From positions 1-60,280 of the forward strand of contig JACQAL010000041.1 in NCBI GenBank assembly GCA_016195025.1: a DNA stretch of 60,280 bases. Reading direction: 5' to 3'. The stretch's first letter is position 1, and each line of letters opens with the position of its first letter. Made by a program: the position numbers and the translations under genes. Source of the stretch: Bacteroidota bacterium (GTDB lineage Bacteria > Bacteroidota > Bacteroidia > Palsa-948). Under the pieces are notes generated by a model, which was not told the DNA's origin, did no database searches, and saw only the letters and a program-made list of their open reading frames with translations. Shown in pieces: positions 1 through 60,280 of the stretch.

Positions 1-12
1 AATGATGATGTA

Positions 13-62
13 GTGTTAATGTTCGGTAATAACTCGCCACGAGTTATTCTGAACATTAATAC
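13..62. repeat. Long hairpin at left edge
   Basis: Positions 13-24 pair with 51-62 (one G-T pair), then a small internal loop, then 28-36 pair with 40-48 around a three-base loop. The stem has about 21 pairs. It lies 28 nt downstream of the nuclease gene stop, so it could end that transcript, although no T tract follows on the minus strand. It could also be the end of a small mobile element. Confidence 0.6.
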
Positions 63-89
63 TGTTGCTCTAAAACAAAAAATGTAACT

Positions 90-896
90 TTAAACTCTAA
101 ACCAAAAATCGCCTTGTTGCGCTAAGGCCTTGAATGCACCCCAGTTAATATTCTTCCTGGTTTGATTTTCATAAGCTAAAGCGTATCCTGCACACGTCAA
201 TTGATATTTCATTTCAAACTTTTCACCAGTTTTAATGTCACCCACTATTGCAAATTCTGGTATCATAAAATCAGGTGTGGTTTGCTCGCTAATACCAATC
301 TCTAGGGTATTTGGTTTGAGAGCCTCCTCAATTTTGACATCCGAAACATCTATATACCGAGATTGATTTAATATTGAATGTATCAACCTTGCTGCCAATT
401 CGGCTCTACCCGCACTATTCAGTATCTTTAACAGCCATTTTGTATCGCCCTCCTTAGAACGATAAGAAGTAAGTTCAAGCTTGAGCAGTTCTTCAATAGC
501 GGATTTTTCAGCATTAAAATATTCCTCGCTAAATTTTTTGCCGTCAGTATTTACCCCCTCATACTTTTTTTTATTAAAATCCACTGCGTAATCGTTGAGC
601 TTATAAAAAAATCCTTCTGCAAATGTTCCAGTACGCCTGCCCCAATTTGTTGTGTCTTTAGCTTTAACCGCATTTGACCCCTTTTTAAAGTATAAGTCTC
701 TTCTAGTCGGACAAATCCTATCGGCTATATTGCCAACTGATAAGGATTTAACCTTTTTCTCTTTCAATATATTGCTAAATTCTCCCGTTAAAAAGGAAAA
801 TTCGCCACTATATCCCCGATGAGTGATTCCATCAATAAAATCTGTTATTGATTCATCCGGGCGCGACAGATTCCACTTTGTGATTACTTCAAGCAA
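90..896 (-). CDS. PD-(D/E)XK nuclease, probable restriction endonuclease
   Basis: Predicted 268-residue nuclease of the PD-(D/E)XK superfamily with a RecB/Cas4-like layout. Near the N-terminus is CPTRRDLYFKKG, like the CP-R-Y motif of Cas4-type proteins. The catalytic core is PD at residues 208-209, then GDIKTG with DIK at 220-222, followed by QLTCAGYALAYE, the usual Q-Y helix. The C-terminal cysteine cluster of true Cas4 is absent and no CRISPR genes are near. The gene starts 4 nt after the methyltransferase stop, so the two are surely cotranscribed, and a restriction partner is the simplest reading. The start is TTG at 896; an in-frame TAA at 911-909 allows nothing upstream and no early ATG exists. 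Target sequence and exact family are not recognised. Confidence 0.7.
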   Translation of the reverse strand: MLEVITKWNLSRPDESITDFIDGITHRGYSGEFSFLTGEFSNILKEKKVKSLSVGNIADRICPTRRDLYFKKGSNAVKAKDTTNWGRRTGTFAEGFFYKLNDYAVDFNKKKYEGVNTDGKKFSEEYFNAEKSAIEELLKLELTSYRSKEGDTKWLLKILNSAGRAELAARLIHSILNQSRYIDVSDVKIEEALKPNTLEIGISEQTTPDFMIPEFAIVGDIKTGEKFEMKYQLTCAGYALAYENQTRKNINWGAFKALAQQGDFWFRV

Positions 897-900
897 GTAA

Positions 901-2304
901 TTATTTTTTTAATATTATAATATACTCGTTCTTTATAAGACCTCCTGTCCCATGCCTATTACTCATCATGCTTCTTTGTCTAATCCTATCTTTTAAAGTA
1001 ACCACTTCATTAAATCCTAAACTTTCAGCTAAATCAGTAAGCAGGCGATAAGTTTTTGTTTGTTTACCAAGAACAATATTGTCTCCCATAATAAATATTG
1101 CATAGCCGCCTTTTTTCAAAACTCTGAATAATTCAATCAGAACTAGTTTCATATTTTCAAAATACTTGCTAACCATCACTCCTCTTCTTGCAGATTTACC
1201 ATGAGCATACTTAACCAATGCATCTATTGACCTGATTTTAAAATGATCTATTGCAATGCTTTCTCCAAACATTTCCGAACCAACGGTAGCTTTTTCAAAT
1301 ACTGACAACTCGTTGTTAGAATAACCAAGCCACAATAATTCCAATTTGGTTGACCGAATATATTTTTGTGCGGTGAGATAAGGCGGTGAAGTAAGCACTA
1401 AACCTATACTTCCATTTGGCATTTTCTTAGCTCTGTCACTCTTGATATGGACAGACCCATTAGTAGAATATCTTATTGCTCTCGCATCATCCCAAATAAT
1501 TTTTGCTTTAAGGTCATCGTGTTTAATTTCATCGATGAAATTAAGAATAGTCAACTTACTATTTTCCGATACTATTCTTTCAAAAAGTTGCCATACATCC
1601 GGCTTCTCAATATAACGCAAATATTTTTTTAATTTTTTATACTGACTTACATTGCGTTTATATTTATAAAGCTTTAAAAATACAGGAGGCGGAATATTAG
1701 GGTCTGCCTTAGATACCTTTCTAATTACTTTTGAAAAACATAACAAGAAAAAATCCTTATAATCTTGAGAAATATCTACTTTATTAAGTACATGTTTTAG
1801 TTTTGATAATTGATAAATTGCACTTCTTGAAAACCATAATCTGCTATTAATAAAATTATGTGTTATAAAACTTCCAGGTTTAGTATTGTGGTAAATCCTA
1901 TCAATCAATAAAAGTGATTCGTTTAATTTTCTATTATCCAGTGGCGTGGTTTTTACTTTTGATATTAACCTTGCTAGTGGATTTATTTCAACACCAACAG
2001 CTGACCTTCTAACGAAAGGATTTATTATTGATTCTAATAATATTGTTCCGCTTCCTGCAAAAGGGTCAAGAACATTTCCTTTGTGGGATTCAAAATCTTT
2101 TAATGATAAAAGATAAAATGCAATATGAGGAGAAACTCTTCCGGGATAAGCATGTATATAGTGTATAGATTTATCTCTATACGCATATCCATTTAACGAT
2201 TGCCTTGTGTTTTTTCTAAAATCAAAATAAACAGGATTTTTTCCCTGTCTTATATATTGCTTCGATAAATTTTTTAACTGGTATTCTCTAACTATATCAG
2301 ACAT
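901..2304 (-). CDS. Site-specific DNA methyltransferase (N4-cytosine/N6-adenine type)
   Basis: Predicted 467-residue S-adenosylmethionine-dependent DNA amino-methyltransferase. The SAM-binding motif DPFAGSGT lies at residues 80-87, followed by GVEINPLA. The catalytic motif TSPPY is at 305-309. The SPPY form is common in N4-cytosine enzymes, but adenine methylation cannot be excluded. Motif I precedes motif IV, separated by about 215 residues that may form the target-recognition region. It is the first gene of a two-gene minus-strand operon with the PD-(D/E)XK nuclease, the expected order for a restriction-modification pair. Its role would be to protect host DNA from the partner nuclease. It sits in the AT-rich island with two recombinases, so horizontal acquisition is likely. 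Confidence 0.85.
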   Translation of the reverse strand: MSDIVREYQLKNLSKQYIRQGKNPVYFDFRKNTRQSLNGYAYRDKSIHYIHAYPGRVSPHIAFYLLSLKDFESHKGNVLDPFAGSGTILLESIINPFVRRSAVGVEINPLARLISKVKTTPLDNRKLNESLLLIDRIYHNTKPGSFITHNFINSRLWFSRSAIYQLSKLKHVLNKVDISQDYKDFFLLCFSKVIRKVSKADPNIPPPVFLKLYKYKRNVSQYKKLKKYLRYIEKPDVWQLFERIVSENSKLTILNFIDEIKHDDLKAKIIWDDARAIRYSTNGSVHIKSDRAKKMPNGSIGLVLTSPPYLTAQKYIRSTKLELLWLGYSNNELSVFEKATVGSEMFGESIAIDHFKIRSIDALVKYAHGKSARRGVMVSKYFENMKLVLIELFRVLKKGGYAIFIMGDNIVLGKQTKTYRLLTDLAESLGFNEVVTLKDRIRQRSMMSNRHGTGGLIKNEYIIILKK

Positions 2305-2348
2305 GATACAAACAATTAATATATTTCAGAAAATACACTTGATAAAAA

Positions 2349-2387
2349 GGGCAAATACATCCACCATAATCAGATGATATTTTGCCC
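2349..2387. repeat. Inverted repeat between recombinase and methyltransferase
   Basis: GGGCAAATA at 2349-2357 is complementary to TATTTTGCCC at 2378-2387 with one bulged base and a 20-nt loop. It lies in the 240-nt gap between the recombinase stop and the methyltransferase start. It may be a regulatory site for the restriction-modification operon or a recombinase site. Nothing else recognisable was seen in this gap. Confidence 0.4.
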
Positions 2388-2544
2388 GTCCGAGAGCGAA
2401 GTTAAGAGAAAAATGAAAACAGAAGATTTATACATATTCCCCCTAATATTTCTTTAAGTAGCATTAAAAATTCAACTCGTTTCATAATCCCGTAAACATT
2501 TTCACAGATTAAACACTTTCATCTTGACATTAAGCCCCCAAAAC

Positions 2545-3471
2545 CTACGTAATTTTAAAAGAAGAAAATGTTTGATAATAGTTAGGGAGCTGCTTCTCCA
2601 TTTCTATATCATCATTATATGTCTGAAGCATCTCAAGAGATTTATGGCGGGTAAAATTTGCAACTGTAAGTAAATTTCCATTATATGCTTTTATTAATTC
2701 AGTAGTGAAGAAATGACGGAAGCCGTGTGTAGATTTGCGTATGGCAAGTTCTTTCAACATGTTTCCGACAACGAAGCGAATACCGCGTGTACTGATTCCT
2801 TTGTTGAAATTGCTGAAGCTGTAGCTTAATATCAGCACACCGTCTTTTAATTTGTGCAATTGTAAATACTCTTTTGTTGCATGGACTGTGAATGGATGAA
2901 GGTGAATTTTATCTTTATCTTCTTGTCCCTTCCCAAGTATATATGCAATGGAATGTATTAAATCAATATCACCAATTTCAAGACGAGAAATTTCTATTTC
3001 CCGAAGACCTTGAATTGCAAGCAAGCAAAATAGAACTTTAAGACGGGAATTTTCTTTGTTAATAGGAAGAGATAACAGGTGTTTATGAATCACCATAGCT
3101 TCATCAGGGGAAATCCCAAATTTTTTATGCCTTTTCCCCTGCTTGAATCCTTTAATATTGGCTGTTATGTCTGTTGGTATTAATCCTCTCTTAAATAACT
3201 CACGCAAAAATATTCTTGCAACAGCAAGATATTTATTCTTTGTGGATAGTTTAATGTCTATCCTTTTTTCCAAATGACGTTTAAAATGCAAGAACGTATC
3301 AGGAGTTATTTCTTTACCACCCAAATATTCTAAAAACATTCCGATACGGGATTTATAATCCTTTCGGGTGTTTTCATCAGCATCAATAAGATCAAGTATT
3401 TCCTCTGCCTTTTTTTTCAATTCACCTGCTGGCAGAGAAACTGGAACTATGGTTGAATTATTAATTATCAT
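2545..3471 (-). CDS. Tyrosine recombinase/integrase (XerC/D-like)
   Basis: 308-residue tyrosine recombinase. The N-terminal part (about 15-100) is a SAM-like core-binding domain. The C-terminal catalytic domain carries the expected residues: Arg157 in QGLREIE, His249-x-x-Arg252 in HGFRHF, His276 in TRHKS and the nucleophile Tyr285 in LQTYND. The length matches XerC/XerD-type enzymes, without the arm-binding domain seen in the other recombinase of this island. It probably drives excision or integration of the island or of a smaller nested element. Its upstream region contains several TTGTCCAA motifs that may be binding sites. AT-rich composition and neighbours support a mobile origin. Confidence 0.9.
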   Translation of the reverse strand: MIINNSTIVPVSLPAGELKKKAEEILDLIDADENTRKDYKSRIGMFLEYLGGKEITPDTFLHFKRHLEKRIDIKLSTKNKYLAVARIFLRELFKRGLIPTDITANIKGFKQGKRHKKFGISPDEAMVIHKHLLSLPINKENSRLKVLFCLLAIQGLREIEISRLEIGDIDLIHSIAYILGKGQEDKDKIHLHPFTVHATKEYLQLHKLKDGVLILSYSFSNFNKGISTRGIRFVVGNMLKELAIRKSTHGFRHFFTTELIKAYNGNLLTVANFTRHKSLEMLQTYNDDIEMEKQLPNYYQTFSSFKIT

Positions 3472-3503
3472 TAACCTTCTATTGTCGTCTTTTTCAAGGA
3501 CGA

Positions 3504-3686
3504 TTGTCCAAATGCTTTTTTTGTATCGTTTATTCGGATCTATTGGACATTCGTTTTTGTCCTTTGTCCAATTGTTTTAATTGCGGCTAGTTATTTTTTA
3601 GTTTCAATACAATGAACAAGTATCAAAATTTGCTCGTCCCAGCGTCCCAGACGTACCATTTACTCTGATTTTTAAGTTTTGTCCAA
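3504..3686. promoter_or_regulatory. Repeated TTGTCCAA motif upstream of recombinase
   Basis: TTGTCCAA occurs at 3504-3511, 3564-3571 and 3679-3686, with an inverted TTGGACA at 3543-3549 and a partial TTGTCC at 3557-3562. The cluster fills the gap between the recombinase start (3471) and the HTH gene stop (3690). Such spacing fits operator or recombinase arm sites. Confidence 0.45.
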
Positions 3687-3689
3687 TCC

Positions 3690-4022
3690 TTACATAAATT
3701 GTCCCGCTTTCTTTGCAGGATAGCCAAATATGAAATAAAATAAAAAAATCAGAATTAAAATATTTACTGCAACTATGAGCCATTGTCCCGGGGAGTTTTT
3801 AGCAACATTATTTGCAGGATTAGCAAGTGATTTTTTATCATCTGAATAATTTTCTTCTTCAATAGTTTCCCGGCTGTCTTCCATTTCTTTTGCAAGAGAT
3901 ATTTTTCTTGCGACTGAAGATTTTGGAATGCCTGTTTTTTGGCTGATCTCCCGTAAAGAAAATCCATCCTCATGCAGTTTTACTATTTCCTCTTGTTCAT
4001 TCATGCCGCTTTTCTTTTGCAA
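3690..4022 (-). CDS. HTH protein with C-terminal membrane anchor
   Basis: 110-residue protein of unknown function. Residues about 8-42 form a resolvase/Hin-like helix-turn-helix (DGFSLREISQKTGIPKSSVA), then a charged linker, then one hydrophobic segment near residues 79-98 (WLIVAVNILILIFLFYFIFG). A DNA-binding head on a membrane anchor is unusual. It may be a membrane-tethered regulator or a small replication or transfer accessory protein. Its start overlaps the end of the metallopeptidase-like gene by 22 nt, so translation is probably coupled. It is the last gene of the minus-strand run 5270-3690. Whether the HTH really contacts DNA is inference. Confidence 0.65.
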   Translation of the reverse strand: MQKKSGMNEQEEIVKLHEDGFSLREISQKTGIPKSSVARKISLAKEMEDSRETIEEENYSDDKKSLANPANNVAKNSPGQWLIVAVNILILIFLFYFIFGYPAKKAGQFM

Positions 4023-4573
4023 AATGGAAAGTGATTTTCATCAGAAAGATAATTGCCGCACGTGGCTTTTACCTCATCACTAGAAAGTTCTTTCCGCGAT
4101 AATAATTTTAAAGCAACTTTAGCAGCAGCAGCGCAAATGTTTTTGTTGGTGCTGCCATCCGGTCGGGTAAACAACTCTTCTGCTTTCGTCAAAAAAAGTT
4201 TTCTGTATAACCGCTGTTGTTTGGGGCTTTCAGAAAGGATACTGATTAATTGAGTTGCCAAATCGAAGTCATATTGAGATCCTCTGCTATTCTCTGTACC
4301 GGTAAACTTTTTTTCCGCACAAAAGCCGGCATACAAAACGGTGAGAAAATTTTCCAATCTATTTTTTTGGAATGGAGTTGTAAGACATCTCTCCGGAGTT
4401 TTAATAAACCAAATTGAATTTGCAAACTGTTCAGAAATCCGAACTTCGCCATTAGAAAAATATTTTTTCTCTATATTAACAGAATCAAATGGGACATTTA
4501 ACAAAAGAGAAGAAACAGCATGCCCGCTTTCATGAAACGCTGTGCTTACCGTACTCTTGTTTTCGCAAAACAT
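4001..4573 (-). CDS. M41/FtsH-like zinc metallopeptidase-fold protein
   Basis: 190-residue protein with a clear HExxH-type zinc site near the N-terminus: TAFHESGHAVSSLL (about residues 10-23), closely resembling the AxHEAGHA motif of FtsH/M41 peptidases. It has no AAA+ ATPase domain, so it is a stand-alone peptidase-like domain. The third zinc ligand cannot be assigned with certainty; an acidic residue in the ENSRGSQYDFDLA region (about 95-107) is a candidate, by analogy with the FtsH D-x-x-x-A segment. Such stand-alone domains occur on mobile elements and may cleave a regulator. The gene overlaps the HTH-membrane gene by 22 nt and follows a small hypothetical gene by 62 nt. The natural substrate is unknown. 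Confidence 0.65.
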   Translation of the reverse strand: MFCENKSTVSTAFHESGHAVSSLLLNVPFDSVNIEKKYFSNGEVRISEQFANSIWFIKTPERCLTTPFQKNRLENFLTVLYAGFCAEKKFTGTENSRGSQYDFDLATQLISILSESPKQQRLYRKLFLTKAEELFTRPDGSTNKNICAAAAKVALKLLSRKELSSDEVKATCGNYLSDENHFPFCKRKAA

Positions 4574-4635
4574 TGAATGGCTTTTCTTTTAGAATTGAAT
4601 GGATCGAAATAAAGGAACATTAAAAACTTGTTTTC

Positions 4636-5064
4636 TTACTCAAAGTCATTTTCGCGAACTTTTCGTTTCAATGACGTATATTCTCCAATGGGGTTTTTGA
4701 AAATTTGGTACAACGACATTTTACTTGTATTGTTAAATGTTTTTTTTACTTCATCAGCAGGACAAAAATAATGTAGTTTGTCTGTAAAAATGCATTCACG
4801 TCCGGCATTTCTTTCCCATTTATGATGATTGCCTGAAGAGCGAACGAAGCACTCTCCAATGAATGAGCTGAGTAAATTTATTGTCCCGTCAGATAATTGC
4901 CCATTTCTACTCGGACATTTTTGGAGAAAGGAGATGTAACTATCGGCAGTAAGAATTCCAGCACTATCAAAATCTACCGGACGCTCATAGAAATATTCTA
5001 ATAGCTCTTTTCCTCGGGATGCCCAAGGTTCTTTTAATTTTTCTATCTGTAATAGTTTTTTCAT
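4636..5064 (-). CDS. Hypothetical protein of the accessory island
   Basis: 142-residue protein, family not recognised. It is soluble, with no signal peptide or membrane segment. A central stretch, NLLSSFIGECFVRSSGNHHKW (about 83-103), has the look of small immunity- or DUF3806-like proteins, where a helix G-x-Y/F-x-GE is followed by a Trp, but this is a weak resemblance. It sits between a 58-residue small protein gene (29 nt upstream) and the metallopeptidase-like gene (62 nt downstream) on the same strand, so it is probably one operon. No Shine-Dalgarno site precedes the ATG, which is normal for this phylum. Confidence 0.6.
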   Translation of the reverse strand: MKKLLQIEKLKEPWASRGKELLEYFYERPVDFDSAGILTADSYISFLQKCPSRNGQLSDGTINLLSSFIGECFVRSSGNHHKWERNAGRECIFTDKLHYFCPADEVKKTFNNTSKMSLYQIFKNPIGEYTSLKRKVRENDFE

Positions 5065-5093
5065 GGTAAATAATTTTTAATTGTTATTGTTGT

Positions 5094-5270
5094 TTATTCG
5101 CTTTGTCCAGATTCAGAAATTGGATTATCTCTTTCGCCCCGTTCGGCAATTTGTTTGACTACTTCCTTGATGAAAGAAATATCTTCCACCAATTCCAGTA
5201 ATGTTGTTTGAGGAATTAAGTAATACTTCTGATTAATTTTTACTTTAACTGCGGTGAATTTTTTTTTCAT
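5094..5270 (-). CDS. Small 58-residue hypothetical protein
   Basis: A short minus-strand gene encoding 58 residues (begins MKKKFTAVKVKINQKYYLIP, ends ISESGQSE). It is lysine-rich at the start and acidic-helical in the middle. The ATG is at 5270-5268 and TAA at 5096-5094, 29 nt before the next gene on the same strand. It appears to be the first gene of the run 5270-3690. No known family was recognised. The 271 nt upstream, to the large recombinase stop, shows only a poor promoter candidate (ACATTTG on the minus strand near 5320). Confidence 0.5.
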   Translation of the reverse strand: MKKKFTAVKVKINQKYYLIPQTTLLELVEDISFIKEVVKQIAERGERDNPISESGQSE

Positions 5271-5541
5271 GGTTAAGCGTTTTTGGGATTAGTATTTTTC
5301 TTCAGCAACAAATGTCATGAACGGATTCCATTGGAAAATTCAAAAAGCCTAATTTGTTTGCTATTTATTTATCACACTTTTTTTGCATGCGATTTTGCCA
5401 TGTACGGAGAGCAAAGAGATAAAATAAAGAAATATCTTAATAAATTAGAAACATATGATAGACATATCTGGATAGGGTGAAGATTTGTATATCCAGCATT
5501 TTACTTACAAAACGCTCAGCTAATATTTGGTGGGCTATATT

Positions 5542-6738
5542 TTATTCCCAGTCTATTTTTAGTAGCCCATGTTCCACCATTTCTTTGTTAAGGTGAACGT
5601 ATCGCATTGTTGTTTTAATATCTGAATGCTGCATAAGTGCCATTAATTTAAATGGTGCAATTTTCCCTGCAAGTATCGTCCCGAATGTATGACGGGCATA
5701 CTCAAAAGTTAAGTTCATTTTTAATCCGCACGACAACGCTATACCCTTCAAGTTTTCATTAATATAACTTTCTGATAATTTTGGAAAAACTAACTCTTTA
5801 TTCACATCATAATATTTTATTAAAATTATTTCTGGTCTTGAATACTTTGTCTCTTTTTCTGGAAATAACTTACTGAGTGGAAGTAAGGCGTGTTTCTTGG
5901 GTTTGTAAGTAATAAAATCCAAAATGAAATTTTCACCGTCCTTTCTTACATCTTTTGGCGATAGACGAGTTGCATCAGAAATACGAAGTCCGGTATAACA
6001 AGCAAATAAAAACATATCTCGCACAATAGATATTTTACTCTCAACCATACTTAAATCCAAAGCTTCGACACTGCGAATATCTTCAATAGTTAAAACCTCC
6101 ATCTTTCTAGCCGGTATCTTTATTTTGATCCCGTTGCATGGATTGGGTTTTAGATAAATCCCTTTTCGTATGGCAACATTAATATTTCGTCTGATGTTTC
6201 GCTTGCATTTGTCTATGGTCGCAGGAGCTTTAATATCTTTTCTCAAATAATTCATGAATCCATCCATAAATGAATAAGAAAGATCTGAAAACATAATCTC
6301 TTTGTCATTGTTATAACTTTTAAACTTTACCATCGTGTTTCTGTGACTTACTTTTGTTTTTTCAGAAATTGAAAAATCATTTTCCATTTCAGTTTTTACA
6401 AAACCGGAAAATGAAAGCATTACATCTTCATCGTTACGGTACAACTCATTCAATCGAGTAAGTGAAATTGTTTCGTTCCGTTTAAAAAAAAGAGTTGCAA
6501 TTCCGTCAAGTTTTTTCCACTCGTTTTTTATTTTTTGATTCAGGGTTACACTCTCCGGATGAATATCTTTAACGGAATTATGCTTTCCATCCCAGTGATT
6601 CGGTTGAACAAGAACTCCAGTAGAAAAATATTTTCTCTTTCTATGGAAGTAAGCAACGATTTCAACAGGAGCTTCCTTTCTATCGTTAAGTGTTTTTTTT
6701 CTGTTGTGAATAATTGAAAGTTGTATTTCTTTTTTCAT
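5542..6738 (-). CDS. Tyrosine recombinase with arm-binding domain (element integrase)
   Basis: 398-residue integrase of the Bacteroidota mobile-element type. The N-terminus (MKKEIQLSIIHNRKK) starts an arm-type DNA-binding domain, followed by a SAM-like core-binding domain and the catalytic domain. Catalytic residues seen are Arg in TGLRISDATRL, Arg-His in YARHTFGT, His in MQHSD and Tyr in TMRYVHL. The usual first His of HxxR is replaced by Glu (FEYAR). The ATG at 6738 is preferred to a GTG at 6780, because the extra segment is a palindromic operator-like sequence. The gene lies 180 nt from the 3' end of tRNA-Gln, a typical integration target, so it is probably the integrase of the island extending to the left. 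Confidence 0.9.
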   Translation of the reverse strand: MKKEIQLSIIHNRKKTLNDRKEAPVEIVAYFHRKRKYFSTGVLVQPNHWDGKHNSVKDIHPESVTLNQKIKNEWKKLDGIATLFFKRNETISLTRLNELYRNDEDVMLSFSGFVKTEMENDFSISEKTKVSHRNTMVKFKSYNNDKEIMFSDLSYSFMDGFMNYLRKDIKAPATIDKCKRNIRRNINVAIRKGIYLKPNPCNGIKIKIPARKMEVLTIEDIRSVEALDLSMVESKISIVRDMFLFACYTGLRISDATRLSPKDVRKDGENFILDFITYKPKKHALLPLSKLFPEKETKYSRPEIILIKYYDVNKELVFPKLSESYINENLKGIALSCGLKMNLTFEYARHTFGTILAGKIAPFKLMALMQHSDIKTTMRYVHLNKEMVEHGLLKIDWE

Positions 6739-6753
6739 AGGGTAAAGTATTTT

Positions 6754-6788
6754 GTGTTCCTTATGAATTACAAGGAACACATTAGGAA
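6754..6788. promoter_or_regulatory. Palindromic operator candidate at integrase promoter
   Basis: GTGTTCCTT (6754-6762) and AAGGAACAC (6772-6780) form a perfect 9-bp inverted repeat, and a further AGGAACA follows at 6782-6788. The cluster is 16 nt upstream of the chosen integrase start. It is well placed for autoregulation or for binding of an excision factor. Confidence 0.5.
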
Positions 6789-6842
6789 CAAAAATATAAG
6801 TAAAAAAGGTAAACTACCCTAGGAAGATACCAGCAACGTACT

Positions 6843-6880
6843 AACAAAATAGCTATGAGATTCTTTACTTCTCATAGCTA
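6843..6880 (-). terminator. Rho-independent terminator after tRNA-Gln
   Basis: TAGCTATGAGA (6850-6860) pairs perfectly with TCTCATAGCTA (6870-6880) around a 9-nt loop. Read on the minus strand the stem is followed by TTTTGTTAG. It lies 38 nt past the tRNA-Gln 3' end. Confidence 0.6.
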
Positions 6881-6918
6881 AATGTGGGATTTGGTTGGAT
6901 TTGTTTTACTACTTATGT

Positions 6919-6990
6919 TGGCCCGCCTGGGGTCGAACCAGGACTCTTCTGAACCAAAATCAGACGTGTTGCCAGTTACACCACGGGCCA
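6919..6990 (-). tRNA. tRNA-Gln(TTG)
   Basis: On the minus strand the 7-bp acceptor TGGCCCG/CGGGCCA closes a cloverleaf with anticodon stem TCTGA/TCAGA and loop TTTTGGT, giving anticodon TTG (glutamine). The T-arm contains GGTTCGACCCC. CCA is not an added tail here; the acceptor itself ends in CCA. It is the likely integration target of the island to its left. Confidence 0.93.
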
Positions 6991-6998
6991 AAGGGACG

Positions 6999-7006
6999 CA
7001 AAAATA
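6999..7006 (-). promoter_or_regulatory. -7 box of tRNA-Gln promoter
   Basis: CAAAAATA on the plus strand reads TATTTTTG on the minus strand, an exact match to the Bacteroidota TAnnTTTG box, 8 nt upstream of the tRNA 5' end. The -33 element is not clear. Confidence 0.5.
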
Positions 7007-7094
7007 AAAATAATACTCAAAGTTAAAGTTTGTTAAAGCAATTCTCAGGGAAAAATATTTTATACATTCGCCCGTTCAATTCTAAAATTTCCCT

Positions 7095-10000
7095 GTGGAA
7101 CAAAAATATCAGAAGTTCAATAACATTCTCGGCTGGCTAATTTTCATTGCTGCATCTATTGTTTATCTCTCCACTATTGAACCCACCGCGAGTTTTTGGG
7201 ATTGCGGTGAATACATCGCGTGTTCCTATAAATTAGAAGTCGGTCATCCTCCGGGCGCTCCACTTTTTATTTTGCTCGGAAGAATTTTTTCTCTTCTCTC
7301 TTTTGGAGATGTAAGTAAAGTTCCCTACATGGTGAATACGATGTCCGGCTTAATGAGCGCTGGAACAATTTTATTTTTATTCTGGACAATTACGGCTTTT
7401 ACAAAAAGAATTATTGCCAATACTGCTGAAGAAATAACCGATGGAAAAATATTTGCTATTCTCGGAAGCGGATTAGTTGGTGCAATGGCGTATTGCTTTT
7501 CCGATTCATTTTGGTTTTCAGCCGTGGAAGGTGAAGTATACGCCTCTTCTTCATTTTTCACAGCAGTAATTTTTTGGGCAGTGCTTAAATGGGAAACAGT
7601 TGCAGACGAACCGCGTTCTGACCGCTGGATAATTTTAGTTTTCTTTTTGCTCGGGCTTGCCATCGGAGTTCATCTTCTCGGAATTCTTGTAATTCCTCCG
7701 CTGGTTTTTGTTTACTATTTCAAAAAATATAAAGTCACAAGAAAAAGTTTCATCATTGCCGGAATTATTTCTGTCGGAGTTTTAGGAATAGTTCAAAGCA
7801 TAATAATTCCCTGGGTGGTTGAACTTTCTGCCAAGTTTGAATTATTGTTTGTGAATTCATTCGGACTTCCTTTCAACTCGGGAACCATAATTTATTTCAT
7901 TGCTCTCATCGGAGCAATTTATTGGGGATTGCGCTATACGCAGAAGAAGAAAAAAGTTTTTTGGAACACCATGATTCTTTGCTTCACCGCACTGCTCATT
8001 GGCTATTCTTCTTTCTTCGTTCTCATCATTCGTTCCAAAGCAAATCCTCCTATTGATGAAAATAATCCGGAGAATGCAATTTCACTTCTCTCGTATCTGA
8101 AGCGCGAGCAGTATGGCGACTGGCCCATTCTTTACGGACAATATTTCAATGCTCCGCTCTACTATGGAAAAGATGTTGACCCGAATGCCGAACCGCTTTA
8201 TAGCATTGACCGCGATGACCCCACTCCGCATTATGTGGATGGCGACCCGGTTTATGACCGCGATGAGAAGGCGGGAAAATATGTGGTGGTGGATGACCGC
8301 AAAGATTCCAAACCGAATTATGATAAACGCTTCTGCACTTTTTTTCCGCGTATGTGGAGCCAGCAAAGCAACCATGAGCGCGCATACAAAACATGGGCGG
8401 ATATAAAAGGAATTCCCATCGCAATCAGAAATCCAAGTACGGGTGAGCCGGAAACGCTGATGAAGCCAACCTTTTGGGAAAACCTAAAATATTTTTGGAG
8501 TTACCAGGTAGTGCACATGTATTTGCGATACTTCATGTGGAATTACGCGGGAAGGCAAAACGATGTGCAGGGCCACGGCATTGAATATTCCAGCCGCATA
8601 GAAGGCAACTGGATTAGCGGAATTTCTTTTCTGGATGAACTTCGTTTGGGTCCGCAGGATAAATTGCCTGAAAGCGTTTCGCAAAGCAAAGCCAATAACA
8701 AACTTTATTTTCTTCCGCTTCTTCTCGGATTAATCGGGTTGCTTTATCACTATAAAAAAGATAAAGAGAACTGGTTTGTTGTGATGTTATTATTTTTACT
8801 TACAGGAATTGCCATTGTAATTTATCTGAATCAATATCCGTATCAGCCGCGCGAACGTGATTACGCCTATGCGGGCTCTACGTATGCTTTCGCCATCTGG
8901 ATTGGAATGGGAGTTGCCGCCATCTGGGAATTTCTCGGAAAGAAAATGCAGAATGAAAAATTGCGCGCAATACTTACAACTTCACTTTGTTTTCTTCTTG
9001 TTCCTGTTATCATGGGAAAGGAAGAATGGAATGACCATAGCCGCGCGAGAAGATATACATGCAGAGATTTTGCTGCCGACTATTTAAACTCCTGTGCGCC
9101 CAACGCAATTCTTTTCACCAATGGCGATAACGATACATTTCCGCTCTGGTACGTGCAGGAAGTGGAAGGCATCCGCACCGATGTGCGTGTAATAAATCTT
9201 TCGCTGGCAAACACCGATTGGTACATTGCGCAGTTGCGAAGAAAACAATACGATTCGGATGTGATTCCGCTTTTGCTTGACCAAAGCAAATACGCGCAGG
9301 GTAACCGCGATTTTGTTCCCATTCGTTCGCGCCCCGAACTCAAAGACCAGTTTGTGAATTTGAAAGAAATGGTAACGCTGGTGGGAAGCGAAGATGCGCG
9401 CGCAAAAATTTCGTGGGGAGAAAAACCAATTAATTATTTGCCGACTACAAAATTCCGTTTGCCCGTTGACTCTTCAAACTTTTTGAAAACGCTTCAGAAA
9501 AAAATTGATAATCCCGCTACGCAAAATCCGAAAAATGATTCTTCGCTCACAAAAGAAATTTCCGGTTCCACTATTGCCCGCCATCCAAAAATTCTTCCCG
9601 CCATTGAATGGGACATGGGCAAGAAAGGATATATAATGAAAAATGATTTGCTCGTGCTCGACATTCTTGCGGCAAACAATTGGACTCGTCCGGTTTATTT
9701 TGCAGTTACGGTTGGACCTGATGCCTTTGTCGGACTTGAAAAATATTTTCAGATTGAAGGGCTCGCTTATCGGATTGTTCCCTATGAATTGCCTTCGGGC
9801 GGACAGCCGCGCGTTGCCACCGATTTGATGTACGAAAATATTGTGGACAAATCAAAATGGGGTGGCCTTGATAAAAATGAAGTGTGGATGGATGAAAACA
9901 ATATTCGCATGGCGCTCACTATGCGGATGCAAATGCGCACGCTCGCCTTGTCACTCGTTCAGGAAGGAAAAAAAGATGCAGCGCTCAAAGTTTTGAGAAA

Positions 10001-10364
10001 AGAATTAGAAGTTCTTCCCGAAAAGAATGTACCTTATTATTGGGACCCGATTACTTATACTTATTATTTGATTCAGGCATTTTACATGGCAGATGGAAAA
10101 GAAGATGCAATAAAACTTTCAAAAAGATTTTTTGACATCATGGAAGAAGATACTGAATATGCATTGTCTGTCCGCAAGAAAGAACCCACTGCATTGCAGC
10201 CCTACCTCGATGACCGGCTTGACATGATGCAGCAATTAATTTCAGATGCGCACCGCTTTACTGCCGATGCCCATGCGAAAGAACTGGAAGAGCGTTTCAA
10301 AAAATATGAATCGCTCATTACGCAAAGTCCCGAGCAAAAACAAATGCCGCACAGGCGCAGATAA
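7095..10364 (+). CDS. GT-C glycosyltransferase, DUF2723/TMEM260-like
   Basis: 1089-residue membrane protein of the DUF2723 family (now grouped with TMEM260-type O-mannosyltransferases, GT-C fold). The N-terminal half contains many hydrophobic segments. An acidic motif sits in the first loop, EPTASFWDCGEYIACSYKLE, followed by VGHPPGAPLF, both typical of the family and near the expected GT-C catalytic aspartate/glutamate. Further hydrophobic segments surround residues about 545-640, with YPYQPRERDYAYAGS. The C-terminal part is a large soluble region. Start is GTG at 7095. The deacetylase follows 9 nt later and the giant adhesin is next, so surface protein or glycan modification is the likely role. 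The sugar donor and acceptor are inferred, not shown. Confidence 0.85.
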   Translation: MEQKYQKFNNILGWLIFIAASIVYLSTIEPTASFWDCGEYIACSYKLEVGHPPGAPLFILLGRIFSLLSFGDVSKVPYMVNTMSGLMSAGTILFLFWTITAFTKRIIANTAEEITDGKIFAILGSGLVGAMAYCFSDSFWFSAVEGEVYASSSFFTAVIFWAVLKWETVADEPRSDRWIILVFFLLGLAIGVHLLGILVIPPLVFVYYFKKYKVTRKSFIIAGIISVGVLGIVQSIIIPWVVELSAKFELLFVNSFGLPFNSGTIIYFIALIGAIYWGLRYTQKKKKVFWNTMILCFTALLIGYSSFFVLIIRSKANPPIDENNPENAISLLSYLKREQYGDWPILYGQYFNAPLYYGKDVDPNAEPLYSIDRDDPTPHYVDGDPVYDRDEKAGKYVVVDDRKDSKPNYDKRFCTFFPRMWSQQSNHERAYKTWADIKGIPIAIRNPSTGEPETLMKPTFWENLKYFWSYQVVHMYLRYFMWNYAGRQNDVQGHGIEYSSRIEGNWISGISFLDELRLGPQDKLPESVSQSKANNKLYFLPLLLGLIGLLYHYKKDKENWFVVMLLFLLTGIAIVIYLNQYPYQPRERDYAYAGSTYAFAIWIGMGVAAIWEFLGKKMQNEKLRAILTTSLCFLLVPVIMGKEEWNDHSRARRYTCRDFAADYLNSCAPNAILFTNGDNDTFPLWYVQEVEGIRTDVRVINLSLANTDWYIAQLRRKQYDSDVIPLLLDQSKYAQGNRDFVPIRSRPELKDQFVNLKEMVTLVGSEDARAKISWGEKPINYLPTTKFRLPVDSSNFLKTLQKKIDNPATQNPKNDSSLTKEISGSTIARHPKILPAIEWDMGKKGYIMKNDLLVLDILAANNWTRPVYFAVTVGPDAFVGLEKYFQIEGLAYRIVPYELPSGGQPRVATDLMYENIVDKSKWGGLDKNEVWMDENNIRMALTMRMQMRTLALSLVQEGKKDAALKVLRKELEVLPEKNVPYYWDPITYTYYLIQAFYMADGKEDAIKLSKRFFDIMEEDTEYALSVRKKEPTALQPYLDDRLDMMQQLISDAHRFTADAHAKELEERFKKYESLITQSPEQKQMPHRRR

Positions 10365-10373
10365 TTTTTCTGA

Positions 10374-11036
10374 ATGTATTCTGTTCGTCCGAATTGGCTG
10401 ATGAGAAAATTATATCCGTCAGCTGTTTGGCGCATTCCCACCAAAGAGAAAAAAATTTTTCTCACGTTTGATGATGGTCCCGTTCCTGAAATTACTCCAT
10501 GGGTTCTTTCCACACTGAAACAATTTAATGCTAAAGCAACTTTTTTTTGCGTGGGAGAAAATGTTGAAAAGCATCCGGAAGTTTTCCGGCAAATAATTTC
10601 AGAAGGACATTCCATTGGTAATCATACTTACAATCATCTTAACGGCTGGAAAACAAAAAAAGAAAATTATTTAGAGAACATCGAAAGATGTAATAGAATT
10701 ATCAAGTCCCAAATTCCAAGTACCAAGGCGCAAGAAAAAAAATTATTCAGACCACCGTATGGAAGAATAAAAAACTCTCAATTCTCAATCCTCAATTCTC
10801 AATACTCAGTAGTGATGTGGGATGTGCTGAGCGGTGATTTTGATGCAACTACTTCCGAAGAAAAATGTTTGAAGAATGTTTTAACTAAAACAAGAGAGGG
10901 TTCTATCGTAGTTTTTCACGACAGCATGAAGGCAAAGAGAAATTTATTTTACACTCTTCCAAAATTTCTAACATGCTTTTTTGAAAACGGATACCAATTC
11001 AAGCATCTAAATTCATCGGACTTTTGCCGGCAGTAA
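10374..11036 (+). CDS. Polysaccharide deacetylase, NodB-like (CE4)
   Basis: 220-residue carbohydrate esterase 4 domain protein that would remove N- or O-acetyl groups from a glycan. The five family motifs are visible: TFDDGP, HSIGNHTYNH, RPPYG, DVLSGDFD and VFHDS. The Asp pair and the two His of H-x-x-x-H bind the metal. There is no signal peptide, so it acts in the cytoplasm or is exported by another route. It begins 9 nt after the glycosyltransferase stop and is probably cotranscribed with it. Two 7-bp-unit arrays (10704-10734 and 10777-10811) are inserted in frame in loops between the HSIGNH and DVLSGDFD motifs. They encode KSQIPSTKAQ-like and NSQFSILNSQ-like inserts. Confidence 0.9.
   Translation: MYSVRPNWLMRKLYPSAVWRIPTKEKKIFLTFDDGPVPEITPWVLSTLKQFNAKATFFCVGENVEKHPEVFRQIISEGHSIGNHTYNHLNGWKTKKENYLENIERCNRIIKSQIPSTKAQEKKLFRPPYGRIKNSQFSILNSQYSVVMWDVLSGDFDATTSEEKCLKNVLTKTREGSIVVFHDSMKAKRNLFYTLPKFLTCFFENGYQFKHLNSSDFCRQ
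10704..10734. repeat. 7-bp tandem array inside deacetylase gene
   Basis: Four degenerate units of 7 bp (AAGTCCC, AAATTCC, AAGTACC, AAGGCGC) plus AAG. They are read in frame as part of the protein. The same words recur in argS at 49792-49826 on the other strand. Confidence 0.8.
10777..10811. repeat. Second 7-bp tandem array inside deacetylase gene
   Basis: Five consecutive units of the form CTCAATN or CTCAGTA, exactly 7 bp apart. The array is coding and lies just before the conserved MWDVLSGDFD motif. Confidence 0.8.
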
Positions 11037-11046
11037 TCGAAAATAG

Positions 11047-11078
11047 TTGCATTCAAATAAAATAAAGACATACATTTG
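11047..11078 (+). promoter_or_regulatory. Promoter of the giant adhesin gene
   Basis: TTG at 11047-11049, 21 nt spacer, TACATTTG at 11071-11078: an excellent match to the Bacteroidota -33/-7 consensus. Its position shows that translation starts at 11107 rather than at an upstream in-frame codon. Confidence 0.7.
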
Positions 11079-11106
11079 CCCTTCTTATTTTGAAATTAAT
11101 TTTTTG

Positions 11107-14100
11107 ATGAACTTATTGAAAAAAATTTTACTGCTTGTTTTTTTTCTTCCCGGATTTCTTTTCTCCCAGATAAATTCATATCCTTTCCTCGACAAAAATC
11201 TTCAGCCGATTCACATTCAACCGCCAACTAAAAAGTGCGAATACAAAATGGATGCAGGCGCTGAAGAATGGTGGCAAATTAACAAGTTGGTGAAAGATTC
11301 ACTTTCAACACTTGCCTGCATGCCTCCCAATCCAACCAGTATTAATTGCGGACAAGTTATCTCTTTTAATCTTACTGCAACCGGATATGTTGGAGGAAAT
11401 CCTACGAGTGGAAATGCCGGTTGCAATCCATGCTGCTACACCGGCTCGGATTTGGATTGTGATGGAGTGCAGGACGTTCCTTTCTCGGTAGAAAATTCAC
11501 AATGGTTTAAGTATTGCAATAATGTTTGCTCATCGCAGACAGTAACCGTTTGTGCCGATGAACCCGGCACTGGTAATCAATGCAACATTCAGGGCGCCTG
11601 CTGGGTTGGTTCCACTTTTAATTCTACTACGCTGGAGTGTAGTAATCCACAATATCAATATTACGATAGCAATCCCGGTGGCGCTGCTGATGGGTGGTGT
11701 TTTAGCGGTGTAGTGATTCCGCAAGGTCAATGTGTTTATTTTATGGTGGATGGATACGCAGGTTCTACTTGCAATTCGGTGAGTGTTTCTGTTACTTGTC
11801 AATGCCCTTGCGTTACTCCGACTGTTACTTCTACTCAGAATAATATTAACTGCAACGGACAATGCACCGGTACTGCAACTGCGAGTGGTTCCGGGGCAAC
11901 GGCACCGTATACGTATTCATGGAGCAGCGGGCAAACTACTTCTGCGGTAACAGGGCTTTGTGCCGGAACTTTTTCCGTAACTGTTACCGATGCCAACGGA
12001 TGTTCAAAAACACAAACCATTACCATCACGCAACCCGCAGTTCTCACCGCCTCGGTTACCGGAACAAATCCCAACTGCAACGGTGGAACAGGAAGTGCCT
12101 GTGTAACAGCAGGAGGCGGAACTCCGAATTACACGTATGCATGGAATCCCAGCGGAGGAAATTCTTCCTGCGCTACAAATCTCTCCGCTGGAAATTACAC
12201 AGTCACTGTCACCGATTCGAAAGGGTGTACGAAAACCGCAACGGTCAGCATCACTGCGCCTCCATTGCTAACGGCAAGCATCGGTTCATCCACTTCTATT
12301 AATTGCAATGGCTCTTGTACAGGAAGTGCATCTGTTTCCGCAGGAGGCGGAACTCCTGCTTATACATATTCCTGGAATCCGAGCGGAGGAAATTCTTCTT
12401 CAGCCACCGGACTCTGCGCGGGAAATTATACTGTCACAGTTACAGATTCAAAAGGCTGTACGAAAACTGCAACCGTCAGCATTGCACAGCCAACTACTCT
12501 TACTGCAAGCATTGGTTCATCCACTTCAGTGAATTGCAACGGTGCCTGCACAGGAACTGCATCGGCTACGGCAGGCGGAGGAAGCCCCGCATACACTTAT
12601 GCATGGAGCCCGAGCGGAGGAAATTCTTCTTCCGCCACAGGATTATGCGCAGGAAATTACACCGTCACAGTTACTGATTCAAAGGGCTGCACGAAAACAG
12701 CAAGCGTAAGCATCACGCAACCCGCTGCGCTTACTTCTACTGCCACTTCCACAAATCCAAACTGCAACGGAGGAACAGGAAGTGCAACCATCACTGCAGG
12801 CGGAGGAAACCCTTCTTATACTTATTCGTGGAATCCAAGCGGAGGAAGTTCATCCACTGCCACAGGACTTTCAGCAGGAAATTATACAGTGACAGTTACC
12901 GATTCGAAGGGATGTACAAAAACTGCAACCGTAAATATTACTGTACCTGCTGCACTCACTGCATCTTCAACTTCCACTAATCCGAATTGCAACGGAGGAA
13001 CCGGAAGTGCCTGCGTAACTGCTGGCGGAGGAACTCCCGCCTATACTTATGCATGGAGCCCGAGCGGGGGAAATTCTTCCTGCGCCACGGGTTTGTCGGC
13101 AGGAAATTATACGGTGACGGTAACAGATTCGAAAGGATGTACAAAAACTTCTACCATCAGCGTAACGCAGCCCGCAATTCTTACCGCTTCCATTTCTTCT
13201 ACCACAAACCCGAATTGCAATACCGGAACCGGAAGCGCCTGCGTTTCTGCCGGAGGCGGAACTCCGAATTATACTTACGCTTGGAACCCGAGCGGAGGAA
13301 ATTCTTCCTGCGCCACAGGATTATCGGCAGGAAATTATACGGTGACGGTAACAGATGCAAACGGCTGCACAAAAACTTCCACCGTCAGCATTACCCAGCC
13401 GGCTGCACTCAGTGTTTCGGTTACAACCAGCACCGCCACCTGCGGAAATAATAACGGAAGCGCATCGGCAACTGTTTCGGGAGGAAATCCCACTTATACC
13501 TATTCATGGAGTAACGGGCAAACAACTACAAACGCAACAGGGCTCACTGCCGGAACTTACACACTCACCGTTACCGATGCAAGCGGCTGCACAAAAACTG
13601 CGCTTGCGAATATTTCAAACACCGGCTCGCCCACTGCTAATATTTCTCCGGTTGTAAATGTTTCGTGCAACGGAGGAAGCAACGGCTCGGCAACTGTAAA
13701 TGTAACTTCTGGAACTTCGCCATTCACTTATTTGTGGAACAGCGGGCAAACTACTTCAACCGTTACAGGATTATCGGCAGGAAATTATCAGGTCACAGTT
13801 ACAGATGGCTTAGGATGTGTTGTGATTGTGACGGTAACCATTACGCAGCCCGCAGCACTTTCAACTACAGTTACTCCCACGCAAGTAAGTTGCAACGGAG
13901 GCAATAACGGAAGCGCAACAATTAATGTAAGCGGTGGAACTCCTAATTATACATATTCGTGGAATCCGAGCGGGGGTAGTTCATCTACTGCTACGGGATT
14001 ATTGGCAGGAAATTTTACAGTGACAATCACTGATGGAAACGGATGCACAACAACCGCAACCACTGCCGTCACGCAGCCGAATGCTTTGACCGCGACAATT

Positions 14101-17100
14101 TCTTCCGCATCCGTGATCTGCAATGGAGGAAACAACGGAAGCGCATCAGTTACTGCGGGCGGAGGAACTCCGAATTACACTTACGCATGGAATCCAAGCG
14201 GAGGAAGTTCTTCTTCTGCCACAGGATTATCTTCGGGAAATTATACGGTAACAATTACCGATGCAAACGGATGCACGAAAACTGCAACGGTAAATATTTC
14301 TCAGCCCGCAGCGCTCACGGTTTCTGTTTCAGCAACAACGAATGCCTGCAACAATGGCAATAATGGAAGCGCAACCGTGAATGGAAGCGGAGGAATTCCT
14401 TCTTATACATATGTGTGGAACAACGGGCAATCATCACAAACTGCTACCGGGCTTTCTCCGGGAAATTATACAGCCACCGTTACCGATGCAAACGGATGCA
14501 CTTCATCAGTTGTCGCAACGGTTACCAACAGCGGCATCACAGCAAATATTTCAGGCGCAACAACTATTTGCAGCGGAACGAATGTAACGCTCACCGCATC
14601 GGGAGGAACAAATTATTCGTGGAGCACAACTGCTACAACTTCTTCTATTGTTGTAAGCCCGACCACTACTACAAATTATTCGGTGATTGCTTCGAGCGGA
14701 AGTTGTGCCGATACCACATCGGCAACAATTACGGTTGCTCCATCGGTTACCGCAACTGTCACTTCCAACGCTGCAATTTGTATCGGAGATACTATTACGC
14801 TTACGGCATCGGGTGGAGGAAATTATTCCTGGAGCAATGGCTCTACTAATTCTTCGATTATGGTTAATCCAACTTCCACAACAAATTATTCTGTGACTGT
14901 TTCAAGCGGAAGTTGTTCGGATAATGCTGCAACAACTGTAACAGTAAATCCGCTTCCGACAATAACTATTTCAGGAAACACAACTATTTGTTCAGGCACT
15001 TCAGCAACGCTCACTGCATCGGGAGGAAATAATTATTCGTGGAATACGGGAGCGACTACTTCTTCCATCACAATTTCACCCAGTGCAAACACAAGTTACA
15101 CGGTGAATGTAACCGATGCAAACGGATGTTCGAATGTTGATTCCATAAATATTAAACTTGATTCTGTGACTGCCATTGCGCCTTCGCAGTTCATTTGCAA
15201 AGGAGGAACCGCAACGCTCACTGCTTCGGGAGGAAATTCATATTCGTGGAGCACGGGTGCAACCACTTCTTCCATCATCGTTTCGCCAACTATGAATACA
15301 AGTTATACTGTAAATGTTTCGGATGGAATTTGCAGCGATACTGCGCTGGTGAATGTGAATGTCATTTCAACTGTGGCTGCCGCTATCAGCGGGCAAGATA
15401 CCATTTGCGATGGAAGTGTTGTAACTCTTACAGCAACCGGAGGAACAACTTATTCATGGAACACGGGCGCTACAACTTCCACCATTGTAATTTCTCCGAG
15501 TTCAACTACAACGTATTCAGTGATTGCATCCATCAGTTCGTGCTATGAAGACACTTCATTCACTGTAACTGTTCTTCCTTCGCCATTGGCATCGGCATCT
15601 TCTCCTTCTACAATTTGTTTGGGAGGAAGCGCAACGCTTACTGCATCGGGCGGAGGAACTTATTCCTGGAGCAACGGTTCGACAACTTCTTCCATTGTTG
15701 TCACTCCGACTACAACTACAAATTATACAGTAACTGTTGCGAGCGCGAACGGATGCACCGATACTGCGAGTGTTTTAGTCACTACCACTCCGAATATAAA
15801 TCCAACCGTAACTCCATTGGCAATCTGCCAGGGCGACAGCGCGCTGCTCACTGCATCGGGCGGTGGAACTTATTCATGGAGCAATGGTGCGACCACTTCT
15901 TCTGTATATGTTTCTCCGACAACAACTACTTCTTACACGGTTATGGTTGTGAACGGAGTGTGCACGGCAAGCGCTGTGGCAACTGTTACGGTTACGAGCA
16001 GTATTACTGCAACTATCAGCGGGCAAATGTCTGTTTGTCCCGGAGGAAGTACCACTTTATCTGCAATGGGCGGTTCCTCGTTCACGTGGAGTACAGGTGC
16101 AACTACTACTTCGATTGTTGTAACTCCGAGCGCGTCTTCAACTTATTCTGTAATTACTTCGAGCAGTTCATGTGCGGATACGGCTTCTGCAACTGTAACG
16201 GTGAATCCGAAACCTACTATAAATATTTCAGGACCTGATACTCTTTGCGTGGGTCAACTTGATTCGCTGGTTGCAACCGGAGGAATCAGTTACAACTGGA
16301 GCACAGGCGATACGAATGATACCATTCTGATTGCGCCAACAGTTACCACAAATTATTCGTTGACGGTTACGGATGCAAACGGATGTTCGGATACGGCTTC
16401 ATTCACTGTGATTACACTTCCGAATATTGTTGCCAATGTTACACCTTCTGCAATTTGCCCGGGCGACAGTGCGGTGCTTAGCGCAACAGGCGGGGGAAAT
16501 TATGTATGGAGTACGGGCGCGACCACTTCTTCGATTGTGGTTTATCCGACTTCAACAACTTCTTATACGGTGAATGTTACGAATGGATTTTGCTCGGCAA
16601 GCGCGGTGGCGACCGTTACTGTTACATCGAGCATTGTTGCAATCGTGAGCGGACCAAATTCAATTTGCAGCGGAAGTAATGCAACACTTACTGCATCGGG
16701 CGGTTCAGGATTTTCCTGGAGTACGGGACAAACTACCGCTTCAATTTCAGTTTCTCCCACAGCGAACACATCTTATACGGTGACTGTTTTCAGCGGCTCG
16801 TGCTCGGATGATACAACAATTACCATAACTGTAAATCCGTTACCAACTGCTGCAATTGCAGGTGCAACCTCAATTTGCGCAGGACAATCAGTAACGCTTA
16901 CTGCAAGCGGTGGAACAAATTATTCCTGGAGCAATGGACAGACAGGTTCTTCGATTGTGGTTTCTCCGAGTTCAACTTCAAATTATTCGGTGACGGTTAC
17001 TGATGCGAGCGGTTGTTCAAACGCAACTTCGGCAAGTATTTCTGTTTCCTCTGTAACTGCAAGCATTTCAGGCGCAGCAACTATTTGCGCTGGGCAAAGC

Positions 17101-17982
17101 GCTACACTCAGTGTATCGGGCGGAACAAATTATTCGTGGAGTAATGGTTCGACAACTTCTTCCATTAATGTAAATCCAAACACCACAACAAATTATTCTG
17201 TGATTGTTTCAAACGGAAGCGGATGTTTGGATACAGCAACAACAACCGTAACTGTTTCTTCTCCTCCGGCAGCATCTACAAATGGAAATGCTACAATTTG
17301 TTCGGGCGATAATGTAACGCTCACTGCATCGGGAGGAGGAAATTATTCCTGGAGCAACGGGCAGACAACTTCTTCGATTGTTGTAAATCCGGCAGCAAGT
17401 TCTTCTTACACTGTATTTGTTTTCGTTGGAAATTGTTCTGACACTGCAACTGCCACTGTAAATGTAAATGCCGGACCAACTGCGAATGCAGGAGCAAGTG
17501 TTACTATTAATATAGGAAACAGCACTATGTTGAATGGTTCTGGAGGAGGAACTTATAGTTGGGACCCTGCAACGGGATTAAGTTGTTCGAACTGTCAGAA
17601 TCCCGTAGCGAATCCGAGCGTAACAACTAATTATTGTTTGTTTGTTACTGATGCAAACGGATGCGATGATTCTGCCTGCGTGACGGTTTATGTGAACTAT
17701 AGTTTATGCAAGCCGATTTATTTGCCGAATGCTTTTTCCCCGAATGGAGATTTGGCAAACGATGTGCTTTATGTTTACGGCAACTGCATCAAGGAAATGA
17801 AACTTATCATCTATGACCGCTGGGGAGAAAAAGTTTACGAAGGAACTGACCCTGCGGAAGGATGGAACGGAGTTTACAACGGAAAAATTGAGGACTCAGC
17901 CGTATTTACTTATTATCTTACGTATACGCTTACTAACAAGGAAAGCGGAAGCAAAAAAGGAAATATAAGTTTGGTTCGCTGA
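11107..17982 (+). CDS. Giant SprB-repeat surface adhesin, T9SS type B cargo
   Basis: 2291-residue secreted protein. A signal peptide (MNLLKKILLLVFFLPGFLFS) is followed by a cysteine-rich N-terminal domain, then 12 SprB repeats of about 75 residues (about 236-1144, hallmark SAGNYTVTVTDSKGCTKT). After these come 14 Ig/PKD-like repeats of about 70 residues (about 1145-2121, hallmark TLTASGG-YSWS-GATTSSI), one divergent PKD-like domain, and a C-terminal CHU_C/gliding-motility sorting domain (LPNAFSPNGDLANDV, IYDRWGEKV). That C-terminus marks export by T9SS and surface display. SprB in Flavobacterium is a gliding adhesin; here only adhesion is inferred. The Ig-like repeats often end in D-T-A or D-T-T, matching the Bacteroidota O-glycosylation motif. 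It has its own promoter, and its stop abuts the next convergent gene. Confidence 0.93.
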   Translation: MNLLKKILLLVFFLPGFLFSQINSYPFLDKNLQPIHIQPPTKKCEYKMDAGAEEWWQINKLVKDSLSTLACMPPNPTSINCGQVISFNLTATGYVGGNPTSGNAGCNPCCYTGSDLDCDGVQDVPFSVENSQWFKYCNNVCSSQTVTVCADEPGTGNQCNIQGACWVGSTFNSTTLECSNPQYQYYDSNPGGAADGWCFSGVVIPQGQCVYFMVDGYAGSTCNSVSVSVTCQCPCVTPTVTSTQNNINCNGQCTGTATASGSGATAPYTYSWSSGQTTSAVTGLCAGTFSVTVTDANGCSKTQTITITQPAVLTASVTGTNPNCNGGTGSACVTAGGGTPNYTYAWNPSGGNSSCATNLSAGNYTVTVTDSKGCTKTATVSITAPPLLTASIGSSTSINCNGSCTGSASVSAGGGTPAYTYSWNPSGGNSSSATGLCAGNYTVTVTDSKGCTKTATVSIAQPTTLTASIGSSTSVNCNGACTGTASATAGGGSPAYTYAWSPSGGNSSSATGLCAGNYTVTVTDSKGCTKTASVSITQPAALTSTATSTNPNCNGGTGSATITAGGGNPSYTYSWNPSGGSSSTATGLSAGNYTVTVTDSKGCTKTATVNITVPAALTASSTSTNPNCNGGTGSACVTAGGGTPAYTYAWSPSGGNSSCATGLSAGNYTVTVTDSKGCTKTSTISVTQPAILTASISSTTNPNCNTGTGSACVSAGGGTPNYTYAWNPSGGNSSCATGLSAGNYTVTVTDANGCTKTSTVSITQPAALSVSVTTSTATCGNNNGSASATVSGGNPTYTYSWSNGQTTTNATGLTAGTYTLTVTDASGCTKTALANISNTGSPTANISPVVNVSCNGGSNGSATVNVTSGTSPFTYLWNSGQTTSTVTGLSAGNYQVTVTDGLGCVVIVTVTITQPAALSTTVTPTQVSCNGGNNGSATINVSGGTPNYTYSWNPSGGSSSTATGLLAGNFTVTITDGNGCTTTATTAVTQPNALTATISSASVICNGGNNGSASVTAGGGTPNYTYAWNPSGGSSSSATGLSSGNYTVTITDANGCTKTATVNISQPAALTVSVSATTNACNNGNNGSATVNGSGGIPSYTYVWNNGQSSQTATGLSPGNYTATVTDANGCTSSVVATVTNSGITANISGATTICSGTNVTLTASGGTNYSWSTTATTSSIVVSPTTTTNYSVIASSGSCADTTSATITVAPSVTATVTSNAAICIGDTITLTASGGGNYSWSNGSTNSSIMVNPTSTTNYSVTVSSGSCSDNAATTVTVNPLPTITISGNTTICSGTSATLTASGGNNYSWNTGATTSSITISPSANTSYTVNVTDANGCSNVDSINIKLDSVTAIAPSQFICKGGTATLTASGGNSYSWSTGATTSSIIVSPTMNTSYTVNVSDGICSDTALVNVNVISTVAAAISGQDTICDGSVVTLTATGGTTYSWNTGATTSTIVISPSSTTTYSVIASISSCYEDTSFTVTVLPSPLASASSPSTICLGGSATLTASGGGTYSWSNGSTTSSIVVTPTTTTNYTVTVASANGCTDTASVLVTTTPNINPTVTPLAICQGDSALLTASGGGTYSWSNGATTSSVYVSPTTTTSYTVMVVNGVCTASAVATVTVTSSITATISGQMSVCPGGSTTLSAMGGSSFTWSTGATTTSIVVTPSASSTYSVITSSSSCADTASATVTVNPKPTINISGPDTLCVGQLDSLVATGGISYNWSTGDTNDTILIAPTVTTNYSLTVTDANGCSDTASFTVITLPNIVANVTPSAICPGDSAVLSATGGGNYVWSTGATTSSIVVYPTSTTSYTVNVTNGFCSASAVATVTVTSSIVAIVSGPNSICSGSNATLTASGGSGFSWSTGQTTASISVSPTANTSYTVTVFSGSCSDDTTITITVNPLPTAAIAGATSICAGQSVTLTASGGTNYSWSNGQTGSSIVVSPSSTSNYSVTVTDASGCSNATSASISVSSVTASISGAATICAGQSATLSVSGGTNYSWSNGSTTSSINVNPNTTTNYSVIVSNGSGCLDTATTTVTVSSPPAASTNGNATICSGDNVTLTASGGGNYSWSNGQTTSSIVVNPAASSSYTVFVFVGNCSDTATATVNVNAGPTANAGASVTINIGNSTMLNGSGGGTYSWDPATGLSCSNCQNPVANPSVTTNYCLFVTDANGCDDSACVTVYVNYSLCKPIYLPNAFSPNGDLANDVLYVYGNCIKEMKLIIYDRWGEKVYEGTDPAEGWNGVYNGKIEDSAVFTYYLTYTLTNKESGSKKGNISLVR
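11812..14538 (+). repeat. 12 tandem SprB repeats (about 225 bp each)
   Basis: Twelve coding repeats, each opening near a CNG motif and closing with a TQP or similar linker. Repeats 2-7 are most alike at DNA and protein level, suggesting recent expansion or gene conversion. Repeats 8 and 12 are the most divergent. Confidence 0.9.
14539..17470 (+). repeat. 14 tandem Ig/PKD-like repeats (about 210 bp each)
   Basis: Fourteen coding repeats share an IC-x-G cysteine, LTASGG, YSWS-G and a second cysteine near the end, probably one disulfide per domain. The same repeat type recurs in the protein at 53717-57373. Confidence 0.88.
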
Positions 17983-19257
17983 TTATTTTTTTCCAACCAC
18001 CAACTCAATCATCTCTTCCTTCTTCAAATATTTATTTGCTAAATGCTGAAGTTGCTGCGGTGTAATTGATTTTATGGTTTCCACATAGCGGTCGTAATAA
18101 TCGTAGCCGAGGTTGTGAAAATAAATTCCTTTGAAGCGGTCGGCAAGTGCAAAGGGTCCGTCAATGCTCCGCAGAAAAGTTCCGAGCATGTAATTGCGCA
18201 CTAATGAAAGTTCATCTTCGGGAATAAGTTCGTTTTGAATTCTGTTCAGTTCAAAATAAATTTCCTTGAGCGCATCCTTTGTTACTTCCGCGCCCACCTC
18301 GGTTGAAATGGTAAAATATCCTTCGTGAGTGAACGACACCACCGCAGAACCAATGCCGTAGGTATATCCTTTGTCTTCGCGGATGTTTGACATCAGTCGC
18401 GAACCAAAATATCCACCGAACACCGTATTCAGCACAAGCATTCCCAAATAATCCTCGTGAGGTTTTGTGAAAAGTATTTTGCCCATTCTAATTGCGGATT
18501 GAATTGCGCCTTCTTTTGTAATGACTGTTTCGCCTTTTTGTGTTTTCACTTTTGCAGTTTCCGGTTTCTCATTTCCGGTTTTCAGTATGAAATTGCCAAA
18601 ATATTTTTCTATCAACTGAAAAGTTTTATCTGTAACATTTCCAGCAGCAACAATAAGTATATCATTTGCCGTATAGAATTTTTTGTAGAAGTTGTATGCA
18701 TCTTCTCTTTTTAATTTGTTAAAATCTTCTTCGGTTACATTGTGTCCGTACGGAAAATTGTTTCCAAAAAGAAGTTCTGCAAACTTCTTGCGCGCAACCA
18801 TGCTTACTTTCTGATTATTGACAATGAACTTTTGTTTTTTATTCTGCACATATACTTTCCATTCTTCTTCGGGAAAAATGGAATCGGAAATAATTTCTTC
18901 CACTACCGGCAAAACTTTTTCCAAATGTTTGTTGAGAGAATAAATTCCAACCTGCGCAAAGTCGTGCGTAATTTCAGTTTCCAAAAATGCTCCGTAATAA
19001 TCCACCGTCTCCGCAATTGCTTTGGCGGAATGTTTTGAAGTTCCTTCCTGTAGCATTGAACTTGCAGCCGAGCCAACAAGCGGAGCGGGCTGTTGCCACA
19101 TTCCTGCGGGAAAAAGAATTTCAATCTTCACCAAATTCTGCGTGCCAGCTTTGATATGATAAACGGGAATATTATTTTTCAAATGAAACTCGGATGCGCG
19201 AATGAGTTCGGCTTTTTTAATTTCGTTGATGGCGGGAGCGTGAATTCTATCAATCAT
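17983..19257 (-). CDS. M16-family peptidase-like protein, non-catalytic type
   Basis: 424-residue insulinase-fold (M16) protein with the N-terminal domain (HLKNNIPVYHIKAGTQNLVKI) and the second M16 domain (FYTANDILIVAAGNV, then GGYFGSRLMSNIREDKGYTYG). The zinc motif HxxEH, expected where GSAASSMLQEGTS lies, is absent. By family precedent this is the non-catalytic partner of a heterodimeric M16 peptidase; no catalytic partner is in the window. The R-x-x-Y signature of the C-domain (GYTYGIGS context) is kept. Start is taken at MIDRIHAPAIN (19257), as the 15 residues upstream do not look conserved. The stop codon touches that of the convergent adhesin with no spacer. Confidence 0.85.
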   Translation of the reverse strand: MIDRIHAPAINEIKKAELIRASEFHLKNNIPVYHIKAGTQNLVKIEILFPAGMWQQPAPLVGSAASSMLQEGTSKHSAKAIAETVDYYGAFLETEITHDFAQVGIYSLNKHLEKVLPVVEEIISDSIFPEEEWKVYVQNKKQKFIVNNQKVSMVARKKFAELLFGNNFPYGHNVTEEDFNKLKREDAYNFYKKFYTANDILIVAAGNVTDKTFQLIEKYFGNFILKTGNEKPETAKVKTQKGETVITKEGAIQSAIRMGKILFTKPHEDYLGMLVLNTVFGGYFGSRLMSNIREDKGYTYGIGSAVVSFTHEGYFTISTEVGAEVTKDALKEIYFELNRIQNELIPEDELSLVRNYMLGTFLRSIDGPFALADRFKGIYFHNLGYDYYDRYVETIKSITPQQLQHLANKYLKKEEMIELVVGKK

Positions 19258-19330
19258 TTTCGATACATAAAAATGAATACGAATATACCGAATTAGAAAC
19301 ATTCAGCGCATTTAGAGATTGCCATTTGTT

Positions 19331-19338
19331 TATCTTTG
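19331..19338 (+). promoter_or_regulatory. -7 box of the fadNAE operon
   Basis: TATCTTTG is an exact TAnnTTTG match 28 nt upstream of the fadN ATG. No convincing -33 element is seen at the expected distance. Confidence 0.45.
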
Positions 19339-19366
19339 CTTTCTTTAATTGTGTAATATTTTTTCC

Positions 19367-21742
19367 ATGAACAGAAAAATAAATAAAGTAGCTGTGCTCG
19401 GCTCAGGAGTAATGGGAAGCAGAATTGCTTGTCACTTTGCGAATGTTGGTGTTGAGGTTTTGCTTTTGGATATTGTTCCGAAAGACGCTACAGCAGATAA
19501 AAAGTCACGCAACAAAATTGTGAACGATGCGCTGGCGTTTGCGCTCAAATCAAATCCTTCTCCGATTTATAAAAAATCTTTTGCGAACCGAATTGCTACA
19601 GGTAATTTTGAAGACGACATGCAAAAAATTTCTTCGTGCGATTGGGTGATAGAAGTGGTTGTAGAAAGATTGGATATAAAAAAAATAATTTTCGATCAGG
19701 TTGAAAAATTCAGGGAACCTGGAACGCTTATTTCCTCCAACACTTCCGGCATTCCGATTCACTTGATGCTAGAAGGCAGAAGTGAAGATTTTCAGAAACA
19801 TTTCTGCGGAACGCATTTCTTCAATCCACCGCGCTATTTAAAACTTCTCGAAATAATTCCTACTCCGAAAACGGATAAATCAGTAATTGATTTTTTGATG
19901 CACTACGGAGATTTATATCTCGGCAAGACAACTGTTCTCTGCAAAGACACGCCTGCTTTCATCGCCAACCGCGTTGGCGTTTTCGGAATCATGAGTTTGT
20001 TTCACCTCGTTGAAAAAATGGGATTGACGGTGGAGGAAGTGGATAAACTTACCGGCCCCGTTTTGGGAAGACCGAAGTCTGCAACATTCAGAACTTGTGA
20101 TGTAGTTGGATTGGATACGCTCGTTCACGTTGCAAACGGGCTCGCGCAAAATCTTTCGAACGATGAAGCGAAAGAGTATTTCAAACTTCCGGCTTATGTT
20201 GCGAAAATGAACGAGAGCAAATGGTATGGAGATAAAACAGGACAAGGATTTTACAAGAAAGTAAAATCTCCAGAGGGAAAATCAGAAATACTTGCACTCG
20301 ATTTGAAAACTCTCGAATACAAACCTTCGCAAAAAATAAAATTTGCAACGCTGGAGCAAACCAAGCCGATTGAAAATTTAAAAGACAGATTAAAAATTCT
20401 CATAGCAGGAAAAGATAAAGCAGGAGATTTTTACCGCGCGTCTTTCTTTGGATTGTTCCAATATGTTTCCAATCGTATTCCGGAAATTTCAGATGAACTC
20501 TATAGAATTGATGATGCAATGAAAGCCGGTTTCGGATGGGAATTTGGTCCGTTTGAATATTGGGATGCACTTGGCGTGAAAGAATCGGTGGACGCTATGG
20601 AGAAAGTAGGAGTGAAGTGTGCGCAATGGGTTTCTGATTTTATCAAAGCAGGAAACACTTCCTTTTATAAGGTAGAAGGCGGAGTGAAAAAATATTATGA
20701 CATCCTTTCTAAATCTTTCAAAGCAATTCCTGGCACGGAAGAATATATTTCCCTGGAAATTATCCGATCGACAAAAACGGTTTGGAAAAACTCAGGCGCA
20801 ACTGTTACAGATATTGGCGATGGAATAATAAATCTTGAATGGAACACAAAAATGAATTCCATAGGCGGAGAAGTGATCGAAGGAATCAACAAAGCAATTG
20901 AAATTGCAGAAAAAGATTTTTCCGGACTGGTGATTTCAAACGAAGGAGCAAATTTTTCCGCAGGCGCAAATGTGGGAATGATCTTCATGTTTGCCGTGGA
21001 GCAGGAATGGGACGAACTCAACTTCGCCATCAAGGCATTTCAGAATACGATGATGCACATCCGCTACTCGGCAATTCCTGTTGTGGTTGCTCCGCATAGC
21101 CTTGCGCTGGGCGGTGCGTGTGAAATGTCAATGCATTCCGATAAAGTTGTCGCGCATGCGGAAACATATATGGGGCTAGTGGAATTCGGAGTGGGATTAA
21201 TTCCCGGAGGCGGAGGAACAAAAGAATTTGCACTTCGCCTTAGTGATGAGTTGCAAGATGGAGATGTGGAATTAAATAATTTCCGTGACAGATTTCTCAC
21301 AATAGGACAAGCAAAGGTTGCGACATCTGCTCACGAAGCATTTGATTTAGGTTACCTGAGAAAAGGAAAAGATTTAGTTGTTGTTTCGCGCGCGCGATTG
21401 CTGGCAGAAGCAAAAGCAGAATGTTTGGAAATTGCGAAAGAAGGATATTCAAAACCTACCCTACGAAAAGATATCCGCGTGCTGGGAAAACAAGCGCTTG
21501 GTTTAGCGTATCTTGGAGCCAACTCCATGCTGAGCGGAAATTATATTTCAGAACACGATGTAAAAATTTCTCAGAAGTTAGCGCATGTGCTTTGCGGTGG
21601 AGATTTATCCGCTCCAACATTAGTGAGTGAACAATATTTATTAGATTTAGAGAGGGAAGCGTTTTTAAGTTTAGCAGGAGAAAAGAAAACTTTAGAGCGC
21701 ATTCAAAGTATTTTAACCGGAGGAAAAGTTTTAAGAAATTAA
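19367..21742 (+). CDS. fadN: 3-hydroxyacyl-CoA dehydrogenase/enoyl-CoA hydratase
   Basis: 791-residue bifunctional beta-oxidation enzyme. The N-terminal NAD-binding fold has the dinucleotide motif VLGSGVMGSRIA (residues about 8-19), followed by two 3-hydroxyacyl-CoA dehydrogenase C-terminal domains with FCGTHFFNPPRYLKLLEIIPT. A C-terminal enoyl-CoA hydratase/crotonase domain follows (about 480-690), with oxyanion-hole features GANFSAGANVGM and GLVEFGVGLIPGGGG. This order, dehydrogenase first and hydratase last, is that of Bacillus FadN (about 790 residues) and opposite to FadB/FadJ. It would hydrate trans-2-enoyl-CoA and oxidise the L-3-hydroxyacyl-CoA. ATG 19367 is chosen over TTG 19349 because the NAD fold begins right after it. 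fadA follows 4 nt later. Confidence 0.93.
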   Translation: MNRKINKVAVLGSGVMGSRIACHFANVGVEVLLLDIVPKDATADKKSRNKIVNDALAFALKSNPSPIYKKSFANRIATGNFEDDMQKISSCDWVIEVVVERLDIKKIIFDQVEKFREPGTLISSNTSGIPIHLMLEGRSEDFQKHFCGTHFFNPPRYLKLLEIIPTPKTDKSVIDFLMHYGDLYLGKTTVLCKDTPAFIANRVGVFGIMSLFHLVEKMGLTVEEVDKLTGPVLGRPKSATFRTCDVVGLDTLVHVANGLAQNLSNDEAKEYFKLPAYVAKMNESKWYGDKTGQGFYKKVKSPEGKSEILALDLKTLEYKPSQKIKFATLEQTKPIENLKDRLKILIAGKDKAGDFYRASFFGLFQYVSNRIPEISDELYRIDDAMKAGFGWEFGPFEYWDALGVKESVDAMEKVGVKCAQWVSDFIKAGNTSFYKVEGGVKKYYDILSKSFKAIPGTEEYISLEIIRSTKTVWKNSGATVTDIGDGIINLEWNTKMNSIGGEVIEGINKAIEIAEKDFSGLVISNEGANFSAGANVGMIFMFAVEQEWDELNFAIKAFQNTMMHIRYSAIPVVVAPHSLALGGACEMSMHSDKVVAHAETYMGLVEFGVGLIPGGGGTKEFALRLSDELQDGDVELNNFRDRFLTIGQAKVATSAHEAFDLGYLRKGKDLVVVSRARLLAEAKAECLEIAKEGYSKPTLRKDIRVLGKQALGLAYLGANSMLSGNYISEHDVKISQKLAHVLCGGDLSAPTLVSEQYLLDLEREAFLSLAGEKKTLERIQSILTGGKVLRN

Positions 21743-21746
21743 AAAT

Positions 21747-22925
21747 ATGAACGCATACATCGTAGGAGGATTTCGCAGCGCAGTCGGAAAAGCCAACAAA
21801 GGCGGATTCCGTTTCACGCGCACAGATGATTTGGCGGCAGAAGTAATTCGTCATTTAATGAAAAGTGTTCCGAATATTTCTTCTGAACAAGTGGATGATG
21901 TGATTGTCGGCAACGCCATGCCTGAAGCAGAACAGGGTTTGAACATGGGAAGATTAATTTCTCTTCTCGCGCTGAACACGGATAAAGTTCCGGGCATGAC
22001 GGTGAATCGTTATTGCGCGAGCGGATTGGAATCTATCGCGATTGCTTCTGCAAAAATAAATTCCGGTCTTGCTGAATGTATTATTGCCGGTGGCGCTGAG
22101 AGTATGAGTTTGATTCCGATGGGCGGCTGGCGCATTGTGCCGAATTACGAAGTGGCGAAAGTTCATCCCGATTATTACTGGGGAATGGGTTTGACTGCGG
22201 AAGCGGTGGCAAAAGAATATAAAGTTTCGCGCGAAGACCAGGATAAATTTTCTTTGAACTCTCACCTGAAAGCGATTTCCGCTATCAAGGATGGAAAATT
22301 CAAGGATGAAATTGTTCCGGTAAAAGTTTCTGAAAATTATTTGGATGAGAATGAAAAAAAGAAGACGAGAGATTTTGTTGTAAGTACAGATGAAGGTCCG
22401 CGCGCAGATACAAACATAGACGCGCTCGCAAAATTAAAACCTGTTTTCGCTGCGAACGGTGTGGTGACTGCGGGAAATTCTTCACAGACAAGTGATGGTG
22501 CTGCATTCGTAATGGTAGTGAGTGAAAAATTTCTGAAAGAAAATAATCTAAAACCGATTGCTCGTTTGATTTCGTTCGCTGCCGCCGGAGTTCCTCCGCG
22601 CGTTATGGGAATCGGACCGATTGCTGCAATTCCGAAAGCGCTGAAACTTGCCGGAATGAAACAGGAGCAAATTGATTTGATTGAACTCAACGAAGCGTTC
22701 GCTTCGCAATCGCTTGCTGTGATTCGTGAATTAAAAATAAATCCTGAAATTGTAAATGTGAACGGTGGCGCAATTGCACTCGGACATCCGCTCGGCTGCA
22801 CAGGCACAAAACTTTCCGTACAGATTTTTAATGAACTTCGCAGGAGAAAAAAGAAATATGGAATGGTAACGATGTGCGTGGGAACAGGACAAGGCGCAGC
22901 AGGAATATTTGAATTATTGAATTAA
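21747..22925 (+). CDS. fadA: Acetyl-CoA C-acyltransferase (thiolase)
   Basis: 392-residue thiolase that cleaves 3-ketoacyl-CoA with CoA to acetyl-CoA and a shortened acyl-CoA. The nucleophilic Cys lies in VNRYCASGLESIAIASA (about residue 90). The catalytic His is in GGAIALGHPLGCTGT (about 349) and the second Cys in TMCVGTGQGAAG (about 379). The length matches the family. It is the second gene of the operon, 4 nt after fadN and 77 nt before the acyl-CoA dehydrogenase. That gap contains an inverted-repeat element with CTCTGCG words. Confidence 0.95.
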   Translation: MNAYIVGGFRSAVGKANKGGFRFTRTDDLAAEVIRHLMKSVPNISSEQVDDVIVGNAMPEAEQGLNMGRLISLLALNTDKVPGMTVNRYCASGLESIAIASAKINSGLAECIIAGGAESMSLIPMGGWRIVPNYEVAKVHPDYYWGMGLTAEAVAKEYKVSREDQDKFSLNSHLKAISAIKDGKFKDEIVPVKVSENYLDENEKKKTRDFVVSTDEGPRADTNIDALAKLKPVFAANGVVTAGNSSQTSDGAAFVMVVSEKFLKENNLKPIARLISFAAAGVPPRVMGIGPIAAIPKALKLAGMKQEQIDLIELNEAFASQSLAVIRELKINPEIVNVNGGAIALGHPLGCTGTKLSVQIFNELRRRKKKYGMVTMCVGTGQGAAGIFELLN

Positions 22926-22926
22926 C

Positions 22927-22987
22927 TCCGCGCACTCTGCGCCTCTGCGTGAAATTTTTTCTCGCTGAGACGCTGAGAACGCAGAGA
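22927..22987. repeat. CTCTGCG/CGCAGAG intergenic repeat element
   Basis: Two CTCTGCG words (22935-22941 and 22943-22949) face GCTGAGACGCTGAGAACGCAGAG (to 22986), forming an imperfect hairpin. This is a dispersed intergenic repeat type in many bacteria. An in-frame ATG inside it (22949) would add an artificial N-terminal extension to the next protein. Confidence 0.55.
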
Positions 22988-23002
22988 AAACAAAAAATAA
23001 AA

Positions 23003-24796
23003 ATGACAACTACAACTAAAACATCAGCATTGAAAGGCGGAGAATTTCTCATCCGAGAAACTGACGCACAGGATATTTTTATTCCCGAACAATGGAACGA
23101 AGAGCAATTGATGATTGCGCAAACCTGCACGGATTTTCTTGCGCAGGAAGTTTGGCCTATCCTCGATAAAATTGATTCACAGGAAGAAGGCCTGAATGTG
23201 AAACTGATGAACAAAGCAGCCGAACTTGGTTTACTCGGGCTGAATGTTCCCGAAGAATACGGTGGCTTCGAAAAAGATTTCGTAACCGGAATGCTCGCCA
23301 CGGAAAAACTCGGTGCCGGAAATTCTTTTGCGGTTTCTATTTCCGCGCATACAGGGATCGGTACGCTTCCCATTTTATACTACGGAAACGAAGCGCAGAA
23401 GAAAAAATATATTCCCAAACTTGCCAGCGGAGAATGGAAAGCGTGTTATTGTCTCACCGAACCGGGAAGCGGCTCTGATGCCAATTCAGGAAAAACAAAA
23501 GCAGTTCTTTCTGCCGATGGAAAACATTATGTGCTGAACGGACAGAAGATGTGGATTACCAACGGAGGATTTGCGGATGTGTTCACCGTGTTTGCAAAAA
23601 TTGATAACGATGAAAATCTTTCTGCTTTCATAGTGGAAAAAAGTTTCGGAGGAATCACATTGAATCCAGAGGAACATAAAATGGGAATCAAGGGAAGTTC
23701 CACGCGCCAGGTTTTTTTCAACGACTGCAAAGTTCCGGTGGAAAATCTTTTATCGGAAAGACAAAACGGTTTTAAGATTGCAGTAAATATTTTGAATGTT
23801 GGCAGAGTGAAACTCGCTGCCGCTGCTGTCGGAGGTTCTAAAAAGGTTTCTGAAAAATCTGTTCAGTACGCGAATGAAAGAAATCAATTCGGCAGACCGA
23901 TTGCAAAATACGGAGCCATCCGATATAAATTAGCGGAGCAGGCAATCCGGATTTACGCTGTGGAATCTGCGCTTTATCGCTGCACGCAAAATATCGAAGA
24001 TGCAATCAACGCGCTTGTCGCAGGAGGAATGGAAAAAGGAAAAGCAGTTTTGAAAGGCGTGGAGCAGTTCGCGCCAGAAGCGGCAATTCTGAAAGTCGCA
24101 GGCAGCGAAGAATTGGATTATGTTGTTGACGAAGGCGTGCAGATTTATGGAGGCATGGGATATTCTGCAGATGCTCCTATGGAAAGAGCGTATAGAGATT
24201 CGCGCATCAATCGGATTTTCGAAGGGACAAATGAAATTAATAGAATGTTGATTGTGGATATGCTGTTGCGAAGAGCAATGAAAGGCGAATTGGATTTGAT
24301 GGGACCCGCTATGAAAATTGCAGGAGAGTTAATGAGCATTCCGGATTTTTCTTCGGAGGAAAGCGGATTATTTTCCGCAGAGAAAAAATATTTAAAAAAT
24401 TTCAAGAAAGCAGTTTTGATGGTAGCCGGAAGCGCAGCACAGAAACTGATGATGGAACTCGCCAAAGAACAGGAGGTGCTGATGAACATTGCCGATATGC
24501 TGATTGATTTATACGTGGCGGAATCAGTACAGCTGCGCGTAGAAAAATTAGTTTCCATGCGCGGAGAAGCTGCCTGCAAAGAGCAGATTGAAATCATGCG
24601 TATTTATATCAATGATGCTGCCGACCGAATAAATAAAAACGGAAAAGAAGCTATCAATTCTTTTTCTTCAGGCGATGAACAGCGAATGATGCTAATGGGT
24701 TTAAAACGATTCACGAAAATAGAACCGCTCAATGCAAAAGAATCGAGAAGAACTGTGGCAGCAAAATTAATTTCAGAAAATAAATATTGCTTCTAA
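23003..24796 (+). CDS. fadE: Acyl-CoA dehydrogenase
   Basis: 597-residue FAD-dependent acyl-CoA dehydrogenase catalysing the first step of beta-oxidation. The N-terminal helical domain is followed by the FAD-binding signature CYCLTEPGSGSDA and WITNGGFADVFTVFAK. The C-terminal domain has YANERNQFGRPIAKYGAIR, GGMGYSADAPMERAYRDSRI and IFEGTNEINR, where Glu (about residue 405) is the family catalytic base. The extra C-terminal about 150 residues are typical of the long Bacillus FadE-type enzyme. ATG at 23003 (MTTTTKTSALKGGEF) is chosen because an upstream ATG lies in a repeat element. It is the third gene of the fadNAE operon; its stop overlaps the next convergent gene by 4 nt. Confidence 0.93.
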   Translation: MTTTTKTSALKGGEFLIRETDAQDIFIPEQWNEEQLMIAQTCTDFLAQEVWPILDKIDSQEEGLNVKLMNKAAELGLLGLNVPEEYGGFEKDFVTGMLATEKLGAGNSFAVSISAHTGIGTLPILYYGNEAQKKKYIPKLASGEWKACYCLTEPGSGSDANSGKTKAVLSADGKHYVLNGQKMWITNGGFADVFTVFAKIDNDENLSAFIVEKSFGGITLNPEEHKMGIKGSSTRQVFFNDCKVPVENLLSERQNGFKIAVNILNVGRVKLAAAAVGGSKKVSEKSVQYANERNQFGRPIAKYGAIRYKLAEQAIRIYAVESALYRCTQNIEDAINALVAGGMEKGKAVLKGVEQFAPEAAILKVAGSEELDYVVDEGVQIYGGMGYSADAPMERAYRDSRINRIFEGTNEINRMLIVDMLLRRAMKGELDLMGPAMKIAGELMSIPDFSSEESGLFSAEKKYLKNFKKAVLMVAGSAAQKLMMELAKEQEVLMNIADMLIDLYVAESVQLRVEKLVSMRGEAACKEQIEIMRIYINDAADRINKNGKEAINSFSSGDEQRMMLMGLKRFTKIEPLNAKESRRTVAAKLISENKYCF

Positions 24797-25211
24797 GGAG
24801 TTTTTAAATCGGGGAGCTGTTTGAATTTTTTTATCCGGAACGAATTTTTTTTCTCTCCCTTTCTTCCGTAAATATTTATTCCCTTCGTCATGTTTTTTGG
24901 TTTTGGAATTGCATCAGGACATGTTTTGCATTTGGCGGGCGGTGAGAGCGCATACCCGAATGTGATTTGATAATTTCCGTTTTTCATTTTCATTGAGGCA
25001 AATCTTATTTCAGAAGCATCCGCAATAGTTTTCACAGAATCAATAATAATAGTATCTGTGTTTTTACTTTTGAATTCAATTATGTAATTCATAACCCCCC
25101 CCCCATTCCCGCGAAAGTTTTTTGCTGTGTAGCTTTTGTGATTTTTATCTGCGAGAAAGACACTCTACTTCCACTCAGAGCAACTAATAATATAAGAATA
25201 ATTTTTTTCAT
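24793..25211 (-). CDS. Frameshifted small secreted protein with poly-G tract
   Basis: Two pieces of one probable gene. From ATG 25211 a signal peptide is read (MKKIILILLLVALSGSRVSFS), then QIKITKATQQKTFAGMGGG, running into ten consecutive G (25095-25104) and stopping just after as TTA TGA. One more G would join it in frame to the 99-residue stretch ending at 24793 (from MNYIIEFKSKNTDTIIID), which carries a KCKTCPD motif and lysine-rich tail. The tract makes the gene a candidate for phase variation by slippage; the sequenced state is OFF for the full-length form. A homopolymer sequencing error is the simple alternative. Function is not recognised. A good minus-strand promoter lies at 25227-25254, supporting the upstream start. 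Confidence 0.6.
25095..25104. repeat. Homopolymer tract of ten C (G on coding strand)
   Basis: C at every position 25095-25104. It lies within the coding part of the minus-strand secreted-protein gene and sets its reading frame. Confidence 0.9.
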
Positions 25212-25226
25212 TTCCTGTAGATTAAC

Positions 25227-25254
25227 CAAAGTTAAAAATGTTGTACTTTGGCAA
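25227..25254 (-). promoter_or_regulatory. Promoter of the poly-G gene
   Basis: On the minus strand, TTG (25254-25252), 17 nt spacer, TAACTTTG (25234-25227). This matches the phylum consensus and lies 16 nt upstream of the ATG at 25211. The divergent beta-propeller gene starts at 25256, so the two promoters overlap. Confidence 0.6.
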
Positions 25255-25255
25255 C

Positions 25256-26119
25256 ATGAAGCATTTGTATTTATTTGCCTGCTGCCTACTGCAAACTGCT
25301 TACTGTTTCTCTCAACTTCCTGATTGCGATATCTGGCTTCTTGACATTAAAGACAGTGCAGGACAAATTTCATTTCATAATCCTGTCAATATTACAAACA
25401 GAAAAGGTTATGACAACCAGCCGGCATTTTCTCCTGACGGAAAATATATTTTGTTTTCTTCTCAGAAGGATAGCGGAGGTCCAACAGATATTTATAAATA
25501 TGATTTAACTACAAAACAAATTACTCAATTCACGAAAACTCCAACCAGTGAATATTCTCCGACTTTCATGTCTGACGGAAAAAATATTTCTGTGGTGATG
25601 GTCGAAAAAGATTCTACACAGCGGCTGTGGAAATTTCCTTTGGTTGGAGGGGAACCGATTTGCATTATGGATAAAGAGAAAGAAATCGGTTATCACTGCT
25701 GGATAAATACAGATAGTGTTGCTATAAATGTTTTAACAAAACCTGCATTCACTTTACAGATTGCAAATATTCATACACAAAAAACTTCTGTGATTGCTGA
25801 CAGCATCGGAAGGTGCATGAAGATGAGAGATGGAAATTTGTGGTATACTACAAAAGCAGGCCATTTTAATAACGTTTACGAGTACTCACCAAAATCAAAA
25901 ACCTCCTATATAAAAGGAATGACTGAGAGCGAGGATTTTTTACTTCGAGGCAAATTTGAAATCTGGTCTTTATCGGACAACTCCATTGTTTCAGGATATA
26001 TGAATAGTAAAGCAGGCGCAACTGAAATTATAAATCTTGAAAAGTTTGGAATCACAAAACCTGCGAGAATCACTTTAAGTCCTGACGGAAAAAAATTAGC
26101 TGTTGTAAGCGTAAAATAA
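25256..26119 (+). CDS. Secreted TolB/WD40-like beta-propeller protein
   Basis: 287-residue protein with a signal peptide (MKHLYLFACCLLQTAYCFSQ). The body has PD40/TolB-type propeller blades recognised by SPDGKYILFSSQ, MSDGKNISVVM and a final LSPDGKKLAVVSV, each a DGK-x-hydrophobic turn. It is probably periplasmic or cell-surface associated, as a structural or binding protein. The ATG at 25256 is chosen over an ATG at 25238 because the signal peptide starts there. The signal-peptide DNA is itself a 7-bp-unit array of GCnnACT words. A near-consensus -7 box (TACTTTG) ends 5 nt before the ATG, so the mRNA may be leaderless. Confidence 0.75.
   Translation: MKHLYLFACCLLQTAYCFSQLPDCDIWLLDIKDSAGQISFHNPVNITNRKGYDNQPAFSPDGKYILFSSQKDSGGPTDIYKYDLTTKQITQFTKTPTSEYSPTFMSDGKNISVVMVEKDSTQRLWKFPLVGGEPICIMDKEKEIGYHCWINTDSVAINVLTKPAFTLQIANIHTQKTSVIADSIGRCMKMRDGNLWYTTKAGHFNNVYEYSPKSKTSYIKGMTESEDFLLRGKFEIWSLSDNSIVSGYMNSKAGATEIINLEKFGITKPARITLSPDGKKLAVVSVK
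25277..25304. repeat. 7-bp array forming a signal-peptide segment
   Basis: Four units: GCCTGCT, GCCTACT, GCAAACT, GCTTACT, spaced exactly 7 bp apart. They encode the hydrophobic core of the signal peptide of the propeller protein. Confidence 0.7.
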
Positions 26120-26125
26120 TTTCTT

Positions 26126-26467
26126 ATGTACGAACATCATTCTAAGCCTCTTCTTCCTAAAAAAGAATATTACAGCCGCCTGCTCAGAAATTTTTTCTGG
26201 GGCGGAGTTATTGTAGCAATTTCACTTCTGATTGGGATTCTCGGCTATCACTTTACAGAAAATTTAGGATGGCTTGATTCGCTGCTCAATGCTTCCATGA
26301 TTCTTACGGGAATGGGACCGGTAGATCCGATGACAACTTCGGTTGGAAAATTATTTGCATCCTTCTATGCAATTTTCAGCGGGGTAGTTTTCCTCACAAC
26401 AATTGCTTTTGTTCTTGCTCCTGTTGCTCACCGCTTCCTCCATAAATTTCATTTGCAGGATAAATAA
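26126..26467 (+). CDS. Two-TM ion-channel-like protein with altered filter
   Basis: 113-residue membrane protein. TM1 lies near residues 23-45 (FFWGGVIVAISLLIGILGYHF). A short helix WLDSLLNASMIL is followed by TGMGPVDP, then TM2 (SFYAIFSGVVFLTTIAFVLAPVAHR). The TM - pore helix - filter - TM plan is that of the smallest K+ channels (Ion_trans_2), but TVGYG is replaced by TGMG. It may be a divergent channel or a relic with lost selectivity. It starts 6 nt after the propeller gene and 10 nt before an O-methyltransferase on the same strand, so it is likely cotranscribed. Assignment rests on topology alone. Confidence 0.6.
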   Translation: MYEHHSKPLLPKKEYYSRLLRNFFWGGVIVAISLLIGILGYHFTENLGWLDSLLNASMILTGMGPVDPMTTSVGKLFASFYAIFSGVVFLTTIAFVLAPVAHRFLHKFHLQDK

Positions 26468-26477
26468 TTTTTTCTCT

Positions 26478-27119
26478 ATGAATTTTCTTCCTCCAGAAAT
26501 TGAAGAATACGCTCTGAAAAATTCAGACGCTGAATTAGATGTTCTGAAAAAATTAAATCGTGAAACGCATTTGAAGATGACAATGCCGCAAATGCTTTCG
26601 GGGCACATGCAGGGATTAATGCTTCAGATGTTCAGCAAAATGATTCGCCCGAAAAATATTCTGGAGATTGGAACTTTCACCGGCTATTCTGCAATTTGTT
26701 TAGCGCAAGGATTGCAGAATGGAGGAATGCTTCACACCATTGATGTGAACGAAGAGTTCAAGGAAATCATCATGCGTTATATAAAGGAAGCAGGCTTGCA
26801 GGGCAAAATCACCCTGCATATCGGCTCTGCTGTTAATATCTTGCCCTTGCTAAAAGAGGAGTTTGACCTCGTATTTATTGATGCCGACAAGGAGAATTAC
26901 AGCACCTACTATGACCTTGTGTTCCCCAAGGTGAAACAGGGCGGTTACATCATAGCGGATAATGTGCTCTGGAGCGGTAAAATCCTCAATTCTCCTATGA
27001 AAATGGACATTGAGACCAAATCCCTCTATGAATATTCTCAGAAGATTCAAAGCGATTCACGGGTGGAAAATGTGCTTCTTCCCCTGCGGGACGGGCTTAT
27101 TATTGCCAGAAAAAAGTGA
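26478..27119 (+). CDS. Class I SAM-dependent O-methyltransferase
   Basis: 213-residue member of the Methyltransf_3 (catechol/caffeoyl-CoA O-methyltransferase-like) family. The SAM motif is ILEIGTFTGYSAICLA, with acidic residue VNEEF and metal/substrate motif VFIDADKENYSTYYD followed by GGYIIADNVLWSG, all in the usual order. The substrate cannot be told from sequence. ATG at 26478 (MNFLPPEIEEYAL) is used; a longer reading from 26403 overlaps the channel-like gene and would add an unrelated hydrophobic tail. It is the last gene of the run beginning at 25256. Confidence 0.9.
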   Translation: MNFLPPEIEEYALKNSDAELDVLKKLNRETHLKMTMPQMLSGHMQGLMLQMFSKMIRPKNILEIGTFTGYSAICLAQGLQNGGMLHTIDVNEEFKEIIMRYIKEAGLQGKITLHIGSAVNILPLLKEEFDLVFIDADKENYSTYYDLVFPKVKQGGYIIADNVLWSGKILNSPMKMDIETKSLYEYSQKIQSDSRVENVLLPLRDGLIIARKK

Positions 27120-27121
27120 TT

Positions 27122-27219
27122 TCTCATAGGAGAATTTTCAGTTTTCCCTATGAAAAAGTTATTAACAATTGCATTTTCCCTATGGTATCATAGGGAAATA
27201 GTATATTTTCGCTATGAAA
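27122..27219. promoter_or_regulatory. CTATGA-type operator cluster before SWIB gene
   Basis: A perfect inverted repeat, TTTCCCTATG (27175-27184) and CATAGGGAAA (27189-27198), is flanked by related words: TTCTCATAGGAGAA (27121-27134), TTTTCCCTATGAAAA (27142-27156) and TTTTCGCTATGAAAA near 27206-27220. A -7-like TATTTTCG (27204-27211) sits just after the palindrome, which would cover the -33 region. This arrangement suggests a repressor-controlled promoter. Confidence 0.5.
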
Positions 27220-27257
27220 ATTAAAACAAAGTTCTAACCTTTAAATCAAAAAACAAA

Positions 27258-27521
27258 ATGGCAAAAAGAAAACCAAATGCGGCATTCATGGCTCCGCTGA
27301 ATCCAAGCGCAGACCTCGCAAAAGTAACAGGCAGCAAAGCTCTTCCTCGCACGGAAGTGGCAAAAAAAATGTGGGCGTACATCAAGAAGCACAATCTTCA
27401 AGACAAAAAAAACAGACGCAACATTAATGCGGATGATACCTTGAAAGCTATTTTTGGTGGCAAAAAAACCGTGAGTATGTTTGAAATGACCAAATTGGTT
27501 AGCAAACATCTCAGGAAGTAA
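27258..27521 (+). CDS. SWIB/MDM2 domain protein
   Basis: 87-residue basic protein consisting almost wholly of a SWIB domain: SKALPRTEVAKKMWAYIKKHNLQD, then NADDTLKAIFGGKKTVSMFEMTKLVSKHL. In bacteria such domains occur as short stand-alone proteins and as tails on topoisomerase I, and are thought to be chromatin- or nucleoid-related; the exact role is not established. The gene is monocistronic: an operator-like cluster with a -7 box lies upstream and a strong terminator starts 22 nt after the stop. Confidence 0.9.
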   Translation: MAKRKPNAAFMAPLNPSADLAKVTGSKALPRTEVAKKMWAYIKKHNLQDKKNRRNINADDTLKAIFGGKKTVSMFEMTKLVSKHLRK

Positions 27522-27542
27522 TCTTTTTAAAAGTTTACTGAT

Positions 27543-27580
27543 AAAGGCGGGTTAAGAAATTAATCCGCCTTTATTATTTT
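27543..27580 (+). terminator. Terminator of SWIB gene
   Basis: AAAGGCGG (27543-27550) pairs with CCGCCTTT (27565-27572), with extra TTAA pairing inside, followed by ATTATTTT. Confidence 0.8.
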
Positions 27581-27588
27581 ACAGTATG

Positions 27589-27623
27589 AAAAAAAACCCC
27601 TTTTCGGGAAATGAAAAGGGTTT
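27589..27623 (-). terminator. Terminator of the convergent T9SS gene
   Basis: On the minus strand AAACCCTTTTC (27623-27613) pairs with GAAAAGGGGTTT (27605-27594) and a run of eight T follows. It lies 22 nt past the T9SS gene stop. Confidence 0.8.
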
Positions 27624-27645
27624 GTAATAAGTTTCTCCGGAGAAA

Positions 27646-28596
27646 TTATTTTATCACATTAAATTTTCCTTCGCACAAAGCATTTCCATTTTTATCAAGC
27701 ACAGTGTAAGAATAAATTCCTGAAGGAAATTTAGAAGTGCTGATATGAGTTTCTTTTCTATTCATAGCATTCATTGACTGAGTAAAAATTGCCGAAGAAA
27801 TTTTTCTGCCGGTCATGTCATAGGCATTTACTGAGTATGCTTCATTCACATCGGCAATAATAGTTACAATATCAGTTGCGGGATTCGGAAAAAGAGTTAT
27901 ATCATTTGATGCCGTATGTTCGTTAATGCCATTCCATCCGTTGAAAGAAATATCATCCACCCATAGAGTACTTCCAGCCATTCCGCAATTCATACACATA
28001 ACATACGTGTTCCCGACTTTGTTAAATAATTTTGTAGAAGAAAATGTAAGCCCCATTGAATCGGGAAACTCTGTAGAGAATGCCGGATTGTAAATTAACG
28101 TGACAGTTTGATTGACATAATTAGTAACAGTTGTTCCTGTTGGCCAAAATCCTGAAGCAATGGTATCGTGTGTAGTGCTATTCCAAAGAGCAATTAAAAA
28201 TTGCGCTGTGTCTCCTGCTGCAGGAGCATATTTATACCAGAACGAAACTGAAGCCGGCCGCGCAGTATATTGCATTCCGAATTTTGGAACAAAACTCACA
28301 AGTTTTCCGGGAGCGGCTAACCCGATCGGATTCGGCAATGAATTTCCCGGGTTATTCGTCATCGTTACAGAAAGAAGTTTCATTGCATAAGTTCCTCCGT
28401 GAACATCGGGGCTCGTTGCCTGAAAAACAGATTGAGGGTTTCCTAAAAGCGTGATTTCATTTTCACTTATCCAGCCCGATGGTTCAATACCAGTGCCAGA
28501 ACCAGTCCATGCAGGCGTGTCAAAATCCCAGGTTACTGTTTGTGCTGAAGCATAAATTGCTCCTGAGAATAAAAATGAAAGTAAAATGTTTTTCAT
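27646..28596 (-). CDS. Secreted protein with T9SS type A sorting domain
   Basis: 316-residue protein. Signal peptide MKNILLSFLFSGAIYASA, then a jelly-roll-like domain (about 20-220) with WDFDTPAWTGSG near the start, SVSFWYKYAP and TLWVDDISFNGW near its end. This resembles carbohydrate-binding or choice-of-anchor modules of Bacteroidota secreted proteins. The C-terminal about 80 residues form a T9SS type A domain: LFPNPATDIVTI, AYDMTGRKI, FPSGIYSYTVL. It is probably exported and attached to the surface. It is monocistronic, with a very good promoter at 28623-28653 and its own terminator. Confidence 0.85.
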   Translation of the reverse strand: MKNILLSFLFSGAIYASAQTVTWDFDTPAWTGSGTGIEPSGWISENEITLLGNPQSVFQATSPDVHGGTYAMKLLSVTMTNNPGNSLPNPIGLAAPGKLVSFVPKFGMQYTARPASVSFWYKYAPAAGDTAQFLIALWNSTTHDTIASGFWPTGTTVTNYVNQTVTLIYNPAFSTEFPDSMGLTFSSTKLFNKVGNTYVMCMNCGMAGSTLWVDDISFNGWNGINEHTASNDITLFPNPATDIVTIIADVNEAYSVNAYDMTGRKISSAIFTQSMNAMNRKETHISTSKFPSGIYSYTVLDKNGNALCEGKFNVIK

Positions 28597-28622
28597 GAAA
28601 ATGTTTTTTGATTATAGAATGT

Positions 28623-28653
28623 CAAAGGTATAAATAAACTAATCTTTTGCAAA
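28623..28653 (-). promoter_or_regulatory. Promoter of T9SS type A protein gene
   Basis: Minus strand TTTG (28653-28650), 19 nt spacer, TACCTTTG (28630-28623). Perfect consensus, 26 nt upstream of the ATG. Confidence 0.75.
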
Positions 28654-28707
28654 AACACGGCTTAATTTTATTAGAAAAGATTTACCCTATTAATTAAATT
28701 ATGCGCT

Positions 28708-28715
28708 TATATTTG
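28708..28715 (+). promoter_or_regulatory. -7 box upstream of the anchored protein gene
   Basis: TATATTTG exact match to TAnnTTTG, 28 nt before the ATG at 28744. The -33 element is poor. Confidence 0.45.
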
Positions 28716-28743
28716 TCGCTTATTAAAGAGAGGCATAGTTTTT

Positions 28744-29463
28744 ATGCGAAGACGAATTTTCATAGTTGCTCTTCTTGTTTTAGCAGGCGCTTTTGCATTC
28801 CTGTATTTTTATAAAGGCGGAGAATTATTTAAAAAAATTCTTGGTGGGAAAAATATTTCCGAAGGAGTTATTGAATACGATATTACTTACCCAAAACTTG
28901 ACCCGAACAACATGATGATTTCCGGATTGCCGAATAAAGCATACCTGCGCTTTAAGAATAATAATATGGTAAACGATATGTCCGGCATGATGGGCCTCAT
29001 CAGCATTACGTATGTTTCAAAGCAGGCAGAAAAAAAAGTTGCGCAGACGCTCACCCTGATAAATAAAAAATATGTTGCCGATTTAAGCCCCGAAGAAATG
29101 AAAGCACTGAACGCTTCCTATTTAACTAAGTTAGAGCCGGGCAAAAACACTCAAACCATTGCCGGATTTAACTGCAAAGAATCAATTGTAACTCTCAAGA
29201 ACGGAGAAACGCTTCACGTATTTTATACCAACGATATTGGAATTAATCATCCGAACTGGTCAAACCCCTATGAAAAAATTGATGGCGTGCTCATGGATTT
29301 TGAAATGGAACGTTACGGCTTAACCATGCATCTGAAAGCAAAACAAGTGCTGGCGCAAAAAGTTGAAGACAGCGCCTTTGAAGTTTCCCAGAACGATTAC
29401 AAAAAAATTCCTTTCTCTGAATTAGAAAAAATTCTTCAGGAACTTAATCCTGCTTCCAACTAA
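28744..29463 (+). CDS. Membrane-anchored DUF4412-like protein
   Basis: 239-residue protein with an N-terminal signal anchor (RRRIFIVALLVLAGAFAFLYFY). The rest is periplasmic and beta-rich: ISEGVIEYDITYPKLD near the start and IAGFNCKESIVTLKNGETLHVFYT in the middle. These match the pattern of DUF4412/GLPGLI-type proteins, which begin with G-x-I-x-Y/F and have a central AGxxCKK-like turn. Function is unknown. A -7 box lies 28 nt upstream. ftsK follows on the same strand, but 142 nt later with its own candidate promoter. Confidence 0.65.
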   Translation: MRRRIFIVALLVLAGAFAFLYFYKGGELFKKILGGKNISEGVIEYDITYPKLDPNNMMISGLPNKAYLRFKNNNMVNDMSGMMGLISITYVSKQAEKKVAQTLTLINKKYVADLSPEEMKALNASYLTKLEPGKNTQTIAGFNCKESIVTLKNGETLHVFYTNDIGINHPNWSNPYEKIDGVLMDFEMERYGLTMHLKAKQVLAQKVEDSAFEVSQNDYKKIPFSELEKILQELNPASN

Positions 29464-29580
29464 ACAATATTCTCCCTTCTTCTTCGTTTCTCATTTATTG
29501 ATTTTTCTCTACCTGTCTTTTTAACATCAATCCGTTAACAAGTTATGCGCTATGAAAAGGTTCATTCGCGTGTTCATACC

Positions 29581-29588
29581 TATTTTTG
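29581..29588 (+). promoter_or_regulatory. -7 box of ftsK
   Basis: TATTTTTG, exact TAnnTTTG, 17 nt before the ATG at 29606. It lies inside the longer in-frame reading from 29552, which argues for the downstream start. Confidence 0.45.
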
Positions 29589-29605
29589 AGAACCTACACT
29601 TTGTT

Positions 29606-32296
29606 ATGGCAGAAGAAGAAATAGAAATATCTTCCGAAAATAAATTCAAGAAAGCGCGCAATGAATTTAAAAAAACGCGCAAGGAAGAAGAATTGGAAGA
29701 GGAAGAAAGCGAAGATAATTTGATTGAAGATGTGAATGAAGAGGAAGAAGAAGTAAAGCCGAAAAAAAATATTCGCAAAGAGAAGCAGGAAGAAAACAAA
29801 GAAGTTAAGACGGAGGAAACCCCGAAAAGAAAAAAAAGAGTTCCAAAAGAAAAAATAAATCCGCTTCAGCCCGTAATAAATTTTGTGAAAGACGAACGCC
29901 TGCACAGAGTTATCGGGCTTGCGCTCATTCTTGCTTCCGTTTATTTGCTCGTGGCATTCACTTCTTTTCTTTTCACGTGGAAAGCCGACCAGGATAAAGT
30001 AATGGGTTCGTGGAGAGAATTATTTTTCTCCAGCGATGAGGTGGCAATTCTTCCTGCCGTTCAAACAGGAGTGGAAAACTGGCTGGGAAAATTCGGAGCG
30101 GTGATTTCACATTTATTCATTCACAAAGGATTTGGAGTTGCATCGTATTTTTTTGTGGCTTTTACTTTTCTTTCCGGTTTCAGAATTCTTTTCAAAACCT
30201 CTTTACTTCCGCTCAGAAATTTTTTTAAGCGCTCGGCTTTTGTTTTAATCTGGAGTTCCATCGGGCTCGGATATATTTTTCACGACAATTATTTTTTTCT
30301 TGGCGGAACTTTCGGTTACCAAACAAGTTTATGGCTCAACCAAACGCTTGGAATCATCGGCACAGGATTTTTAATGGTGTTTACTTTCTTCGGCTTCATG
30401 GTGATTTCATTCAACTATGCCTTCGACTGGTTCAGAAGCAAGCAGGCAGAAGCGCTGATGGAATCGCTCGATACAATGGCGGAAGAAGAAATCCTTCCTG
30501 CTAAAAATATTCCGATGGAAGTTGTTTCTGTAGAACCAGTCGCTGAGAAAAAAGAAGAGGTTGAACTGCCAGTTGTAGAATCTATTCACCAGGAAGAAAA
30601 AGTTGAAGAGAAACCAATGATGTTCGAAATGGTTCCCGAAGTTCAGCAGGAAGAAGTGAAAGCAGAAGATGAAAATGTTCAGTTCACTGTTGCGAAAACT
30701 TCAGAGGAAGCAGTGGTGGAAGAAGGCGAAGAAGACCTTTCTTCCTTCGGAGAATTTGATCCTACGCTCGAACTTTCAGATTATCAAAAACCATCTATTG
30801 ATTTGCTGAAAGATTACGGGCAAAGCGAAGCAACCGTTAACCAGGCAGAACTCATAGCGAACAAAGACAAAATTGTTAACACGCTGAAAAACTTTGGAAT
30901 TGAAATTGCAAAAATAAAGGCAACGATTGGCCCAACCGTTACGCTCTATGAAATTGTTCCGGCAGAAGGTGTACGCATTTCTAAAATAAAAAATCTGGAA
31001 GACGATATTGCTCTTTCGCTTGCAGCGCTGGGAATAAGAATCATCGCGCCCATGCCTGGCAAAGGAACAATAGGCATTGAAGTTCCCAATCAAAATCCCG
31101 AATTGGTTTCCATGCGTTCAATCATTGCTTCGGAAAGATTTCAGAATACAAATTTTGAATTGCCGTTCGGTTTGGGAAAAACAATTGCGAACGAAACTTT
31201 CATAGCGGATTTAACCAAAATGCCTCACTTGCTCGTTGCAGGAACAACCGGGCAGGGAAAATCCGTAGGGCTGAATGTGATTCTCACGTCGCTTCTCTAT
31301 AAAAAACATCCTGCACAGATAAAATTTGTTTTGATAGATCCGAAGCGCGTGGAGTTAACGCTCTTCAATAAAATTGAAAGACATTTTCTTGCCAAACTTC
31401 CCAACTCGGAAGACGCAATCATAAAAGATACTACAAAAGTGATTCATACGTTGAAATCACTCTGCATGGAAATGGATGACCGTTTGAATTTATTTAATCT
31501 CTCTATGGTGAGAAACATCAAAGAGTATAACGCAAAATTCATAGACAGAAAACTGAATCCGAAAAAGGGACACAAGTTTCTTCCTTATATAGTAGTGGTG
31601 GTGGATGAGTTTGGCGATTTGATTGCGCAGGCGGGAAAAGAAATTGAAACACCGCTCACGCGCCTTGCGGCAGTTGCGCGCGCTACGGGAATTCATCTCA
31701 TCATTGCAACACAGCGTCCGTCTGTAAATGTTGTGACAGGATTAATCAAAGCAAACTTTCCCGCGCGAATTGCTTTCCGTGTTCAATCAAAAATTGATTC
31801 AAGAACTATTTTAGATGCAGGCGGTGCAGACCAACTCATTGGAAAAGGCGATATGCTTTTTTCTATGGGAAGTGATTTGATTCGTTTGCAATGCCCGTTT
31901 GTAGATACGCCTGAAGTGGAAGCGGTAACTGATTTCATCGGCAACCAGCGCGCGTATCCTGAAGCATTCAAACTTCCTGAATATATTGATGAAGATGCGG
32001 ATGAGTTAGGAGAATTTGATCCTTCGGACAAAGATGATTTCTTCGAAGAAGCCGCACGAATTGTTGTCGCGCATCAGCAGGGTTCGGCTTCGCTTCTTCA
32101 GCGGAAATTAAAACTCGGCTACAACCGTGCGGGAAGAATTGTTGACCAATTGGAAGCAGCAGGAATTATCGGTCCGTTCAAGGGAAGCAAAGCACGCGAG
32201 GTGCTTGTAAAAGATCCCGTATCTTTGGAACAGTTATTGTCTAAAGCAAATGGAAACGGTTCGGACAATCTGGGAGAAAATAAACCCGCTGTCTGA
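29606..32296 (+). CDS. ftsK: DNA translocase FtsK
   Basis: 896-residue FtsK/SpoIIIE protein that pumps chromosomal DNA through the closing septum. A highly charged Glu/Lys-rich N-terminus precedes about four membrane segments (about 100-290), then an acidic linker. The motor contains the beta domain (VTLYEIVPAEGVRISK), Walker A AGTTGQGKSVGLN (about 545), Walker B VVVVDEFGDLI (about 663) and ATQRPSVNVVTG. The C-terminal winged-helix gamma domain (about the last 70 residues, ASLLQRKLKLGYNRAGRIVDQL) recognises KOPS-like sites. Start is ATG 29606 because a promoter box lies just upstream. lolA follows 26 nt later, a pairing common in the phylum. Confidence 0.96.
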   Translation: MAEEEIEISSENKFKKARNEFKKTRKEEELEEEESEDNLIEDVNEEEEEVKPKKNIRKEKQEENKEVKTEETPKRKKRVPKEKINPLQPVINFVKDERLHRVIGLALILASVYLLVAFTSFLFTWKADQDKVMGSWRELFFSSDEVAILPAVQTGVENWLGKFGAVISHLFIHKGFGVASYFFVAFTFLSGFRILFKTSLLPLRNFFKRSAFVLIWSSIGLGYIFHDNYFFLGGTFGYQTSLWLNQTLGIIGTGFLMVFTFFGFMVISFNYAFDWFRSKQAEALMESLDTMAEEEILPAKNIPMEVVSVEPVAEKKEEVELPVVESIHQEEKVEEKPMMFEMVPEVQQEEVKAEDENVQFTVAKTSEEAVVEEGEEDLSSFGEFDPTLELSDYQKPSIDLLKDYGQSEATVNQAELIANKDKIVNTLKNFGIEIAKIKATIGPTVTLYEIVPAEGVRISKIKNLEDDIALSLAALGIRIIAPMPGKGTIGIEVPNQNPELVSMRSIIASERFQNTNFELPFGLGKTIANETFIADLTKMPHLLVAGTTGQGKSVGLNVILTSLLYKKHPAQIKFVLIDPKRVELTLFNKIERHFLAKLPNSEDAIIKDTTKVIHTLKSLCMEMDDRLNLFNLSMVRNIKEYNAKFIDRKLNPKKGHKFLPYIVVVVDEFGDLIAQAGKEIETPLTRLAAVARATGIHLIIATQRPSVNVVTGLIKANFPARIAFRVQSKIDSRTILDAGGADQLIGKGDMLFSMGSDLIRLQCPFVDTPEVEAVTDFIGNQRAYPEAFKLPEYIDEDADELGEFDPSDKDDFFEEAARIVVAHQQGSASLLQRKLKLGYNRAGRIVDQLEAAGIIGPFKGSKAREVLVKDPVSLEQLLSKANGNGSDNLGENKPAV

Positions 32297-32322
32297 AAAG
32301 TTCCAAAGAAAAAATTCTCATT

Positions 32323-33027
32323 ATGAAAATGATTAAATTATTTTTCACAGCGGTATTTTTATTTGTCTTTATCATCTTGAGCGTAGTTGAAGGATTTGCA
32401 CAAATGCCGAAAGAAGTTGTTGATGCAAAAGCAAAGGCAATTTTGGATGAAGTCGCCAAGCAAACAAAAACTTATTCCACCATCAAAGCAGATTTTACCG
32501 CTGTAACAGAAAAAAAAGAAACCAATACAAAATCTTCCGTTACAGATACGCAAACAGGCACTCTGCAATTAAAAGGAACAAAATATAAATTGGAATTCAA
32601 AGGACAAACAATTTTCTGCGATGGAAAAACGCAGTGGACTTATATAAAGGAATCAAACGAAGTTCAAATCAACAATGCTCCCGATCCGAATGCAACTGAC
32701 AATATTAATCCGGTAAATATTTTTACGCTCTATGAAAAGGGCTATAAATACAAATATGAAAAAGAAGATGTGTTGAATGGAGCGAAAGTAGATGCGATTA
32801 ATTTATATCCGCTCGACCCCGATAAAAAATCTTTCCATACGATTCAGCTTTTCATTGATAAAGCGAAAAAACAAATTACCTCTGCTAAAATCATGAACAA
32901 AAACGGAACGAGCAACACTATCACTGTAAAAAATTTCACTACCAATTCAGAGATGGCAGATGCCATGTTCACATTCAATAAAGCGGACTATAAAGGAGTG
33001 GAAGTTGTTGACCTGCGGGATAATTAA
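32323..33027 (+). CDS. lolA: Outer-membrane lipoprotein carrier LolA
   Basis: 234-residue periplasmic chaperone that shuttles lipoproteins from the inner-membrane Lol ABC transporter to the outer membrane. After the signal peptide come LolA-type features: ILDEVAKQTKTYSTIKADFTA, GTLQLKGTKYKLEFKGQTIFCDGKTQWTY and the late LFIDKAKKQITSAKI hairpin. It lies 26 nt after ftsK. The signal-peptide DNA contains CTTGAGCGTAGTTGAAGGA (32376-32394), a known kind of dispersed repeat word, read as LSVVEG, so part of the signal peptide seems to derive from a repeat. Confidence 0.9.
   Translation: MKMIKLFFTAVFLFVFIILSVVEGFAQMPKEVVDAKAKAILDEVAKQTKTYSTIKADFTAVTEKKETNTKSSVTDTQTGTLQLKGTKYKLEFKGQTIFCDGKTQWTYIKESNEVQINNAPDPNATDNINPVNIFTLYEKGYKYKYEKEDVLNGAKVDAINLYPLDPDKKSFHTIQLFIDKAKKQITSAKIMNKNGTSNTITVKNFTTNSEMADAMFTFNKADYKGVEVVDLRDN
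32376..32394. repeat. CTTGAGCGTAGTTGAAGGA repeat word in lolA
   Basis: A short dispersed-repeat word within the lolA signal-peptide coding region. A related word, TTCTGAACGAAGTGAAGAAT, lies at 41741-41760 between genes. Confidence 0.55.
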
Positions 33028-33118
33028 ATCCCAAAATCCAAATTTCAAAGCAAAATAATTTCCCAAATTTGAAATTTGGGTTTTGGGATTTTGTTGGAAC
33101 TTGGAAATTGAGGTTTGG
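33026..33118. repeat. Intergenic 7-bp arrays forming a long hairpin
   Basis: Units AAATCCC, AAAATCC, AAATTTC (33026-33046) are followed by inverted units TTTGGGT, TTTGGGA (33075-33088) and TTGGAAC, TTGGAAA, TTGAGGT (33094-33114). Positions 33026-33046 and 33071-33091 are complementary with one mismatch. A 9-bp inner palindrome CCCAAATTT/AAATTTGGG lies between them. It could act as a bidirectional terminator for lolA and the DUF2795 gene. Confidence 0.75.
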
Positions 33119-33126
33119 TACTTCTC

Positions 33127-33348
33127 TCAATATTCATCTTCGTTGAAAAAGAAATCCTCTTTGGTAGGATAATCAGGCCAGATGTCATCAATATTCTCAA
33201 ACACCTCTTCATCGTCTTCAATCTCCTGAAGATTTTCAATCACTTCCATGGGCGCGCCTGTTCGCAAGGCGAAATCAATCAATTCGTCTTTAGTCGCAGG
33301 CCACGGAGCGTCTTCTAGATAAGAGGCAAGTTCGAGTGTCCAGTACAT
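33127..33348 (-). CDS. DUF2795 protein
   Basis: 73-residue acidic protein strongly typical of Bacteroidota DUF2795 proteins: MYWTLELASYLEDAPWPATK, ELIDFALRTGAPMEVIENLQ, and the C-terminal DDIWPDYPTKEDFFFNEDEY. Its function is unknown; the domain is small and helical and highly conserved in the phylum. It is transcribed alone, convergent with ftsK-lolA, with a repeat-built hairpin between. Confidence 0.92.
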   Translation of the reverse strand: MYWTLELASYLEDAPWPATKDELIDFALRTGAPMEVIENLQEIEDDEEVFENIDDIWPDYPTKEDFFFNEDEY

Positions 33349-33459
33349 GGTTGGGCGATTTTAGTTTTTAGATTTTTTCAAATCGTGCGCGAAGATAAAA
33401 ATTTCCGTTACCAACAAAAGAAAATGTGAAAATATTTTATGGGAATTTTTTACCCTTAA

Positions 33460-34005
33460 TTACTCGTGCTTCCACGGGATTTCTTCTGCATGAAGGTCGT
33501 GCGAAAATTTCCGTGCCAGAATAAAAAGATAATCGGATAGACGGTTGAGATATTTGATAATGATGTCTTCTACTTTTTCTTCTCTGGAAAGATGAACAAT
33601 ATTTCTTTCTGCTCTTCGGCAAACACAGCGTGCAATGTGGCAATAGGAAACGGTTGTGTGCCCTCCGGGAAGAACAAATGATTTCATTTCAGGAATAGTT
33701 TCATTCATCTTGTCAATTTCTTTTTCAAGCGCGGTAACATTTTCTTCCGTTATATCCGGAATTTTTGGTTTTGGCCTTTGCGGATCTGTGGCAAGATGAG
33801 AACCAATTGTAAATAATCTACCCTGAATGTGAACGAGAAATTTTTTTGTATCGGCAGAAATATTCTGGTCGCGGATTAAACCGAGCCACGAGTTGAGTTC
33901 ATCCACCGTTCCGTAAGATTCAATGCGAATGTTTGACTTCTTAACTTTTGTTCCGCCAAGAAGTGAAGTTTCGCCTTTGTCGCCTTTCTTCGTGTAGATT
34001 TTCAA
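33460..34005 (-). CDS. Cob(I)alamin adenosyltransferase, PduO/MMAB type
   Basis: 181-residue ATP:cob(I)alamin adenosyltransferase making coenzyme B12. The ATP-binding N-terminus KIYTKKGDKGETSLLGG is the family hallmark. It is followed by SYGTVDELNSWLG, VLPGGHTTVSYCHIARCVCRRAER and NRLSDYLFILAR, including the Arg-rich helix that binds ATP and cobalamin. Start is a TTG at 34005, giving MKIYTKKG; reading further upstream would run into tRNA-Val. The start lies 4 nt after the tRNA 3' end, so the mRNA is probably released by processing of a tRNA-mRNA transcript. Confidence 0.93.
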   Translation of the reverse strand: MKIYTKKGDKGETSLLGGTKVKKSNIRIESYGTVDELNSWLGLIRDQNISADTKKFLVHIQGRLFTIGSHLATDPQRPKPKIPDITEENVTALEKEIDKMNETIPEMKSFVLPGGHTTVSYCHIARCVCRRAERNIVHLSREEKVEDIIIKYLNRLSDYLFILARKFSHDLHAEEIPWKHE

Positions 34006-34009
34006 TGTG

Positions 34010-34084
34010 TGGGAGCTGAGGGGTTCGAACCCCCGACCCATTGCTTGTAAGGCAATTGCTCTGAACCAGCTGAGCTAAGCTCCC
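34010..34084 (-). tRNA. tRNA-Val(TAC)
   Basis: Minus strand acceptor GGGAGCT/AGCTCCC, anticodon stem ATTGC/GCAAT, loop CTTACAA with anticodon TAC (valine). The T-loop GGGGTTCGAACCCC is standard. 75 nt, no encoded CCA. Confidence 0.95.
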
Positions 34085-34100
34085 ATGTTAAAAAGGATTG

Positions 34101-34128
34101 CAAATATAAAAGAAATCTCATAGACAAA
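34101..34128 (-). promoter_or_regulatory. Promoter of tRNA-Val(TAC)
   Basis: Minus strand TTTG (34128-34125), 16 nt spacer, TATATTTG (34108-34101), 17 nt before the tRNA 5' end. It probably also drives the adenosyltransferase gene. Confidence 0.6.
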
Positions 34129-34135
34129 AGATTCT

Positions 34136-35359
34136 CTAAATTGCTTCTGCCACCACAAACGCACTGCCGGTTATGAGAATAAAATCTTTTGAAGAAGAAT
34201 TTTTTTTAGCGAAAGATAATGCTTGTTGCACGCTCGAATAAATTTCCCCATTCAATCCAAATTTTTTTCCTTCTTCAGCAAGAATTTTTTCATCCAACGC
34301 TCTCGGAATATCTGCTTTGCAGAAATAGTAGTTTGCTTTCTTCGGAAGAAGAGAAAGAATTTTTCGGATGTCTTTATCATTCACCGCTCCGAAAACAATG
34401 TGAAGTTTTTTATGCGGAATAGTTTTGGCTTGTTTGAAAACTTCTTTAAGACCTGCTTTATTGTGCGCAATGTCTGCGATGATTAATGGTTCTTTGGAAA
34501 GAATCTCCCATCTTCCTCGCAGTCCTGTGAGTTTGATTACATCTTCCAGTCCTTTCTTTATATCGTTTGGTTTTATTTCAAATCCTAACTGATGAAGAAT
34601 TTCAGAAGCAAGAATAACTGTTGGAATATTTTTCTGCTGGTAGTTTCCTTTTAATCCGCAATTAATATTTTTTGTTCCTAAAATAAAATCTTCTGTGAAG
34701 AGAAGCAAAGCATTTTCTTTTTTCGCTTTACCTTCAAAAACATTTTTTACTTCTTTTTGTTTTTCTCCTATGATAATAATTCCATTCTTTTTTATTATTC
34801 CTGCTTTCTCGTCTGCAATTTTTTTCAATGTATCTCCCAATAAATTCTGATGGTCGTAACTTATGTTGGTGATGATGGAAAGTAACGGAGTAATCACATT
34901 CGTGGAATCCAATCTTCCGCCAAGACCTGTTTCGATTATTGCAATATCCACTTTTTCTTTTGCGAAATAATCAAACGCCAGCCCGACTGTCCATTCAAAG
35001 AAGGAAGATTTTATTTCTTGGAAATCTTTTTTGTATTTCTCTACAAACTCCACCACATAATTTTCGGGAATCATCTTCCCATTTATTTTTATTCTTTCCC
35101 GGAAATCTTTTAAGTGCGGAGAAGTATACAATCCAACTTTATATTCCGCGCATTGCAAAACCGAAGCAAGCATGTGCGAAACTGAACCTTTTCCGTTCGT
35201 CCCTGCAATATGCACCGACTGGATTTTTTTTTCCGGATTGCCGAGGAGTTTGCAAATCGCAATCGTATTATTCAAATCGGTATTGTAAGCGGAAGCGCCA
35301 ATGCGTTGGTACATCGGTAAACGTGAATAGAGATAAGAAAGTGTTTCGGAATATGTCAT
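34136..35359 (-). CDS. folC: Folylpolyglutamate/dihydrofolate synthase
   Basis: 407-residue Mur-ligase-family enzyme that adds glutamate to dihydropteroate and folates. The P-loop HIAGTNGKGSVSHMLASVL lies at residues about 48-66, followed by GLYTSPHLKDFRERI (folate-binding loop), IAIIETGLGGRLDSTNV, TNISYDHQNLLGDT and C-terminal ADIAHNKAGL (usual DGAHN site). All motifs are in family order and length. Its ATG overlaps the dnaG stop as ATGA, so the genes are translationally coupled. Confidence 0.95.
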   Translation of the reverse strand: MTYSETLSYLYSRLPMYQRIGASAYNTDLNNTIAICKLLGNPEKKIQSVHIAGTNGKGSVSHMLASVLQCAEYKVGLYTSPHLKDFRERIKINGKMIPENYVVEFVEKYKKDFQEIKSSFFEWTVGLAFDYFAKEKVDIAIIETGLGGRLDSTNVITPLLSIITNISYDHQNLLGDTLKKIADEKAGIIKKNGIIIIGEKQKEVKNVFEGKAKKENALLLFTEDFILGTKNINCGLKGNYQQKNIPTVILASEILHQLGFEIKPNDIKKGLEDVIKLTGLRGRWEILSKEPLIIADIAHNKAGLKEVFKQAKTIPHKKLHIVFGAVNDKDIRKILSLLPKKANYYFCKADIPRALDEKILAEEGKKFGLNGEIYSSVQQALSFAKKNSSSKDFILITGSAFVVAEAI

Positions 35360-37314
35360 CGGAGAACTACCCAGCCCAACTCTTTTGAGAAAGTATTTTT
35401 TGCTTGGTCGAGCATTTTCTTTTTGGCAACGAGCGCGAGGATGTCTTCTTCGGATTCTGCATGTTCAATTTCTTTCTGCGTTGCCGTAATCATCTGAATG
35501 AGTTTTTTCACTTTGAGCGAATAGATTGCATGCTCCACGGCAATCTTTAAAACATCTTCTTCTTTTTGCACCTGTATGCCGTGCTTTGCCATCCAATCTG
35601 AAATTGTATAGGGAAATGTGGTAAGGTCAATGGCAGTGCGCGCGATTTCAGAATCTTCGTGATGGATGAAATATTCCTGGGAAGGAGTTTCTTCTTTGCT
35701 GAACTCAGAAAATATTTTTCCGTAGAGTTCGTGTTCGAAATTTATATTGTCAACTAAAAGATGTTCTACAATAAATCGTGTAACAGAAATATTTTCAACT
35801 TCAGTTTTTACATTTCCTTCTTCATCTTTTACTTCTGTCTGCATTTGTAAAATTTTATCTCCATAATTCAAAAGAAGACGGATAATTTCTTTTTCGTGAT
35901 GTTCGGCAGTATCTCTATTAAAGTCTATTGGTTGCGGAACGGATGAATTTTCAATGTCAATGATTTCTTCTATAGGAAGTTCGTCCATTCTCTTAGCATA
36001 TCTTTTTCTCAGCGCTTTATTCAATTCATTAAATAAAATCTGTTCATCTACTTTCATAATCTTGCCACATGTCTGGATGTATTCGCTTCTAGTAATAGAG
36101 TTTGGCATTGATACAATACTTCCAATAATTTGATTAATAAGTTCCGATTTTTTTATCGGATCATTTTTTACATCTTCATACAGCAATTGCGTTTTGAAGC
36201 GAATGAAATCGGTTTTATTTTCGTCTATGAAATTCCGCACTTCCGTTTCGCTGTGCTTGCGTGAAAAAGAATCGGGGTCATGACCTTCGGGAAATAAAAC
36301 TACGCGCACATTTAATCCTTCTTCCAAAATCATATCTATCCCGCGGAAACTCGCTTTGATTCCTGCCGCATCGCCATCGTACATAATCGTAATATTATTT
36401 GTATAGCGCTTGATTAACCGAATTTGTTCAACGGTAAGAGAAGTTCCGGAAGAAGCAACCACATTTTCAATTCCTGCAACGTGCATGGAGATTACATCCA
36501 TGTAACCTTCCACCAAAAAACAATTATCATCATTTGCAATCGCTTTGCGCGCCACATTCATTCCGTAAAGTACATTGCTCTTGTGGTAGATTTCACTCTC
36601 GGGAGAGTTCACATATTTTGCCTTCGCATCTTTTCTCAACGCGCGTCCGCCAAAACCAATCACGCGTCCGGTAATGTTGTGAATGGGGAACATTACTCTT
36701 CCTGCGAAGCGGTCGTAAATCCGTTCAGGATTATCTTCGTGACGAATCGTCAATCCAGCTTTCACAAGGTAATCCAAATTATATCCTTCCTTCAGCGCAG
36801 CATCGGTAAAAATATTTTTTCCTTCGTGTGCGTAGCCGAGTTGAAACTTCTGAATGATTTCATCCGACAATCCGCGCTCTTTAAAATAACTCAGTCCAAT
36901 CGATTTTCCTTCATCGGTATTTAAAAGTGTTTCGGTAAAATATTTCTGCGCGTATCCGTTTACCACATACAAACTTTCGCGCTCGCTTTCTAATTTTTTT
37001 TCTTCCTCAATATTTCTATCATAAATTTCTTCTATCTCGATATTATATTTTTTTGCGAGGTAGCGGAGCGCTTCTGGATAATTCATTTTCTCGTGCTCCA
37101 TCACAAAACTCACCGAGTCGCCACCTTTTCCGCAGCCGAAACATTTATAAATATTAAGTGAAGGTGTTATAGTAAATGAGGGAGTTTTTTCATTATGAAA
37201 TGGACAACAAGCTACAAAACGAGAACCGCGCTTTTTCAGCGTTAGAAAATCTCCGACAACTTCCTCGATGCGTGCTGACTCAATAATGCGTGCTATGGTT
37301 GGTTTTGATATCAT
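35356..37314 (-). CDS. dnaG: DNA primase DnaG
   Basis: 652-residue primase that makes RNA primers at replication forks. The N-terminal CHC2 zinc finger is CCPFHNEKTPSF and YKCFGCGKGGDSVSF. The catalytic core has RFAGRVMFPI and the TOPRIM segment FLVEGYMDVISMHVAG with MYDGDAAGIKASF providing the acidic metal ligands. The C-terminal region is a helicase-interacting domain (last about 200 residues). Length is normal for the phylum. The ATG at 37314 gives the typical MISKPTIARIIESARIEEVV. It is the first gene of the dnaG-folC pair. Confidence 0.96.
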   Translation of the reverse strand: MISKPTIARIIESARIEEVVGDFLTLKKRGSRFVACCPFHNEKTPSFTITPSLNIYKCFGCGKGGDSVSFVMEHEKMNYPEALRYLAKKYNIEIEEIYDRNIEEEKKLESERESLYVVNGYAQKYFTETLLNTDEGKSIGLSYFKERGLSDEIIQKFQLGYAHEGKNIFTDAALKEGYNLDYLVKAGLTIRHEDNPERIYDRFAGRVMFPIHNITGRVIGFGGRALRKDAKAKYVNSPESEIYHKSNVLYGMNVARKAIANDDNCFLVEGYMDVISMHVAGIENVVASSGTSLTVEQIRLIKRYTNNITIMYDGDAAGIKASFRGIDMILEEGLNVRVVLFPEGHDPDSFSRKHSETEVRNFIDENKTDFIRFKTQLLYEDVKNDPIKKSELINQIIGSIVSMPNSITRSEYIQTCGKIMKVDEQILFNELNKALRKRYAKRMDELPIEEIIDIENSSVPQPIDFNRDTAEHHEKEIIRLLLNYGDKILQMQTEVKDEEGNVKTEVENISVTRFIVEHLLVDNINFEHELYGKIFSEFSKEETPSQEYFIHHEDSEIARTAIDLTTFPYTISDWMAKHGIQVQKEEDVLKIAVEHAIYSLKVKKLIQMITATQKEIEHAESEEDILALVAKKKMLDQAKNTFSKELGWVVLR

Positions 37315-37441
37315 GTGTGCGAATCGCGAATTTCTACGAATATCCGAATTTACGAAAATGGGAAGCGAAAATAAAAATCATTGTGAGAAATCCTGTTTGT
37401 AGTTATGCACATTCATTCTGTTGAGCGATTGTGGAAAAGTG

Positions 37442-37468
37442 TTTGCGGAAATTAGATTGATACATTTG
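37442..37468 (+). promoter_or_regulatory. Promoter of tRNA-Val(GAC)
   Basis: TTTG (37442-37445), 15 nt spacer, TACATTTG (37461-37468), ending 10 nt before the tRNA 5' end. Confidence 0.55.
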
Positions 37469-37478
37469 CAAACTTTTC

Positions 37479-37553
37479 GGGTTGTTAGCTCAGCTGGTTT
37501 AGAGCGCTACCTTGACAAGGTAGAGGTCACCGGTTCAAATCCAGTACAACCCA
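37479..37553 (+). tRNA. tRNA-Val(GAC)
   Basis: Acceptor GGGTTGT/ACAACCC, anticodon stem CTACC/GGTAG, loop TTGACAA with anticodon GAC (valine). T-arm ACCGGTTCAAATCCAGT. 75 nt, no encoded CCA beyond the discriminator A. Confidence 0.95.
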
Positions 37554-37570
37554 CAAATTTTTTTGAAAAA

Positions 37571-38623
37571 TTATTTTTCGTCTTTGTAGATTTTCACTTC
37601 TGATTTCCCGTCACTTTTTTTGTATGCGCGATACATTCCTGCCGAATTGAACGGCATGGCAATATTTCCTTTCGCGTCAATGGCAATGAGCCCGCCTTCT
37701 GCTCCCTGAGCGACAAGTTTTTTCATCACCACTTCATTCGCTGCCTGTACGAGCGTCATTCCTTTATATTCCATCAGCGCGGAAACATCATACGCCACCA
37801 CGTTGCGAATGAAAAATTCTCCATGGCCGGTGCAGCTCACCGCGCAGGTTTTGTTGTTCGCATACGTGCCCGCACCAATAATCGGAGAATCGCCCACGCG
37901 CCCGAATTTTTTGTTGGTCATTCCGCCCGTGGAAGTTCCTGCGGAAATATTTCCGTATTTATCCAGCGCAACACAACCGACAGTTCCGAATTTTTTGTCT
38001 GGCATAAACTCTGCATCTTTCGGATGAACATAACCGGATGTGTCGGAAGAATTATGGTCGAGTTTTATTTCATCCTGCTTTTTTATTTTTTGAAGTTGCT
38101 GCCAGCGTTTCTCATCGTAAAAATATTTCGGGTCTTCAATTTTTAATCCCTGTTCCTTTGCGAATTTATCCGCGCCTTCTCCTGATAATAATACGTGCGG
38201 AGATTTTTCCATCACCGCTCTCGCGCCTTCAATCGGATTTTTTATGGTGTGAACTCCGGCAACTGCACCGGCTTTCAAATTTTTTCCGTCCATTACGCTT
38301 GCATCCATTTCATTTTTTCCATCGTGATTAAACACCGAACCCTTGCCCGCGTTGAAGAGTGGAGAATCTTCCATCACTTTTATGGATGCAATCACCGCAT
38401 CCATCGAAGTGCCGCCTTTGGCGAGCACATCGTAACCAGCATTGAGCGCTTCGTTGAGTTTGTCTTTGTATTGCTGTTCGAGTTGCGGACTCATGCTGTC
38501 TTTGAGAATGGTTCCCGCTCCTCCATGAATTACAATGGCGAAATTTTCCATAGAAGTTTTTTGTGAAAAGAGATTTGTTCCTGCTGTGAGAATAATTGCT
38601 GAAAGGATGATTTTATTTTTCAT
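37571..38623 (-). CDS. Isoaspartyl peptidase/L-asparaginase (exported)
   Basis: 350-residue Ntn-hydrolase of the plant-type asparaginase family. A signal peptide (MKNKIILSAIILTAGTNLFS) predicts periplasmic location. The alpha-subunit part starts with AIVIHGGAGTI and has NAGKGSVFNHDGKNEMDASVM. Self-cleavage before the Thr (about residue 214) in GTVGCVALDKYGNISAGTSTGG gives the nucleophile, followed by GRVGDSPIIGAGTYA and CTGHGE. It would hydrolyse beta-aspartyl dipeptides and asparagine. ATG at 38623 is chosen over a longer reading from 38749, which has no conserved upstream part and would overlap the divergent methyltransferase gene. Confidence 0.93.
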   Translation of the reverse strand: MKNKIILSAIILTAGTNLFSQKTSMENFAIVIHGGAGTILKDSMSPQLEQQYKDKLNEALNAGYDVLAKGGTSMDAVIASIKVMEDSPLFNAGKGSVFNHDGKNEMDASVMDGKNLKAGAVAGVHTIKNPIEGARAVMEKSPHVLLSGEGADKFAKEQGLKIEDPKYFYDEKRWQQLQKIKKQDEIKLDHNSSDTSGYVHPKDAEFMPDKKFGTVGCVALDKYGNISAGTSTGGMTNKKFGRVGDSPIIGAGTYANNKTCAVSCTGHGEFFIRNVVAYDVSALMEYKGMTLVQAANEVVMKKLVAQGAEGGLIAIDAKGNIAMPFNSAGMYRAYKKSDGKSEVKIYKDEK

Positions 38624-38677
38624 CTGACGAATGTAGAAAATTTCAGTCATGTTTTTGCGAATTGCTACTTTCGCCCT

Positions 38678-39466
38678 GTGAAGCAACTGATTTTTCTTCT
38701 GAAATATTTTAAGTATTGGTTTTTCGCCAAGAACGCTCACGGAATTCATTCTCCGTTTGTATTTCAGTTATACAATGAAGCGATAAATAAAAAAGGCAGT
38801 TATTATTCCTTCGATAAAATTGAACATCTCCGAAAAAAACTTCTCATTTCAAAAAAAGAAATTGAAGTTGCAGATTTCGGAACGGGAAAATCAGGAAAGC
38901 GGAGCATTGCTGCAATTGTTCAGCGCTCGGCAAAAAATGAAAAGTATTGCCAGCTGCTTTTCCGCCTGGCATATCATTTCCATCCCGAAACAATTCTTGA
39001 ACTCGGAACTTCGTTGGGAATAAGCACGCTCTATCTTGCGTCTGCAAATAAAAAAACAACTGTGATAACCATAGAAGGTTCGCCTGAAGTGGCAGAGTGC
39101 GCGCAGAAAAATTTCAGAACGGAAAATGCCGGAAACATCAAACTTGTAACCGGGAATTTTGATGTTGTTCTTCCCGATGTGCTGAATCAAAAAATAAAAC
39201 TTGCAAAACGAAAACTTGATTTTTGTTTCTTCGATGGCAATCACCACAAGCAACCCACCCTGAAATATTTTTCCCAGTGTCTTGAATATGCGCACAACGA
39301 TTCTGTTTTTATTTTCGATGATATTCACTGGTCAAATGAAATGGAAGAAGCGTGGGAGGAAATAAAATCTCATCCGAAAGTTTCAGTGACTGTAGATTTA
39401 TTTTTTCTGGGATTAGTTTTCTTTCGAACCGAACAAGTCAAAGAGAATTTTACCCTTAGATTCTAA
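38678..39466 (+). CDS. Class I SAM-dependent methyltransferase
   Basis: 262-residue methyltransferase with GTG start. The N-terminus KYFKYWFFAKNAHGIHSPFVFQLYNE is typical of a Bacteroidota methyltransferase group. The SAM site is ILELGTSLGISTLYLA, with ITIEGSPEVAECA and FCFFDGNHHKQPTLKYF (Methyltransf_24-like). The substrate is unknown. It is followed 21 nt later by an ABC transporter ATPase on the same strand, a likely cotranscription. Confidence 0.85.
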   Translation: MKQLIFLLKYFKYWFFAKNAHGIHSPFVFQLYNEAINKKGSYYSFDKIEHLRKKLLISKKEIEVADFGTGKSGKRSIAAIVQRSAKNEKYCQLLFRLAYHFHPETILELGTSLGISTLYLASANKKTTVITIEGSPEVAECAQKNFRTENAGNIKLVTGNFDVVLPDVLNQKIKLAKRKLDFCFFDGNHHKQPTLKYFSQCLEYAHNDSVFIFDDIHWSNEMEEAWEEIKSHPKVSVTVDLFFLGLVFFRTEQVKENFTLRF

Positions 39467-39487
39467 ATTCATTTACCTTTATGCCTA

Positions 39488-40216
39488 ATGCAATCCATCA
39501 TCTCTCTCAATGATATTGGTCGTTCTTATAAAGTAGGAACAGAAATTATTCACGCGCTTCGTTCTGTTACGCTCGATATTTACAAGAATGAATATGTGGC
39601 GCTAATGGGACCATCCGGTTCCGGAAAATCCACTCTGATGAATGTGCTAGGATGTTTGGATACGCCTTCGAAAGGAGAATATATTCTGAACGGGCATTCC
39701 GTTGCGCACATGAGCGATAATCAACTCGCGGAAGTCCGCAATAAGGAAATCGGTTTTGTGTTTCAAACTTTTAATCTGATGCCGCGGCTTTCTGCGCTGG
39801 AAAATGTAACTGTTCCGCTTGTTTATTCCGGAATAAATAAAAAAGAAAGAATCAATCTTGCTATGGAATCGCTCGAACACGTAGGTCTTGGCGATAGAAT
39901 GAAACATAAACCGAATGAACTTTCGGGCGGACAAAAACAACGTGTGGCAGTTGCACGCGCGCTGGTGAACAAGCCATCCATCATTCTTGCCGATGAGCCA
40001 ACCGGAAATCTTGATTCAAAAACTTCGGAAGAAATTATGGGACTCTTCGAAGAAATTCACAGGCAAGGCAACACAATTATTTTAGTAACGCATGAAGAAG
40101 ATATTGCGCAGCACGCACACAGAATTGTCCGCCTGAAGGACGGCTTGATTGAATCGGACAGAAAAAATGAAAATGTAATTACTGTCGGGAAAATAAAAAT
40201 GGAAGCAATCGGTTAA
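39488..40216 (+). CDS. ABC transporter ATP-binding protein (LolD/MacB-like)
   Basis: 242-residue ATPase with Walker [10 protein letters not shown] (41-49), Q-loop [18 protein letters not shown], signature [15 protein letters not shown], Walker [16 protein letters not shown] and His switch LVTHE. The sequence is of the LolD/MacB/FtsE class that drives extracytoplasmic lipoprotein or substrate extraction. No permease is adjacent, so the partner is elsewhere. LolD is possible since lolA is nearby, but the phylum has many similar paralogues. Its stop abuts that of the convergent MORN-repeat gene. Confidence 0.92.
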
Positions 40217-40672
40217 TCAGGAATTCGGCTTATCGTAATCTTTCTCCTGAATTTTATTTCCCTGCTCATCGTAAAAAATCCATTTGCCGGTTTCTTTTCC
40301 ATCCTTGTAATATCCTTCGTAATAAAGTTTTTCGCTCTCGTAATACACTTTTGCACTTCCATCACGAAAACCATCTTTAAAAAAACCTTCGCTCTGAACA
40401 TTTCCGTTTTCAAAAAAACTTGTCCACTGCCCGTTGCGCTTTCCGTTTATGTAATACCCGCGCATTTTTATAACACCATTCGAATATTTTAAAATATAAT
40501 CTCCCTGCTGAACGGGAGGATTTTTTTCAATCACTCCAACTTTTCCGCGAAGTGTTGTGTCAATTGTTATGGAATCTTTTTTTGAATCGTTTGCATTTTT
40601 TTCCTTATCAGATGAGCAGGAAAAAAAACAGGAAGTAGAAATCAGTAAATAAAAAAATATTTTTGTTTTCAT
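40217..40672 (-). CDS. MORN-repeat lipoprotein (YwqK-like)
   Basis: 151-residue predicted lipoprotein: the N-terminus MKTKIFFYLLISTSCFFSCSS has a lipidation cysteine at 15 or 19. The body has MORN-type repeats such as GKRNGQWTSFFENGNVQSEG, FKDGFRDGSAKVYYESEKL and YKDGKETGKWIFYDEQGN. Proteins like this are often annotated as YwqK-family antitoxins, but the lipid anchor and lack of a toxin partner suggest an envelope protein. The polyprenyl synthase gene lies 4 nt upstream on the same strand and probably shares its transcript. Confidence 0.82.
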   Translation of the reverse strand: MKTKIFFYLLISTSCFFSCSSDKEKNANDSKKDSITIDTTLRGKVGVIEKNPPVQQGDYILKYSNGVIKMRGYYINGKRNGQWTSFFENGNVQSEGFFKDGFRDGSAKVYYESEKLYYEGYYKDGKETGKWIFYDEQGNKIQEKDYDKPNS

Positions 40673-40676
40673 ATTT

Positions 40677-41651
40677 CTAATTTTTTCTTTCTATCGTATA
40701 AACTACCAATTGTTCCAGCGCATTTTTTGCATCCGAATTTTTAAATTCCGAAAGAAGCTGAAGTGCTTTGTCTTTATGTTCGTGCATTTTTTGTGTTGCA
40801 TATTCAATTCCTCCGCTGCTCAAAACAAAATCCGTAACCTTTGCAATTTTTTCTTCGTCTTCGTGATTATTTTTTATTGTGTTGATCATTTTTCGTTTGT
40901 CGAAGTAAGAAGCATTTTTCAATGCGTAAATTAACGGAAGCGTAAATTTTTTTTCCTTAATGTCATTTCCTGTCGGTTTGCCAATCCCATTGCCTGTTCC
41001 AAAATCAAATAAATCATCTTTAATCTGGAAAGCAATTCCCGTCTGCTCACCGAACAATCGCATCTGCTCAATTATTTTTTCATCACTTCCCACCGAAGCT
41101 GCGCCACAAGAACAGCACGAAGCAATCAGCACCGCGGTTTTCTGGCGGATGATTTCAAAATAAACGGGTTCGTCCACATCTAATCGTCTTGCTTTTTCAA
41201 TCTGCAAAAGTTCGCCTTCACTCATTTCTTTCACTGCGTTGGAAACAATTCCAAGCAATCGAAAATCTTTATTGTCGGTAGACAGCAATAATCCGCGCGA
41301 TAAAAGATAATCTCCAACCAGCACGGCAATTTTATTTTTCCATAGTGCGTTCAGGGAAAAAAATCCTCTGCGCATGTGCGCGTCATCCACCACATCATCG
41401 TGCACCAGCGTGGCAGTATGAAGCAATTCAATCAACGAAGCAGCGCGGTAAGTTGATTCATTCATCTCCCCGCAGGTTTTAGCAGAAAGAAACACAAACA
41501 TCGGGCGCAGTTGCTTGCCTTTGCGCTTCACAATGTACTGCATGATTTTATCGAGCAGCGGAACGTGGCTCCGCATCGCATCGCGGAACTTCTGCTCGAA
41601 TTCTTCCATCTCTTTTCGGACGGGCGCTTTTATTTCTTCTACGGAAACCAT
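40677..41651 (-). CDS. ispB: Long-chain polyprenyl diphosphate synthase
   Basis: 324-residue all-trans polyprenyl synthase, probably making the side chain of menaquinone. The first Asp-rich motif LVHDDVVDDAHMRRG (about residues 81-95) and the second, FQIKDDLFDFGTGNGIGKP (about 210-228), bind Mg-diphosphate. GKQLRPMFVFLSAKTCG near the N-terminus is also typical. Chain length cannot be fixed from sequence. It starts a small operon with the MORN lipoprotein gene. Confidence 0.93.
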   Translation of the reverse strand: MVSVEEIKAPVRKEMEEFEQKFRDAMRSHVPLLDKIMQYIVKRKGKQLRPMFVFLSAKTCGEMNESTYRAASLIELLHTATLVHDDVVDDAHMRRGFFSLNALWKNKIAVLVGDYLLSRGLLLSTDNKDFRLLGIVSNAVKEMSEGELLQIEKARRLDVDEPVYFEIIRQKTAVLIASCCSCGAASVGSDEKIIEQMRLFGEQTGIAFQIKDDLFDFGTGNGIGKPTGNDIKEKKFTLPLIYALKNASYFDKRKMINTIKNNHEDEEKIAKVTDFVLSSGGIEYATQKMHEHKDKALQLLSEFKNSDAKNALEQLVVYTIERKN

Positions 41652-41689
41652 TTTGGGATGGTAAATGTAAGATGTATTTTTATTCGGGC

Positions 41690-41803
41690 TTTCCCGCGAA
41701 ACGCGGTCGGGCTTTCCGCTTCAATCTTTGGCGTTTGTAATTCTGAACGAAGTGAAGAATCTATTTCGCCAAAGGATTTCCGCTGCAATCCCTAACGCAA
41801 ACA
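41690..41803. repeat. Mosaic of dispersed repeat words
   Basis: In the 162-nt gap between the polyprenyl synthase start and the rlmN stop: CGGGCTTTCCCGCGAAA, CGGTCGGGCTTTCCGCTTCAATC, TTCTGAACGAAGTGAAGAAT (41741-41760) and AAGGATTTCCGCTGCAATC with CCTAACGC. These resemble repetitive elements scattered in Bacteroidota genomes. No gene is seen here. Confidence 0.5.
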
Positions 41804-41813
41804 GCCGCATAAA

Positions 41814-42866
41814 TTAATTTATAAGAATTGCTTTATTCTTATTCGCCAACTGTCCGCAGGCGGCATCAATATCTTTTCCCCGACTTCTGCGGACATTCAC
41901 AATGACTCTTTTGCTTTCAAGATAGCCGACAAATTTTTTCAATCGTGCATCTGTTGTCTGTCGGAATTCAGAATTGTCGATGGGATTATATTCTATAATG
42001 TTCACTTTGCACGGAACCACTCTGCAAAATTTTTCCAACTCCACCGCATCTGCAATATCATCGTTGAAATCTTTGAAGACGATGTATTCATAAGTAACGC
42101 GAGTTCCTGTTTTCTCATAAAAATATTTCAGCGCATCGGCAAGAGCTTCCAGGGAATTCTGTTCGTTAATGGGCATGATTTTATTTCTCTTCTCATCGTT
42201 TGCTGCGTGAAGCGAAAGCGCGAAATTAAATTTCACATTATCATCTCCGAGTTTTTTAATCATCTTGGCTATTCCCGCAGTGGAAACGGTGATTCTTTGA
42301 GGAGACATTCCCAAACCATCGGGCGAAGTAATTTTCTCTATTGATTCCAAAACATTTTTATAATTCAAAAGCGGTTCGCCCATTCCCATATAAACAATGT
42401 TTGAAAGAGGAATGCCATATTTCTCTTCCGACTGCTTCCTTATTATAGCAACCTGATCGTACATTTCATCTGCATCAAGATTGCGCAAGCGTTCCAATCT
42501 TCCTGTGGCGCAGAAAGAGCAGGTGAGCGAACATCCAACTTGTGAAGAAATACAGGCAGTCATTCTGTTTTCAGTGGGAATGAGAACTCCTTCTACAATA
42601 TTTCCGTCATATAATCTGAAAGCATTTTTAATTGTCCTGTCTTTGCTTGTTTGAGATTCAGCAATCGTAACAGCGTGAATGGAAAAACTTTCATCCAGCA
42701 TTTTGCGCGTTGTCTTCGGAAGGTTTGTCATCTCCTCAAACGAGCGGGCAGATTTTTTCCAGAGCCATTCATACACTTGCTTCGCGCGGAAAGATTTATC
42801 ACCCTTCTTTTCAAAAAAAGATTTAATCTCCTCCAGCGGAAGAGCGCGTATGTTTTTTTTATTCAT
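41814..42866 (-). CDS. rlmN: 23S rRNA (adenine-C2) methyltransferase RlmN
   Basis: 350-residue radical-SAM enzyme that methylates A2503 of 23S rRNA and A37 of some tRNAs. The cluster-binding motif CSLTCSFCATG (Cys about 111, 115, 118) is followed by NIVYMGMGEPLLNY and VTVSTAGI. The C-terminal GKDIDAACGQL carries the second catalytic Cys. The N-terminal ALPLEEIKSFFEKKGDKSFRAKQVYEWLW is the usual RlmN accessory domain. It is transcribed alone. A 7-bp-word repeat begins one base upstream of its ATG. Confidence 0.96.
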   Translation of the reverse strand: MNKKNIRALPLEEIKSFFEKKGDKSFRAKQVYEWLWKKSARSFEEMTNLPKTTRKMLDESFSIHAVTIAESQTSKDRTIKNAFRLYDGNIVEGVLIPTENRMTACISSQVGCSLTCSFCATGRLERLRNLDADEMYDQVAIIRKQSEEKYGIPLSNIVYMGMGEPLLNYKNVLESIEKITSPDGLGMSPQRITVSTAGIAKMIKKLGDDNVKFNFALSLHAANDEKRNKIMPINEQNSLEALADALKYFYEKTGTRVTYEYIVFKDFNDDIADAVELEKFCRVVPCKVNIIEYNPIDNSEFRQTTDARLKKFVGYLESKRVIVNVRRSRGKDIDAACGQLANKNKAILIN

Positions 42867-42951
42867 CTACTAATGTACTAATCCTTTACTAATTTACGAA
42901 TAATGCAAAACTCTCTAATTAGTACATTCGTACCTATTAGTAAATTAGTAG
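42867..42951. repeat. ACTAAT-word inverted repeat between divergent genes
   Basis: CTACTAATGTACTAAT (42867-42882) faces ATTAGTAAATTAGTAG (42936-42951), complementary except for one base. Further TACTAAT and ATTCGTA words lie between. The element fills the whole gap between the rlmN ATG and the amidohydrolase GTG. Confidence 0.7.
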
Positions 42952-42953
42952 AT

Positions 42954-44117
42954 GTGAGAAAGATCTCTGCCGATTATATTTTTCCTGTTTCATCTGCCCC
43001 GATTAAAAACGGAGTTGTTACGGTTAATGAAGAAGGAATTATTTTGGAAGTCTCGAGCAATAAGTCAGAAGATGCTGAAGTTCATTCAGGAATTATCGTT
43101 CCGGGTTTTGTAAACACGCACTGCCATCTCGAACTTTCCCATCTCAAAGGACAAATTTCTGAACGCAAAGGTCTCACGGGATTTATTTCAGAACTCGTGC
43201 CGAAACGCAATACATTTTCTCCGGAACAAATAAAATCTGCGATTATATCTGCAGAAGAAGAAATGATTCGAAACGGCATTGTGGCAGTAGGGGATATTTC
43301 CAACACGGAATATTCCTTTGAGCAAAAGAAAAAAGGAAATATCTTCTATCATACATTTATAGAAATTTTTGATTTAGTTTCTGAAAAGGCGGAAGAAAAA
43401 ATTTCAGAAGCGAAAACTTTAATTTCAAAATTAAAATCTCCAAATGCTTCAATTACTCCTCATGCGCCTTACAGTGTTTCCAGTAAACTAATGGAGCGGA
43501 TTGACAATCTGAAACAACCTTTCCTCTCCATTCACAATCAGGAATCTTTATTAGAGAATGAATTATTTTTTTCCGGTACCGGTCCGCTTGCTGAACTTAT
43601 GCAGAAAGCCGGGGTGGATGTAGATTCAAAACGCAGAGCGAAAAACTCTTTACTTTTTATTCTCGGAGGATTAATTGAAACAAAAAAAGTTTTGCTCGTT
43701 CACAACACTTACACTTCCAAAGAAGATATTAAAATCATAAAACATTATTCTGAAGGAGGAGGATGCGAAGTAGTACTTTGCTTATGTCCAAACGCGAATT
43801 TATATATAGAAAATAAACTTCCTGGCATTTCCATGTTTCTTGAACAAGGAATGAAAATGACAATCGGAACTGACAGTTTAGCATCTAACGATTCGCTTTC
43901 TGTTCTGGATGAACTGAAAACTATTTCAAATCAATATACGAAAATTCCTTTTGAAATTTTAATTACGTGGGCAACAAAAAACGGAGCGGAGTTTCTCGGA
44001 ATGGAAAATGAATTCGGAACAATTGAAAAAGGAAAAAGGCCCGGTTTAAATTTGATCAAAGGAATGAATGAGAAATTTGAGCTTTCTGAAAAAATTTCCG
44101 TTCAGAAATTAATTTAA
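42954..44117 (+). CDS. Amidohydrolase (aminofutalosine deaminase-like)
   Basis: 387-residue metal-dependent amidohydrolase. Metal motifs: NTHCHLELSHL (H-x-H), ITPHAPYSVS, SIHNQES and the Asp in IGTDSLASND. A beta-sandwich encloses the barrel at both ends (NGVVTVNEEGIILEV and EKGKRPGLNLI). The layout matches cytosine deaminase-type enzymes and the MqnX-like aminofutalosine deaminases of the futalosine menaquinone route; the substrate is inferred only. GTG at 42954 gives MRKISADYIFPV. The ATG at 42903 lies within a repeat element and would add 17 residues of repeat-derived sequence. The stop overlaps convergent ispD by 4 nt. Confidence 0.85.
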   Translation: MRKISADYIFPVSSAPIKNGVVTVNEEGIILEVSSNKSEDAEVHSGIIVPGFVNTHCHLELSHLKGQISERKGLTGFISELVPKRNTFSPEQIKSAIISAEEEMIRNGIVAVGDISNTEYSFEQKKKGNIFYHTFIEIFDLVSEKAEEKISEAKTLISKLKSPNASITPHAPYSVSSKLMERIDNLKQPFLSIHNQESLLENELFFSGTGPLAELMQKAGVDVDSKRRAKNSLLFILGGLIETKKVLLVHNTYTSKEDIKIIKHYSEGGGCEVVLCLCPNANLYIENKLPGISMFLEQGMKMTIGTDSLASNDSLSVLDELKTISNQYTKIPFEILITWATKNGAEFLGMENEFGTIEKGKRPGLNLIKGMNEKFELSEKISVQKLI

Positions 44118-44875
44118 GCCACCTGCGAATTTCCTCCCAAAAGATTTAATTCTTCTGCCGGCTTCAATTTATTTCCTGACGTAACTACTGGACGATACTT
44201 CATCAGCGCTTCCGCTAAAAGGAAATCGCGCGGAGTGGTAATTTTAATATTGTCGGGATTGCCGTCAACGAGGTGAATTTTTTCTCCGCTGGCTTCCACC
44301 ACCGAAGCGTCATCGGTAAAATGAATTTTATATTCAGCCACTGAATATGCTTTTTTCAGAATGCTTGCGAGAAAACATTGCGGAGTTTGGATTACGCAGT
44401 AGCGCGTGCGATCCACCGCAATACTTTTTGATGAATCAATCTGGCGGATAGAATCTGTGAGCGGAATCGCAGGCACGGCATTGCCATACATTTCTGCCGC
44501 TTTGAAAGAAGTTACAATTGTTTTTGCACTTACGAGCGGGCGCACCGCATCGTGCACCGCCACAATTCCTTCTTCGCTAACCAATGCCAATCCATTTTTC
44601 ACCGACTCAAATCGGTTTTCACCGCCTTCCACTACTTTTACTTCTGTGTAAAAATTATTTTCCTTGCAGAGTTCCTGCCAGAAATTAATTTGTTCCTTGT
44701 TCAGCACCAAAATAATTTCAATACTCAATCCCGCTTCCGCAAATTTTGTGATGGTGTGCATGATGACGGGCTTGCCGTCAAGTTTCATGAATTGTTTTGG
44801 AACCGGAGTGTTTGCGCGGGTGCCGTTTCCGCCAGCAACAATGATGGCGTACTTCTTGAGAGGGATGTCTGTCAT
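44114..44875 (-). CDS. ispD: 2-C-methyl-D-erythritol 4-phosphate cytidylyltransferase
   Basis: 253-residue enzyme of the MEP isoprenoid pathway, joining MEP to CTP. The nucleotide-binding N-terminus IIVAGGNGTRANTPVPKQFMKL is followed by VAVHDAVRPLVS, TDSIRQID, RTRYCVIQTPQCF and FTDDASVVEASG, then GNPDNIKITTPRDFLLAEAL, all in family order. Length is slightly above average because of a C-terminal tail. It supplies precursors for the nearby polyprenyl synthase. It is a single gene; the 142 nt upstream, to the acyl-CoA synthetase stop, is AT-rich with nothing clear. Confidence 0.95.
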   Translation of the reverse strand: MTDIPLKKYAIIVAGGNGTRANTPVPKQFMKLDGKPVIMHTITKFAEAGLSIEIILVLNKEQINFWQELCKENNFYTEVKVVEGGENRFESVKNGLALVSEEGIVAVHDAVRPLVSAKTIVTSFKAAEMYGNAVPAIPLTDSIRQIDSSKSIAVDRTRYCVIQTPQCFLASILKKAYSVAEYKIHFTDDASVVEASGEKIHLVDGNPDNIKITTPRDFLLAEALMKYRPVVTSGNKLKPAEELNLLGGNSQVA

Positions 44876-45017
44876 ACTTTTTTCTTGTCTTTACCTAAAA
44901 ATGTTTTTTGTTTTTGTTTCAGAAAAATTTCTGAATACAAAATAAAATAAAAATTTGTTTCAAGCCAACATTTTCACAAAGAATTTTTCAGAAAAGTTTT
45001 TGACAAACGTTATAAAA

Positions 45018-46778
45018 TTATTTCTCCAAATAAATTTTTTCAACCAAATTTTTATTTGCTTCAAGAATTACTTTTCTTTTCAGGGAAAGTTTCGGAGTCA
45101 TTTCGCCTCCGTCAATACTCCAGTCTTTTGAAAGGAGTTCAAACTTTTTGATGGATTCATATTGAGCAAGGGATTTGTTCATCCGCTCTATGTGGTCGTG
45201 AATAATTTTTTTCAGTTCAATATTTTTAATTGCTTCTTCGTTTCCCGGATAAGGTTTCCCTTCTTTTTCATATTTCATTTTCAGTTTTATAAATGAAGGA
45301 ACAATTAATGCGGAAGCAAACTTCTGATTTTCTCCAATCACCATCACTTGTTCCACCAGCGGACATTCCTTGATTTTGTTTTCAATCATCTGCGGAGCGA
45401 TGTATTTTCCTCCTGATGTTTTGAACATTTCTTTTTTCCTGTCCGTAATCTTTAAATATTTTCCTTCCTCCAAAATTCCGATATCACCTGTGTGAAACCA
45501 GTCGTCTTTGTCAATCGCTTCAGCAGTGGCGTCAGGACGCTTGTAATAGCCGAGCATAATGTTCGGGCCTTTGCAAAGAATTTCCCCATCCTCGGCAATT
45601 TTCACAGTTACGCCTTCAATCACTTTTCCCACCGTTCCGAATTTCATTCCATCAGGTTCAAGTGTGTTCACAGCAATAACAGGAGAAGTTTCTGTCAAGC
45701 CGTATCCTTCAAGAACAGGAATCTGCGCAGCCCAGAAAATTTTTGCGAGGCGAGGATTCAGCGCAGCGCCTCCTGAAACTGCCGCGCGCACATTTCCGCC
45801 AAGAGCTTCGCGCCATTTGGAAAAAATAAATTTGTTGGCAAGTTTCAATTGGAAATTATACCACCAACTTCCTTTTCCTACTCCTTCAAATTTTTCTCCG
45901 AGCGCGAGCGCCCAGAAAAATAATTTTCGTTTTATGCCGGTGAGTTCATTTCCTTTCGAAACAATTCTGTCATAAACTTTTTCCAGCAAACGTGGCACAC
46001 AGGAAAAAACATTTGGTTTTATTTCGCGCAAATTATCTCCTATGGTTTCCAAACTCTCAGCATAATAAATCGAAACCCCGAGATACATATATAAAGAAAC
46101 CAACATTCGCTCGTAAATATGATTGAGCGGAAGAAAGCTCAAACATTTATCGTTGTGGTCGCATGGCGGAAGATGGCGCACGGCATACACATTCGAAAAA
46201 ATATTATTGTGGGAGAGCATCACCCCTTTCGGAGTACCTGTCGTTCCCGAAGTATAAAGTATGGTTGCCAAATCATTTTCCTTTATAGAATCCTTGATAG
46301 ATTTTAGTTTCGCTTCATCTTTATTTTTTTTTCCGAGTTCAACTAAATCGGTGAAATGTTTTGCAGCAGGAAAACTATTGAAGGTGTAAATATCTTTCAT
46401 GCCCGGCACATTTGCCGAAACTGTTTTTACCTTATTATATATATCCTCGGCAGAAACAAAAATATATTTCACCTGCGCATCTTTTAGAATAAATTCCAAA
46501 TCATGCTCGCTCACCGTAGGATAAATGGGAATGAGAATGCAGCCGCTCATCTGAATTCCCATATCTGCAAAATTCCATTCGGGACGATTGTTGGCGAGAA
46601 TTGCAATCTTATCTTCGCGCTGAACTCCGAGCGCGAGCAAACCGCAGGCAAGATTTTCGGAATAGTCAATAAAATCTTTTGTGGAATAAGAAATCCATTT
46701 TCCGTTTTCTTTTTTTGAAAGCGCGTCTGCTTTCGGGTATTTTTCGTGAAACTGGTATAAAATATCAAACAATCTCAT
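45018..46778 (-). CDS. fadD: Long-chain acyl-CoA synthetase (AMP-forming)
   Basis: 586-residue adenylate-forming enzyme that activates fatty acids to acyl-CoA. The P-loop-like motif ILYTSGTTGTPKGVMLSH lies near residues 173-190. It is followed by LPLNHIYERM, EGYGLTETSPVIAVN, GWFHTGD-like DDWFHTGDIGILEEG and the hinge ITDRKKEMFKTSGGKYIAPQ. The insertion pattern is that of FAA1/FadD15-type enzymes. It would feed the fadNAE operon found 20 kb away. It is transcribed alone. Confidence 0.93.
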   Translation of the reverse strand: MRLFDILYQFHEKYPKADALSKKENGKWISYSTKDFIDYSENLACGLLALGVQREDKIAILANNRPEWNFADMGIQMSGCILIPIYPTVSEHDLEFILKDAQVKYIFVSAEDIYNKVKTVSANVPGMKDIYTFNSFPAAKHFTDLVELGKKNKDEAKLKSIKDSIKENDLATILYTSGTTGTPKGVMLSHNNIFSNVYAVRHLPPCDHNDKCLSFLPLNHIYERMLVSLYMYLGVSIYYAESLETIGDNLREIKPNVFSCVPRLLEKVYDRIVSKGNELTGIKRKLFFWALALGEKFEGVGKGSWWYNFQLKLANKFIFSKWREALGGNVRAAVSGGAALNPRLAKIFWAAQIPVLEGYGLTETSPVIAVNTLEPDGMKFGTVGKVIEGVTVKIAEDGEILCKGPNIMLGYYKRPDATAEAIDKDDWFHTGDIGILEEGKYLKITDRKKEMFKTSGGKYIAPQMIENKIKECPLVEQVMVIGENQKFASALIVPSFIKLKMKYEKEGKPYPGNEEAIKNIELKKIIHDHIERMNKSLAQYESIKKFELLSKDWSIDGGEMTPKLSLKRKVILEANKNLVEKIYLEK

Positions 46779-46859
46779 GTGAACAAAATTAGAGATTTAT
46801 TAGTAGCCAACTATAAAATATTCGATAACTTCGATGTATAAAATATAAACTCATCACAA

Positions 46860-47294
46860 ATGATTATTCAACATCTCAACTGGCTCGCGGTTGCCGCTGG
46901 AGCAATTGCGTATTTCGTTCTCGGAGCAATTTGGTTCGGTCCCATTTTCGGAAAAATGTGGATGGCAGGGCATAAAATAAATCCGCCATCTCCTGAAGAA
47001 AAAGAAAAAATGAAAAAAGAAATGTGGAAGTTTATGCTCCCCACTCTTGTTCTTTGTTTTGTCGGCACAGTTGCGCTGGCATATTTCATTCACGTTTTCA
47101 GTTTTTACAATGTGAACTGGCGCTGGTACAGCGGAGTGAAAGTTGCGCTTGTTGGCGGAGTTGGTTTCACGAGCGTTGCAATTATAATGAACTATATATA
47201 TCTGCAGAAGCCATTGAAGATTATGATTATTGATTCTGCATTTCACGTAGCAGGATTAACCATTGCGAGCATTATTTTATCGGTTTGGATGTAA
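46860..47294 (+). CDS. DUF1761 membrane protein
   Basis: 144-residue protein with four predicted membrane segments. The first, with NWLAVAAGAIAYFVLGAIWFGPIFGKMWM, contains the G-x-x-WF-P-x-F-G-x-W pattern of DUF1761. The others are near MLPTLVLCFVGTVALAYFI, VALVGGVGFTSVAIIMNYI and HVAGLTIASIILSVWM. Function is unknown. A promoter for the next gene lies at its 3' end. Confidence 0.88.
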   Translation: MIIQHLNWLAVAAGAIAYFVLGAIWFGPIFGKMWMAGHKINPPSPEEKEKMKKEMWKFMLPTLVLCFVGTVALAYFIHVFSFYNVNWRWYSGVKVALVGGVGFTSVAIIMNYIYLQKPLKIMIIDSAFHVAGLTIASIILSVWM

Positions 47295-47316
47295 GTAAAA
47301 AGTTTCTGTATCTTCG
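47284..47316 (+). promoter_or_regulatory. Promoter of the lipoprotein gene
   Basis: TTTG (47284-47287), 21 nt spacer, TATCTTCG (47309-47316), a TTCG variant of the -7 box, 27 nt before the ATG. The -33 element is inside the end of the DUF1761 gene. Confidence 0.5.
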
Positions 47317-47343
47317 CAATCTATTCGTTTCATTCAAATAAAC

Positions 47344-48186
47344 ATGAGAAAATTTTTTCACTTAACCGGAGTATTTTTAGCCGGAATTATTATTTCTTCC
47401 TGCGGAACTGCTAAAGAAGATGAAACCCAGCCCGCACAGGATACAGTTGCAGTTGCTGCAACAAAAGATACAGGCAATTTGGCAAAAGATTTTTTCTATT
47501 CCCTGCCATCGCCTCTTATAATGGCAAAAATTTTTAAAAAGACCGGATTAAAATATGTAGATGGAGTTGCAAATTCTCCAGATAACATTTCAAAATATTC
47601 TTCCGTTAACAGCAAAACGCTGAACCTTGGCATTTACAGCGCTGACCTTGCTTACACGGTGCTTAACAAACAAACACAGCAGGCAAGTAAATACATGGAG
47701 TCAGTAAAAAAACTTTCGGATGATTTGGGAATGTCCAGTTTATTTGATTCAGATGATTATCTCAAGCGATTTAAAAATAATCTTAACAACGAAGATTCAC
47801 TCATCAAAGTGGTGTGCGATTTGAAAAGCGAGATGGATGTTTTCATGAAAGACAATGAAAAAGAAAAACAAACGCTGATGATTTTCATAGGAGCATGGAT
47901 TGAAAACATGTACATAGCCACGCAACTCACGAAAGAAGCGAACAAAGAAAAAGTTGCCACCCGCATTGCAGAGCAAAAATATATTCTGAACAGTTTGATG
48001 AACGTAAGCGCAAATTTTCAAAGCGATCCGGAATTCAAAGACCTGTATAATAAACTTAATGAACTGAAAACTTTGTTTGATAATTTAACTGTTCAAGGAG
48101 ACAATGAAAAAATAATCATGGATGAATTACAATTGAAAGCCATCACGGAAAAAACCCGCGATCTCAGAAAAGAAATTGTTGGATAA
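47344..48186 (+). CDS. Hypothetical lipoprotein
   Basis: 280-residue predicted lipoprotein: the signal MRKFFHLTGVFLAGIIISSC ends in a lipobox cysteine at residue 20, followed by an acidic linker. The rest is strongly helical, with ITYSADLAY-like NLGIYSADLAYTVLNKQTQ and MIFIGAWIENMYIATQLTKEA. This looks like a Bacteroidota-specific family often seen without assigned function. The helical body may be a bundle facing the periplasm. A small secreted protein gene follows 15 nt later, probably in the same transcript. Confidence 0.75.
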   Translation: MRKFFHLTGVFLAGIIISSCGTAKEDETQPAQDTVAVAATKDTGNLAKDFFYSLPSPLIMAKIFKKTGLKYVDGVANSPDNISKYSSVNSKTLNLGIYSADLAYTVLNKQTQQASKYMESVKKLSDDLGMSSLFDSDDYLKRFKNNLNNEDSLIKVVCDLKSEMDVFMKDNEKEKQTLMIFIGAWIENMYIATQLTKEANKEKVATRIAEQKYILNSLMNVSANFQSDPEFKDLYNKLNELKTLFDNLTVQGDNEKIIMDELQLKAITEKTRDLRKEIVG

Positions 48187-48201
48187 AAAAATTATTTACA
48201 C

Positions 48202-48648
48202 ATGAAAAAATTTTTATTTGCTTTCTTTTTTTCTTTCTTAGCCGTATTTTCTTTTGCTCAGCAATGCAAGGTGAAACCCATTGTGAAAAATTGCATGGAT
48301 GCAATGCCGCCCTATCAATATGACAGTTATGCAGTGAAGGAAATTGTTTACGGCCCAAAACCCAAAAAAGAATTTATAGAATTTGAAGTTTACTCCGGTG
48401 AAGAATACAAACTTGTTTTTGGAAAAACTGTTTTGCCGCAGGAAGTTGGAATTAATATTTATGACAAACGCCCAAGCAGTGCGGATAAAAAAATTCTTTT
48501 CTTTGACGAAAGCGGAAAGAAAGATAATTTTGTTTGCAACTTTACTCCTACAAAAACCGGTTCTTATTATATAGAATACGAAATTCCTGCTGCGTCCGCG
48601 CCAAACCAGAAAGGATGTTTTGTGGTGCTGATTGGAATCAAGGAATAA
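48202..48648 (+). CDS. Small secreted hypothetical protein
   Basis: 148-residue protein with signal peptide MKKFLFAFFFSFLAVFSFA. The mature part is a predicted beta-sandwich with four cysteines (QQCKVKPIVKNCMDAM near the start, NFVCNFT and KGCFVVL later), which could form two disulfides. A central EFEVYSGEEYKLVFGKT and a TPTKTGSYYIEYEIP segment resemble the pattern of small Ig-like or PPC-type modules. No function is recognised. It lies 15 nt after the lipoprotein gene. Confidence 0.7.
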   Translation: MKKFLFAFFFSFLAVFSFAQQCKVKPIVKNCMDAMPPYQYDSYAVKEIVYGPKPKKEFIEFEVYSGEEYKLVFGKTVLPQEVGINIYDKRPSSADKKILFFDESGKKDNFVCNFTPTKTGSYYIEYEIPAASAPNQKGCFVVLIGIKE

Positions 48649-48675
48649 GTTCCCCCTGCCCTCAAGGGAATTTCA

Positions 48676-50433
48676 TTACATTCTTTCAGGAACCGCAATG
48701 CCTAAAAGTTCAAGCGAAGATTTAATTACTGCTGAAGTTTTTTCAGAAAGCAGTAATCTGAAATTTTTCTCTTCTTCTTTTTCCGCTTTTAGAATCGGAA
48801 TTTCCTGATAGAATTGGTTGAACTCCTTTGCTAAATCAAAAACATAATTTGCAACATGTCCGGGATTATATTGCTCTGCTGATTCAGAAATAATTTTTGG
48901 ATAATCATGAATGAGTTTGATTACATTTTTTTCTTTTGGAAGAATATTTTGGATTTCTTGTGATTTGTGATTTGTGATTTGTGATTTTCTTAACACCGAA
49001 CGAATTCTCGCGTACGTATATTGAATGAATGGGCCCGTGTTTCCGTTAAAGTCAATAGATTCTTCAGGATTGAAAAGCATTCTTTTCTTCGGGTCAACTT
49101 TAAGAATGAAATATTTCAGCGCTGACATTCCAATCATCTTATAAAGTTTTTCTGCTTCTTCGGAAGAAAGTTCATCTGCTTTTCCTAACTCCTGAGTTTT
49201 TGCTTTGGCGGTTTGAATCATTTCCGCAATTAAATCATCTGCATCCACTACTGTTCCTTCACGCGATTTCATTTTGCCGGATGGAAGATCAACCATTCCG
49301 TAAGAAAGATGAAAAAGGTTCTCTGCCCATTCGTAACCAAGTTTTTTCAGAACGAGAAATAAAACTTTGAAGTGATACTCTTGTTCATTTCCTACCACAT
49401 AAATTTTTCTGTCGAAGTGAAATTCTTTTTGCCGCTCAATCGCAGTTCCCAAATCCTGCGTGATGTAAACAGATGTTCCATCCGAGCGCAGAAGAAGTTT
49501 TTCATCCAAACCGTCTTTCGTTAAATCAATCCAAACGGAACCGTCATCTTTTTTATAAAAAATATTTTTCTGCAATCCTTCTTCTACAGTTTTTTTTCCG
49601 AGTAAATATGTTTCAGATTCATAATAAGTTTTTTCAAATTCCACCCCTAAATCTTTATAGGTTTTTTCAAAGCCGTCATGTACCCAGCCGTTCATTTTTT
49701 TCCAGAGAGCGATTGTTTCCGAATCTCCCGCCTCCCATTTCCTTAATAGTTCCTGAACTTCCTTCATCAATGGTGCATTTTGTATTTCTTCTTGGGACTT
49801 GGCGCTTGGGACTTGGGACTTGAGATTTTGGTCAAAGAGAACATAATATTTCCCCACCAGATGATCTCCCTTCATTCCGCTCGATTGCGGAGTTTCTCCG
49901 TTCCCCCATTTTTTCCAAGCGAGCATTGATTTGCAAATATGAATTCCTCTGTCGTTCACAAGATTTACTCGAACAACTTTTTTTCCGCTTGCTTTTAGAA
50001 TATTTGAAATGGAACTTCCGAGCAAATTATTTCTGATGTGACCGAGGTGAAGAGGTTTGTTTGTGTTCGGAGAAGAAAATTCAACCATAACGGTTTCCGA
50101 AATGGTTGATGGTTGATGGTTGATGGTTGATGTTAAATATTTTATCCAGTATTCATCTGCAACGACAAGATTCAAAAATCCTTTTACAACATTAAATGAT
50201 TTTACTTCAGGAATATTCTGCTTGAGATATTCTCCGATTTTGTTTGCGGTTTCTTCGGGAGATTTTTTTGAAACCTTCGTCAGCGGAAAAACTAACAGCG
50301 TAATATCTCCCTCAAATTCCTGCTTGGTTTTCTGAAAAGTGATTTGATTGGGAGAAACGGATTGGTCGAAAAGAAATTTTATTCCTTCAACTACTTTCCC
50401 TTTCAGTAATTCTTCAATTCGTAATTCGCCCAT
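48676..50433 (-). CDS. argS: Arginyl-tRNA synthetase with repeat inserts
   Basis: 585-residue class I synthetase that charges tRNA-Arg. The HIGH-type motif is in SSPNTNKPLHLGHIRNNLLG (about residues 117-136). The MSK-type region is represented by MVDLPSGKMKSREGTVVD, and the C-terminal anticodon-binding domain ends in the usual SSLELLGIAVPERM. Three 7-bp-unit arrays are inserted in frame: at 48958-48985 (encoding SQITNHKSQ), 49792-49826 (SQVPSAKSQ) and 50104-50131 (INHQPSTI). A fourth array spans the start codon (50417-50445). The arrays seem to lie in loops, as the catalytic motifs remain intact. It is downstream of arginase by 16 nt. Confidence 0.95.
   Translation of the reverse strand: MGELRIEELLKGKVVEGIKFLFDQSVSPNQITFQKTKQEFEGDITLLVFPLTKVSKKSPEETANKIGEYLKQNIPEVKSFNVVKGFLNLVVADEYWIKYLTSTINHQPSTISETVMVEFSSPNTNKPLHLGHIRNNLLGSSISNILKASGKKVVRVNLVNDRGIHICKSMLAWKKWGNGETPQSSGMKGDHLVGKYYVLFDQNLKSQVPSAKSQEEIQNAPLMKEVQELLRKWEAGDSETIALWKKMNGWVHDGFEKTYKDLGVEFEKTYYESETYLLGKKTVEEGLQKNIFYKKDDGSVWIDLTKDGLDEKLLLRSDGTSVYITQDLGTAIERQKEFHFDRKIYVVGNEQEYHFKVLFLVLKKLGYEWAENLFHLSYGMVDLPSGKMKSREGTVVDADDLIAEMIQTAKAKTQELGKADELSSEEAEKLYKMIGMSALKYFILKVDPKKRMLFNPEESIDFNGNTGPFIQYTYARIRSVLRKSQITNHKSQEIQNILPKEKNVIKLIHDYPKIISESAEQYNPGHVANYVFDLAKEFNQFYQEIPILKAEKEEEKNFRLLLSEKTSAVIKSSLELLGIAVPERM
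48958..48985. repeat. 7-bp array in argS (TTGTGAT x4)
   Basis: Four perfect TTGTGAT units, coding in frame in argS. Confidence 0.9.
49792..49826. repeat. 7-bp array in argS (TTGGGAC-type x5)
   Basis: Units TTGGGAC, TTGGCGC, TTGGGAC, TTGGGAC, TTGAGAT, coding in frame. Its reverse complement uses the same AAGTCCC word as the deacetylase array at 10704. Confidence 0.9.
50104..50131. repeat. 7-bp array in argS (GGTTGAT x4)
   Basis: Four perfect GGTTGAT units, coding in frame just before the conserved HIGH-motif region. Confidence 0.9.
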
Positions 50434-50445
50434 TCGTAATTCGTA
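50417..50445. repeat. 7-bp array across the argS start codon
   Basis: ATTCGTA, ATTCGCC, one base, ATTCGTA, ATTCGTA. The argS ATG (50433-50431) is inside it. The pattern of two units, spacer, two units recurs at 59157-59187 and 59237-59267. Confidence 0.85.
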
Positions 50446-50449
50446 AGAG

Positions 50450-51403
50450 TTAGAAATCGTTTATCAATTGATTGGTCGCCTTCAGCAAAATCTCAAATGC
50501 ATTTTCTGCCATCAGGTTTTCTTTGTCGAGTGTAGGATTTATTTCCACCACTTCGAGGCAGCAAACTTTTTTGCTTCGCAGCAAATAATAAATAAGATTG
50601 CCTGCTTCTTTTTCGGTGAGTCCTCCCGGAACAGGAGTGCCGGTGCCTTTGGAAATTTCCGGATCCATTGCGTCTACATCAAAAGAAATATAAATCAAAT
50701 CGCAGGTATCAAGCGAAGCAAGCATGAGCGCAGCAACTCTTTCCACTCCGCGATTTCTAATTTCTGCAACAGAAGTATTTTTCACGCTGTGTTTCTTCAA
50801 AAGATATTCTTCCTGCCTTTCAAAGTCGCGGACAGAAACCATCACGATGTCTTCATAATGAGCCTTCGGAGAAATATTTCCAATGTGTTTTAATTTTTCC
50901 CACCACTGAATTGTTTCTTCATCGGGTTTGTTCACCTGCATTTCCTTGTTGTCTTCTCCGAGAATTGTTGCAATCGGCATTCCGTGCATATTGCCCGATG
51001 GAGTTGTGTAAGGCGAATGAATATCCGCGTGCGCGTCAATCCAGATGATGCCGAGTTTTTTTTCTGGGAACGCCATTTTAATTCCTGTTGTAACTCCGAT
51101 GGCAGAAGTGTGGTCGCCCGCGAGTACGATGGGAAATGTTCCTTCCTCTTTGCAAAATTCTGAAACTTGTTTTGCAAGGCGCTCGGTGAATGAATAAACT
51201 CCTTTTATTCTTTTCGCAAAATCATTTTCAACGGGCTCGAGCAGCAAGCGGTTCTCATTGGGAACTTCCACCGATTCGTGGCGCTTGAAAAAAGAACTTC
51301 CGAAATCAAGCGCAGCGGTTTTGATTGCATCAACGCCCAATCCTGCCCCGCGTGTGCCCGCACCGATTTCGGATTTTACTTCTATGAGTTTTATTTTTTT
51401 CAC
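50450..51403 (-). CDS. rocF: Arginase family protein
   Basis: 317-residue ureohydrolase, probably arginase converting arginine to ornithine and urea. The manganese ligands are seen in VLAGDHTSAIGVTTG, IWIDAHADIHSPYTTPSGNMHG and ISFDVDAMDPEISKGTGTPVPGG. The last motif ends in the usual GL(T)xxE context. Formiminoglutamase or agmatinase activity is possible, but the N-terminal KIKLIEVKSEIGAGTRG fits arginase. argS follows 16 nt later on the same strand, and arginine decarboxylase is divergent beyond the hairpin array. A TATATTTG box (51415-51408, minus) lies only 4 nt before the ATG, so the mRNA may be leaderless. Confidence 0.9.
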   Translation of the reverse strand: MKKIKLIEVKSEIGAGTRGAGLGVDAIKTAALDFGSSFFKRHESVEVPNENRLLLEPVENDFAKRIKGVYSFTERLAKQVSEFCKEEGTFPIVLAGDHTSAIGVTTGIKMAFPEKKLGIIWIDAHADIHSPYTTPSGNMHGMPIATILGEDNKEMQVNKPDEETIQWWEKLKHIGNISPKAHYEDIVMVSVRDFERQEEYLLKKHSVKNTSVAEIRNRGVERVAALMLASLDTCDLIYISFDVDAMDPEISKGTGTPVPGGLTEKEAGNLIYYLLRSKKVCCLEVVEINPTLDKENLMAENAFEILLKATNQLINDF

Positions 51404-51407
51404 TTGG

Positions 51408-51415
51408 CAAATATA
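51408..51415 (-). promoter_or_regulatory. -7 box very close to arginase start
   Basis: CAAATATA on the plus strand reads TATATTTG on the minus strand, 4 nt before the arginase ATG at 51403. No clear -33 element is seen. Confidence 0.35.
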
Positions 51416-51435
51416 ATTAAGAACTCACCCCCTTG

Positions 51436-51829
51436 CCCCCTCTCTTTTAAAAAGAGAGGGGGAATAATTTCTGATTTCATTATTCCCCGACCTAAAGGTC
51501 GGGGCTATTAACATTTCACTCTTACAGAGTGAAGAAAAAATCAGAGACAAAATTTTATGGCTCTGTTTTCCCGTAGGGAAAAATATTAATATCCCCGCGC
51601 TTCAGCGCGGGGATGAGAAATGCCACACACAATCTCCCCTCTCCTTTTTTAGGAGAGGGGTTGGGGGTGAGGTCTTGCGTGAGCGATTGAGCCTCCCGAT
51701 AGCTATCGGGATGTTTGAACTCTTTTTTGCGCTTCGCAAAAAAAGTGAGTGGCGAAAGCGCAACTGCGAGCTTCGCGCGGACACGCCCAAATCCGACTCA
51801 CTTACTTCATCAAAAAAAAGTTGAAGTAA
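51436..51829. repeat. Array of ten successive hairpins (repeat-element cluster)
   Basis: The 486-nt gap between arginase and arginine decarboxylase is filled by inverted repeats: 51436-51462 (12-bp stem, CCCCCTCTCTTT arm), 51485-51504 (CCCCGACCT arm), 51515-51533, 51566-51582 (TTTTCCC arm), 51591-51614 (ATCCCCGCGC arm), 51636-51660 (CCCCTCTCCT arm), 51694-51711 (perfect 18-bp palindrome), 51723-51743 (TTTTTTGCG arm), about 51752-51778, and 51802-51829. Most have perfect stems and 2-6 nt loops. No gene is seen. They look like separate small repetitive elements piled at one site. Confidence 0.85.
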
Positions 51830-51889
51830 ACCACTTACTTTGATAAATTATTAGCAACTTCGCGAACTTAAATTTTTGGAGAACATTTT

Positions 51890-53287
51890 ATGAAAAATAA
51901 ATATCGGGATTTGATTCAGCAAACATTTCACTTTCCGCAGGAGGGTTTCAATGTGGTTGACGGTGAACTGCATTTTTGCGATGTGCCGCTGATGGACATC
52001 ATCAAGCAATATGGCACGCCTCTTAAAATAACTTACCTGCCGAAAATCGGGCAGCAGATTCAGAAAGCAAAAAAACTTTTTAACGTGGCGATGGCGAAAG
52101 CGGATTACAAAGGAAGTTATACGTATTGCTACTGCACCAAGAGTTCGCATTTTTCTTTTGTGGTGGATGAAGTGCTGAAGAACGATGTGCACATTGAAAC
52201 TTCTTCCGCTTATGATATTCCGATTGTGAAAGAATTATATCGCCAGGGAAAGATTGACAAAAACACCTGGGTGGTTTGCAACGGATACAAACGTAAACCG
52301 TATCCGCAGTTTATTGTTGACCTGATTAATAACGGTTTCAAAAATGTAATTCCCGTTTTGGATAATAAAAGCGAATTAGAATATTACAAGCGCTATGTGA
52401 AAGGAAAATGTAATCTCGGAATCAGAATTGCTTCGGAAGAAGAACCGACCTATGATTATTATACTTCGCGTTTGGGAATCCGCTACAAAGAGATTGTTCC
52501 TTTTTATAAGGAAAGAATAAAAGGAAATAAAAAGTTGAAATTAAAAATGCTTCACTTCTTTGTGAGTGCGGGAATCAAGGATACAATTTATTACTGGACG
52601 GAACTTGCAAAATGTCTGAACGTGTATGCCGAGCTGAAAAGAATTTGTCCTGAACTCGATTCGCTGAACGTGGGCGGTGGTTTGCCAATCCGCACTTCGC
52701 TCGGCTTTGAATACGATTACGAGTACATCATCGAAGAAATTATTTCGCAGATAAAAACTTTCTGCAAGCAGAACAAAGTGAAAGAGCCGAACATCTTCAC
52801 CGAATTCGGTTCGTTCACCGTTGGCGAAAGCGGTGCCGCACTTTATTCCGTTGCCGACCAGAAACAGCAGAACGACCGCGAACTCTGGTATATGATTGAT
52901 TCGTCATTCATCACCACGCTTCCTGACACTTGGGGAATTAATCAGCGATTCATTTTACTTTCCGTGAATCACTGGGACAAAGAATATCAGCGCGTGAATC
53001 TCGGAGGATTGAGTTGTGATGGCTTGGATTATTACAACACCGAAGCGCACACCGAGCAAATTTTTCTTCCGAAGATTGGTCACGGAAGCGATGGTCCTTT
53101 ATATATAGGATTCTTTCACACGGGCGCTTACCAGGAATCGCTCGCTGGCTATGGCGGAATTCAGCATTGCCTCATTCCATCACCCAAACACGTTTTGATA
53201 GACCGCGATGAGAACGGAGAAATCACCACAAAACTTTTTGCGAAGGAGCAAACATTTAAATCAATGCTGAAGACGCTGGGATATTGA
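51890..53287 (+). CDS. speA: Biosynthetic arginine decarboxylase, Bacteroidota type
   Basis: 465-residue PLP-dependent (fold III) decarboxylase converting arginine to agmatine for polyamine synthesis. The PLP lysine is in YCYCTKSSHFSF (Lys about 84). HIETSSAYDIPIV, the glycine loop LNVGGGLPIR and the C-terminal SCDGLDYYN, HTGAYQESLAGYGGIQHC follow in group IV decarboxylase order. It is about 190 residues shorter than E. coli SpeA and lacks its long insert, as is usual in this phylum. It is divergent from arginase-argS across the hairpin array, and both enzymes draw on arginine. The ATG at 51890 follows an AT-rich leader. Confidence 0.9.
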   Translation: MKNKYRDLIQQTFHFPQEGFNVVDGELHFCDVPLMDIIKQYGTPLKITYLPKIGQQIQKAKKLFNVAMAKADYKGSYTYCYCTKSSHFSFVVDEVLKNDVHIETSSAYDIPIVKELYRQGKIDKNTWVVCNGYKRKPYPQFIVDLINNGFKNVIPVLDNKSELEYYKRYVKGKCNLGIRIASEEEPTYDYYTSRLGIRYKEIVPFYKERIKGNKKLKLKMLHFFVSAGIKDTIYYWTELAKCLNVYAELKRICPELDSLNVGGGLPIRTSLGFEYDYEYIIEEIISQIKTFCKQNKVKEPNIFTEFGSFTVGESGAALYSVADQKQQNDRELWYMIDSSFITTLPDTWGINQRFILLSVNHWDKEYQRVNLGGLSCDGLDYYNTEAHTEQIFLPKIGHGSDGPLYIGFFHTGAYQESLAGYGGIQHCLIPSPKHVLIDRDENGEITTKLFAKEQTFKSMLKTLGY

Positions 53288-53390
53288 AAACCTACTAAAT
53301 AAGTAGTATTTATGCAACTTACCAACACATTAAAAAATAATTGCCAAAAAACTTGACAATTTAAAATTAATTGTTAAACATTTGCACCGC

Positions 53391-53541
53391 AATGAGCAGA
53401 ACTCTCGCACATAATCCTGATAAGGTGCATCACCCGCTTCCATGTTTTATTGGTTTAAGTTAGCGGGAGAGGTCTGCCTGTTGGAAAAGGAAAAATAAAT
53501 CTGCAGGGCTCTTCCGTAAAAAGGAGAGCCCTCATTTTTTT
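53391..53541 (+). ncRNA. Candidate structured small RNA, about 150 nt
   Basis: A promoter-like TTGACA (53353-53358) and AACATTTG (53377-53384) with a 21-nt spacer predict a start near 53391. Within the transcript GCAGAACTCTC (53396-53406) pairs with GAGAGGTCTGC (53467-53477), and CCCGCT (53433-53438) with AGCGGG (53462-53467). The end is a strong terminator, GGGCTCT (53506-53512) with AGAGCCC (53525-53531) and a T run to 53541. No known family was recognised; a riboswitch or 6S-like RNA is possible, but typical motifs were not found. Confidence 0.5.
53506..53541 (+). terminator. Terminator of candidate small RNA
   Basis: GGGCTCT/AGAGCCC stem with 12-nt loop, then TCATTTTTTT. Confidence 0.75.
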
Positions 53542-53548
53542 AGGAGCA

Positions 53549-53692
53549 ATGAAAAAAATAAACAGAACAAGATACAATGCTTTCGTCCATCTTCTCGTGA
53601 AAGATAAGGGCGGGCTTTCCGCCATTGCAAATTTTTTTTCTCACACGCATCGCTCTTACGAAAAAACCGGAAGGGCTTTTTTATTTTTATGA
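53549..53692 (+). CDS. Possible 47-residue small protein
   Basis: A short reading frame begins ATG 53549 (MKKINRTRYNAFVHLLVKDK) and ends at TGA 53690-53692. It is preceded by TAGGAG, a rare Shine-Dalgarno-like site in this genome, and starts 8 nt after the small-RNA terminator. The sequence is basic with no known match. A hairpin with AAAAACC/GGGCTTTTTT near its end may be a terminator. It may be non-coding; evidence is weak. Confidence 0.25.
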   Translation: MKKINRTRYNAFVHLLVKDKGGLSAIANFFSHTHRSYEKTGRAFLFL

Positions 53693-53716
53693 CAACACCA
53701 AACCAATATATATCCG

Positions 53717-56700
53717 ATGCAACACCTCTATTCTTCCTCTTGTTTTTCAAGAATGGCAGTCCTTCTTGGGATTACATTCAGAATATTTTTTGCTGAAGCG
53801 CAAACAACCCCCGTACCCGGACCCACTGCAGCATTAAGCACCTGGCAGATGTTTCGTGGCGGGCAGCAGCACCACGCGCAGCAGTTGCAGAAGGGAGCAT
53901 TCACCGCTGCGCCCAAGTTGAAGTGGCAATACATTGCTCCTCCCGGAAACGGTGGAGGTGGCGAAGGCGAACCTGCCATCGGAGATGTTAACGGCAATGG
54001 AATTACCGATGTGGTTTCCGCCTTCAAGCAAACAGTGAATGCAATAGTCGGCTCAAGCGGCACACTCATCTGGAACTATACAACAGGCGCGCAAATCAAC
54101 GGAAGCCCGGTGATTGCCGATGTGGACAACAACGGAACAATGGACGTGGTGGTGTGCAGCAATAAAGTGTATGCCCTCAATGGAAATAACGGAAGCGTAA
54201 TCTGGACATTTACTCCCGCTCCTCTTAAAGATTTCAATGCTTCCCCGGTGGTTGCCGATGTTGTTCTCGGAGGAACCCCCGAAGTAATCGTTACCTGCGA
54301 CAACGGAAAAGTATATTGCCTCAACGGAGGTACAGGTGCCATGATTTGGTCGTACACGATTATTAACACCAATGAAAATTTCTGGGCATCGCCTGCGGTG
54401 GGCGATGTTGACAAAAACGGTCAGCCCGATGTTGTCATTATTTCTCCTTCCGATGTATTTGGAAATGGAGCACAGGTTATAGCATTGACTGGAAATAACG
54501 GAACCGTTATCTGGACATATACAAACGCTGCTTTCAAGTTCGATCCAATTCCGCAGTCGCCCGTAATCTGCGATGTGAACCAGGATTGCATCGTGGATGT
54601 GCTTGCTCCGCAGGGCGGAAATTTATACAACATTGCCGGCAACACCGGTTTGCTTCAGTGGAGCAAAACAAATTTTGGCTCAGGCACTCCTGCCGTTGCC
54701 GATATTGACGGAAACTGTGATTTGGAAATTGTTTGCGGAGGACCAAAAGTATTAGACAAAAATGGAAATCAAATGTGGGCAATCGCTGGCGGAACTGCCG
54801 GATGGAATGCGCCCGCTCCGCGCGTGGGAGATTTTAATCCGAGCAGCGCGGGATTGGAAATTGTGGTGGGCACTGCCTATGACACCACCGGCACGAAAGA
54901 TATTGTTCAGATGTATTCTTCCACCGGCACCCTGCTATGGGGATACAAGCAAGTCGGGCATACGTGTGAAGGAATTGCGGTGGGAGACATTGACAATGAC
55001 GGCTGCGTGGAAGTGGTGGTGAATCCCGATTGCTGCAACGGAACCTCCAGCGTGATTGCGCTCGATGATGTTGCGGGCGCTGCCAACTGCGGCATCACCA
55101 ACTATCCGTCCAATGCCGGGTTTTCTGCCAGCGCCACCACCATTTGCATTAACGGCTGCATCAACTTCACCAATTTAAGTTCGCTCTGTGCCACCGCGTG
55201 GACGTGGAGTTTTCCCGGTGGAAATCCTTCTTCGTATGTGGGGCAAAATCCTCCGCAGGTTTGTTACACCACCGCAGGAACCTATACCGCTTCGCTCATT
55301 GCAACTTTCGGAAACTGTTCTCCGGCAGGGCATGATACGGCAAATCTTGTCATCACTGTTCAGAATTGCAATACGGTTGCTGTGGCAACCACCGGAGCAA
55401 ATCTTTGTTCGGGAAGTTGCGCGAATATTTCTGCCGGCATTTCCGGAGGAACTTCTCCTTTTACTTACGCATGGAATCCTTCGGGGCAAACCGCTTCGGC
55501 AATCACTGTGTGCCCGACTGCCACCACCACTTACACTGTTTTGATTACCGATGCAACAGGAGCAACTGCAACCGATACGGCAATCGTGACAATAAATTCT
55601 TCGCCCGCGGCAACCGTTTCTTCTCCCGCCACTATTTGCGCTGGAAGCAATTACACGCTCACTGCAGGAGGCGGAGGAAATTATTCGTGGAACACAGGCG
55701 CCACCACTTCTTCCATAACAATTACTCCCACTACTACTGCAACTTATTCGGTGATTGTTACCAACGGAAGCGGGTGCAAGGATACTGCGGCAACAACTAT
55801 CACAGTTACTCCCATGATTAATCCTACTGTGAGCCCTTCGGTGATTTGCGCAGGCGACAGCGCAGTGATTATTGCTTCGGGCGGAAACACTTATTCGTGG
55901 AACACGGGCGCCACCACTTCTTCCATCACCGTTTCGCCAACGGTTACTACTTCTTATAGTGTAGTTGTTACTGCGGGAAGTTGCACTGCCACTGCCGTTG
56001 CAACGGTTACGGTTACCACCAGCATCACCGCGAATGTGAGCGGCAGCACTTCCATTTGCGTGGGAAGCACAACAACGTTGACTGCATCGGGCGGAACAAC
56101 TTTTACATGGAGTACGGGTGCAACTTCCGCTTCCATCACAGTGAGTCCGACTTCCAGCGCAACCTATTCTGTAATTGTTTCCAGCGGAACGTGCATGGAT
56201 TCCACGAGCGTGAATGTAACAGTGAATCCTCCGCCTGTGCCGGCTATTTCGCCCAATCAAACCATTTGCAGCGGAACATCGGCAACGCTTACGGCTTCGG
56301 GCGGAACTTCTTTCTCGTGGAACACCGGGGCGAATTTTCCTTCCATCACTGTGAACCCGAATGTCACCACAAGTTATACGGTTACTGTTACCGATGCCAA
56401 CGGATGCACTGCCACGGCAAGTGCCACGGTGTTTGTCAATCCATCGCCCGCGGCAGCCATCAGCGGAAACACGCTGCTCTGCACAGGCGATGCCACCACT
56501 CTTACCGGAAGCGGGGGAGGAAATTATTCGTGGAGCAATGGCGCCACCACTTCGGCCCTTACGCTGAATCCTGCTTCCACCGGCTCCACCACCTATACCT
56601 TAATTGTTACGAATGCCAGCGGCTGCAGCAGCGCTGCCACCGCAACGGTAACGGTTTCTCCTCCGCCAAGCGCGCTCATCAGCGGCTTCAATAATATTTG

Positions 56701-57373
56701 CCAGGGGCAGGTTGCTACGCTGAATGCTTCGGGAGGTGCAACGTATTCATGGAACACAGGTGCAACCACTGCAACCATTCATCCTCCGGCAGGAGGAAAT
56801 TATTACGTGGTGGTTACCAACGGAAGTTGTTCCGACACGGCTTACGCAACAGTAATTGTGAACCCCGTTCCCATTGCCAATGCAGGTCCCAGCGTAGTCA
56901 TCAACATTGGCGACCAGACCACGCTTTCTGCCAATGGCGGAGTAAGTTTTTCGTGGGCGCCTTCCGATGGATTGAGTTGCACGCTATGCCAGAACCCGGT
57001 TGCCAATCCCACTTCCACCACCGATTACTGCGTGTATGTGAAAGATGCTGCGGGCTGCATGGATTCCGCCTGCGTGCGCGTGACGGTTGAAATAAACTGC
57101 AAACCCGTTTACGTGCCTAATGCATTTTCTCCGAATGGCGATGGCGAGAACGATGTGTTTTATGTATATGGAAATTGCATAAAGGAAATGAAACTGGTAA
57201 TTTACGACCGATGGGGAGAAAAAGTATTTCAAACCACCGACCCGAAAGAAGGATGGAACGGGGAATACAAAGGAGAAGTGCAGGGCTGCGCTGTGTTTGC
57301 ATATTATTTGCAATACACGCTTTTCAACAGCGAAACGGGAAGCAAAAAAGGAAATATAAGTTTAATGAAATAA
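53717..57373 (+). CDS. Secreted propeller/Ig-repeat protein, T9SS type B cargo
   Basis: 1218-residue secreted protein. The N-terminal signal region MQHLYSSSCFSRMAVLLGIT is followed by an FG-GAP/VCBS-type beta-propeller (about 75-465) with calcium-binding loops such as IGDVNGNGITDVV, IADVDNNGTMDVV and VGDVDKNGQPDVV. Next come a PKD domain (ACTWTWSFPGG-like AWTWSFPGGNPSS, about 465-560), one SprB-like domain, six Ig-like repeats and a divergent PKD-like domain. The C-terminus is a CHU_C sorting domain (VPNAFSPNGDGENDV, IYDRWGEKV). It shares repeat type and C-terminus with the 2291-residue adhesin, so both are probably surface-exposed T9SS cargo. A start at Met13 (53753) is an alternative. The next gene begins 99 nt later on the same strand. 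Confidence 0.92.
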   Translation: MQHLYSSSCFSRMAVLLGITFRIFFAEAQTTPVPGPTAALSTWQMFRGGQQHHAQQLQKGAFTAAPKLKWQYIAPPGNGGGGEGEPAIGDVNGNGITDVVSAFKQTVNAIVGSSGTLIWNYTTGAQINGSPVIADVDNNGTMDVVVCSNKVYALNGNNGSVIWTFTPAPLKDFNASPVVADVVLGGTPEVIVTCDNGKVYCLNGGTGAMIWSYTIINTNENFWASPAVGDVDKNGQPDVVIISPSDVFGNGAQVIALTGNNGTVIWTYTNAAFKFDPIPQSPVICDVNQDCIVDVLAPQGGNLYNIAGNTGLLQWSKTNFGSGTPAVADIDGNCDLEIVCGGPKVLDKNGNQMWAIAGGTAGWNAPAPRVGDFNPSSAGLEIVVGTAYDTTGTKDIVQMYSSTGTLLWGYKQVGHTCEGIAVGDIDNDGCVEVVVNPDCCNGTSSVIALDDVAGAANCGITNYPSNAGFSASATTICINGCINFTNLSSLCATAWTWSFPGGNPSSYVGQNPPQVCYTTAGTYTASLIATFGNCSPAGHDTANLVITVQNCNTVAVATTGANLCSGSCANISAGISGGTSPFTYAWNPSGQTASAITVCPTATTTYTVLITDATGATATDTAIVTINSSPAATVSSPATICAGSNYTLTAGGGGNYSWNTGATTSSITITPTTTATYSVIVTNGSGCKDTAATTITVTPMINPTVSPSVICAGDSAVIIASGGNTYSWNTGATTSSITVSPTVTTSYSVVVTAGSCTATAVATVTVTTSITANVSGSTSICVGSTTTLTASGGTTFTWSTGATSASITVSPTSSATYSVIVSSGTCMDSTSVNVTVNPPPVPAISPNQTICSGTSATLTASGGTSFSWNTGANFPSITVNPNVTTSYTVTVTDANGCTATASATVFVNPSPAAAISGNTLLCTGDATTLTGSGGGNYSWSNGATTSALTLNPASTGSTTYTLIVTNASGCSSAATATVTVSPPPSALISGFNNICQGQVATLNASGGATYSWNTGATTATIHPPAGGNYYVVVTNGSCSDTAYATVIVNPVPIANAGPSVVINIGDQTTLSANGGVSFSWAPSDGLSCTLCQNPVANPTSTTDYCVYVKDAAGCMDSACVRVTVEINCKPVYVPNAFSPNGDGENDVFYVYGNCIKEMKLVIYDRWGEKVFQTTDPKEGWNGEYKGEVQGCAVFAYYLQYTLFNSETGSKKGNISLMK

Positions 57374-57403
57374 CATTTAAGAAAAATGAAACAAATTTCC
57401 TCA

Positions 57404-57466
57404 ACCTCACCCCGTCCTACCGACACCTCTCTCCTTGTGCAAGGAGAGGGGAAGAGAGTGAGGTTT
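57404..57466. repeat. CTCACCCC-anchored hairpin element
   Basis: CTCACCCC is followed by CCTCTCTCCTTG, a short loop, CAAGGAGAGGGG and GAGTGAGG. Close relatives lie at 51424-51462 and 51636-51670 (reverse). It falls between two T9SS genes and would add an unnatural 29-residue N-terminus to the second if read from 57386. Confidence 0.75.
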
Positions 57467-57472
57467 TTTCCA

Positions 57473-59350
57473 ATGCAAACCAAAATCTTCTTCTCACTGA
57501 TTGTTTTTCTCATTACTGCGCAACTTCTTTTTGCGCAAAGCCAGTTTGAAGTCGAGTACGGCTCAGGCGTTCCCATTCCCGACCCTGAATCAAATGTGAT
57601 GGATACGCTCAACAGCGGGGGCTTCATCATTGGCGGAACGTGGTACGCAAGCAGTGTTCCCGATATTGCCCTCATTAAAACCGACAACATGGGCAACGAG
57701 CAATGGAGAAAATCATTCGACATAGGAGGCAATTCCGATTCAGTGTTTGCAGTGAAAACGCTGAGCGATGGAAGTTACCTCTTAGTGGGCAACACCTGGG
57801 TGGGAACTTCGGGCGATGATATTTTTGTTACCAGCATTGACCCCAGCGGAACTTCGGTGAACTGGGCGAAAAGCATTGCCAACACCGGCACCAGCAATGA
57901 CATGGCGCAGAACGCAACTTCCACTTCTGACGGGGGATTTATTTTAACCGGCACTTCCGACAGTTCCGGTCCCGATTTATGGGTGGTGAAACTCACTGCC
58001 GGCTTAACGCTTGACTGGTGCCGCAAAGTCAGAACCGCTTTTACCGATGCGGGGCATTGCGTGAAGCAGACCAGCGATGGCGGATATATTGTGGCAGGCA
58101 CTTATGGCGTGTCGGCTTCCAATCAGGATGCCTTCCTCATGAAACTTACCAGCAGCGGAACTATAACATGGGCGAAACGCTACGCGGTGGATTTAGGTTC
58201 TTCCAACAAGAACGAAGAGTTTTTCAGCGTAATAGAAATGAGCGATGGAAAATTTGTGGCGTGCGGCTATGCCGATGATTTTTTTTCCATGCAGGATTTT
58301 TTTGTGGTGAAAGTCAAAAGCGATGGCTCGCTGGTGTGGGCGAAAACATACGATGATGGCGGCACCGAAGACCCCGGGCTGGGCATTGCCCGCAGCCATA
58401 CGGCAGGCGATAAAGACAGTTTGCTCATTTACGGCATACGCGCATCCACTACGTATGAACTAATCAAAACCGACAGCGCGGGAGTAAAAAAGTTCAACAA
58501 AGAATTCGGCATGGCGGGATTTGTTCCCTACATGTGCAAAGAGCCCTTCTGGATGCCTGACCGGAGCGCTGTGTTCACGCATAACGCCAGCGCGAGCGCA
58601 CGGTTCGGGCTCACCAAAACAAAATTGGATTTGACCAACTGCAGTTGGGGCGCTGCGCGAAGCATTACCGTTACCGCGCGCACTCCCACCGTTACAGCAG
58701 TTGCCGGAACTTTTTTAGGAACGAACGCCACGGTGGCAAACATCACGGTTTCTTCTTCCACGCCTTTCACGAGCACCCAAAACACCGGCTGCCAGCAACT
58801 CATGCCCGTTGAACTTTTATTCTTCACAGGAAAAAACGAATGCGATAAAACTATTCTGCAATGGGAAACCGCTTCGGAAAAAAATAATGATTATTTTGAA
58901 ATACAACGGAAGGATGGAAGTATGGAAGAATGGAAGGATGTTGGCGAAGTAAAAGGCGCGGGAAATTCCACAACCACTCTTAACTATGAGTTTATTGACT
59001 CTGAACTGCCAACTGCCGCTGCCACTTTATATTACCGCCTGAAACAAACCGACTTTGACGGCAATTATAAATACTGCAACCCCATTGCCGTTAAAACAAA
59101 CTGCGGAAACGAAATCAGCATCTATCCCAATCCATTTGCCGAAACGGCAACACTGCGAATTACGAATCCTGGCGAATTACGAATTACGGATATTAAAATG
59201 TATGATGTATTTGGCAAAGAAGTCAGTTTATCCATTATTCGTAATTCGGATTCATTCGTACTTCGTAGGAACGGCTTGCCGGGCGGAGTTTACGTGGTGA
59301 AGATTTCTGTCGGAAGCAGAATGATAACAAAGAAAATTGTGATGGAGTAA
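57473..59350 (+). CDS. Secreted beta-propeller protein, T9SS type A cargo
   Basis: 625-residue protein. The signal peptide MQTKIFFSLIVFLITAQLLFA starts at ATG 57473; an earlier in-frame ATG (57386) lies at a repeat element and is rejected. The body has several blades with the pattern SDGSYLLVGNTWVG, SDGGFILTGTSDSSG, SDGGYIVAGTYGVS and SDGKFVACGYADD, typical of delta-60/propeller-like repeats. Near the C-terminus comes a fibronectin-like part (ILQWETASEKNNDYFEIQR), then a T9SS type A domain (IYPNPFAETATL, MYDVFGKEV, GLPGGVYVVKI). Two 7-bp-unit arrays interrupt this domain. The protein is probably surface-attached; its ligand is unknown. Confidence 0.88.
   Translation: MQTKIFFSLIVFLITAQLLFAQSQFEVEYGSGVPIPDPESNVMDTLNSGGFIIGGTWYASSVPDIALIKTDNMGNEQWRKSFDIGGNSDSVFAVKTLSDGSYLLVGNTWVGTSGDDIFVTSIDPSGTSVNWAKSIANTGTSNDMAQNATSTSDGGFILTGTSDSSGPDLWVVKLTAGLTLDWCRKVRTAFTDAGHCVKQTSDGGYIVAGTYGVSASNQDAFLMKLTSSGTITWAKRYAVDLGSSNKNEEFFSVIEMSDGKFVACGYADDFFSMQDFFVVKVKSDGSLVWAKTYDDGGTEDPGLGIARSHTAGDKDSLLIYGIRASTTYELIKTDSAGVKKFNKEFGMAGFVPYMCKEPFWMPDRSAVFTHNASASARFGLTKTKLDLTNCSWGAARSITVTARTPTVTAVAGTFLGTNATVANITVSSSTPFTSTQNTGCQQLMPVELLFFTGKNECDKTILQWETASEKNNDYFEIQRKDGSMEEWKDVGEVKGAGNSTTTLNYEFIDSELPTAAATLYYRLKQTDFDGNYKYCNPIAVKTNCGNEISIYPNPFAETATLRITNPGELRITDIKMYDVFGKEVSLSIIRNSDSFVLRRNGLPGGVYVVKISVGSRMITKKIVME
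59157..59187. repeat. 7-bp array in T9SS domain (GAATTAC)
   Basis: GAATTAC, GAATCCT, three bases, GAATTAC, GAATTAC. It encodes LRITNPGELRIT within the sorting domain, between conserved beta-strands. Confidence 0.85.
59237..59267. repeat. 7-bp array in T9SS domain (ATTCGTA)
   Basis: ATTCGTA, ATTCGGA, three bases, ATTCGTA, CTTCGTA: the reverse complement style of the preceding array with the same two-plus-two layout, 50 nt downstream and coding in frame. Confidence 0.85.
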
Positions 59351-59410
59351 ATTTAGGTGCGGCAGATAGCAGGCAGGACTATTTTCAGCGTATTTTTCTC
59401 ATTTCAGGTC

Positions 59411-59704
59411 GTAGTTGCTGCTTTGCAGATAAGAAAAATTATTTTGCTTATCTGCATAGCAACTTTGCAGAGAGTAGTTGCTGCTTTGCAGACACACATA
59501 GCCACTTTGCAGCACTGCATCGCTGCTTTGCAGAACTGCAAAACCACTTTGATGAACTGCAACACTGCTTTGCAGATAAGAAAAGTTATTTTTCTTATAG
59601 TAGTTGCTGCTTTGCTTATAGTAGAAATGACTTTTCCGATAGTAAAGAGCACTTCTCCTTTAGTAAAGAGCATCTTTACTACTTGCAAAGTGGTTTTTTT
59701 CTAC
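59411..59704. repeat. 21-bp tandem repeat, 14 degenerate units
   Basis: Fourteen consecutive units of exactly 21 bp, many with the core GCTGCTTTGCAGA or its variants (for example units starting at 59411, 59474 and 59600). On the minus strand each unit reads as a heptapeptide starting with Lys (KAATTLC, KVAMQIS, KAVLQFI). This is in the same frame as the gene at 59701-60280 and separated from it only by TAG. On the plus strand another open frame also exists. The last unit overlaps that TAG stop. Confidence 0.85.
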
Positions 59705-60280
59705 GAAATCACAACATAGATGAAGTCAGTCCACTGGTAGTGGTCATCGGTGGTGTGGTTGAACAAAGGATGCCCCGCTTTGCTTAGGGCTATTTTTGAG
59801 GTGGTTTTACTGGTTTTTGTTTCCGTAACGGTGGTTTTTTTGGTGTGTTTCACACTCGTTATGCCGGCATGCTGAATGCCGATGATGGCTGCGCTTGGCA
59901 GGTTGGAAATCACCGCATGGGCTTCGAGGGTAAAGAGGATGGGACGGAGCACGGCAGGGGCAATGCCTTTTGCGGTGGTCATGCCGTATCTCCACAAATG
60001 CCCTTCGTTTCCTTTTTTCGTTTTTGTTTTCTTCACTTCGGCTGTTCCCGGTTCGGGCGAATCGCCTGTGAAATCGGGGTGCAGCAGCACGGGTTTCTTT
60101 TTGAGTTTGAGTCCCACACGCAGCACCACCGTTTCGCCTGCGGTAACATCGCCTGCCGCCACCGCCACATCGTTTGCAACTGCCATCACATATTGCGCAA
60201 TTTTTTTGTACGAACGGATTACAATGTTGCGCGCCCCTATTTCCTGGTCAGCCGTGGCAGTGGGCGGAATGGTCTGCCGT
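59701..60280 (-). CDS. Hypothetical protein, 5' end beyond window
   Basis: Partial gene of at least 192 residues; the reading frame is open to the right edge (first visible residues RQTIPPTATADQEIGARNIV). It resembles Bacteroidota hypothetical proteins with ADQE/IGARN N-terminal segments and a fibronectin-like C-terminal region (NEGHLWRYGMTTAKG, then DDHYQWTDFIYVVIS at the end). A GTG at 60189 could be taken as a start, but the frame continues upstream with normal protein sequence. After the TAG stop the frame continues through 13 Lys-led heptads of the 21-bp repeat. Function is unknown. Confidence 0.65.
   Translation of the reverse strand, partial: RQTIPPTATADQEIGARNIVIRSYKKIAQYVMAVANDVAVAAGDVTAGETVVLRVGLKLKKKPVLLHPDFTGDSPEPGTAEVKKTKTKKGNEGHLWRYGMTTAKGIAPAVLRPILFTLEAHAVISNLPSAAIIGIQHAGITSVKHTKKTTVTETKTSKTTSKIALSKAGHPLFNHTTDDHYQWTDFIYVVIS

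Follow-up and report, generated by a model that had tools for sequence, protein, structure and literature searches.

Among the closest described systems are the REP and REPIN repeats associated with the class-2 TnpA-REP transposases (RAYTs), of which the E. coli TnpA-REP processes single-stranded REPs in vitro (PMC8266576). Another group of HUH Y1 transposases, TnpA-Y1 subclass 1.2, was described in 2018 as generally lacking the typical terminal structures of IS200 (PMC6006769). Two Rfam families are also relevant to the locus considered here, Acido-Lenti-1 (RF01687) and Flavo-1 (RF01705), both described in 2010 without a function. Acido-Lenti-1 was listed as a candidate RNA of Acidobacteria and Lentisphaerae (PMC2864571), and a regulatory role was recently proposed for it near Tannerella protease genes (PMC13298647). 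Flavo-1 has been ranked with the small-RNA families of highest abundance (PMC9029176). No function was assigned to either family in the later papers found, and a literature search of limited coverage returned no report of Flavo-1 as a repeat or of REPs belonging to subclass 1.2.

The hairpin block and its insertion site

The window analysed, a stretch of 60,280 nucleotides, is contig 41 of a draft genome of 3.5 Mb; uncultured groundwater Bacteroidota are the closest relatives that bear a name. It carries a divergent gene pair that is kept across the class, composed of an arginase gene (50450–51403, minus strand; TIGR01229 at 225.9 bits, with a cut-off of 227.6) and a gene for an arginine-decarboxylase-like PLP enzyme (51890–53287, plus strand; NF003763 and TIGR01273, both below their cut-offs). 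The gap between these genes (51404–51889) contains 9 perfect inverted repeats with a stem of at least 8 and a loop of at most 12, or 11 with a stem of at least 7, while 200 dinucleotide shuffles gave expectations of 0.17 and 0.57 and maxima of 2 and 5, respectively. The whole window holds 38 hairpins of the former kind, so that 9/38 fall within 0.8% of its length, and the gap folds far better than its shuffles on both strands (z of –11.3 and –9.5). The cluster of ten hairpins reported by the earlier note at 51436–51829 is thus real and correctly placed. However, it does not consist of ten separate units, since the hairpin at 51802–51829 belongs to a conserved promoter/operator core and is not a repeat, and the others form a composite of fixed order.

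This core (51791–51866, plus strand), which lies outside the element, contains the direct repeats CACTTACTT 33 nt apart and, with these ACTTAC repeats, was aligned in 6/6 same-genus genomes; the hairpin at 51802–51829 belongs to the core and not to the element. ACTTAC motifs like those of the core also recur in other families. In five of the six same-genus species, the gene pair is separated by a gap of 261–292 bp that is free of element hairpins, and in the sixth genome neither an element nor an arginase match was found in the aligned upstream stretch. Since the block is missing at this site in the six same-genus species, it represents a lineage-specific insertion between the arginase gene and the core. 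The gaps of sister species (L043–L048) present different repeat-like tracts, rich in AT, of the TTCGTAA/TTACGAAT and GATTACAC/GTGTAATC types.

Architecture of the composite element and its copies

In the composite element, which extends from 51422 to 51790, a three-hairpin unit is present twice in opposite orientations, and a Flavo-1-like module comes after this pair. The unit comprises a CTCACCCC hairpin (F1), a 20-nt palindrome (A), the linker CTATTAATATT and a 17–19-nt palindrome (B). In the left unit, the outer module is the F1 hairpin GAACTCACCCCC..CCCCCTCTCTTTT/AAAAGAGAGGGGG (51422–51462, plus strand), followed by palindrome A1, CCCCGACCT-AA-AGGTCGGGG (51485–51504, plus), whose 9-bp stem and 2-nt loop share the geometry of clade-A transposase flanks, by the linker CTATTAACAT (51505–51514, plus), kept up to single-base changes in 23 collected units, and by palindrome B1, TTCACTCT-TAC-AGAGTGAA (51515–51533, plus), which has the 8+3 geometry of clade-B transposase flanks and is compensated in other copies. 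The right unit is inverted, its A-linker-B part (51567–51613, minus) containing B2 (TTTTCCCGTAGGGAAAA, 51571–51587, minus) and A2 (CCCCGCGCTTCAGCGCGGGG, 51593–51612, minus), with an inverted F1 copy, GACCTCACCCCCAACCCCTCTCCT..AGGAGAGGGG (51632–51675, minus), as its outer hairpin. After reverse complementation, the right unit aligns with the left one over some 96 nt, with a score of 82 (shuffle maximum 29), and the A-linker-B stems of the collected units covary at A pairs 6–8 and B pairs 3, 5 and 6. The Flavo-1-like module (51675–51790, plus), which reads TTGCGTGAGCGATTGAGCC, hairpin, GTGGCGAAAGC, hairpin, ACACGCCCA, is present in an interrupted, variant form, with the 18-nt palindrome F3 (TCCCGATAGCTATCGGGA, 51694–51711, no strand assigned) inserted in it. 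About 12 exact copies of F3 occur elsewhere in the same genome, the corresponding site in the sibling copies C18, L329 and L336 reads GAGCCATTTGTTTGA, and F3 clearly entered the right-hand module of the window later.

When the gap was compared by BLASTN with its own genome, about 70 matches were obtained, corresponding to F1, the A-type 20-nt palindromes, F3 and the longer right-hand module. The hairpins are therefore repeated and REP-like, as had been proposed, and not each unique in the genome. F1, formed by CTCACCCC plus the CCCCTCTCC hairpin, has about 20 or more copies there, and the right-hand module was found in C16, C40, C18 and C42. The own genome has 4 occurrences of the A1 pattern CCMCGACCTNNAGGTCGKGG, same-genus genomes have up to 16 and G050 has 21, and the reversed control had none. 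In the same-genus genome G005, where copies were located with a pattern of 16 nt taken at the A1/linker junction, seven distinct loci present the order A1, CTATTAATATT, B1, spacer, B2, AATATTAATAG, A2, spacer and right-hand module, with most of A2 lost in one of them (L335). The own copy C16 shows the same order, and C40, C18 and C42 are partial.

An F1-type hairpin is placed to the left of A1, at a distance of about 20 nt, in 9/9 composite copies by eye and in 8/9 by pattern. The window and L329 also carry an inverted F1 to the right of A2, and L333 has Flavo-1 on both sides of the core, in inverted orientation. The possibility that F1a was a random late insertion was rejected: since the spacer matches the left unit of C16 and L329 carries F1a at the same place, it corresponds to a mirrored module. 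The inverted unit pair, F1' and the two-sided Flavo-1 of L333 together give a concentric organization, (Flavo-1') F1 A B .. B' A' (F1') Flavo-1. The composite has terminal inverted repeats, as in MITEs; no target-site duplication was obvious, and the sister gaps are too diverged left of the core for comparison. As in canonical REPs and REPINs, inverted pairs with transposase-free copies are present, and the A palindromes of G050 are paired in inverted orientation, with TTGGCTTTAGCC hairpins on the inner side, resembling a transposase locus of which only the ends are left. The low copy number of the composite in its own genome counts against the explanation favoured below.

F1 hairpins were also observed in frame inside protein genes of the own genome (L022, L007, L008, L011, L019 and L041), and about half of the own F1 copies examined lie in ORFs. 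In a UDP-glucuronate decarboxylase (..NIAHL[LPSPLGEGLGVRS]FQFIEHD..), the F1 stretch is an insertion relative to the solved UXS1, and a ferrochelatase with an in-frame F1 reads ..VAEKY[LTPNPSPKTGEG]RWDFFVFSYHGLPER. In one relative, G031, an F1 family is strongly amplified, with CTCACCCCNNNCCCTCTCC present in 99 exact copies.

Subclass 1.2 transposases and the two Rfam families

A search for a RAYT or IS200-like TnpA gene, suggested by the earlier note, revealed three Y1 transposase genes in the own genome, all small, low-copy and carrying the Y---Q--HH motif of subclass 1.2, so that a transposase was indeed present, although of an unexpected type, and no class-2 TnpA-REP gene was found among the three. 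The subclass 1.2 enzyme scored 73.7 bits with the NCBIfam IS200 family model, over its cut-off, and 34.3 with REP_Tyr_transpos, below the cut-off. One of the own genes (L002) has CCCCGACATAAATGTCGGGG, of the A family, on both flanks and F3 downstream. Across the class, a palindrome was found within 300 nt of 42/56 subclass 1.2 genes and on both sides of 22/56, versus 12/51 and 0/51 in controls. Bracketing by genome-recurring palindromes, as in REPtron-like loci, thus occurs at subclass 1.2 genes; 14/56 have no palindrome within 300 nt, which counts against the explanation favoured below. These palindromes are of two types, A, with a 9-bp stem and a 2-nt loop, and B, with a 7–8 bp stem and a 3-nt loop, and the type tracks the deepest split of the TnpA tree (support 100/98; 0/500 shuffles).

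A covariance model of the A-linker-B unit, termed R1, was built in the present analysis. It gave 59 matches, many of them partial, in the 185 kb around the 56 subclass 1.2 genes, at 33 of them, versus a total of 8 in 1.16 Mb of controls. Of these 8, a single one came from the 238 kb of control loci, which are richer in coding sequence, and 7, one of them at a TnpA flank, came from a 0.8-Mb sample of stretches of the own genome; the 120 kb around 32 other Y1 loci gave none. The latter two sets address in part the coding richness of the control loci. The R1 scores of the window, 54.6 bits for the left unit and 44.8 bits for the right one, are not independent, because both units are in the training set.

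The A-linker-B unit, assigned in the left copy (51485–51531, plus) from R1 and from an Rfam alignment of its siblings, matches Acido-Lenti-1 over the full length, with the same two-hairpin architecture and GGCTA linker. The gathering threshold of 37 was not reached in the own genome, where the inverted right unit of the window scored 22 bits and the sibling C40 35.5. Above this threshold, Acido-Lenti-1 was detected in 20/198 Bacteroidota genomes, with copies of up to 57 bits, and 4/30 of its loci lie within 1.5 kb of a subclass 1.2 gene versus 0/80 controls. In L463, units of 49.9 and 42.8 bits are placed, inverted, on both sides of the subclass 1.2 TnpA gene. The hairpin types of the block also flank TnpA genes, which in some genomes have a whole A-B unit at either side. 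At TnpA loci such as L463 these units face outward, with B outside, and in the composite they face inward; owing to this reversed orientation, a simple TnpA-deleted locus is not supported for the composite. In G426 and G381, Acido-Lenti-1 forms same-orientation pairs 400–950 bp apart with no transposase between them.

Regarding Flavo-1, the module of the window is degenerate, which counts against the explanation favoured below, and it scored 13 bits with RF01705, below the gathering threshold of 42, while the right-hand modules of sibling copies, at the same position, scored 50–64 bits, and that of L338 39.8. A second copy in the window (41701–41803, minus) is intact and, at 53 bits, over gathering. 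The constancy of the outer module and the position of one Flavo-1 copy (L354, in G020), some 175 nt away from a gene of subclass 1.2, suggest, more weakly than for Acido-Lenti-1, a link to subclass 1.2 TnpA. Flavo-1 was also considered as the REP of class-2 RAYTs and discarded in this role, because the RAYT gene of L371 has its own GTAG REPs and Flavo-1 was present in 2/20 loci (L371 and L375). This RAYT gene (L371:1403–2038, in G005) contains two GTAG REPs inside its reading frame, and a Flavo-1 copy directly follows it. Other Rfam matches of the gap (JA03, HgcC and miRNAs) were below gathering and were taken as chance.

Origin of the block and comparison with known systems

The block has a fixed architecture, repeated copies and compensatory changes, and it is absent from sister species. 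These features point to an inserted composite passenger that was probably moved by TnpA. Its inverted hairpin pairs are nested as F1 - A - B ... B' - A' - F1', Flavo-1 lies to the right of them, and its A and B hairpins are members of TnpA-flanking families. Subclass 1.2 TnpA would recognise the folded A and B hairpins on single-stranded DNA, for example on the lagging strand, and would cut and rejoin them, spreading transposase-free copies as proposed for REPINs; such a mechanism would be likely because both hairpins belong to families that flank HUH transposases. By analogy with the E. coli TnpA-REP (PMC8266576), the A/B hairpins may be the substrates that subclass 1.2 TnpA moves, F1 and Flavo-1 would travel with the A-B units, and the insertion would do nothing selected at the arginase/decarboxylase site. 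The earlier proposal of REP-type units plus a transposase was essentially right, in that the palindromes are repeated and their relatives flank transposase genes, including the own three, but the enzyme is not a class-2 RAYT and the units compose one nested element.

It is unlikely that another HUH or DDE transposase moved the composite, with the shared hairpins as recruited targets. No TnpA gene was found near any composite copy, which also counts against TnpA as the mover, no transposase accompanies F1 here, and its GGGGTGAG fits the GGGGWSAS shared by the terminal repeats of Y1 transposases (Di Nocera et al., PMC3733652); however, subclass 1.2 genes show a strong concentration of A-B units and A/B palindromes, which the other Y1 loci tested do not. 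The accumulation of independent REP-type units, piled up singly at an insertion hot spot as the earlier note had suggested, is quite improbable. Several families are involved, some also occurring singly elsewhere, F3 is a later entry, and the sister-species gaps have their own repeat-like tracts. Nevertheless, the same modules, order and mirror symmetry are shared by about nine loci, so independent accumulation at one spot could not have produced them, and this reading is contradicted for the core, holding only for F3 and perhaps the F1 pair. A multi-hairpin regulatory RNA or leader for arginase and/or the decarboxylase (attenuator, antisense or sponge) is very improbable, since its very stable folding, its site between divergent arginine genes and the resemblance of two modules to Rfam 'sRNA' families (Flavo-1 and Acido-Lenti-1) are outweighed by evidence favouring mobile DNA: the block is missing in 6/6 sister species examined that keep the promoter core, unrelated genes adjoin other copies, folding is alike on both strands, and Flavo-1 matches in F. 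psychrophilum, reported to lie indistinctly on the sense or the antisense strand of transcribed regions and in many cases outside them (PMC9723704), are more compatible with DNA than with an RNA gene.

The one of the two 'RNA' families that flanks the genes of a distinctive single-strand transposase group is probably mobile DNA. On balance, the case is even for Acido-Lenti-1 being the terminal unit of a subclass 1.2 REPtron-like system and, less surely, Flavo-1 a co-travelling outer module, both as mobile DNA and not RNA genes, and combined in this genus into mirrored, concentric composites. If they were transposase-borne DNA hairpins, small-RNA and regulatory annotations would need revision, and an HUH enzyme group without a known substrate would gain a specific, testable one. 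HUH-associated hairpin repeats are a known kind of element, the passenger reading makes a concrete proposal for an orphan RNA family, and the hairpin association of subclass 1.2 extends REP-type systems beyond class-2 RAYTs.

Compared with Acido-Lenti-1, the A-linker-B unit has the same succession of a 46-nt A hairpin, a GGCTA.. linker and a B hairpin, but the listed RNA candidate (PMC2864571) here looks like a terminal unit of a transposase locus. Flavo-1 corresponds to the right-hand module of the sibling composites, whereas the window copy is interrupted, variant and built into a larger composite. F1 copies in frame inside genes recall the Rickettsia palindromic elements and intragenic REPs, although these belong to another sequence family and phylum. 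As in REP/REPIN systems with RAYTs, the hairpins are short, often in inverted pairs and mostly intergenic, they flank a low-copy HUH Y1 gene, and transposase-free dimers occur elsewhere, as in the inverted pairs of 65–140 bp in G050. However, the A/B hairpins are perfect palindromes of set geometry (9+2 and 7-8+3) without a consistent GT[AG]G foot, that of the A hairpin being mostly CTATT/AATAG, with TAGTAG only in C16_2 and L336_2, and the enzyme is of subclass 1.2 and not a class-2 RAYT. Finally, the own Y1 genes agree with the described TnpA-Y1 subclass 1.2 in motif, small size and low copy number, but while that study found these genes generally without terminal structures (PMC6006769), most of those examined here have flanking palindromes.
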